From Desulfurococcaceae archaeon (GTDB lineage Archaea; Thermoproteota; Thermoprotei_A; Sulfolobales; NBVN01), in contig JAJHQJ010000013.1 in NCBI GenBank assembly GCA_020833415.1, forward strand, positions 1 through 33,664: a stretch of DNA of 33,664 nt, given 5' to 3'. This document shows, in pieces, positions 1 to 33,664 of this stretch. The notes beneath the pieces are model-generated. The model was not told the DNA's origin, did no database searches, and was given only the letters and a program-made list of their open reading frames with translations. Position 1 is the stretch's first letter. The number at the start of each line of letters is the position of its first letter. Position numbers and translations under genes: made by a program.

Positions 1-115
1 TCGGATCTATAGCTCCGAGCATGAGGAGCATGTGGCCTACCAGCGTACTCTTTCCATGGTCCACGTGGCCTATTACGACCAGGTTCATGTGCGGCTTAGT
101 AGGTCTTCTGCTCAT
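1..115 (-). CDS. tuf: Translation elongation factor 1-alpha, N-terminal part (cut by window edge)
   Basis: This is the GTPase that delivers aminoacyl-tRNA to the ribosome (archaeal EF-1A). Only the first 38 codons are visible. Reading from the ATG at 115, the protein begins [20 protein letters not shown], then [10 protein letters not shown]. The P-loop GHVDHGKST is therefore complete. Switch regions and domains 2 and 3 lie outside the window. A TATA-like tract (about 160-171) and a GGTGGGTGTGG ribosome-binding stretch just before the ATG support this start. The family assignment is firm because the N-terminus is almost invariant in archaea. Confidence 0.95.
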
Positions 116-159
116 ACCACACCCACCTGACGCCTTATCCTCACACACTAGTACCAGAA

Positions 160-171
160 GGTTTTAAAAGC
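160..171 (-). promoter_or_regulatory. TATA box for EF-1A
   Basis: On the minus strand the tract reads CTTTTAAAACC, a typical archaeal BRE/TATA sequence. It lies about 45-55 bases before the EF-1A ATG at 115, which allows a short leader carrying the GGTGGG ribosome-binding site. Seen by eye only; no transcript data. Confidence 0.6.
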
Positions 172-278
172 TTTACAAGAGCGTTATGTAACTCCACCTA
201 CTTAAGACTAGAAGCCGTAACTTACGCATTGTGAGACTAGTAGAGTCAGTACTTCAGGTGGTTGATTACCTGCCCCAC

Positions 279-463
279 CTGACCTCCTCCCCGCCCTAAA
301 AGGTGTGGGTTCCCTTTAGGAGGTTCATAGGCCCTCTACATCTATTCGAGTCTACATCTGTCATCTGCGGGGTAGTAAGGAGAGCCGAGATTCCTACATC
401 TTAACCAGTTTACGTAGATGCCTACCCCGCACCCCCGTGGAGGGCTTAGGGGCAACCACATCC
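279..463 (-). ncRNA. Solo omega-RNA-like relic of an IS607/TnpB element
   Basis: Read on the minus strand, this block starts with a GTTGCCCCTAAGCCC-like tract and ends in GGGCGGGGAGGAGGTCAG. It matches the block at 30529-30715, downstream of the broken tnpB, through much of its length. Shared pieces on the plus strand include GGGCTTAGGGGCAACCACA (445-463) and CTACATCTGTCATCTGCGGGG (about 352-372). In IS605/IS607-type elements this 3' region downstream of tnpB is the scaffold of the guide RNA and also the right end of the element. No tnpB or tnpA is attached here, so it is a solo relic or a trans-mobilised short element. RNA function is inferred. Confidence 0.55.
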
Positions 464-519
464 ATGTAGCCTCATCAGCGGGAACTACCAAGCAAGGGGG
501 AGTTTATAAGTTCCCCACG

Positions 520-555
520 TCCCCACCCTAAAGGGTGAGGCCTTCGGTTGTAATC
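520..555 (+). repeat. Transposon-end hairpin, degenerate copy
   Basis: The sequence CCCCACCCTAAAGGGTGAGG followed by CCTTCGGTTGTAAT folds as a short hairpin (CACCCT/AGGGTG) and ends in the GGTTGTAA tract. The same pattern is clear at 15080-15121 and 26518-26557, where it reads GGCTTTCAGTTGTAA on the matching strand. It is a terminal hairpin of IS605/IS607-like elements. It lies about 60 bases from the larger relic at 279-463. Confidence 0.5.
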
Positions 556-583
556 CCCGCCCTGGAAGTGCGACATACGGTGT

Positions 584-967
584 TTAGGTCCTCTCCTTCT
601 TTTCGTAGAGCGGTCTTAGCTTAATTACACCCAGAGCTTCAGCTATCTCTAGAATCCACCCAGCTAGCTGCACTGAGACAAGGGCTACTGAGTGACTTTC
701 CGGTAGGTTTACTCCAAGTACCTCCTTAGTTGCTCTTAGGCTGCAGTTAGCATTGACCCGCTCCAAGAGTCTTTCTTTAAGTTCGTTTAGGATGTGGTCT
801 AGAGATGTCGAACCTCTCGAGACGAGGTACTTAACGTACTCTATGTCTGTAGGTCTTGGAATGGACTCCGAGGCTCCCTCGCCGCATACCTCAAAGTACT
901 TCTCCAGCAGACTGTAGTCGCTGAATACCTTCCTACTCAGGAGGAGTAGTTTTGTGTCTGTACTCAC
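584..967 (-). CDS. Hypothetical protein, 127 aa
   Basis: I do not recognise a family. The protein is mostly helical in appearance and fairly charged, with no signal peptide or metal motif. Two Cys (in VCGEG and NCSLR) are not arranged as a finger. It starts GTG at 967 and overlaps the 3' end of the flavin reductase-like gene by 35 bases, so the two are probably one transcription unit with coupled translation. A GGGAGG tract lies about 11 bases before the GTG. The long overlap could also mean that the upstream gene really ends earlier, or that the start lies further downstream. It is a real gene by context and codon use, of unknown function. Confidence 0.6.
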   Translation of the reverse strand: MSTDTKLLLLSRKVFSDYSLLEKYFEVCGEGASESIPRPTDIEYVKYLVSRGSTSLDHILNELKERLLERVNANCSLRATKEVLGVNLPESHSVALVSVQLAGWILEIAEALGVIKLRPLYEKKERT

Positions 968-1517
968 CTCTCCTCGCCGCCTCCCTCCTAGGTCCTACCC
1001 CGTAGAAGTACCTACCAACCCCGTGTAGTGCCGGGCTGACGGTACTGAGAGTATAGCCGTACCTATCAGCTACACCCTCCCTAACACGAGCTCTAAGTAC
1101 CTGTAGTATGTAGAGTATGGACTCACCTACCTGGTACTTACTTAGAACCCTAGTCTCCAGTATTGCGAGAGCCCTCTTAATCCCGGGGGGTCTTACATCT
1201 ACGCTGTCGACGAGCTCTACCCCATACTGGGCTACCTTATCGACATCCCTCCCAGACGTCGTGCCGAGTAGGTATATGAGGTCGGAGTCCTCCAAGCTTA
1301 GAATGCTTAGAGTAGCCTCACCGCAGTAGTCTAGACACTCCCTAGTGTAGCTACTCGAATCTATAGCTACGGCAACAGCCGGGGGCTCCTCACTGACCGG
1401 GGTGTTCCAGCTAGCTGGCATGAGGTTTACCCTACCGTTAGGGCATACCGAGCCTACGATAACCGTAAGGCGTGGGTGGAGTAGGTAGTAGAACCTACCT
1501 ATGTAGTTCCTGAACAT
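933..1517 (-). CDS. Flavin reductase-like, FMN-binding split-barrel protein
   Basis: The N-terminal half has the layout of the flavin reductase / FMN-binding split-barrel family: YYLLHPRLTVIVGSV, then NLMPASWNTPVSEEPPAVAV (pattern N-x-M-x-A-S-W), then a stretch like DSSSYTRECL and a downstream TTSGRDVDK. Such proteins bind FMN and may be NAD(P)H:flavin oxidoreductases. Substrate and partner cannot be told. The reading frame is open to a TTG at 1529. I prefer the ATG at 1517 because a TATA box at 1531-1541 would put the transcript start almost on it, giving a leaderless mRNA. It is followed by the overlapping unknown gene 584-967. Confidence 0.75.
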   Translation of the reverse strand: MFRNYIGRFYYLLHPRLTVIVGSVCPNGRVNLMPASWNTPVSEEPPAVAVAIDSSSYTRECLDYCGEATLSILSLEDSDLIYLLGTTSGRDVDKVAQYGVELVDSVDVRPPGIKRALAILETRVLSKYQVGESILYILQVLRARVREGVADRYGYTLSTVSPALHGVGRYFYGVGPRREAARRGEYRHKTTPPE

Positions 1518-1530
1518 CGCCGCACCCAAC

Positions 1531-1541
1531 TTAAATTTTTA
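1531..1541. promoter_or_regulatory. Shared divergent TATA box
   Basis: TTAAATTTTTA sits between the divergent starts at 1517 (minus) and 1575 (plus). Its near-symmetry lets it act as TATA box in both directions: about 14-24 bases before the minus ATG and about 34-44 bases before the plus ATG. No other A/T-rich box lies in the 57-base gap, so the two genes probably compete for one promoter core. Confidence 0.5.
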
Positions 1542-1574
1542 GCTGAGCTAATAACGGTAGTATAAGACAGAGCT

Positions 1575-2468
1575 ATGAGGTCGGTAATAGCCGTAGTTGT
1601 AGCTGGAGGATTGAAACTGGCAGAGATGGTTCCCCCACCTGTTAAGGCAGGGTACGTACTGGCTAAACCGATGGCCACGGTCCTAACCCCCTTAGATGGG
1701 GCTGCAGCAAGGGGCTACATACCTTACGTTTACGGTAAGGTAGCCGGCTCGGCAGGTCTGGTTAGGGTCTTAGAGCTAGGTTACGGCGTAAGTGAGTTCA
1801 ATGTCGGTGAGGAGGCCATTGTAGCTCCCAAGTGCTTCGTGGACCTAGCAACTAGGGCTGACGGTACTCTGGCCGAGCTCCTAAGCATACCATCGGAGTG
1901 CCTTCTACCAGCACCCCGCAGTATTGACGGTCTATTGGGGGCTAAGGTCTCGCTACTAACACACATACCCTCCATACTAAAGAGGATCTCAGGTTCCACC
2001 CTCCTCATAGCTGGTTGCGGGTTTGAGGCCCTTTCACTAGCTTACTCAGCAACAGAGTTACTTAGGGTAGAGGCTATGTGCTCCAGTGAGATAGGTCTTC
2101 AGAAAGCCTCGAGACTCGGGATTAGGTCCTACCTTTGGGAGGAAGCTGGAGGTAATTACGACGTGGTCTACATAGCATCTCTCAACCCTTACCTAAACAT
2201 CTCAGCAGCCAGAAAATGCCGCGAATCCCTCATAATCTCGCCTTTCATACCTAGAGAATACATACCTTCAGTACCTGTGGAAAGGGTAATAGCTAGCTCT
2301 AAGGTCGAGCCGGATGTAGCTAGGGCTGTCGAGATTGCCAACAGCATTCCAAGCGACCTGGAGAGAGCTATCAAAGTAGTCGACACCCTTCAAAAGCTCA
2401 TCGAAATAGGTACCTCAGGTACATACATCAATTACGTGGTATACCTAAAGCAAGGTAGCTCTATTTAG
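1575..2468 (+). CDS. Divergent MDR-family (alcohol dehydrogenase-like) protein
   Basis: The 297-aa product has the outline of the medium-chain dehydrogenase/reductase fold. An N-terminal GroES-like part contains KVAGSAGLVRVLELGYGVSE, which matches the GHE-x-GxV region of alcohol dehydrogenases. A central Rossmann-like strand follows (STLLIAGCGFEALSLAYSAT). The usual catalytic zinc ligands (C..GHE) and the four structural Cys are absent, the nucleotide-binding turn is GCGFEA rather than GxGxxG, and the protein is about 50 residues shorter than normal. It may be a non-catalytic or quinone-reductase-like member. It starts ATG at 1575 and is transcribed divergently from the flavin reductase gene. 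Function unknown; family membership moderately sure. Confidence 0.6.
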   Translation: MRSVIAVVVAGGLKLAEMVPPPVKAGYVLAKPMATVLTPLDGAAARGYIPYVYGKVAGSAGLVRVLELGYGVSEFNVGEEAIVAPKCFVDLATRADGTLAELLSIPSECLLPAPRSIDGLLGAKVSLLTHIPSILKRISGSTLLIAGCGFEALSLAYSATELLRVEAMCSSEIGLQKASRLGIRSYLWEEAGGNYDVVYIASLNPYLNISAARKCRESLIISPFIPREYIPSVPVERVIASSKVEPDVARAVEIANSIPSDLERAIKVVDTLQKLIEIGTSGTYINYVVYLKQGSSI

Positions 2469-2500
2469 GAATTTAGGAAATGCTGAGATCACCTATTTAG

Positions 2501-2542
2501 CTCCCTCTCCAGCCCTTCAGAGTGGGGCTTTTAGTTGCGATA
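2501..2542 (+). repeat. Transposon-end hairpin, degenerate copy
   Basis: CTCCCTCTCCAGCCCTTCAG followed by AGTGGGGCTTTTAGTTGCGATA matches the pattern CCTCC-CCGCCCTTCAGGGCGGGG-CTTTCAGTTGTAA seen at 15080-15121, with several changes. It lies in the 177-base gap between two convergent genes. No open transposase is attached. Confidence 0.45.
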
Positions 2543-2609
2543 CTCCCATCCTTTCTTCGCTCTTTCTTAGTAGCTCTAAGTCTCTAAGCAAGGCCCCAAA
2601 AGAGCTAAA

Positions 2610-2628
2610 CACCGAAATATATTCGGTG
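2610..2628. other. Small perfect inverted repeat between convergent genes
   Basis: CACCGAA-ATATA-TTCGGTG has 7-bp perfect arms and a 5-base A/T loop. It lies 18 bases past the stop of the aminotransferase gene and between convergent genes. It could be an operator or an RNA 3' hairpin. Archaeal termination does not normally need hairpins, so the role is open. Confidence 0.35.
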
Positions 2629-2645
2629 AAGTTACCTCCCTCCGA

Positions 2646-3875
2646 TTACGTTGAGCCTGCTGGAAGAGCTAGCTCTCTCCTTACTAGAGTACCTAGGATC
2701 TCAATGCCTCTTCTTATATCGTTTACAGATGGGTAGCTGAAGTTCAACCTCATAGTGTTAGTACCGCTTTCATCTACGAAGAAGGGAGCTCCCGGTACGT
2801 ACACAACACCCGCCTCCACAGCCTTAGGTAGCAATGCCTTGGTGTCTATAGCTCTAGGTAGCCAGACCATTAGGAAGAGCCCACCTACTGGCTTTATCCA
2901 CCAAGAATCCCTAACTAAGTACTCCGACAGGGCCTCCACCATAGCATCACGCTTAACTCTGTATATCCTCTTAGCTTTCTCTATGGTCTCCTCAACGACT
3001 CCGCGTTCTATAGCCTCCTTAGCTATGTACTGGGAGAGTGATGGGGTGTGGAGATCCATGCTCTGCTTAGCTCTCTCGAAGACATCTACAAGTTGTCTGT
3101 TAGCGAGTATCCACCCAACCCTAAGACCTGGGGACAGTATCTTGCTTAATGTACCCATGTAGACAACCCTACCCTCGCTATCTAAGGTCTTTAACCTCGT
3201 TACGTCAGCCTCGTCGTAGACGAAGTAGGAGTATGGGTCATCCTCTATGATGAGGAAGTCGTACTTGGACGCCAGTTCGAGTAAGTACCTCTTCCTCTCT
3301 AAGCTCATGGATATACCTGTGGGGTTGTGGGCTGTAGGTATGGTGTAGACGAACCTAGGAATAATTCCGCGAGATTTAAGCTCCTTAAGCCTCTCCTCAA
3401 GTATATCAACTCTCATACCCTGGGAATCTACGGGTATGCCGACTATGTTAGGTTTAGCCGGTCGGAAAGCAGTTAGAGCTGCTAGGTAGGTTGGGTTTTC
3501 TGTTACTATGTAGTCTCCGGGGTCTATCAGGGTTCTAGCTACTATGTCCAGTGCCTGCTGAGAGCCGGTGACTACTATTAGGTCGTCCTCATTGAGGACC
3601 TTAACATTCTTAGACTTTAGCCACCTAATTAAAGTCTCCCTGAATACCGTAACCCCCTTAGTTGGGGCATACTGGAGAGCCTTATCACCAAAGTTGAGTA
3701 CTACCTCGTAAGCTATCCTAGCTAGAGACTCCCTCGGGAAGGTCTCGGGGTCGGGATAGCCGCCTGCAAAGCTAATAACCCTCCGTGCTTCCACTACCTT
3801 AAGTAGTTCCCTGATCTCGGAGGCTCTGAAAGCCTCGGCTGATTTGGCTATGAACTTCCTATAGTCCAACAGCAC
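2646..3875 (-). CDS. PLP-dependent aminotransferase (class I/II, MocR/LysN/ARO8-like)
   Basis: A 409-aa fold-type I aminotransferase, probably acting on aromatic, branched-chain or 2-aminoadipate type amino acids with 2-oxoglutarate. Visible motifs in order: SFAGGYPDPETFP near residue 36 (substrate gate), VTGSQQALD near 102 (PLP phosphate), NPTY at 127-130, TAHNPTG at 181-187, EDDPYSYF at 211-218 with the Asp that contacts the PLP nitrogen, and TLSKILSPGLRVGW with Lys245 as the Schiff-base lysine. NFSYPS near the C-terminus is the usual place of a substrate Arg-containing element (MRLNFSYP). Length fits the family. The start is GTG at 3875, with a TATA box GTTTTAAATC at 3901-3910. Exact substrate cannot be told. 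Confidence 0.9.
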   Translation of the reverse strand: MLLDYRKFIAKSAEAFRASEIRELLKVVEARRVISFAGGYPDPETFPRESLARIAYEVVLNFGDKALQYAPTKGVTVFRETLIRWLKSKNVKVLNEDDLIVVTGSQQALDIVARTLIDPGDYIVTENPTYLAALTAFRPAKPNIVGIPVDSQGMRVDILEERLKELKSRGIIPRFVYTIPTAHNPTGISMSLERKRYLLELASKYDFLIIEDDPYSYFVYDEADVTRLKTLDSEGRVVYMGTLSKILSPGLRVGWILANRQLVDVFERAKQSMDLHTPSLSQYIAKEAIERGVVEETIEKAKRIYRVKRDAMVEALSEYLVRDSWWIKPVGGLFLMVWLPRAIDTKALLPKAVEAGVVYVPGAPFFVDESGTNTMRLNFSYPSVNDIRRGIEILGTLVRRELALPAGST

Positions 3876-3924
3876 CCCCGTATTAATGGTGGTAGAGAAA
3901 GATTTAAAACTCTTTAACTACGGG

Positions 3925-4347
3925 TTACCGAGTACTATTCTGCTTTAAAGGTTTAAACTTGAGGCCGTAATATATGACTCCGTAGGGGTCGTCTGAGATG
4001 TAGCGCCTTAGTACAGCCTCAACTACCATACCCTCACGAACCTCGTCTACCTTAACCCCCACGACCTCACCCACGATCTTCACACCCTCGCTTAGCCTAA
4101 CTACAGCTACGGTCCCTGGGAGTCTATCCTCGCTTGAGTCCTGCTTGTAGTAGACCTTCGTAAAGCTCTCTACCACACCTACACCTTGAGACTTCTCGTG
4201 AACTACCTTCGTCGAGCCGCAGTAGAGGCAGACCGGTCTCTTAAATACCGATACCCGACCACAGGTTAAGCACCTAGTTAGAATCATCTCGTACAGAGAC
4301 TCCTTTACCCTCCAGAACTGAGGTACAGAGAGCTTCATCACCTCCAC
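3925..4347 (-). CDS. DUF35 OB-fold zinc-ribbon scaffold protein of the thiolase/HMG-CoA synthase complex
   Basis: A 140-aa protein with an N-terminal rubredoxin-like zinc ribbon (CLTCGRVSVFKRPVCLYCGS, four Cys) and a C-terminal OB-fold (VESFTKVYYK, then LPGTVAVVRL, VKIVGEVVGV). In archaea this DUF35 protein bridges acetoacetyl-CoA thiolase and HMG-CoA synthase so that the intermediate passes through a shared CoA-binding channel (known for the family). Gene order here supports that role: it overlaps the 3' end of the thiolase-like gene by 10 bases and shares its operon. Confidence 0.88.
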   Translation of the reverse strand: MEVMKLSVPQFWRVKESLYEMILTRCLTCGRVSVFKRPVCLYCGSTKVVHEKSQGVGVVESFTKVYYKQDSSEDRLPGTVAVVRLSEGVKIVGEVVGVKVDEVREGMVVEAVLRRYISDDPYGVIYYGLKFKPLKQNSTR

Positions 4348-5429
4348 CTCCTTAGGAGTAGTACCCTAGAAGCATTATCAGGTCCACTCATGGAGTGAAC
4401 TACACCTACCTCAGAACTCACGGAGACCCCATCAAAGCCTCCAGTCAAGAGCTTAAACACCTCATAGACCTGGTAGACCCCGGTAGCACCTATAGGATGC
4501 CCCCTAGCCTTTAACCCACCGCTTAGGTTTACGAATTCCAGTTCACTCAGTTCGCACCTAGTATCTATGTAGCCTAGGGAGTATAGTAAGGCTATTGGGT
4601 AGGGTGTATAGCTATCGTGTAACTCTACAGTAACCTTCCTGAGGTCTACTCCAAACCTCTCCCTTAATTGCTTTAGTAGCTTAGTAGAGGCCTGCAACTC
4701 GGACACGCGGTCTCTAGCGTAGGCTGGGAGACCCACCTCCGAGGAGCCGTATACCACCTCTACGGCTACCTCGTAGCCTACAGGTTCGGATGAGAGAGCT
4801 ATAGCCGAGGCACCGTCCCCTAGGGCGAAGCTGTCGTAGAGCGTTACAGGCTCGGCAAGTACTTGAGCCTCCTTAAACGACTCCGGGGAGATCTTAAACT
4901 TCAGCATAGCGTGGGGGATCCTCGTGGCGTTCTCGTGCATCTTAACTGCCCAGCTACTAAAGCACTCCCTACTAAAGCCTACCTTTAACAGCTCCCTCAT
5001 GGCTAGGGCGGCGTATACCGGTGGACTAACCCCCCTAAGTACCTCGAACTCGTAGTCTAGGATTAGGGAGTACATGCGGTTAGCTATATACGTAGGGTAC
5101 TCAGTAACCTTCTCAACCCCTAGTACCACGACTTTCCTAGCAGTCCCTGAGTGTATTAGGGATGTAGCGACCTCTACTGCCGCAATACCCGAGGACTCCC
5201 CAGACTCTACCCTAACTACTGGAACCCTCCTCCCAGCCCACTGAACTATGTGAACCCCCAGGTCTACCTGATGTGCCATTAGCTCGGGTAGGGCCGATGC
5301 CACCACAATGTACTCAGCGTTTCCACACGCTTCACAGCTTGAGAGTACCTTGTACGCTAGGTCCCTATAGCTGTACTCGAAGTGTCTATCCACCTTTACT
5401 GCAGACCCTCCAACTATGTAGGCACGCAT
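4338..5429 (-). CDS. Thiolase-superfamily protein (acetoacetyl-CoA thiolase position), nucleophile Cys replaced
   Basis: A 363-aa archaeal thiolase/SCP-x-like protein. By position it supplies acetoacetyl-CoA to HMG-CoA synthase in the mevalonate route. The substrate loop VELHDSYTPYP, the NLSGGLKARGHPIGATG box (catalytic His) and a C-terminal VVHSMSG strand are all present. However, where thiolases have the nucleophilic Cys in an ACASG-type box, this protein reads VESGESSG, with Glu at residue 78 in the Cys place. It may therefore have altered chemistry or be non-catalytic. It starts ATG at 5429, nine bases after the HMG-CoA synthase stop, and overlaps the DUF35 gene, so the three form one operon. 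Confidence 0.85.
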   Translation of the reverse strand: MRAYIVGGSAVKVDRHFEYSYRDLAYKVLSSCEACGNAEYIVVASALPELMAHQVDLGVHIVQWAGRRVPVVRVESGESSGIAAVEVATSLIHSGTARKVVVLGVEKVTEYPTYIANRMYSLILDYEFEVLRGVSPPVYAALAMRELLKVGFSRECFSSWAVKMHENATRIPHAMLKFKISPESFKEAQVLAEPVTLYDSFALGDGASAIALSSEPVGYEVAVEVVYGSSEVGLPAYARDRVSELQASTKLLKQLRERFGVDLRKVTVELHDSYTPYPIALLYSLGYIDTRCELSELEFVNLSGGLKARGHPIGATGVYQVYEVFKLLTGGFDGVSVSSEVGVVHSMSGPDNASRVLLLRRWR

Positions 5430-5438
5430 GGGACCACC

Positions 5439-6485
5439 CTACACGTTTCTTAGGAAGAGGTTGCGGAACTTAGCATACTCGGCGTAGGTTATTGGAAGTC
5501 TATCGTTCATCAAATCAACTACCCTAGGTCCTAGGTTGACTACGTCGAGTATCGAGTCCTTAACTACTATACTAAAGGCATCGCTGCCCGCACCACTACC
5601 AAAGGTTACGGTGAGGATCCTACTACCGGGTTTTACCTCTTCAAGAACCTTAGCTAGCCCCAGTAGAGCTGAGGCATTGTACGTGTTCCCTATGTAGGGA
5701 GTTACCAGACCTGGTAGAACCTTCTCCTGAGGTATGCCTAGTACCCTAGCTACTTGAAGAGGGAACTTACCGTTAGGTTGGTGGAATACCGCGTAATCGA
5801 AGTCGGATGGTTTAAGCCCCGTCTCCTCCATGAGTAGCTTAGCAGCACTAATTATGTGGTGGAAGTAGGCTGGTTCACCGGTGAATATCTCACCGTGCTC
5901 TGGGTATGGAGATCTATCCCTCCTCCAGAAGTCCGGTGTGTCGGTTACATATGTAACGCTAGCCTCTATGGAGGCTACAGAACTACTCTCCGGACCTATA
6001 ACGAAGGCTACGGCCCCTGAGGAGGCCGTGAAGTCTAGTAGATCGCCTGGGTTAGCCTGAGCAGTATCCGACCCTATGACTAGGACGTTCTGAGCGAACC
6101 CTCCGCCTACTAGTCCTACACCTATCCTAAGCCCCTCCCCGGCCGCTCTACAGGCGAACTCCATATCTGAAGCAAGCTTCCTCCTCTTAATACCCAGTGC
6201 GTCAGCTACTATGGTAGCCGATGGTTTAACTGCATAGGGTTTGGACTCGGTACCGAAGAACACCGCATCGATCTCCTCACCGCCTACCCTGGCCCTCCTA
6301 AGGGCTACCTTAGCAGCGTACCAACCCATGGTAACAGCGTCCTCGTCCTCCTCAGCGACAGACTTCTCGACGATGTTCAGTGCCTTAGGTAGCCTAGAGT
6401 CGTAACCCCACAGCGAGGCCACCTCTAGGGCGCTGAGCCTGAACCTAGGTATGTACGCTCCCCAACCTCGGATACCGGCCTTCAA
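5439..6485 (-). CDS. Hydroxymethylglutaryl-CoA synthase
   Basis: Condenses acetyl-CoA with acetoacetyl-CoA to HMG-CoA, the first committed step toward mevalonate and archaeal isoprenoid lipids. The 348-aa length is right for the archaeal form. The acid/base Glu sits in FFGTESKPYAVKPSA (Glu80), the acylated Cys in EFACRAAGE (Cys112) and the His in FHQPNGKFP (His235). The end holds LTVTFGSGAGSDAFS. The start is TTG at 6485, just after a strong TATA box GCTTTTATACCCC (6512-6524). It is first in the operon with the thiolase-like and DUF35 genes. Confidence 0.95.
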   Translation of the reverse strand: MKAGIRGWGAYIPRFRLSALEVASLWGYDSRLPKALNIVEKSVAEEDEDAVTMGWYAAKVALRRARVGGEEIDAVFFGTESKPYAVKPSATIVADALGIKRRKLASDMEFACRAAGEGLRIGVGLVGGGFAQNVLVIGSDTAQANPGDLLDFTASSGAVAFVIGPESSSVASIEASVTYVTDTPDFWRRDRSPYPEHGEIFTGEPAYFHHIISAAKLLMEETGLKPSDFDYAVFHQPNGKFPLQVARVLGIPQEKVLPGLVTPYIGNTYNASALLGLAKVLEEVKPGSRILTVTFGSGAGSDAFSIVVKDSILDVVNLGPRVVDLMNDRLPITYAEYAKFRNLFLRNV

Positions 6486-6511
6486 GTACTACTCCAGTAG
6501 AAGTTTACGGC

Positions 6512-6524
6512 GGGGTATAAAAGC
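6512..6524 (-). promoter_or_regulatory. Promoter of the HMG-CoA synthase operon
   Basis: The minus-strand sequence GCTTTTATACCCC lies about 27-39 bases before the TTG start at 6485, which predicts a very short leader. It is the only such box between this gene and the ABC ATPase stop at 6569. Confidence 0.6.
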
Positions 6525-6568
6525 TTAGATTAACTGCCTAAAGAAGTTTTAGACAAGCTGTAGTAGGA

Positions 6569-7633
6569 TTAGCGCTTAGCGTGTAACCAGCACTTAACGA
6601 TACGTCCTCTACCTAGGTCCACTGTTGGTGGTTCCTCAGTTCTACATATATCCATGGCGTAGGGGCACCTCGGGTGGAATCTACAGCCAGGTGGTATGTT
6701 AGCAGCACTGGGGATCTCACCCTTTATAGGTACCTCCCTAATCTTGAACCTATTCCGGGGGTCTGGCTCGGGTACGGCTGCTATTAAGGCCTTAGCGTAG
6801 GGGTGCTGCGGGTCATTTATTACCTCATCGATCCTACCAGTCTCGACTATGGTCCCCAGGTACATTACGGCTATCCTATCGCATATGTAGGAGGCTACGG
6901 CTAGGTCGTGGGTTATAAAGATGTATGTTAGGTTTCTGGAGGCCTTAAGGTCTAGTAGTAGCTGGAGTATCTCAGCCCTTATGGAGACGTCTAGCATGCT
7001 CACCGGCTCATCTGCGACAACTAGGGAGGGCTCCAGCATTATGGCTCTGGCAACAGCTACTCTCTGCCTCTGACCCCCAGAGAGCATGTGCGGGAACCTC
7101 TCGGCAAACTCCTCAGGCGGTGTTAGCTTAATCTCCTCGAGGATCCTGTATATCCTCTCCCTCTTCTCCTCCTCAGTCTCCCCTATGCCGTGTATGTCAA
7201 GGGGCTCCTTAAGTATGTCGTATGTGCGCATCCTTGGGTTCAGAGAGCCGTAGGGGTCCTGGAATATTATCTGAACATCCCTCCTCAGTAGCTTATCCAC
7301 GAACCTAGGTAGCTTAGCTGTGAGGTCTACGTATTTACCGTCAACTAGTAGAGCTGAGGGTATCTGCTTAAGTATGTCATCCCTAGGTCTGTAGAGCATC
7401 CTACCTCCGGTAAACTCTATCAGCCTTACGACTAGCCTTCCGGTAGTGGTCTTACCGCAGCCGGACTCTCCCGCTAGGCAGAAGATCTCTCCCTCCTCAA
7501 CGGTGAAGTCTATACCGTCGACGGCCCTAACGTACCTCGGCTTCCTGAACGTCAGTATCTCGGTTAAGCTCCGCCTAAGCGGGAAGTACTTATAGACCCT
7601 CTCAGCTATGAGCTTAGGAGGCACACCCATCAC
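6569..7633 (-). CDS. Peptide-type ABC transporter ATP-binding protein (OppF/DppF-like)
   Basis: Cytoplasmic ATPase of an oligopeptide/dipeptide or sugar-oligomer importer. Walker A is GESGCGKTT near residue 55. The Q-loop lies in [13 protein letters not shown], the signature is [14 protein letters not shown], Walker B is [12 protein letters not shown] and the H-loop is FITHDL. After residue 290 comes the oligopeptide-ABC C-terminal domain with the [20 protein letters not shown] tract; these Cys often bind an Fe-S cluster in this subfamily. The gene starts ATG at 7633, overlapping the OppD-like gene by 4 bases. No permease or binding protein is next to it. The DNA at 6609-6695 is identical to 7670-7756 in the partner gene. 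Confidence 0.92.
6609..6695. repeat. 87-bp direct repeat, copy 1 (in OppF-like gene)
   Basis: By eye, all 87 bases match 7670-7756, 1061 bases away, and identity stops sharply at both ends. It encodes the [20 protein letters not shown] region of the C-terminal domain in both ATPases. The rest of the two genes is diverged, which points to recent gene conversion. Confidence 0.9.
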
Positions 7634-8601
7634 CTCTTAGCGTACAGCCAGCACGAGACTAAATGCTCCCTACCTAGGTCCACTGTTGGTGGTTCCTCAG
7701 TTCTACATATATCCATGGCGTAGGGGCACCTCGGGTGGAATCTACAGCCAGGTGGTGGAGCTCTTAGGTCTGGTGGGACCCCGGGTATCCACGTTATCTT
7801 CTCCCTACCCCTCAGTCTCGGGATACTCCTGAGTAGGCCTTGTGTATACGGGTGAGCTGGGCTGTTGAAGACGTCGTCCGAGGAGCCTATCTCAACGATC
7901 TTACCTGCGTACATTATGGAAGTTTTATCGGCTATCTCAGCTATTAGGCTTAGGTCGTGGGTTATGAATATCATGGCATTCCTCTCCCTCTCCTTAATCT
8001 CCTTGAAGAGGTTCATTATCTGTGCCTGTATAACTACGTCGAGGGCCGTCGTAGGCTCGTCAGCTATTACTAGCCTGGGCTTTAGTAGGAGGGCCATGGC
8101 TATCATAACCCTCTGCTTCATACCCCCTGAAAGCTCGTGGGGGTACCTCCTCAGAATATCCGGAGTGAGACCCACCCTCTTAAGGACCTCAGCGGCTATC
8201 TCAAGAGCCTCGCGGACGTCCATCCCCTTGTGTATCACCAGAGGCTCAGCTAGCTGGTGCCCCACGGTGTACACGGGGTTTAGGGCGTTCATAGCTCCCT
8301 GGAAGACCATGCTTACCTTAGCCCACCTAACTCTCCTGAGCTCAGCCGGCCTGAGCTTGGTTAGGTCGACGCGGTCTAGAACTATAGAGCCCCCGGCTAT
8401 CCTACCCGGAGGTGGTATGAGGCCTAGGAGGCCGTAACCTAGGGTGGACTTACCGCAACCAGACTCCCCAGCAACTCCTAGGACCTCACCGTCTCTTAAG
8501 CTAAAAGATACGCCGTCAACAGCTCTTACAACTCCGGTTAGTGTGTAGTAGTATATCCTTATGTCACGTACCTCAAGTAGGGTAGATGACACCGGCTCCA
8601 C
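7630..8601 (-). CDS. Peptide-type ABC transporter ATP-binding protein (OppD/DppD-like)
   Basis: Partner ATPase of the OppF-like protein; the two normally form a heterodimer under a pair of permeases. Visible motifs: Walker [11 protein letters not shown]-loop MVFQGAMNALNPV (typical of OppD), signature LSGGMKQRVMIAMAL, Walker B LVIADEPTTALDV, H-loop FITHDLSLI, then the C-terminal domain [15 protein letters not shown]. It starts GTG at 8601 after GAGGAAGGTG, with TATA box CTTTATAAACC at 8625-8636. The genes for the membrane and binding subunits are not in the neighbourhood. They must lie elsewhere, or the ATPases serve several permeases. Confidence 0.92.
   Translation of the reverse strand: MEPVSSTLLEVRDIRIYYYTLTGVVRAVDGVSFSLRDGEVLGVAGESGCGKSTLGYGLLGLIPPPGRIAGGSIVLDRVDLTKLRPAELRRVRWAKVSMVFQGAMNALNPVYTVGHQLAEPLVIHKGMDVREALEIAAEVLKRVGLTPDILRRYPHELSGGMKQRVMIAMALLLKPRLVIADEPTTALDVVIQAQIMNLFKEIKERERNAMIFITHDLSLIAEIADKTSIMYAGKIVEIGSSDDVFNSPAHPYTQGLLRSIPRLRGREKITWIPGVPPDLRAPPPGCRFHPRCPYAMDICRTEEPPTVDLGREHLVSCWLYAKR
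7670..7756. repeat. 87-bp direct repeat, copy 2 (in OppD-like gene)
   Basis: Identical to 6609-6695. See copy 1. Confidence 0.9.
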
Positions 8602-8624
8602 CTTCCTCTAAAGCTACGCCCTGC

Positions 8625-8636
8625 GGTTTATAAAGA
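8625..8636 (-). promoter_or_regulatory. Promoter of the ABC ATPase pair
   Basis: The minus-strand sequence CTTTATAAACC lies 24-35 bases before the GTG at 8601, with a GAGGAAGGTG ribosome-binding stretch in between. The rest of the gap 8637-8788 shows nothing recognisable. Confidence 0.6.
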
Positions 8637-8821
8637 ATTTTAAGTGCTGTTCCAAATATACTCAGAGGTCGTCCACGGTAGGGTGTGATGAGGTGGGCAG
8701 CCCAGGAGAGGTGACGAAACTAGTTCACACTGACACTCTTCCTCAAGGGTAGGGAGCTCGGGTGGGACTTAACTCCGGCTCCTGGGCTTCTTATATTCCA
8801 ATTCACTAAAACTCCTACTAG

Positions 8822-9121
8822 GTGGTGAGTATCTCAGGTATGAGTCCTAGCCCGGTGGCAGTAGGTATAGTACTGGGGTATAGGAGGGGTTCAAATACTC
8901 AGTACGTTAACCAGGTCTACATCAGGGTCGTAGGTAACTACAACGTACACAGTCTAGTTGGTCGTAGGGTTAGAGTAGTCGATGGCTATGGGAACGCGTA
9001 CCTGGGTAGGGTAGTCAGGGTCCACGCTAGGGGCAGGAACGGTGTGGTCATAGCTACCTTCAGTAGGAACGTCCCGGGTCAGGTTATAGGTAGGGAGGCT
9101 CTTTTCTACAGCTCTAGTTAG
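8822..9121 (+). CDS. rpl35ae: Ribosomal protein L35Ae
   Basis: Small protein of the large ribosomal subunit, found in many Thermoproteota and eukaryotes. The 99-aa sequence has the family hallmarks: VGIVLGYRRGSNTQYVNQVY at residues 14-33 (pattern GxxxGYRRGxxxQ), the strand VYIRVVG, then VGRRVRVVDGYGNAYLGRVV and a final FSRNVPGQVIGREALFY. The frame opens with GTG at 8822, GTG at 8825 and ATG at 8840; the last is also reasonable. A TATA-like TCTTATATTC lies at 8789-8798. It is a stand-alone gene between two minus-strand genes. Confidence 0.9.
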   Translation: MVSISGMSPSPVAVGIVLGYRRGSNTQYVNQVYIRVVGNYNVHSLVGRRVRVVDGYGNAYLGRVVRVHARGRNGVVIATFSRNVPGQVIGREALFYSSS

Positions 9122-9127
9122 CTACTG

Positions 9128-9913
9128 CTACGTATTAGTTGAGGACCTTAAGCAGGTGTATAGTACAGACCTTACAGCTAGTTCCCTCATACCATCCGTG
9201 TAGCCTGCGAAGAGTATTGAGTTCGAGTATGGTACCTCAAGGACTAGGGGCTCTCCATCGATGTACGCTAGGGGTTTAACATAGTGCCTTAAGCTAGTGT
9301 CCTTCACAGGCGCCAGTTCCACCTCTACAGGCTCCCCGAGGTTAACGCCGTAGAGAATGGGGTGGCTAGACCAGAGTACCCTAACCCTACCTGAGTACTT
9401 AGACACAGTCACACCCTCCAAACCCCTGAGGTCAGCTACTAGCGGGTTGAGGAGGTACTTAGTAAGTAGCTCCTCAGTAGCTCTACACAGAACTCGGCAC
9501 CTACCCCCAGCCGAGCACCCCCCGAAAACCTCCCCTACGTGTTCTGCGAGTAGGCAACCCCCCTCAACAACTACATCACCAGGTGCCGGAGCAAAACCCC
9601 CCTCAACCCAGGAGTTCTCAGCAACTACGTAGTCATATGCGAGGCCACACCTCTCAAAAACCCCCCGGTCAGCAGCTAGAGAAGCGGGTGGCACGACGAT
9701 CTCGAACACCCTACCCCCGGAGCCGTATACAGCAACCGGTGAGGGCTTAGTTAAAAAGATGCTGGCCCCCACCTCACCACAGCCTACTAAAGCCTTTACG
9801 AATTCCGAGACCCCGGTACCGGGTTTAAAGACCTTAACCACGTAGCCCCGCCTTAAACGCAGCGCAATACCCCCGCTTTTCAGGTTGAAATAGGACCTTA
9901 TTAGTGAACACAC
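9128..9913 (-). CDS. Hypothetical protein, 261 aa
   Basis: I cannot place this protein in a family. It is beta-rich in appearance with many VV and GG pairs. It has no signal peptide or membrane helix. Nine or so Cys are scattered (for example GGCSAGGRCRVLC at about residues 131-143), which might bind a metal but match no standard finger. The GTG start at 9913 lies inside the left arm of the perfect palindrome 9892-9962, so the first codons are fixed by that repeat. The true start could be further downstream. Transcribed divergently from the small secreted protein gene and convergently with L35Ae (7 bases apart). Confidence 0.6.
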   Translation of the reverse strand: MCSLIRSYFNLKSGGIALRLRRGYVVKVFKPGTGVSEFVKALVGCGEVGASIFLTKPSPVAVYGSGGRVFEIVVPPASLAADRGVFERCGLAYDYVVAENSWVEGGFAPAPGDVVVEGGCLLAEHVGEVFGGCSAGGRCRVLCRATEELLTKYLLNPLVADLRGLEGVTVSKYSGRVRVLWSSHPILYGVNLGEPVEVELAPVKDTSLRHYVKPLAYIDGEPLVLEVPYSNSILFAGYTDGMRELAVRSVLYTCLRSSTNT

Positions 9914-9962
9914 CCAAAGAATCTCACCGAGATTCTTTGGGTGTGTTCACTAATAAGGTCCT
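9892..9962. repeat. Perfect palindrome: 34-bp arms, 3-base loop
   Basis: Left arm 9892-9925, loop ACC 9926-9928, right arm 9929-9962, with no mismatch by eye. The symmetry ends at T9891 versus G9963. Each arm includes GTGTGTTCACTAATAAGG or its complement. It spans the start region of both divergent genes, so both transcripts could begin with the same sequence or carry a very stable hairpin. It is far longer than an ordinary operator. Possible readings: a regulatory hairpin, a fold-back cloning or assembly artefact, or a relic of a palindromic mobile element. Confidence 0.9.
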
Positions 9963-10179
9963 GAGGGTAGCTGTACTAGTAGTAGTCGTACTCGGAGCAC
10001 TGTTTGGGAGCAACATAGGTTTAGGGGCTAATGAGGGAGAAGTTCAGCCAGCCGATCCCTGCTGGGTAGGTCCCGACGATGCTGGCGTGATAATAGCACC
10101 GGGTACGTGTGATGGTCACGCCCCAGCTGATCCCATAACCGTCACGAGCGAGAATCCTAAGCCTACGCCAGAGAGCTAG
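9943..10179 (+). CDS. Small secreted or membrane-anchored acidic protein
   Basis: No known family. The frame is open from GTG 9904; TTG 9937 and GTG 9943 are alternative starts, all within the palindrome. From 9943 the product is about 78 aa: a short N-terminus (VFTNKVLR), one hydrophobic helix (VAVLVVVVLGALFGSNIGLG) and an acidic, Pro-rich tail with two Cys (PCWVGPD and APGTCDGHAP). This looks like a signal peptide or anchor plus a short extracellular peptide, with a possible disulfide. The next gene in the same direction, 69 bases on, is a membrane-anchored cyanophycinase-like peptidase, so a substrate or partner role is conceivable but unproved. Confidence 0.5.
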   Translation: MFTNKVLRVAVLVVVVLGALFGSNIGLGANEGEVQPADPCWVGPDDAGVIIAPGTCDGHAPADPITVTSENPKPTPES

Positions 10180-10200
10180 GGATTTGGTTAGATTAGACAT

Positions 10201-10212
10201 AACATTTTTAAC
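10201..10212 (+). promoter_or_regulatory. Promoter of the cyanophycinase-like gene
   Basis: The A/T-rich stretch AACATTTTTAACC lies about 37-48 bases before the ATG at 10249, followed by a strong GGAGGGTGG ribosome-binding site at 10237-10245. This suggests the gene has its own promoter besides any read-through from the small gene before it. Confidence 0.5.
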
Positions 10213-10248
10213 CTTTCATCTCTAACAACCGTTCTTGGAGGGTGGTTT

Positions 10249-11475
10249 ATGTCTGCTAAGTCTTTAGCAGTAATCGCTGTCCTAGTAGCTATAGCTCTCT
10301 CTTGTGTAATTGTGCTAGTTACAGTACTTAGACCTACCCGGTATGGAGATGTAGTAACGTCGACTAGGGGGTCCATAGCCGTTGTAGAGGGGTCGTTGAT
10401 TCTCCACGGTGGTAGGTATGTTACGTTCGAACATCTACTAGTTCTGTTCAATGCTACACGCAAGGAGAGACCTCGTATAGGAGTAATGCCAACAGCTCAA
10501 GATAACCCTATTGAGATAGGTCTTGCGTGGGTTAGGTACCTGGAGAGACACGGTGCTGAGGCTGTACTACTAAACATTACTGTAGATAACTGCGCTTGGA
10601 CTTCGCACGATACGAACTTAGTGGAGCTGGTGCGGAGCCTAGATGCAGTGTTCTTCCTAGGGGGGTTCCCGGATAGGTACGTAAGGTGCTTCCTACCTAA
10701 CGGGGTCCCAACACCTGTGCTCTCGGCAGTCTGGGAGCTCTACCTAAGGGGAGGGGTCGTGGCTGGGGCAAGTGGGGGAGCTGTATTTCTTAGCGACTAC
10801 AGTATTCCGAGAGGTTTCGATATCGTTTTCGAGATTATTAGGGGTTTCGGTCTTCCTCAGTATAAGCTAGTAGTGGGCGTTCACTACAACCTCGCCTACG
10901 CAGCTATCATAAGCTTCTTTGAGGTCCTATCTAGGGTGCCCGCTACTATAGGGCTCGCCATAGGTGAGGATACAGCTGTAGTATGTAGAGAGGGGAGGTG
11001 TAGAGTTGTGGGACCGGGTCCTGTACTGCTTCTAGTATACGAAGGTATTGAGAACCAAAGTTACGTGTTTACCCTTAACTACCTAACAGGGGGGGATGAG
11101 TTCACCTTAGTAGATGGAGATGCTGAAGCCTCCAAAGGTAAGACCCTCATCTCGAAGGGGTTTCCACCTAGTGGGTACTCCGTAGATCTAGGGGTCACCG
11201 CTACATCTCCCGAGGACTGGGTATTGAGGGCTATCGATGCCTTAGTAAACTCTAGTAGGGTCCAACTTAGGTTAGTACCTCTCCGCGGTGGAACGACGGC
11301 GTACCTAGTTGAGTTATCCAGAACCCCCGAGACGGCTATCTACGAGACAAGGGTAGCTGTGAGGCGCGGTGCTATCAATATCACTAAGTACACAGCACTG
11401 AGGTTACGGGTAGTCATATCCAGGACCTCGGTACACGAGCTTAACCTAGGCGAGCTTTATAAGTTCTTAAGATGA
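10249..11475 (+). CDS. Membrane-anchored cyanophycinase-like peptidase (S51 family)
   Basis: A 408-aa protein with an N-terminal membrane helix (residues about 4-26) and an extracellular domain of the S51 / cyanophycinase fold. These Ser peptidases cut after or at Asp (dipeptidase E, cyanophycinase). Visible signs: [29 protein letters not shown] (the GG-x-P/Q turn), [15 protein letters not shown] with Ser175 as the likely nucleophile, and [11 protein letters not shown], which is a typical strand of the family. After about residue 265 comes a C-terminal extension of unknown fold. Cyanophycin is not expected in archaea, so the substrate is probably another Asp-rich peptide. It is preceded by a small secreted acidic protein gene and followed 16 bases later by trm56. 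Confidence 0.8.
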
Positions 11476-11491
11476 AGCTCCGGGAGGGGTC

Positions 11492-12049
11492 GTGGCTAAA
11501 GTTGTAGTGCTTAGGTTAGGTCATAGACCCGGTAGGGATAAGAGGGTTACTACTCACGTAGGTCTCGTCGCTAGGGCCTTCGGGGCGTCGGGCGTAGTTA
11601 TAGCTGGTGTTAGGGACGAGTCGGTGGTTAGGAGTCTACTAAAGGTTAGGGAGCTGTGGGGTTGTAGGGACTTCTTCGTTGAGGACGGTGTTGACCCCGT
11701 GGAGTACGTGGAGCGGTGGAAGAAGGGGGGCGGGGTCGTAGTGCACTTAACTATGTACGGGGTACACGTTGACGACGTTATCGAGCATTTGAGGTCCTTA
11801 GGTAGGGATCTACTAGTTATAGTAGGGGCTGAGAAGGTCCCCAGGGTGTTCTACGAGTTAGCCGACTTTAACGTAGCTATAGGACATCAGCCCCACTCGG
11901 AGGTAGCTGCTCTAGCAGTCTTCCTAGACAGGCTGTTCGGTGGGAGGGAGCTAAGGCTTATCTGCCCTGATGCTAAACTGTACATAGTACCGCAGCAGCG
12001 AGGTAAGAAGGTGGTGAGGGTTGAGCGATCCGATGGCTTATCTCCTTAG
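11492..12049 (+). CDS. trm56: tRNA (cytidine-56 2'-O)-methyltransferase
   Basis: SPOUT-type methylase of archaea that methylates C56 in the T-loop of tRNA. The 185-aa product matches the family through most of its length: [20 protein letters not shown] at the N-terminus, [44 protein letters not shown] (SPOUT knot) and [20 protein letters not shown]. It starts GTG at 11492 after GGGAGGGG. Its 3' end overlaps the tfe start, so it leads the trm56-tfe-methyltransferase chain. Confidence 0.92.
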
Positions 12050-12548
12050 GTTCATCGAGGCGTACTCGGGGCAGGACGGGGTTAGGGTGTTTAGGCTCCT
12101 CCTAGAAAGCAATAAGGAGCTGAGCTACAGTGATATAATAGCTGAAACCGGGTTAGATGAGCAGACGGTGAGGAGGGTACTCTACGAGTTAAACGAGCTG
12201 GGTTTAGTAGCCTACAGAAGGGTGCAGGCCCCGGAGGAGGGTAGGTTCATCTACTACTGGTCGGTAAACTCTGTTGGTATAAACCAGGCACTACTGAACC
12301 GTAAGAGATTAGCCCTGGAGAAATTAAGGGCTAGGCTGGAGTACGAGCTATCGACAGTGTTCTTCGTCTGCCCGGAGGATGGGCTTAGGCTCTCCTTTGA
12401 CGAAGCTCTAGAGCACGACTTTAGGTGTCCTAAGTGCTCGTCCATTCTGCTCCAGGAGGATAGAAACCCCTACCTAACCCCTCTAAGGAATCTCGTAGAG
12501 AAGCTGAGTAGTGAGGTAGAGAATGAGCGGAGGGCCATCTCTTCTTGA
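12033..12548 (+). CDS. tfe: Transcription factor E, alpha subunit
   Basis: Archaeal TFIIE-alpha homologue; helps open promoters by RNA polymerase with TBP and TFB. The N-terminal winged helix (about residues 15-80) has [20 protein letters not shown] and [11 protein letters not shown]; a coiled linker ([19 protein letters not shown]) follows; then a C-terminal zinc ribbon: [18 protein letters not shown], then RCPKC. The first knuckle has only one Cys (CPED instead of CxxC), so zinc binding may be altered. I prefer ATG 12033; TTG 12021 is in frame. Both starts overlap trm56, and the 3' end overlaps the methyltransferase by 26 bases. Confidence 0.92.
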
Positions 12549-13491
12549 TCTCTTCTCAGGTGCTGGAGGCTTTGCCAGAGGCTTTAGAGATGAAGGCTTT
12601 AGAATTCTACTAGCTGTAGATAACGATAAGTCAGTAGCTAAGTCGTACACAGCCAACTTCCCCGGGGCTTTAGTCATCAGGGAGGATATAAGGGAGATCT
12701 CATGTGATGACATAAGGTACTTCCTAGGTTTGCAGAGTATTGACGTGGTGATAGGCTCACCTCCCTGTGAACCATTCACAGCATCTAACCCGAGAAGGAG
12801 GGAGGACCCACTTGAGAGACTCTACTCAGACCCCGTAGGTACCCTAGTACTCGAGTTCATAAGGATACTCGAGTGTGTTAAGCCCAGGCTATTCATCATG
12901 GAGAACGTTCCGGGGATACTGAAGGGCCCCCTTAAGGCAGCTCTAAGGAGGGAATTTACTGCAGCAGGCTATAGTACAGTTCACTTTAACATACTGAAAG
13001 CAGAGGACTACGGAACCCCCTCGAGGAGGACCCGCGTCTTCATATCAAATGTACCTATCTCCCCACCAAAGCTTCGTAGAATAGTAACGGTGTGGGAGGC
13101 TATAGGGGACCTACCACCACCATCGCCGGACACGCACATCCCAAATCACGAACCACCCCCCTCTCTTAGTCCTAGAAAGCTTAGGAAGGCCTTTAAGCTC
13201 AAACCAGGCGGTGCACTAGTTAGGTATAGGGGGTTTGGAGATAGACTCTACCCGAACCTGATTAGGCTCGACCCTAACTCCCCAGCACCTACGGTACTCG
13301 GTTCATCGAGGTTTATCCACCCCTACGAACCCAGGCTCATAACGGTTAGAGAGCAGGCTAGGCTCATGAGCTTCCCCGACGACCACGTATTCCTCGGGGG
13401 TAAGGATGAACAGTATAACCAGGTAGGTGAGGCAGTACCTCCTGCTCTCTCTAGAGCTATAGCTAGATACCTTCTTAGGTACTTAACTTAG
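12523..13491 (+). CDS. DNA (cytosine-5-)-methyltransferase, solitary
   Basis: A complete 322-aa C5-cytosine methylase. Motif I is [13 protein letters not shown] (SAM site). Motif IV is GSPPCEPFTASN with Cys82 as nucleophile; Glu is found where most have Gln (PPCQ). Motif VI is MENVPG, motif VIII is RRTRVFI, and motifs IX-X are VREQARLMSFPDDHVF and NQVGEAVPP. The target-recognition part is short (about residues 185-240). No restriction enzyme or Vsr gene is adjacent, so it is an orphan methylase or a former restriction-modification gene. It starts ATG at 12523 inside the end of tfe and ends convergently with rpo8 (17-base overlap). Confidence 0.93.
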   Translation: MSGGPSLLDLFSGAGGFARGFRDEGFRILLAVDNDKSVAKSYTANFPGALVIREDIREISCDDIRYFLGLQSIDVVIGSPPCEPFTASNPRRREDPLERLYSDPVGTLVLEFIRILECVKPRLFIMENVPGILKGPLKAALRREFTAAGYSTVHFNILKAEDYGTPSRRTRVFISNVPISPPKLRRIVTVWEAIGDLPPPSPDTHIPNHEPPPSLSPRKLRKAFKLKPGGALVRYRGFGDRLYPNLIRLDPNSPAPTVLGSSRFIHPYEPRLITVREQARLMSFPDDHVFLGGKDEQYNQVGEAVPPALSRAIARYLLRYLT

Positions 13492-13870
13492 AGACCTTAA
13501 AGTAGACCTTATCCATATAGTTGAACAGCTTAAGTACTTCGGTGTTAGCGGATTCCAGTATGACTATGTAGCCCCAGAGTGATATAATCACCTTGCCTAC
13601 CCTATCACTACTTCTCAGGCTCACTACGTAGCCCCAAGCTACGTAGTCCACACCCTTACTGTAATTAGGTTTCTCCTTACTTACTGTAATGGCTACTTCA
13701 TCACCGGTATTTAGCTTAAGAAGTTCTGAAAGAGCGTCGAACCTAACCTTCACATCTCCACAGTCTACGGAGTATATAACAATCCTGGGAATGAGGGATT
13801 TGGATACCTCAGTTACCCTCCCCCTAAGCTCTAGATAGCTAGGGCTCTGCACCGCGGTCAGATCGACCAC
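13475..13870 (-). CDS. rpo8: DNA-directed RNA polymerase subunit Rpo8 (RpoG)
   Basis: Crenarchaeal homologue of eukaryotic Rpb8, an OB-fold subunit of RNA polymerase found only in some archaea. The 131-aa product shows the family strands ELRGRVTEVSKSLIPRIVIY, VKVRFDALSELL, GDEVAITVSKEKPNYSKGVD and the characteristic KVIISLWGYIVILE near the C-terminus, followed by FNYMDKVYFKVSK. It starts GTG at 13870 after GTAGGTG. The written frame of the MoaD-like gene overlaps this start by 32 bases. The 3' end overlaps the methyltransferase gene. Confidence 0.88.
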   Translation of the reverse strand: MVDLTAVQSPSYLELRGRVTEVSKSLIPRIVIYSVDCGDVKVRFDALSELLKLNTGDEVAITVSKEKPNYSKGVDYVAWGYVVSLRSSDRVGKVIISLWGYIVILESANTEVLKLFNYMDKVYFKVSKLST

Positions 13871-14144
13871 CTACAGTACTACCTACTAAGGGCCTTAAAC
13901 CTCCGGAGATTACCGGCATTATGTCTACCCTATCGCCCTCACCCAAGGCTTCACCAAACCGGCTGGTGGGGAGAGGTCTATCGTTCACAAGCACTATGAA
14001 GTCCCCCCGCTCAATTAAAGCCCTTAACTTGGGGCTTAGCCCGCTGAGGTTATCTAGCAGCTCCTTCACCGTACTTACTGTAATATCTACCTCGCTCCTT
14101 CCAAGGGCCTCCTTTAAGGACCCGTAGAGTCTAACCTTAACCAT
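13839..14144 (-). CDS. MoaD/ThiS/SAMP-like ubiquitin-fold protein with tail after Gly-Gly
   Basis: A beta-grasp sulfur-carrier or protein-modifier: VKVRLYGSLKEALGRSEVDI, then TVKELLDNLSGL, FIVLVNDRPLP and LGEGDRVDIMPVISGG. In this family Gly-Gly is the very C-terminus and is thiocarboxylated. Here the frame runs on for about 19 residues after GG (LRPLVGSTVGG and more) into the rpo8 start. The DNA after GG reads GGAGGTTTAAGG; one T fewer would give GGA-GGT-TAA, a stop just after GG and clear of rpo8. Either a real processed precursor or a one-base insertion. Starts ATG at 14144; a TATA-like GGGTATATTAGCC lies at 14174-14186. Could serve TtuA (29063-30121) or molybdopterin synthesis. Confidence 0.8.
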   Translation of the reverse strand: MVKVRLYGSLKEALGRSEVDITVSTVKELLDNLSGLSPKLRALIERGDFIVLVNDRPLPTSRFGEALGEGDRVDIMPVISGGLRPLVGSTVGGRSDRGAEP

Positions 14145-14248
14145 ACCGTGCCCTAGATAACTTTAGGAATAGGCTAATATACCCGTACATTAGGTCTCCG
14201 CAGGGTGCACTGTCTATTTAGGATTTAAGTACCGGTAGCTCCCATAAC

Positions 14249-15008
14249 CTAGGTCTTCCTTAAGGATTTGAGGATTTCGTTGTACCTCCTAACCCTATTC
14301 CATACATCACCGCGTAGGCCTAGTCTTAACCTAAGTGAATAGTATATCCTCTTTCTAGTTAATACTATTAAGTCTACTACGTTGCTAACGAGACTGTAGT
14401 ATGGGCTGACTCTACCCCTCCTAAGACTCTCAAGGATCTCCTCTCGGCTCAAGCTGCTGCAGTTGATTAGGGTGTACGCCCTACCGACGGTCTCTAGCAT
14501 GTGGGAATCGCTAGCAGCTATTCTACACAGCTTATCGGTTACCGTCATCAGGGTATACACGTTGGTTACCGGGTCTGATGAGGAGTTGAACACCTCAACA
14601 CAGTCTATGAAGCTAGCTCTGTAGAGACTACCAATACCGTACCTAAACTTAGCGTACGGATGTACTGCTACTAGGACACAGTTCTCTCTTTCGGTTAAGT
14701 CTACTAGGGAAGTTAAGCTAACTTTTTTCACCGAGTTAGACTCTCTCCACAGTATATGCGGTAACGACTCACAGAGGACAGCTATATCCCCGTACCGTGT
14801 TCTAAACTCGGCTCCGGGTACTACTATAACCCTAGAGGTCTCTCTAAGAGCTATCGCTGAACCGAGAAAGGTGTTGTGATCTGTAATCGATATGGAGTCT
14901 AGGCCTACTCTAGCAGCATACCTAACTATATCACGTGGACTCGGTAGTCCGTCACTCACGTAGCTGTGTATATGAAGGTCTGCTCTAACGGCTATTCCCC
15001 TCCCCCAT
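14249..15008 (-). CDS. PHP-domain phosphoesterase, start disrupted by a one-base shift
   Basis: Metal-dependent phosphoesterase of the PHP superfamily, trinuclear metal site. Motifs in order: RADLHIHSYVSDG (HxH, before the first normal start), SISITDHNT, VVPGAEFRT, VLVAVHPYAKF, CVEVFNSS and ASDSHMLETVGRA. The frame carrying HxH has no ATG, GTG or TTG before it. An ATG at 15008-15006 with TATA box GCCTTTAAAG (15040-15050) is one base out of frame. If the run GGGGG after this ATG had four G, the start would read MGRGIAVRADLHIHS. So the gene is frameshifted, or the run is miscounted. A downstream start (GTG 14959) would lose the essential HxH. The C-terminal 50 residues are basic. Confidence 0.8.
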
Positions 15009-15079
15009 GCTCTTGTACCTCTCGTACTATTTGACAGACAACTTTAAAGGCTTGATAGCCTCCTCCGGAGTTCTGAACC

Positions 15080-15121
15080 GACCTTCTCCCCGCCCTGAGG
15101 GGCGAGGCTTTCAGTTGTAAC
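15080..15121 (+). repeat. Transposon-end hairpin, well preserved solo copy
   Basis: GACCTTCTCCCCGCCCTGAG followed by GGGCGAGGCTTTCAGTTGTAAC. The stem is CCGCCCT/GGGCGAGG with the conserved CTTTCAGTTGTAA flank. It is the reverse complement of the copy at 26518-26557. The rest of the 15009-15322 gap shows only the PHP promoter and no gene or transposase piece. Confidence 0.6.
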
Positions 15122-15322
15122 ACACTAGTTGAGGACGTGGTCGTACTTGTAGTTAACTAACGGTACCCTCCTTTAACGTACGTAGTAGGCATATTTTCGA
15201 GAATAGTCCTACCTACAGTACCCTCCTTCTTCGAGGCACTTACGATTGCTACACCTCCTGCGTTAAACAGCTTATCTGAAGCCTTTAGCGCGGTCAAGAC
15301 TTTAAAGAATGAGGAAATACAT

Positions 15323-16057
15323 TTAAGTTTGCGAACTAAAAAGCTCCCTGTATTGAGGACTGGCTAAAATACCCCTAGCCTGCTCAACAATCTCAACACC
15401 GTGACTTGTCCCAATTACGTGGGCTCCTAGGGCTAGAAGTAGTGCAGCATCTAGAGCTGTTCTTATACCTCCGGCTGCCTTAATTTTACACCTACCACTG
15501 GTGGAGTATTTTATGATTATGACGTCGGAAGGTACTACCCCGCGCGATCCGAAACCTGTGTTTGTCTTAATGTAGTCTGCTCCCACCTCTTCAACAAGTT
15601 GCGATGCCTTCCGTATCTCCTCTGAACTTAGAACTGAGGTCTCTATTATGATCTTTATGGTCAGTCCGAGTTCGTGGGCCAGTTTAGCTAGGGACATCAA
15701 CTCCTCCCTAAGTTCACTCCACCTACTGCTTCTAGCTAGTACCGTATTCATGACTACATCCACTTCTCTAGCACCAGCGTCAGCAGCATACTCTACTTCA
15801 GCTAGCTTAGACTTAAGAGATAGGTAACCATGTGGAAACCCAGCTACTGTGCAGACTCTGTACCTCGTTATAGGTACTACAACCGGGAGTAGCACTGGTG
15901 GGACTACTATAGCCCTGAACCGGTACCTCTCCGAGAGCTCAACAAAGCTTATGTAATCCTTCTCGGACGCGTCTACTCTAAGCATTGTCTGGTCTATAAC
16001 CCCCTCTAGGGAGCTAAGGATTTCGAGAAGGTTCTTGAGGCTAGGCAATCCAGTCAC
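15323..16057 (-). CDS. deoC: Deoxyribose-phosphate aldolase
   Basis: Class I aldolase joining or splitting 2-deoxyribose 5-phosphate to glyceraldehyde 3-phosphate and acetaldehyde. The 244-aa TIM barrel has IDQTMLRVDASE at residues 21-32, CTVAGFPHGYLS at 69-80, REVDVVMN with Asp100, ADYIKTNTGFGSRG with Lys164 as the Schiff-base residue, and CKIKAAGGIR with Lys193 as the second lysine. All catalytic residues are present. It starts ATG at 16057 and overlaps the 3' end of top6A by 17 bases, so it is read from the topoisomerase VI operon. Confidence 0.93.
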   Translation of the reverse strand: MTGLPSLKNLLEILSSLEGVIDQTMLRVDASEKDYISFVELSERYRFRAIVVPPVLLPVVVPITRYRVCTVAGFPHGYLSLKSKLAEVEYAADAGAREVDVVMNTVLARSSRWSELREELMSLAKLAHELGLTIKIIIETSVLSSEEIRKASQLVEEVGADYIKTNTGFGSRGVVPSDVIIIKYSTSGRCKIKAAGGIRTALDAALLLALGAHVIGTSHGVEIVEQARGILASPQYRELFSSQT

Positions 16058-17219
16058 CTATCTGGATCTTCTCGGGGATATACCTATCAGAAAGGAACCT
16101 AAGACCCTTACTAGCTAGAGCCTCTATCTCCAGCTTAACCTTCCTATTTAGGAACTCGTCGAGCTCTACCTGCCACCTCTCTGACTTAAACCAGGGGTAC
16201 TCCTTAAGCTCCTTAGCCCTCTTGATATCCCTGTCCTTAGCTTTAATTATGTAGTTCCGCCTCTCCTCATCGGCTAGGTACGGCTTCTTACCTAGCTTAG
16301 AACTACCGAAGATATCTGTCATCATAACCCCGAGGAAGCGGGCCTTAGGTGTTGCTAACCTCTCGCTCTCGTAGGACAGGGTTATTGACCCCGTCTTGAA
16401 TACGCTGTATATGTAGTATCCATAGGGGTCGGAGTCCGATAGTATGTAGACGGGTAGCCCGAGCTCCTCGTTAAGTCTGCGAACGAACCTCCTAGTGGCT
16501 CTATCAGGCTGGCCTGCGCTGGTGATGAGTATGGCCTTATGCTTCTTCCAGAAGCCTATTCTATGTAGTTGCTGGAAAACTGCGTCCTTCTCTACGACTA
16601 GTACGAAGTCGGCATCAACGTCTATAAACTCTATTAGGTCGGGTGTAGGTTCGATAGAGTACGCACCGTGACCCATCTTACTAAGGTCTATAACATCGTC
16701 CCCCGACCGGATCTTCATTTCCCCGACTACCTTACCCTTCTCCTTACTCAGTATAAGCATCTCCTCCCTTAGAACGTTGGTGTGTACCTCAATATCCCGT
16801 ATCACCGAGTCGGACTCGGACTGCTCATCCCAGGTATTCTCCTCGGCTACAGTTTTTGATGGTAGCTTCCTAAACCTTATAGTATGTTTACCCCTGTAGT
16901 AAAGGTCTCTTATTGTCGGGTACTCACCGTTGGAAAGAGCCTCGAAGATCATGCTAGCCATGAGCATTGTCTGCATGAACTTCCTCGCCTCACGTAGGTC
17001 TACGAAGGACCTCTCGAAGGTAGCTTCTCCAAGTAATAGAAGGCCCCTCTCAGAGTCATATATGGTGTTACTTAGGGTCCTCTTCCTTATAATAAGCTTA
17101 GGGGGTTTTCCGTTCATAACGTCCTTTAGGACCTCGTAAAACCTCTCCCGAAGTATTTGTAGAGCCCTCTCACGTGCTTTAAGGTCTACTTTGGATACAA
17201 ACTCTCGCTGTTCGGTCAT
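16041..17219 (-). CDS. top6A: DNA topoisomerase VI subunit A
   Basis: Spo11-like DNA-cutting subunit of the A2B2 type IIB topoisomerase. The 392-aa chain has the CAP-type winged helix with the active-site tyrosine pair in TIRDLYYRGK (Tyr107/Tyr108) and a Toprim domain with the metal-binding Glu210 in FVLVVEKDAVFQ and DSDPYGYY (Asp262, Asp264). The conserved TPKARFLGVMMTDI follows. It starts ATG at 17219, one base overlapping the top6B stop, the normal archaeal order B then A. Confidence 0.96.
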   Translation of the reverse strand: MTEQREFVSKVDLKARERALQILRERFYEVLKDVMNGKPPKLIIRKRTLSNTIYDSERGLLLLGEATFERSFVDLREARKFMQTMLMASMIFEALSNGEYPTIRDLYYRGKHTIRFRKLPSKTVAEENTWDEQSESDSVIRDIEVHTNVLREEMLILSKEKGKVVGEMKIRSGDDVIDLSKMGHGAYSIEPTPDLIEFIDVDADFVLVVEKDAVFQQLHRIGFWKKHKAILITSAGQPDRATRRFVRRLNEELGLPVYILSDSDPYGYYIYSVFKTGSITLSYESERLATPKARFLGVMMTDIFGSSKLGKKPYLADEERRNYIIKAKDRDIKRAKELKEYPWFKSERWQVELDEFLNRKVKLEIEALASKGLRFLSDRYIPEKIQIGDWIA

Positions 17220-18781
17220 TACTCTACCACCACATCGCTTAAGCTATCTATCTTAAAGGTTTTCAGCTTGGAGTTAAGGATCTCGAGAAGCTTTTGGGAA
17301 ACTACCTTAGGGTCTACCCCGTACATCTTATGGAGGGCGTTAGAAACCTCAGGAATGTACTTCGCTATTGACACCGCCTTCTCCACTTCCTCAATCTCCC
17401 TCTTCTTTCTCAGGAGATATGACCTAAGGTCTCTCAGAACCTCCCTTAGTGCACTCTCTACCTCTTGCTCTATTTCCGGTACATCAGCTATAGCCTCCTT
17501 ACCCACCCCTTTGTAGGGTACTTTGGTACTGCATATGTGGGTAACTATAGCGAGGGGTGCTGGAAACTCTACTTCGTAAAGCTTAAAGTCTATCCTCTCA
17601 AGGACTTTATAAACTACATCGCTCCGCTCGTCGTAGAGTAGGGGTATCTTATTCGCGTACCTTAGGACTAGAGGCTCCTCTAAAGGGGGTACCCTACCTC
17701 CGTAAGCTATCCCAGCTTCAACTATGAAGGCATGGCCCTCGTATACTGATGGCCTCCTAGTTATAGCGTTAGCGTACTCGGGGTTGAAGATCTTAGTTAG
17801 GCCGGCTACTATTATATCCCTACCTAGGTAGGAGAGGTGGTCAGCCCTAGGTGGTTTAATGTCCTTAGAGTTCTTCATGACCCTTAGTAGGGTTTCAATT
17901 TCCCTATCTGAGAGCTCTCCAGCCTTCTTCTCCGAAGGTATTCCAGCCTCACTCAGTATCCTATGTGCTGTTACCTCACCAACCCCCTGAAAGCTCTCCA
18001 CTAAGACCTCCGCTACCGGGTTTACACTCTGAGTTTGCAGCATGCTCTTCAAGGTCTCTATATCGACTCCGTGTGGGTGGGGTAAGACCTCCCTCGCTGG
18101 TGGGGGTAGCTTACTAATAGACCTCTCAAATAGCACTACACTACCTTCAGGGTCCCTAAATAGTATCTCGGCGTAGGGGGCTATTACGGCAGTCCTTCTT
18201 ACGTACTCGTATATCCTCTGCTTAGCCCTGGACCAGTCCCCTAGGGTTACTAGCCTAACGATGGTTCCGTGTCTACCGCTTACGTTTGAGGTCATGGAGA
18301 AGCTTAAGACTACGGGCTTATTCTCCCTGATATCTATCTTCAGCTTAAAGCTGTAGATGTGCTTGGACTTTATTGGAGCTACTATGACCTCAGCTGGGTA
18401 GCCTGTAGTGATCTGAGCGTAAAGGACGGCCATCTTAGCTCCAAGTCCGAACATCCCCCTGGTCTGCCTTAGGACATACTTAGAACTGAAGAGGAGTTGA
18501 GCAAATGCTTGTGGAACGTACTTAGGTGGTATACCTATTCCGTTATCCTCAACTACAACCTCGTAGTGAGCTCCTTCCTCAACCTGCCTGAGCTCCCTTA
18601 AGGAGATCTTTATAGTTGGGAGAATACCGTAGTTCTCGGTAGCATCTAGGGAGTTCTCAATAAGCTCTCTCACTGTCTGGTAGAGGGCCCTAGCCGGGTT
18701 CGAGAACCCCGCTATCTCCTTGTTCTTGTAGAAAAACTCCGCTGGAGATATAGCCTTAAACTGCTCACCGCCCTGCCCCAC
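17219..18781 (-). CDS. top6B: DNA topoisomerase VI subunit B
   Basis: ATPase subunit of topoisomerase VI. The GHKL domain has RELIENSLDATENYG near residue 38, VVEDNGIGIPPKYV near 75, and GMFGLGAKMAVLYAQ near 108. A helix-two-turn-helix middle part follows (SVNPVAEVLVESFQGVGEVT), then the transducer with a switch lysine region (near KGVGKEAIADVPEIEQE). 520 aa is normal for crenarchaea. It starts GTG at 18781 after AGGTGGAG. A TATA box GCTTTAAAGA lies at 18819-18828. It leads the top6B-top6A-deoC operon. Confidence 0.96.
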   Translation of the reverse strand: MGQGGEQFKAISPAEFFYKNKEIAGFSNPARALYQTVRELIENSLDATENYGILPTIKISLRELRQVEEGAHYEVVVEDNGIGIPPKYVPQAFAQLLFSSKYVLRQTRGMFGLGAKMAVLYAQITTGYPAEVIVAPIKSKHIYSFKLKIDIRENKPVVLSFSMTSNVSGRHGTIVRLVTLGDWSRAKQRIYEYVRRTAVIAPYAEILFRDPEGSVVLFERSISKLPPPAREVLPHPHGVDIETLKSMLQTQSVNPVAEVLVESFQGVGEVTAHRILSEAGIPSEKKAGELSDREIETLLRVMKNSKDIKPPRADHLSYLGRDIIVAGLTKIFNPEYANAITRRPSVYEGHAFIVEAGIAYGGRVPPLEEPLVLRYANKIPLLYDERSDVVYKVLERIDFKLYEVEFPAPLAIVTHICSTKVPYKGVGKEAIADVPEIEQEVESALREVLRDLRSYLLRKKREIEEVEKAVSIAKYIPEVSNALHKMYGVDPKVVSQKLLEILNSKLKTFKIDSLSDVVVE

Positions 18782-18818
18782 TCAACTCCACCTACTTAGC
18801 GTCTATACGTAAGAGCCG

Positions 18819-18828
18819 TCTTTAAAGC
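18819..18828 (-). promoter_or_regulatory. Promoter of the topoisomerase VI operon
   Basis: Minus-strand GGCTTTAAAGACGG lies 38-47 bases before the GTG of top6B, with AGGTGGAGTTGA as ribosome-binding stretch. No other box lies closer. Confidence 0.5.
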
Positions 18829-18919
18829 CGGCTAGGTAATCAGAGAAGAGAAGATACATCAACCATCAGGAGACCGTCGTATCATCACCACTAATTACTA
18901 GCTTCCGAGCTTTAAAGCT

Positions 18920-19150
18920 CTACCTTCCATAGTGGACTATGCACACAGCCTTACGGGGGGAGCTCTTAACAACGTCCACTAGATCGGGGTCTACCGAGGA
19001 TATGACCATAAGGTCCTCCACGTTACTTACCTGGATAGTTCTCACAGACTCCACTCCGAGGGGTTCCTCACACACACTTAAATCAACTACGTACGACCAC
19101 CTAACCCTTACGTAGGTACCTAGAGGTCCTATAGCGTATGCAAACCACAC
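18920..19150 (-). CDS. Small hypothetical protein, 76 aa
   Basis: No known family. It starts GTG at 19150, three bases after the flippase stop, so it is read from the same transcript. It has no membrane helix. A mixed alpha/beta pattern with the segments VRTIQVSNVEDLMVISSVDP and KAVCIVHYGR at the end is visible. Two Cys are far apart. It may be a small cytoplasmic partner of the flippase operon. Real gene judged from tight spacing. Confidence 0.5.
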   Translation of the reverse strand: MWFAYAIGPLGTYVRVRWSYVVDLSVCEEPLGVESVRTIQVSNVEDLMVISSVDPDLVDVVKSSPRKAVCIVHYGR

Positions 19151-19153
19151 CTC

Positions 19154-20776
19154 TCAACCCCTCTTAAACCTCGTCAGAAGCTTAATTAAGCTATCCAGAT
19201 ACCAGAGTACAGGACTTAGGAACGTACCGAATACTCCTAACCCGCTAGCCAAGGTCTTTATGACCTTGACCTCTCCTACACCAACTACGCCGAGGGCTAC
19301 GGCTACGAGAAGATAAGTAGCTGAGTAGACTAGAAACTTCGCCAGTAGTACTACGAGAGACTCCAAGAACCCCGTAGCTGTAGTTGTTAGAGCTACTAGG
19401 GGTAGGGATGCTACAGCAGATACAGCTAATAGCCTAGCCTGGCGGGCTACCTTCAGCCTCACGGAGATCCTCCGGCTTAGTAGGTACAGCTGAGTTAAGG
19501 TAGTTACGGTATTGAGAACTGCGGAGGCTATAGCCACACCTATTAGTCCCACTCTGAAGGTGAGTAGGTAAAGTAGGGGTAGGTACACCAGAGCTCCAAT
19601 AGTATTGGAAATTAGTATATACCTTGTCTCACCTAGTGCGTTAAGAGCTGAACCTAGGGAGTGAGAACCCAGTAGGGTGAGAGCGTAGGTAAGGACAAGT
19701 ACCCTAAAGTACTCAGGTGCTTCTATGTACCTACGTCCATAGACTACACGTACGACATCAACAGAGCAGGTAAAGGAGAAAACAGTTAGAGGGGCTGAGA
19801 AGAGTGAGACGTACCTAATTGAGTCCGCGAAGTTTTTAGCTAGCTCTGTCTCGTCCTTAGCTTCAGAAAACACCCTAAGGAATGCAGTGGAGAAGGGGGC
19901 TATAGCTACGGAGATCACAGAGAGGAGGTTGGCTGCAGCCCTGTAGTTACCTATCTCAGCATCGCTAAAGGCTCTGGACATTACTATGGTGGAGTAGGTA
20001 CCTAGGAGAGAAGCTAGTATGGATGTCGCATAGAGGGGTAGACTAAACTTAAGCATATCTATGAGTAACTCTCTACTAACCTTAAGGCTTAGCCCCGTTG
20101 TGGAGGTGATCAGTAGTACTAGTGAAACAGCTGAGGAAATGATTGATGCGACGACGAACCCTACAATAGCTCCCCTGACGTAGTATATTGATGCTAGAGC
20201 TATGGAGAGGACTACTCTGAGAGTATTGTAGAGAGGGTCTACCAGAGCTGCTCTACCCCTCCTACTCACCCCCAGTAGGGAGGACCTCAGTGCTGAGAGT
20301 AGAAGGTAGGATAGTACGAAGGGTGCGGTTATAGCTATGAGCTCGGAGTACTCAGGTCTATTTATGATGTACCTAGCTAGTGGTTCTCTAAAAAGGAAGC
20401 ACACTAGGGATGTGAATGAGGCTGATGAAGCTAGGAGGATCAGCCCTGAGGATATGTACGAACCAGCCCTATCTGAGTACTTAGACGGGTACCTAACTAG
20501 GGCTGTTGGAAGACCCAGATCCGAGATCGCCGCTAGGAAGGAGGGTACTGCGAGAACGAGGGAGTAGACTCCATAGCCTTCGGGACCCAGAATTCTAGCT
20601 ACGACTAGAGAACCCACACCAGCGATTACTACTGAGGCGAGGCTACTCCAAGCTAGGGTTACAGCTATTGCAGTAGCCTCTACTAGAGCCTCACCTATCC
20701 CTGAGTTAGGTAGGTTCTTCACAGTCAACACGCTCTTCATAGCTCTCCATAGGCACGTAGACTTGCAACCATTCAC
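19154..20776 (-). CDS. Polysaccharide/oligosaccharide flippase (MOP superfamily, Wzx-like)
   Basis: Integral membrane protein of about 14 helices that would move lipid-linked sugars across the membrane for glycan or S-layer N-glycan assembly. The pattern is that of the family: a first helix followed by VARILGPEGYGVYSLVLAVP (the conserved R-x-LGPxxYGxY motif), ISDLGLPTALVRY, and repeated hydrophobic stretches to residue 525. The readable frame starts ATG at 20776. The ATG at codon 13 (MKSVLTV) is an alternative start. Its product is followed immediately by the 76-aa unknown gene. Family sure, substrate unknown. Confidence 0.88.
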   Translation of the reverse strand: MNGCKSTCLWRAMKSVLTVKNLPNSGIGEALVEATAIAVTLAWSSLASVVIAGVGSLVVARILGPEGYGVYSLVLAVPSFLAAISDLGLPTALVRYPSKYSDRAGSYISSGLILLASSASFTSLVCFLFREPLARYIINRPEYSELIAITAPFVLSYLLLSALRSSLLGVSRRGRAALVDPLYNTLRVVLSIALASIYYVRGAIVGFVVASIISSAVSLVLLITSTTGLSLKVSRELLIDMLKFSLPLYATSILASLLGTYSTIVMSRAFSDAEIGNYRAAANLLSVISVAIAPFSTAFLRVFSEAKDETELAKNFADSIRYVSLFSAPLTVFSFTCSVDVVRVVYGRRYIEAPEYFRVLVLTYALTLLGSHSLGSALNALGETRYILISNTIGALVYLPLLYLLTFRVGLIGVAIASAVLNTVTTLTQLYLLSRRISVRLKVARQARLLAVSAVASLPLVALTTTATGFLESLVVLLAKFLVYSATYLLVAVALGVVGVGEVKVIKTLASGLGVFGTFLSPVLWYLDSLIKLLTRFKRG

Positions 20777-20990
20777 TAGCAGAGTTGCATGCCCTCGGCA
20801 CTCTCAACGTCATCGTCGTAGCAGACTCGACCTGAGGCTTTTAAGCGCGTTTACCAATACTTCTTTAAAGAACCGCTACTCTTTCAGCAGTAGGTCTTTG
20901 AGGTCTGTCTAACAGTACTCGATGAATTGGCCGTAAGCCCGTGGATGCTCAAATACCGCACTAGTTCATCTCACAAAGTTTTACAGATTC

Positions 20991-21275
20991 GACCTCCTCC
21001 ACGCCCTGATGGGCTGGGGTTCCCCTAGGGTGGGGAGGTTTAGGGCTACACCCCCTCTTCTTGAGGGTAGCCCCGGGTCGGTCTCCGACCCACTACCCCT
21101 CTCGGGGCTCGGAGTTATGAGTACTCCAACTATTATCGCCTGAGGCTTACAGAGTCTGAGCACTCATCACTGAGTACAACCAATAGAAGACATGTAGACC
21201 CCGAATAGGTGTGGGGAACCGGTGAACCACCCTAGGGGAACCCCCACTCCTTTAGGACAGGAGGAGGTTAGCCTA
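20991..21275. mobile_element. Back-to-back relics of two omega-RNA/transposon ends
   Basis: From 20991, GACCTCCTCCACGCCCTGAT and the following stretch are the minus-oriented 3' end of a TnpB-type omega-RNA. About 21190-21270 is a second, plus-oriented copy: ACCCCGAATAGGTGTGGGGA, later CCTAGGGGAACCCCCACTCC and GGAGGAGGTTAG. The latter matches 30529-30600 in reverse complement. The two 3' ends point away from each other. Between them are strong hairpins (GGGTCGG-TCT-CCGACCC at 21076-21092; AGCCCCG/CGGGGCT). No transposase is left. The whole gap 20777-21638 otherwise holds only the ligase promoter and the tail remnant at 21268-21417. Confidence 0.5.
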
Positions 21276-21417
21276 AGGGACCGTCACTGACAGTTTCCCC
21301 TCTGTGAGTGGCAAGGGGTCCTACACCGCTGGAGTCCTTTCCCCACCCTTCCTCTGCCGGTATGGTATTACGGTCTCGGGCCCCGCTGTCGGCTCCGGGG
21401 GTGCGGTTAGCTGCTTG
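21268..21417 (-). pseudogene. Possible TnpB C-terminal remnant
   Basis: The minus strand is open for 49 codons before a TAA at 21268-21270, with no start codon of its own upstream (TAG at 21418-21420). The translation includes NRTPGADSGARDRNTIPAEE and GVGPLATHRGETVSDGPLG. Gly/Pro/Asp-rich tails of this sort occur at the C-terminus of archaeal TnpB proteins, and the stop sits next to a transposon-end hairpin. The GC content is well above that of the neighbours. Assignment rests on composition and context, so it is tentative; it could be just a structured RNA. Confidence 0.35.
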
Positions 21418-21600
21418 CTAGCCTTGTCTATATAGCACAAGACTATAGGGAGATAACCCCCTCTTCAACCTAAAGGGCGAAGTCTCCAATAGAAGGTGAT
21501 GTCAGTTTAAGCCCCTGTAGATGAGGTGAAGATCCCTAGGTGCTTAGACATGAGTAGATGAGCATCTAAGGGCGAGCAGTACCTTCTCTTAGAGGTGTTC

Positions 21601-21616
21601 GGTTAAAAGCTTTTTA
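21601..21616 (+). promoter_or_regulatory. Promoter of the DNA ligase gene
   Basis: GGTTAAAAGCTTTTTA lies 23-38 bases before the ATG at 21639, with AGTGGAGTAG just before the start. It fits an archaeal TATA box with a short leader. Confidence 0.5.
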
Positions 21617-21638
21617 GACTAGTAGTAAGTGGAGTAGT

Positions 21639-23456
21639 ATGCTCTTTGAGGTACTGGCTAAGGCCTTAGAGGTTGCTGAGAGGACTACGAGTAGGACTCA
21701 GCTAGTTGCCATAGTATCTGACCTCTTTAGAAAGGCCGAACCTGATGTAGTGGATAAACTCGTATACCTCCTCCAGGGTAGGTTATGGCCCGATTGGCTG
21801 GGTCTTCCAGAGCTTGGAGTGGGAGTAAAGCTCTTGATTAAGGCTATATCGAAGGCCTATGGTGTTAGGGAGTCCGAGGTTGAGGCTTTATACGGTAAGT
21901 TAGGCGATAGCGGTAAGGTTGCTGAGCAACTTAGAACTACTAAAGCTCCTTCCACGGGAGGGCTTGCTAAGTTCGTTCAGAAGCCTGGGGAAACAGCTAA
22001 GCTGACTGTTGCGGAAGTCCATGAGATCCTGAGCAGAGTTGCTCTAGCTACTGGAGAGGGGAGTAGGGATATAAAGATCAACCTTATTGCCAGCCTCCTC
22101 AGTAAGGCCGGTCCTCTAGAGGCTAGGTACATAGCTAGGCTAGTTGAGGGCAGGTTACGGCTGGGAGTCGGGGACGCAACGATTATGGAGGCCCTTGCAG
22201 TAGCCTACACGGGTTCCTCAGCTAACAGGCCCGTTATAGAGTACGCCTATAACGTCAGGGCAGACCTCGGCAACGTAGCTAAGGTACTGGCCACGAGGGG
22301 TCTGGAGGGGCTTAAGGGTATAGCCCCAACCCCTGGGATACCTATAAGGCCTATGCTTGCTGAGAGGTTAAGCGATCCTGGTGAGATCCTCGCTAAGGTT
22401 GGTGGTAGAGCTTTAGTTGAGTACAAGTACGATGGTGAGAGGGCTCAGATACATAAGATCGGGGATAAGGTCGTAGTATTCTCTAGGAGATTGGAGAACA
22501 TAACTCACCAGTACCCCGATGTAGTTGAAATGGCTAGGGAGGGTCTGAAGGCCTCCGAAGCCATAGTAGAGGGTGAGATAGTGTGCATAGACCCCGATAC
22601 TGGGGCTCTAAGACCATTCCAGGAGCTTATGCATAGGAAGAGGAAGCACGACATACACGAAGCTATAAAGGAGTACCCGGTCTCGGTCTTCCTCTTCGAC
22701 GCCCTCTACGTTGACGGTAAGAACCTCATAAACAAACCTATCAGGGAGAGGAGGGAGGTCCTATCCAAGGTGGTTGAGGAGTCCGAGAGGTTCAGGCTCT
22801 CAGAGGCCTTACTCGCTACAGAACCTACTAAACTGGAGGAGTTCTTCCTCAAGGCCATAGAGGACGGAGCCGAGGGTGTTATGGTCAAGGCACTTCACGA
22901 TCAGTCGGTATACCAGGCTGGTGCTAGGGGTTGGCTCTGGATTAAGTATAAGAGGGACTACAAGAGCGAGATGATAGATACAGTAGACCTAGTCGTCGTA
23001 GGAGCCTTCAAGGGAAGGGGTAGGAGGGGAGGTAAGGTAGGGGCACTACTCTTCGCTGCATACGATAAAGCTACCGATACCTTCCAGACGGTATGTAAAG
23101 TCGGCTCGGGATTTAGCGATGCAGACTTAGAGAAGATGGACGAGCTCCTGAAACCGTACGTAATACCCCACAGACACCCCAGAGTCATTTCCGATATGGA
23201 GCCGGATATATGGGTAGTACCAGCACTGGTTGCTGAGATACTAGGATCGGAACTAACACTATCCCCCCAGCACACATGCTGTAGGGGAGCTATTAGAAAG
23301 GGTGTAGGTATCTCAATCAGATTCCCGCGGTTCATCAGGTGGAGGCCCGATAAGAGCCCCGAGGACGCTACTACAACGGAGGAGCTAATTGAGATGTACA
23401 GAAGTCAGCTAAGGAAGATCGTGGAGGAAGTAACCGAGGGTCAGCCCAGTTCCTAG
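21639..23456 (+). CDS. lig: ATP-dependent DNA ligase
   Basis: Seals nicks in replication and repair. The 605-aa length is normal for archaea. The N-terminal DNA-binding domain runs to about residue 235. The adenylation motif is EYKYDGERAQIHK with Lys263 as the nucleophile; motif III lies in LFDALYVDG, motif IV in DGAEGVMVKA, and motif V in WIKYKRDY. The C-terminal OB-fold follows, with ISIRFPRFIRWRPDKSPEDA near the end. The final 20 residues are usual. It starts ATG at 21639. It stands alone after a transposon relic. Confidence 0.97.
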   Translation: MLFEVLAKALEVAERTTSRTQLVAIVSDLFRKAEPDVVDKLVYLLQGRLWPDWLGLPELGVGVKLLIKAISKAYGVRESEVEALYGKLGDSGKVAEQLRTTKAPSTGGLAKFVQKPGETAKLTVAEVHEILSRVALATGEGSRDIKINLIASLLSKAGPLEARYIARLVEGRLRLGVGDATIMEALAVAYTGSSANRPVIEYAYNVRADLGNVAKVLATRGLEGLKGIAPTPGIPIRPMLAERLSDPGEILAKVGGRALVEYKYDGERAQIHKIGDKVVVFSRRLENITHQYPDVVEMAREGLKASEAIVEGEIVCIDPDTGALRPFQELMHRKRKHDIHEAIKEYPVSVFLFDALYVDGKNLINKPIRERREVLSKVVEESERFRLSEALLATEPTKLEEFFLKAIEDGAEGVMVKALHDQSVYQAGARGWLWIKYKRDYKSEMIDTVDLVVVGAFKGRGRRGGKVGALLFAAYDKATDTFQTVCKVGSGFSDADLEKMDELLKPYVIPHRHPRVISDMEPDIWVVPALVAEILGSELTLSPQHTCCRGAIRKGVGISIRFPRFIRWRPDKSPEDATTTEELIEMYRSQLRKIVEEVTEGQPSS

Positions 23457-23622
23457 AACTGTTACTTAGAGGTCTTATAGATAAACCCAAACACCGTAAT
23501 CAGATACCGGCGTATTATGTGAACCTAAACAATGCCTTACGTTAGTAGTTAAGAAGTTGAAACCTAGCTTTCGGCAGGTTATGATACTTATTTAGTGGTT
23601 GCGAGAAATCTAGGGGTCGTCT

Positions 23623-23895
23623 GTGGTTACCGGTGGGCACTATCGAGCTTATAAACCGGCTTTGCAGCAAAGACCTAACTGTGCTAAAATAGTTACATTC
23701 CGAATTGACCGGGAGCTTAATGAACTGATATCAGAGGCTGCAAAAAGAATGGGTAAATCTAAGAGCGAGTTCATCAGGGAGAGTGTTATTGAGTTCTTAA
23801 GGTACTTAGATGGAGTTGGAGTTAGAGTGGAGTTACAGAGCTATACCAAGCTTAGTAGTAAGAGAGATCACGATAATCCGGTGGTCTTAGTTTAA
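23623..23895 (+). CDS. Ribbon-helix-helix transcriptional regulator (CopG-like)
   Basis: A 90-aa protein with one RHH_1 domain: the strand AKIVTFRIDRELNELISEAA (about residues 21-40), then KRMGKSKSEFIRESVIEFLR. Such proteins bind operators as dimers through the beta strand. The 20 residues before the strand may not be translated; the frame begins GTG at 23623. The C-terminal tail (VELQSYTKL and more) has no known domain. Its targets are unknown. It might be an antitoxin, but no toxin gene is adjacent: the next gene is on the opposite strand. Confidence 0.75.
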   Translation: MVTGGHYRAYKPALQQRPNCAKIVTFRIDRELNELISEAAKRMGKSKSEFIRESVIEFLRYLDGVGVRVELQSYTKLSSKRDHDNPVVLV

Positions 23896-23985
23896 CGACA
23901 GCCCACTCACTTTCCTTAAGTTTCTAAACGACTTCCTTTAGGTTACAGCCTTCCAAGGCCTTTGATAGAACTACAGAGTTCGCAC

Positions 23986-24516
23986 TCAGTAGTCTAAACC
24001 TTCTAGGTTGACAAATCCTCTCCTGAAGTAGTGTTTCACCTCTCTAACTTCGCTAATTAGGTCAGCCATACCCTTTATAGAGCTTGGTACATACCTACCT
24101 GTGACTACTGCGTGCCTATCGAGTTTACCGGTAAATACTTTCAGCACTCTACAAGTAAGGCGCTCGTCGACTATACCTAAGTGTACTGCAAGCCCTAGTT
24201 CATCGAATATTACTAGCTTAGGCCTAAAGTTCCTGAGCTCCCTAGGTAGGATGTACTTTAGGAATGCGTAGGCCTTAGCCATGTTCTCGGAGACTACAGG
24301 GTTACCTAGATCTCCTGGAGTTACGAAGCTCTCTGTCCCCAGTACGTATACTTTAACTAACCTTCTGAAGCTACTTAGCAGCTCTATCTCACCGCTCCGG
24401 GAGTCCTTCAAGAATACCGCTATGAGAACCCTCCACTTATGCCCTAGAGCACGGATCGCAGTTCCATAAGCAGCCGAGCTCTTACCCTTCCCCTTACCGT
24501 AAAAAACTAGGAGCAA
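23986..24516 (-). CDS. cobA: ATP:corrinoid (cob(I)yrinic acid) adenosyltransferase
   Basis: CobA/CobO/BtuR-type P-loop enzyme that adds the 5'-deoxyadenosyl group to cobalamin precursors. The product is 176 aa. The Walker A box GKGKGKSSAAYG is at residues 8-19, characteristic of this family. RVLIAVFLKD follows, and the Walker B-like LVIFDELGLAVHLG ends with the usual pattern. AVVTGRYVPSSIKGMADLIS is the VxTGR-x-xP stretch found in the family. It starts TTG at 24516, six bases after the metallopeptidase stop, so it is co-transcribed with DUF2283 and M28-like genes. No other cobalamin gene is in the window. Confidence 0.88.
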   Translation of the reverse strand: MLLVFYGKGKGKSSAAYGTAIRALGHKWRVLIAVFLKDSRSGEIELLSSFRRLVKVYVLGTESFVTPGDLGNPVVSENMAKAYAFLKYILPRELRNFRPKLVIFDELGLAVHLGIVDERLTCRVLKVFTGKLDRHAVVTGRYVPSSIKGMADLISEVREVKHYFRRGFVNLEGLDY

Positions 24517-24522
24517 CTAAGC

Positions 24523-26241
24523 TCACCGAGATATGTAGCCGGCTACTTCGGTTAGGTTAAGTAACTCCGAGAAGACGTCCTGCGGTACCTCGTAGCCTAA
24601 CTCCCCCGAGACCTCGAACCTGAGTCTCTCAACACTCTTAGGTCCCTCCATTAAGTGGACACCGATTAGAGTTAGTGCTGTGCTAAGGTACCTAAACCTA
24701 TCCTGAACTCTGCGTAGCTTCTCCAGCACCTCCAAGCCCGCCTTGTACCTCAAGTAGAGGGAGGTGAGGTAGCCTCTCATAGATAGCCTTACAATATCAC
24801 CACTATCCGGAGGCTCAACCTTTGGTATGCCCAGTTCTACTCTGAACAGCTTAGATACTTTCCAGTACAGGTAATACCTAGCATTAAGAACCTCTCCAGA
24901 CGTACGTAGAGTATCCATCCCGTACACCATGTGTAGGTAGGGCTTTAACCTAGCTGTCTCTAACTCTAGTACGGAAGCTACCGCGGCTATTCCTAGGGAG
25001 TAAACCATTCTTAAGCTCACCTTATCTATGGTGTCGGCACTGGTATGGTAGTACCTATCAGGCCACTGATTAAGCATTACAGCCGGGATCCCCATGGCTA
25101 CGTACACATCGTGGTCGCTCCCACTTTCGTAGTTAACTACGTAGAACCTAGATAGAGGTACCTCAGCTGGGGACGAGAATGTTCCGACCTTCGGGAGTAC
25201 CTCTAGGACCTTTGTGTAGAGGGAGGCCTCCAGCTTATTGAGGAGGGCTATTGGAGGTCTCACCAGATTTAGTGTTGAACCGGTCTTACACTGTCTCTCA
25301 CCGACCATATCTAGGTTAACTGCACCAAGTATATTCCGACCTTCCCCGAGGACCTTACGTAGGTAGCGTGCTGTGCCGTGGTGCTCCGGTACCCAGACGA
25401 ACCTCATGGGCGTGTCTACCTTAAGCTTACCGTCCCTGATAGCGGTGTTAAGGGCTTTAGCTGCTGCTAGTAGGGCTACGGAGCCGCTCACGTTATCATT
25501 AACAGTAGCACCCGGGTGGCAGTAGTGTGCTACTAGGTGGAACTCCCCATTACCGTTACCAAACCTAGCCTCAATAACTCTGGCATAGGCAGTATCCCTA
25601 TAGCCTGACTTAACGAACCCTTTAACTACGACTTCTTCACCCTTCTCCACGTGACCCAAGATCTCCTCAGCTACATCACGGGGTACTGTCAGTGCTGGTA
25701 TTTTCATATACTTTAACTCCGGTACTAGGGGGAAGAGCCCGAAGTAGGGGTAGGCTCCCCTAGGTGCGTTTCTTCTGAATACCAGTACAGCCCTAGCACC
25801 AGACTCTACAGCCTTTACGTAGGTCCCCATACCCCAGTCGGAGGTTAGTATAACGCTATCTGCACAGGATTGAATATGACTATAAGTAGGTGCATAGCAT
25901 ACTTTACCCTCAAACTCGCCCGGTGGTGAGTGTGCAACTACAGCAGTCCACGCCTCCCTAAGTGAGGATACCGTCCTCCTCCTAGGCTTAACCATTTCAG
26001 CGTAGCCGTCCTCCACAAACCAGCCCACTAAGGGAGCTGAGGTTGGCGGGGCCTCTGAGCTATAGGGTAGGTCGTAGACCTCTACATCTACACCCCACTC
26101 AGCAAGCCTATCCCTAATGTACTTACCGGCATCCTCTAAGTAGGGACTCCCCTGAATTCTATGATAGCTTGAGAGTTCTTCGACGAGTAACTCCACTTCT
26201 CTACGTGAGAAGTACTGGGTTAGTACCAGAAGGGTCCCCAC
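24523..26241 (-). CDS. M28-family-like metallopeptidase with PA domain
   Basis: A 572-aa zinc aminopeptidase-like protein of the M28 / DUF4910 kind. An N-terminal segment (VEELSSYHRIQGSPYLEDAG) is typical of M28 enzymes. A PA-like insert lies about residues 95-200 (AVVAHSPPGEFEGKV, then DSVILTSDWG). The catalytic domain has HLVAHYCHPGATVNDNVSGS (His and bridging Asp), VPEHHGTARYL, AVNLDMVGE and RYYHTSADTIDKVS (final His). All expected metal ligands appear present. No signal peptide, so it is cytoplasmic. The C-terminal 140 residues are helical and unassigned. It starts GTG at 26241, right after the DUF2283 stop. Confidence 0.85.
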   Translation of the reverse strand: MGTLLVLTQYFSRREVELLVEELSSYHRIQGSPYLEDAGKYIRDRLAEWGVDVEVYDLPYSSEAPPTSAPLVGWFVEDGYAEMVKPRRRTVSSLREAWTAVVAHSPPGEFEGKVCYAPTYSHIQSCADSVILTSDWGMGTYVKAVESGARAVLVFRRNAPRGAYPYFGLFPLVPELKYMKIPALTVPRDVAEEILGHVEKGEEVVVKGFVKSGYRDTAYARVIEARFGNGNGEFHLVAHYCHPGATVNDNVSGSVALLAAAKALNTAIRDGKLKVDTPMRFVWVPEHHGTARYLRKVLGEGRNILGAVNLDMVGERQCKTGSTLNLVRPPIALLNKLEASLYTKVLEVLPKVGTFSSPAEVPLSRFYVVNYESGSDHDVYVAMGIPAVMLNQWPDRYYHTSADTIDKVSLRMVYSLGIAAVASVLELETARLKPYLHMVYGMDTLRTSGEVLNARYYLYWKVSKLFRVELGIPKVEPPDSGDIVRLSMRGYLTSLYLRYKAGLEVLEKLRRVQDRFRYLSTALTLIGVHLMEGPKSVERLRFEVSGELGYEVPQDVFSELLNLTEVAGYISR

Positions 26242-26244
26242 ATC

Positions 26245-26463
26245 TTACACCTCGAGCCCGAGCCTCTTAAGTAGGTTGTAGATGGTTATCGAGACGACCC
26301 TACCATCCTTTATCCTAAACCCTACATCCTCCTCAGTAAGTATGGCTTCGTCCACCTCCTCGGGCGGCTCCCCGAAGCTTATGTGTAGGGTATCGGTAGC
26401 TCTATCGTAGTCAAGTCTAACCCTATCCAAGTTCCCGATAAGGTACTCCCTAGTGGTTGACAC
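26245..26463 (-). CDS. DUF2283 family protein
   Basis: A 72-aa one-domain protein with the DUF2283 pattern: VRLDYDRATDTLHISFGEPP (YDxxxDxLxI), EAILTEEDVGFRIKDGRVVS and ITIYNLLKRLGLE at the C-terminus. Function of the family is unknown. Members often sit next to toxin or mobile-element genes in other genomes, but here it leads a metallopeptidase/adenosyltransferase operon. It starts GTG at 26463 with a TATA-like GTTTTTAAGC at 26479-26489, so the mRNA should be nearly leaderless. Confidence 0.8.
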   Translation of the reverse strand: MSTTREYLIGNLDRVRLDYDRATDTLHISFGEPPEEVDEAILTEEDVGFRIKDGRVVSITIYNLLKRLGLEV

Positions 26464-26517
26464 CTAAACCACCTAGCTTAAAAACTTGCTGAGGTAAATA
26501 TCCTTAAGTTCTGCAAT

Positions 26518-26557
26518 TACAACTGAAAGCCCCGCCCTTCAGGGCAGGGAGGAGGTC
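26518..26557 (+). repeat. Transposon-end hairpin, well preserved copy
   Basis: TACAACTGAAAGCCCCGCCC, then TTCAGGGCAGGGAGGAGGTC. This is the canonical 3' end of a TnpB-type omega-RNA/right end, plus-oriented. It is the reverse complement of 15080-15121. It is followed by another GC-rich structured block. Confidence 0.65.
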
Positions 26558-26765
26558 GGAAGCGACCTGCCGCGTATCTAACTAGCGTTTCCCCGCTAAC
26601 GGTACTCGGTGGTATCTGTGTGTACCTGTAACTCCGCTAGCGGGGTTGGGCCTCGGTGTGGGTTCACCAGCATCACCCACACCCCATGGGCCCCCGTCGA
26701 GCCCAACACCACGGGGCTCCCATCTGAGTCCCTAAGTCACCGCAGAGCGGATCATCCAAGAAACT
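26558..26765. other. GC-rich structured block, probable TnpB-tail or omega-RNA relic
   Basis: The block holds several strong stems: GTGTGGGT/ACCCACAC at about 26656-26682, GTTGGGC/GCCCAAC around it, and CCCCGT/ACGGGG further on. A minus-strand open stretch translates as GEPTPRPNPASGVTGTHRYH and similar, a Gly/Pro-rich tail like that at 21268-21417. The arrangement (tail on the minus strand abutting a hairpin with GGTTGTAA-type flank) is the same in both places. A relic of an element related to the one at 20991-21417 is the best guess; an independent structured RNA is possible. Confidence 0.35.
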
Positions 26766-26943
26766 ACAGTGAGAGTAGAGGTATTTAAACATTACTCTAT
26801 GATACCGAGTATTTACAGGTATTCACAGATACTTAAACCTACCATCAGTTTTGCAACAGCCTCACATAACTGTTTAAAGTTTCACATAGGTTAATGTGGT
26901 TTGATACCATTCTCCCGCTACTACTTGAACCCTGGTAGTAGGA

Positions 26944-27110
26944 GTGTTTATATGCTCTGCTATAGGATACTCATCGGCGTGCCACCCAAGATGTGGGGTC
27001 CTCGGGGTAGCCCTGAAAGCCCCTAAGGCAGATGCAGACCCAAGGAGTGATGCGGGGAGACGGGGATGAAGCAATGACACCAAGTCACATGAACCCACAT
27101 AAGAGCTGAA
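26944..27110 (+). other. TATA-led GC-rich block: possible ncRNA or TnpB 3' remnant
   Basis: GTGTTTATATG at 26944-26954 is a good TATA box. About 25 bases later begins a GC-rich stretch to about 27110. Translations in two plus frames (GVPPKMWGPRGSPESP up to a stop; then RGDGDEAMTPSHMNPHKS in another frame) resemble frame-shifted Gly/Pro-rich TnpB tails. A minus-strand 74-codon frame exists but looks like a shadow. Either a decayed tnpB end or a small transcribed RNA. Stretches 26766-26943 hold A/T-rich sequence with nothing recognised. Confidence 0.35.
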
Positions 27111-27168
27111 CCCTGACCTCAGGATTCCGTACTTAAACCTGGCGATAGAGTTACGGTATAGGTGGGGT

Positions 27169-27825
27169 GTGCTGAGCAGTATCTACAGTACCCTCCCCCA
27201 TAAGTATGCAGAATCACTAGCTTACGTAGATCTGGTGGACATCCTCACAGCCTACAAGAAGTACTCGAAACTCACCTATCTAAGTAACATACTAGGAATT
27301 CGCGAGTCCTCACTAAGTAGGTACATAAATGGTAGGCTTAGACCGAGGATGAGCCGTAGCCTAAGCTTAATCAAGACCCTCACGGAGTTGGAACTCGTAC
27401 GAAACCTCGTCCTAAACCGTTTAAGGGAGGGTAGTATAGTTGAGGTTCTGTCAGATTCTATCTTCACCAAACTCATAGCCCTAACTATACTGAGGAGACT
27501 AACTGAGATTCTTCAGGGAAGCCGCCTAGAGAACGTCCTAGCATCTAGTGAAGCCCTACTAATAGCCTCACACATATCCCACAGACTTAGGTCCAATTTA
27601 TTGAATATACACACCGTTAGGGGCTCTCGCCGGGTTAAGAACCTAGGTAACACTGCGGTAATACTAGTACTAGTAGACTACGAGATTGAGCGCTTCCTAG
27701 TTAAGATAAAGAGCGAGGGTGGGAGAACGGATATACGGTACATATTCTCCTTAGTATACTCCAAGGAGGTGAGTGACCTTGCCAGTATGTTCTCCAAGGC
27801 TGTTGTAGACTACCTAGTGGGCTAA
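27169..27825 (+). CDS. HTH regulator with degenerate phosphoribosyltransferase-like domain
   Basis: A 218-aa protein. Residues about 24-70 form an XRE-type helix-turn-helix (AYKKYSKLTYLSNILGIRES, then SLSRYINGRLRPRMSR), as in archaeal HTH proteins that carry a C-terminal phosphoribosyltransferase-like ligand domain. The second half has the spacing of such a domain (NVLASSEALLIASHISHRLR for the first strand-helix), but the PRPP loop, usually an acidic pair plus TTGGT, is missing; NTAVILVLVDYEIERF is in that region. It may sense a nucleotide or have lost ligand binding. GTG start at 27169; TATA GTACTTAAACC at 27129-27139. It may control the adjacent dehydrogenase gene. Confidence 0.6.
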   Translation: MLSSIYSTLPHKYAESLAYVDLVDILTAYKKYSKLTYLSNILGIRESSLSRYINGRLRPRMSRSLSLIKTLTELELVRNLVLNRLREGSIVEVLSDSIFTKLIALTILRRLTEILQGSRLENVLASSEALLIASHISHRLRSNLLNIHTVRGSRRVKNLGNTAVILVLVDYEIERFLVKIKSEGGRTDIRYIFSLVYSKEVSDLASMFSKAVVDYLVG

Positions 27826-27957
27826 GTTTGGGAACATCCACGAGAGGAGGACTTAAAGCTTAGACCAACGACTCTTAGAGGGGCTGAAGTTTGCTAAATC
27901 CTCGAGGGCATAAAGATTTACGGTCCGGGGTTTTCTTCAACTAGCGGGGGATAGTGT

Positions 27958-29007
27958 GTGAGGGCAGCCGTACTCCAGGAAGTAGCCGAGATATACGTAG
28001 AGGGCTTACCACGTAGGTACCCCAACCTAAAGCTAGTAGAGGAGCCCCTGTCTATTGAGGATGTTCCGGTACCTGTGGTTGGGTCTGGTCAGGTACTTGT
28101 AAGGGTCTCAGCCTGTGGGGTGTGCTATACCGATATAGACATCGTAGAGGGGAGGGTTCTCTGTAAGCTTCCCCTAATCCCGGGTCACCAGGTCGTTGGT
28201 AGGGTAGTCGAGGTGGGTAAGGAGTATAGTGGACCGGTAGGTACTGGGGATGTAGTTGGGATTGCCTGGATAGGGTGGACCTGCGGGAAGTGCCGGTACT
28301 GTAGGGAGGGTCTTGAAAACCTCTGCGAGAACTTCAGGGCCACCGGTTGCCATATAGATGGGGGCTATGCCGAGTATACCGTAGCTTATGGGGACTACGT
28401 CTACAGAATTCCTAGGGGGCTTGACGAAGTACACGTAGCGCCTCTTCTCTGTGCGGGTGCTGTGGGGTATAGAGCTCTAAAGCTAGCCGGAGTCTCCGAT
28501 GGTCATAGGGTTGGCCTACTCGGCTTTGGGGCTAGCGCCCACATAATCATTCAGGTACTGAGGTCCCTTTACCCCAGTACTGAGGTGTACGTCTTCAGCA
28601 GGAGCGCCGAACATAGAGATCTGGCTAAGCGTCTAGGTGCCGACTGGGTGGGAACACCATCAGAGGAGCCCCCTAGGAGGCTCGATAGAGCTATTGACTT
28701 TACACCTGTTGGTGAGATGGTATCTAGGGCTCTCGAACTCCTCGGTAGAGGTGGTAGGCTCGTGGTGAACGTAATTAGGAAGCAGACCCCTATTCAGCTA
28801 GACTACGCCACCCACCTATGGCTTGAGAGGGAGGTAAAGTCCGTGGCGAACGTAACCAGGAGAGATGTTGAAGAGCTCCTAAGTATAGCAGGTAAATACG
28901 GAGTTAAGACTGAGGTCCAGATCTACAGCCTAGACAAGGTAAACAGGGCTTTAGTAGACCTCAAGGCGGCACGTGTAAGAGGTTCAGCAGTTCTTAGAGT
29001 AGCTTAA
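27958..29007 (+). CDS. Zinc-dependent alcohol dehydrogenase (MDR)
   Basis: A complete 349-aa medium-chain NAD(P)-dependent dehydrogenase. The catalytic zinc site is SACGVCYTDIDIVEG (Cys) with PLIPGHQVVGRVVEVG (His; Gln replaces the usual Glu of GHE). The structural zinc Cys are in CGKCRYCREGLENLC. The Rossmann turn reads VGLLGFGASAHI (GxGxxxH). AVxLRVA closes the chain. The substrate may be an alcohol or a bulky aldehyde; not decidable. It starts GTG at 27958; an A/T-rich GCATAAAGATTTA lies at 27908-27920. Next gene, ttuA, follows after 55 bases in the same direction. Confidence 0.92.
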   Translation: MRAAVLQEVAEIYVEGLPRRYPNLKLVEEPLSIEDVPVPVVGSGQVLVRVSACGVCYTDIDIVEGRVLCKLPLIPGHQVVGRVVEVGKEYSGPVGTGDVVGIAWIGWTCGKCRYCREGLENLCENFRATGCHIDGGYAEYTVAYGDYVYRIPRGLDEVHVAPLLCAGAVGYRALKLAGVSDGHRVGLLGFGASAHIIIQVLRSLYPSTEVYVFSRSAEHRDLAKRLGADWVGTPSEEPPRRLDRAIDFTPVGEMVSRALELLGRGGRLVVNVIRKQTPIQLDYATHLWLEREVKSVANVTRRDVEELLSIAGKYGVKTEVQIYSLDKVNRALVDLKAARVRGSAVLRVA

Positions 29008-29062
29008 ACCTCCATAGAGCTGTGGGTTACGGACCTGGAGTCCTGGAGTAGGTAGAGGTTCG

Positions 29063-30121
29063 ATGACCAACCACCTAGCAGAGGTGGGTAGGGGTAGTTT
29101 AAGGTGTTCCCTATGTGAGGAGCCGGCAGTAACGTTGGTGCGTTACGCTAAGCTCAGGCTATGTAGGAAGCACTTCGCGGAGTTCGTTAGGAGGAGGGTT
29201 ATTAAGACCATAGAGAGGTACAGGCTCATAAAAAGCGGTTGGAAGGTTCTAGTAGCAGTCTCTGGAGGTAAGGATAGCTCTGCTCTACTCCACATACTCT
29301 CTGAGGTATCAAGACAGCTGAACTTTGAGGTAGTAGCCGTACATATAGACCTTGGAATAGGGGAGTACTCCAGGAAAGCTAGGGAGGTAGTCGAGAAACT
29401 CTGCGGGATCCTCGGGGTACAGCTAGTAGTGCTGGACCTTAAGGACCTTATCGGCGCATCCCTACCTGAGCTAGTCACTAGGAGTAGGAGACCTGCCTGT
29501 AGTGTATGCGGTTTGGTGAAGAGGTACCTAATAAACTCCGCAGCCCTTGAGCTCGGAGCTAATGCTATAGCCCTCGGACACCACATGGATGACCTTCTAC
29601 CGTACGTAGTTAAGAACTTCATCACTCAGGACCTAGGCGGTATAGGTAAGCTTGGACCTGGGACAGAGTCGGAAGAGGGCTTAATTGGAAGAGTAAGGCC
29701 TCTCTATGAGATATCGGAGAGGGAAGTAGCCCTCTACGCCTACGTGCAGGGATTACCCGTAGTTGAGAGCTCCTGCCCATACACCGTGAGAGGAGGTAGT
29801 ATAGAGGAGGAGGTTAGGAGGTTCTTAAACTCCCTTGAGGAGGGTAGTCCAGGTATTAAGATAGCCTTTGCAAGAGCCTTGGCTAAGAACTTGGATTTCT
29901 ACAAGAGTAGACTACTAGGTCAGGTAGGGAGGTGTAGGTACTGCGGAACACCCACATCAGCTGAAGTGTGCGCCTTCTGTAGACTAACTGAGAGGGGTCT
30001 AGGTAAGCCCATGGGACCTGCTGTGAGGGCTAAAATTAGGGAAATCGTTGAGAGGGGAGTTAAGGGGTTTAGCAAAGCGGTAAAGAATGACCGAGCCTCT
30101 AGCCACAAACCGGGAGAATGA
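29063..30121 (+). CDS. ttuA: TtuA/Ncs6-family tRNA 2-thiolation enzyme
   Basis: Adds sulfur to uridine in tRNA (m5s2U54 in thermophiles, or wobble s2U34 in the Ncs6 branch). The 352-aa chain has an N-terminal zinc finger CSLCEEPAVTL with LRLCRKHF, the PP-loop VAVSGGKDSSALLH, an Fe-S cluster triad (ACSVCGLVKRY plus SSCPYTVRG), the loop ALGHHMDDL, and a C-terminal zinc finger CRYCGTPTSAEVCAFC. All are intact. The sulfur donor is a ubiquitin-like carrier (TtuB/SAMP); the MoaD-like gene at 13839-14144 is a candidate. It starts ATG at 29063, 55 bases after the dehydrogenase. Confidence 0.9.
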   Translation: MTNHLAEVGRGSLRCSLCEEPAVTLVRYAKLRLCRKHFAEFVRRRVIKTIERYRLIKSGWKVLVAVSGGKDSSALLHILSEVSRQLNFEVVAVHIDLGIGEYSRKAREVVEKLCGILGVQLVVLDLKDLIGASLPELVTRSRRPACSVCGLVKRYLINSAALELGANAIALGHHMDDLLPYVVKNFITQDLGGIGKLGPGTESEEGLIGRVRPLYEISEREVALYAYVQGLPVVESSCPYTVRGGSIEEEVRRFLNSLEEGSPGIKIAFARALAKNLDFYKSRLLGQVGRCRYCGTPTSAEVCAFCRLTERGLGKPMGPAVRAKIREIVERGVKGFSKAVKNDRASSHKPGE

Positions 30122-30220
30122 AGACCCCAGCTTGTGCAAGGTCTAGAACTACATCCCCTCCCTTGGAACTAAGCTCCAAGTCATATTTACTGCTATCTTC
30201 ACTCACCGGGATTCAGAACT

Positions 30221-30382
30221 ATGGTGCATCGATATGGATTGGTGTAGGTATTGAGTATATACAGGGAGGAGGTTATCGGGGACTTTAAGTTTGTGGGGTA
30301 CAGACCTTTCGAGGTTAAAATGCTCTCGACTCTCCTACTCTCCCCTCCAGACGCTGGACTGGTTAGTTCTATATCGGCCTAG
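30221..30382 (+). pseudogene. Short gene fragment with an in-frame stop
   Basis: From ATG 30221 the frame reads MVHRYGLV, a TAG at 30245-30247, then VLSIYREEVIGDFKFVGYRP and FEVKMLSTLLLSPPDAGLVS to a TAG at 30380-30382. A TTG at 30251 could start the 43-codon second half. Codon use looks like real coding. The family is not recognised. It may be the end of a gene cut off when the IS607 element arrived; the rest of the gap 30122-30528 holds nothing else visible. Confidence 0.3.
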
Positions 30383-30528
30383 CACATCGAAATACCCTAG
30401 GCCTAGAGGAGTGGGAGATGTAGAGTTTCCTGAGCTTGCACACATCGTCGTCCGGGGAGGGGTTTACTAGGTCACGTTCTCCTCGAACCGCATGCCTACC
30501 TTTCTCGTATCTGCATACGGTATATTTA

Positions 30529-30715
30529 CCTGACCTCCTCCCCGCCCTAAAGGGCGTGGGTTTCCCTAGGGCGGTTCGGTTCCCCGCATCTATTCGGGAC
30601 TACATCTGTCATCTGCGGGGCAGTCGGGGTGGTCAGAGATCCCCCCATTACTTAGAGCTCTCCGCGGTTGCCTATCCCGCATCCCCGGTGGGCTTAGGGG
30701 CAACCACAAAGATAA
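30529..30715 (-). ncRNA. Omega-RNA scaffold / right end of the IS607 element
   Basis: On the minus strand, downstream of tnpB, the block runs from GGTTGCCCCTAAGCCCACCG to GGGCGGGGAGGAGGTCAGG, ending at about 30529. In TnpB systems the RNA encoded here binds TnpB and its last bases act as the guide. The guide would be the flanking DNA after GGTCA, here GGTAAATATACCGTATG. Several inverted stems are visible, e.g. GCCCT-TTA-GGGC at about 30543-30554. A related solo copy is at 279-463. Confidence 0.65.
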
Positions 30716-30766
30716 CCTAAAGGGTTCGTGCCTACCATTTGTCCCTAGATGCTCATCCTCACTAAT

Positions 30767-31964
30767 TCATTTTCTCGTTGCACCTAGGGACTTCCTCCTC
30801 GCCCACTCCTTCATCGGTAGCACTGCTACCTCCAGTGCGGGTTCACTGGGCATCGGGGCCAACGGCACAGGCCCCTTGGAAGTTGTATACTTCTTCTCGA
30901 GGGCTCCAAACCCGCACCTAGGGCACTTGAGTTGCCTCGGGGCATCGCCCCCCATCAGCTTAGAGCTGCAGAACGGGCATGTGGATGAGGTGTTCCTAGG
31001 GTCTACCTTAACTACGGGGACCCCCTTCTCCAAGCACTTCTCCTCGATAGCTCTAACCATACCTCTGAACCCTGCTTGGTATATCCTATGCCTTAGCACT
31101 GGGTCTTTAACATCTCTAACCATGTTTCTCGGGCACTGCTTGGGAAGCTTCTCCAGTACAACCACAGCGTTGATGCTCCTAGCTGTATTGGCGACTATGT
31201 TTGCGATCTTCAACCTAATATCTTTCTTTCTCTCTTACGCTCCCTGCTGTGAATAGCTCTACCAGCGTATCCATTGCCCTTAACGCTCTGCACAGCCTCT
31301 TTGTACTTAGCGTATCCAATGGTAATCCTCTTAATCCCCGTCTCAAGGATATACACCTTGCCGTGAACCTTAACAGCCACGTTATCCTCATTAGCATCAA
31401 CAGATATAATAAGTCTAGCACTATCTTCATCAACATTAACAGTCTTGACAAACACGAAGTATACTAGTAGCCTCTTACGCCTATAGACAATCTTTATCTT
31501 CGGTTGCGTTCTCAGGGCTCAGCCACTATTAATGTACCTCCAGTATAGCTTGTGAGGTACTAGCTCTACTGGTATCCAGCCCCTGTGGGTGTAGATGAGG
31601 ATTGTTGTGTACCCTATATGCTTCCACAGGTGGTCGTCAAGCTAAATACTAACCCTACCAACCTCAGGCCTCTCAGTCCTCGCCAAACCCTTCTTCCTGA
31701 GCTTGTTGAAGCTCTTAACCCTGGTGGAAGAGTCTTGACAAGCAACGTGAACATGGTGGCTAGGTAGATGTGGGTATCTTCCGCACAGTTCGTGATGCTT
31801 ATCCCTCTTCAACCTAGTGAATGAGTCAAATGTTGTTTTAAACCATAATTCACGAGCTCTAGGAGAACCTGCCTATAGAGTTCCTCAATTTCTTTAAAGA
31901 CTTCGAGCTTCTTCTCGGTAAGCCTAGCACTCGGCACAACGACTGTCCTAGTGAGTTCACCCAC
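30767..31964 (-). pseudogene. tnpB: TnpB, broken by two frameshifts, two stops and an internal loss
   Basis: RNA-guided nuclease/transposon protein, decayed. From GTG 31964 it reads MGELTRTVVVPSARLTEKKL, shifts frame after THSLG, meets TAG at a Trp position (VSI-stop-LDDHLW), TGA at another Trp (NSG-stop-ALRTQP), then runs through SVDANEDNVAVKV (first RuvC Asp present) to a second shift at 31210. The last part has VVLEKLPKQ (catalytic Glu), then the zinc finger CPFCSSKL with CPRCGF. The finger runs directly into ALEKKYTTSKGP, so the RDV-type stretch carrying the third RuvC Asp is missing. No active nuclease can be made from it. C-terminus matches other archaeal TnpB (PLAPMPSEPA). Confidence 0.88.
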
Positions 31965-32613
31965 TCTTCTCGACCTCTTCTAGTAGCTTTTTGAAGTCCT
32001 CTACGAGCTTCTTTTTCTTACGGCTCCTCATACCGTAGAGCTTCCCAGCGAAGGAAGTTACAATCTCTACGAGGTCCTCTACGAGCTCCTGGTAAGAGTC
32101 TTTAGGTTCCTCTCCGAAGATGACCTCGATTCTAACGCCGTACTGCTTGAAGAAGTGCTCTAGGTACTCAAAGCCGAACCTAGTCAGCCTATCCCTGAAC
32201 GTCACTACAACCACGTCTACCTGTCTACTAACAACGTAGTCGAATAGCTTCTGCAGACCTCTCCTATCGGTCTTCAAGCCACTAGCTACGTCGCTCAGTA
32301 TATCAATAACTCTGTAACCCCTGGAGGAGCAGTACTGTGTTAAGTACTCTATTTGCCTCTCCAGGTCACTCCTCTGATCAGCTGAGCTTACACGTGCGTA
32401 GATAACTGCCCTAACCTCCCTGCTAATGGGTAGACCCTCAGCAATCCTCCTAACCTCACTCTCAGGAACCCTGTACTTACCACCAGCAGTTCTAACAGCC
32501 CTGATCCTACCCTCCCTAACCCACCTAGATAGAGTGGAGTAGCTGATACCAAGCCTCCGGCAGACCTCCCTAGGTCTCAGCAACCTCTCCGAAGACTCTG
32601 GAACAGCTGGCAC
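31957..32613 (-). CDS. tnpA: IS607-family serine recombinase (TnpA)
   Basis: Moves the IS607 element by serine recombination. The 218-aa chain begins with a MerR-like helix-turn-helix (LLRPREVCRRLGISYSTLSR, then WVREGRIRA-type wing) that binds the ends. The serine-recombinase domain follows: VIYARVSSADQRSDLERQ with the nucleophilic Ser in ARVSS, VASGLKTDRRGLQ, and VVVVTFRDRLTRFGFEYLE. A basic tail (RSRKKKKLVEDFKK) ends it. All hallmarks are present and the frame is intact. It starts GTG at 32613. Confidence 0.92.
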   Translation of the reverse strand: MPAVPESSERLLRPREVCRRLGISYSTLSRWVREGRIRAVRTAGGKYRVPESEVRRIAEGLPISREVRAVIYARVSSADQRSDLERQIEYLTQYCSSRGYRVIDILSDVASGLKTDRRGLQKLFDYVVSRQVDVVVVTFRDRLTRFGFEYLEHFFKQYGVRIEVIFGEEPKDSYQELVEDLVEIVTSFAGKLYGMRSRKKKKLVEDFKKLLEEVEKSG

Positions 32614-32660
32614 CAGTAGTAATAAACAGAACCGGTCTATAAACCTAACTCCAGAACATC

Positions 32661-32799
32661 AAATACGAAACAGCCCCCCTCGGTTATCAACACTCGCGCT
32701 GTACTCAATGGAGCTGGGCTATCTTTGCTATACACATCTCCCCTTAGGGTAGGCGAGGTGGTAGTCTACGAACTGGCCGAAGCTGTCGTAGCTGAGAGC
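32661..32799. other. Gap between IS607 element and acyl-CoA synthetase
   Basis: No gene or structured element recognised. It contains a weak CTCCCCTTAGGGTAGGCGAGG-like echo (about 32740-32757) of the transposon-end hairpin, too diverged to count as a copy. Confidence 0.3.
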
Positions 32800-33664
32800 T
32801 TAGCGGTAGACACTCCAAAGGTATGCTAAGACCTTAGCTAAGCTTGACGGTCTTTTAACAACTGGCTTAACCTCCGATAGGCACCTAGCTATGGCAGTGG
32901 AGCCTCCGCCAGCTACTAGGTAGACTGTTGGTAGAACCTCAGGGACCTCCTTAAAAGCTCCGCATATCTCCTCCGGAGCCTCGGCCGATGTAGGTACGTA
33001 TACCACTACGGCTAGGTCGTAGTGGTCTCGAAGTACGTCTAGGCTAAGTGCTCTAACTACATCTGCTGCCTTAGAGTCCCCTCCGAAGTCTACGGGATTA
33101 ACCCCGCTAAACTCCTTCGAGACTACCGCCTTGATCCTCTTAGCCAGGCCCTCGGTTAGTGAAGGTACCTCAGCTCCAGTTACCTCAAGGTGTGAGGAGG
33201 TGAGTATCCCGTAGCCACCCGAGTTTGTTACCACCAGCACCCTTCTTGCTTTAGGGAGAACCCTAAGCCTCCTCAGGAACTCGACAACCTCTACAGCCTC
33301 GTCAATCTCCTCGGCTAGGTATGCCCTGGCCTGTCTAACCGCTGCCTTAAACAGCTCGTAGGGTGTAGCTATACCGCCGGTGTGTGTCTTAACTGCTTCT
33401 GAGCTAGCCTTACCCCACCCACCTTTAACTACGGCAACGGGCTTAGACCTCGAGAGCCTCCTGAGAGCCTCAATAAACCTCCTCCCCTCCTTAACCCACT
33501 CCACGTATGCTATTACCGAATCAGTATGTGGGTCCTCGATCACTTCCTCTAGAACCTCCTCAAGGCTTACATCGAGGCTATTGCCAAGGCTTATGAAGTA
33601 GCTGACTCCCGACCCCAACTTCTGGAGCTCGTAGATAACTACACCACCTACTGCACCACTATGT
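32800..33664 (-). CDS. ADP-forming acyl-CoA synthetase, alpha-subunit part (5' end cut)
   Basis: Makes acyl-CoA or forms ATP from acyl-CoA, ADP and phosphate (acetate--CoA ligase, NDP-forming). The frame continues past 33618 to the window edge: HSGAVGGVVIYELQKLGSGV, followed by SYFISLGNSLDVSLEEVLE, so the nominal start at 33618 is internal. KPVAVVKGGWGKASSEAVKT ends in HTGG, where the His is the phospho-carrier of this family. RVLVVTNSGGYGILTSSHLE and GVNPVDFGGD are the second succinyl-CoA-synthetase-like domain. The N-terminal CoA-binding domain is outside the window. The beta part (ATP grasp) is not seen downstream. Confidence 0.88.
   Translation of the reverse strand, partial: HSGAVGGVVIYELQKLGSGVSYFISLGNSLDVSLEEVLEEVIEDPHTDSVIAYVEWVKEGRRFIEALRRLSRSKPVAVVKGGWGKASSEAVKTHTGGIATPYELFKAAVRQARAYLAEEIDEAVEVVEFLRRLRVLPKARRVLVVTNSGGYGILTSSHLEVTGAEVPSLTEGLAKRIKAVVSKEFSGVNPVDFGGDSKAADVVRALSLDVLRDHYDLAVVVYVPTSAEAPEEICGAFKEVPEVLPTVYLVAGGGSTAIARCLSEVKPVVKRPSSLAKVLAYLWSVYR

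Follow-up and report, generated by a model that had tools for sequence, protein, structure and literature searches.

A perfect 71-base palindrome at a divergent gene start in an archaeal draft genome, most simply read as a scar of strand-switch copying

The window analysed here, 33,664 bases in length, is an entire contig (C3) of an archaeal, hot-spring MAG that consists of 85 contigs and is approximately 82% complete. Roughly 10 kb inside this 33.7-kb contig, a long perfect palindrome lies between two divergent genes (Table 1). The leftward gene, P1, encodes a lineage-restricted protein of unknown function and sits beside the gene for ribosomal protein L35Ae. The rightward gene, P2, encodes an orphan small secreted protein, and beyond it lies a gene for a cyanophycinase-like protein.

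Table 1. Genes and sequence features at the palindrome locus, in window coordinates.
Feature	Position	Strand	Details
Ribosomal protein L35Ae gene	8822-9121	+	Pfam PF01247, E 1.4e-08; synteny
P1, lineage-restricted protein, function unknown	9128-9862	-	Likely start CTG 9862; longer open reading frame to GTG 9913 (left arm)
Perfect inverted repeat, whole	9892-9962		71 bases; AGGACCTTATTAGTGAACACACCCAAAGAATCTC-ACC-GAGATTCTTTGGGTGTGTTCACTAATAAGGTCCT
Left arm of inverted repeat	9892-9925	+	100% complementary to 9929-9962
TATA-like CACTAATAAGGT in left arm	9895-9906	-	-44 to -33 from P1 CTG; mirrored at 9948-9959 (+)
Spacer ACC	9926-9928		3 nt
Right arm of inverted repeat	9929-9962	+	Holds the likely P2 GTG start and the first ~7 codons
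P2, orphan small secreted protein	9943-10179	+	78 aa from GTG 9943; 91 aa if in-frame GTG 9904 (left arm) is used
Cyanophycinase-like (peptidase S51-like) protein, secreted or anchored	10249-11475	+	TIGR02069, E 1.1e-13, below the curated cut-off

P2 is convincingly a coding gene with normal codon usage. Its in-frame codon-usage score of +0.30 resembles that of known genes, whereas the five alternative frames give -0.29 to -1.22. Read from its likely GTG, the N-terminus is MFTNKVLRVAVLVVVVLGAL, typical of a signal peptide, and the right arm of the palindrome runs in frame into this hydrophobic signal. A search of 60 related genomes gave no convincing P2 homologue. The best match (E 0.001), which came from another family and lay antisense to an alcohol-dehydrogenase-like gene, was dismissed as spurious. 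The cyanophycinase-like gene downstream has its own TATA box (10203-10214, promoter score 9.55). Its product carries an N-terminal hydrophobic segment, and a single one of the 60 related genomes, a congener, encodes a homologue (39% identical) in a different place (G002, contig C14).

For P1, the start was assessed by alignment with the six nearest genomes, found via the P1 alignment and referred to below as congeners, all of them uncultured MAGs that carry the label Sulfolobales, Desulfurococcales or Thermoproteota; a search of genome contigs with the P1 sequence alone found nothing. P1 most likely starts outside the palindrome, at CTG 9862 and 30 bp from the left arm, because its homologues have their first residue near position 17-18 of the 261-aa open reading frame, a CTG is conserved at the invariant Leu18 in all six congeners, and two of these have no ATG, GTG or TTG between the preceding in-frame stop and this codon. 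Ahead of the CTG, AGGTG- or GGGTGA-like Shine-Dalgarno sequences can be seen in four congeners. The earlier note, which had the palindrome covering both gene starts, was thus right for P2, whose likely GTG lies in the right arm, and most likely wrong for P1. The P1 family has no match in Pfam or NCBIfam and is confined to this archaeal family in the genomes searched. A conserved CTG start is apparent in all seven genomes of the genus (loci L023-L028 and the window's own P1).

The gene for L35Ae adjoins P1 in all six congeners. Upstream of P1, in place of P2, the congeners carry a universal-stress-protein gene. This usual neighbour is also present in our genome, and is now found on contig C31. 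The palindrome itself is not present upstream of P1 in the congeners. A synteny breakpoint at the palindrome was considered as a special signal and dropped; it is uninformative because, among 19 window proteins compared with the congeners, only L35Ae keeps its place beside P1.

The palindrome stands as it was first described, with 34-bp arms that are complementary at 34 of 34 positions and separated by three bases. Its folding energy is -38.8 kcal/mol as single-stranded DNA; for a 139-nt RNA that includes it the value is -71.3 kcal/mol (z -9.9). The symmetry ends abruptly at both edges. The flanking sequences match at 11 of 60 positions, and their local alignment score was reached by 971 of 1000 shuffles, which indicates that the flanks are unrelated. 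A longer, imperfect symmetry past the arms, suggested by GGGTA pairing in the RNA fold, was no better than in shuffled flanks and was rejected. An Rfam scan of the whole window gave no match, and no tRNA was found that would give the palindrome the context of an attachment site.

Perfect inverted repeats with spacers of up to 20 nt were scanned for in three sets of genomes. From composition alone, about 1e-13 arms of this kind with a spacer of at most 20 nt would be expected by chance in 1.25 Mb. In 812,287 bases (65%) of its own genome, the palindrome is the sole perfect inverted repeat with arms longer than 14 bp. No perfect arm exceeded 13 bp in 482,435 bases from genomes of the same family, or in 800,000 bases from single-contig genomes of the same order. 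Over all scanned sets (0.81, 0.48 and 0.80 Mb), the next-longest perfect arm measured 14 bp. There is no second copy of the arm in its own genome, and a 24-base probe found no match at two or fewer mismatches in 228 other genomes of the class. Likewise, the arm and its flanking DNA had no match among viral contigs, plasmids and phages. The palindrome is one isolated object and belongs to no repeat family, and its arm sequence appears, as far as could be seen in the genomes searched, to be species-specific.

Other parts of the window hold less regular repeats and traces of mobile DNA. An imperfect 42-bp inverted repeat (76%; 20992-21033 and 21227-21268) encloses a 193-bp interior in a gene-poor stretch, and a 20-bp intergenic inverted repeat (90% complementary; 26612-26631 and 26813-26832) has its halves 181 bp apart. 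Towards the far end of the contig, a TnpB C-terminal fragment with a Cas12f1-like TNB domain (30767-31213, minus strand) lies near an IS607-like MerR-resolvase serine recombinase (31957-32613, minus strand). Together they are probably a decayed IS607-type element.

It had been argued that so long an intact hairpin is hard to keep without selection or a very recent origin, which overstates the case. With no mismatch among 34 positions, the divergence of the arms is bounded only to below about 8% (95% upper bound, 1 - 0.05^(1/34)), and P1 is just 40-47% identical between species. The event could therefore date from far back in the history of the species, with the arms still perfect by chance, or repeated template switching may have maintained their identity. 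Perfect 34-bp arms do not by themselves call for selection or an extremely recent origin.

We favour, with a probability of roughly 55%, an origin of the palindrome as an inverted duplication, in which intramolecular template switching copied the start region of P2 back-to-back. In a single event in this lineage, the DNA polymerase would have switched template during replication or repair. At a short inverted repeat close to what became the spacer (GAGATTC...GAATCTC or less), the nascent strand may have folded back, used its own arm as template for about 34 nt, and then resumed its normal template. Of the two arms, the right one is the likelier original, since it forms the 5' end of the P2 gene and is in frame with it; the left arm would be the copy, landing 30 bp upstream of P1. 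This reading draws on the perfect arms, the short spacer, the unrelated flanks, the single copy, the palindrome's status as a lone outlier with a species-specific arm sequence, and the frame shared with P2. Template switching of this kind is known to lengthen perfect repeats in yeast, where an arm of 4 bp grew to 11 bp and one of 5 bp to 16 bp (PMC8604942), and E. coli also shows quasi-palindrome template-switch mutations (PMC7202029). We infer the event, its direction and its date from the sequence as it stands today. Against it weighs that the congeners, with a different gene upstream of P1, offer no orthologous pre-event site for comparison. Because the universal-stress-protein gene occupies the place of P2 there, the ancestral sequence is unseen and the direction unprovable. 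The published yeast arms, at up to 16 bp, are also shorter than those seen here. Moreover, a selected regulatory element could look identical.

A two-way regulatory element had been among the proposals of the earlier note; in such an element, a dimeric or tetrameric regulator would bind mirrored promoter or operator sites for P1 and P2. It is possible given the position of the palindrome between the divergent starts at CTG 9862 (-) and GTG 9943 (+), and given that the TATA-like CACTAATAAGGT of the left arm, mirrored in the right arm, lies at the distance from the P1 CTG at which the genome's learned TATA motif peaks. Nevertheless, a matrix trained on 91 upstream regions of this genome gives this match a score of 5.03, inside the range of random 75-nt stretches (median best 3.1, 90th percentile 6.6). 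The mirrored TATA cannot be the P2 promoter because it falls inside the P2 coding region, where the right arm overlaps P2 codons. There is no regulon, since the scanned 65% of the genome holds no other such palindrome and the arm occurs only once, and the congeners do not conserve the palindrome upstream of P1. Typical prokaryotic operators are much shorter than this palindrome. Taken together, a selected two-way element would be a doubtful reading. A related scenario, in which inverted duplication of the gene start produced a symmetric two-way promoter, each arm providing a TATA-like sequence and a start region for its own side, seems improbable. If true, a single mutation would have brought P2, a secreted-protein gene specific to the lineage, and the divergent P1 under shared control. 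An intrinsic terminator, also suggested previously, is unlikely between diverging genes with no T-run beyond either arm (flanks GAGGGTAG (+) and ATTTCAACC (-)).

A sequencing or assembly artefact, in which a chimeric fold-back molecule or a k-mer misjoin put the palindrome into the contig, is unlikely. The genome is a draft MAG in 85 contigs, the palindrome is absent from all relatives, and chimeric inverted reads are known to arise at small inverted repeats when libraries are prepared (PMC10908179). However, a simple fold-back molecule would be mirror-symmetric to its end, and the flanks here are unique; unrelated flanks instead fit a polymerase that returned to its normal template. The flank geometry thus appears to disfavour the simple fold-back form that the earlier note had raised, though not every possible chimera. 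The site also lies well inside its contig, no other long palindrome occurs in 0.81 Mb of the same assembly, and the genes on both sides look intact. The idea of a mobile-element relic, namely the terminal inverted repeats of an IS or MITE minus the interior, or abutted IS ends, is very improbable. Abutted insertion-sequence ends do resemble 34-bp ends with a 3-bp gap, and an IS607-like recombinase and a TnpB fragment are present elsewhere on the contig; IS607-type elements are not known to carry terminal inverted repeats. A relic is unlikely because target-site duplications are lacking (the arm edges show no direct repeat of 2-11 bp) and there are no further copies, either in the genome or among the 228 class genomes, viral contigs, plasmids and phages, and nowhere in the searched sequences were matching terminal repeats found.

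The observation of the palindrome is confirmed and statistically extreme, and it is best read as a mutational scar that stands alone in a draft genome. Strand-switch copying accounts for it more simply than a novel type of regulatory element would. Any effect that it now has is probably small. The left arm would have been placed where a weak TATA element could serve P1, and transcription through the palindrome, if it occurs, would enclose the P2 start in a highly stable mRNA hairpin. Should template switching be the true origin, the palindrome would be unusual among natural cases of the snap-back type for its length and cleanness, with an uncultured Sulfolobales archaeon as its host, and it would imply that such an event can hit gene starts without visibly breaking either gene. 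Mainly, it adds one data point on archaeal mutation mechanisms and on the tolerance of palindromes.

Several known systems share parts of this architecture. Archaeal divergent promoters with palindromic operators also lie between divergent genes, but the palindrome described here is far longer, not conserved, has no regulon and a poor TATA score. IS ends and MITEs likewise combine an inverted repeat with a short spacer, yet in our case there is no target duplication, no other copy and no associated transposase. The quasi-palindrome template-switch mutations of E. coli and yeast similarly have perfect arms, a spacer of a few bases, one arm templated by the other, and unrelated flanks (PMC7202029, PMC8604942). 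In contrast to the yeast cases, with arms of 11 and 16 bp (PMC8604942), the arms here reach 34 bp and the host is an archaeon. Long perfect inverted repeats over protein-coding sequence are also described for the mitochondrial genomes of Nematomorpha (PMC6649704); those palindromes are numerous and up to 284 bp long, whereas here a single one of 71 bp lies between two genes and over one coding start.
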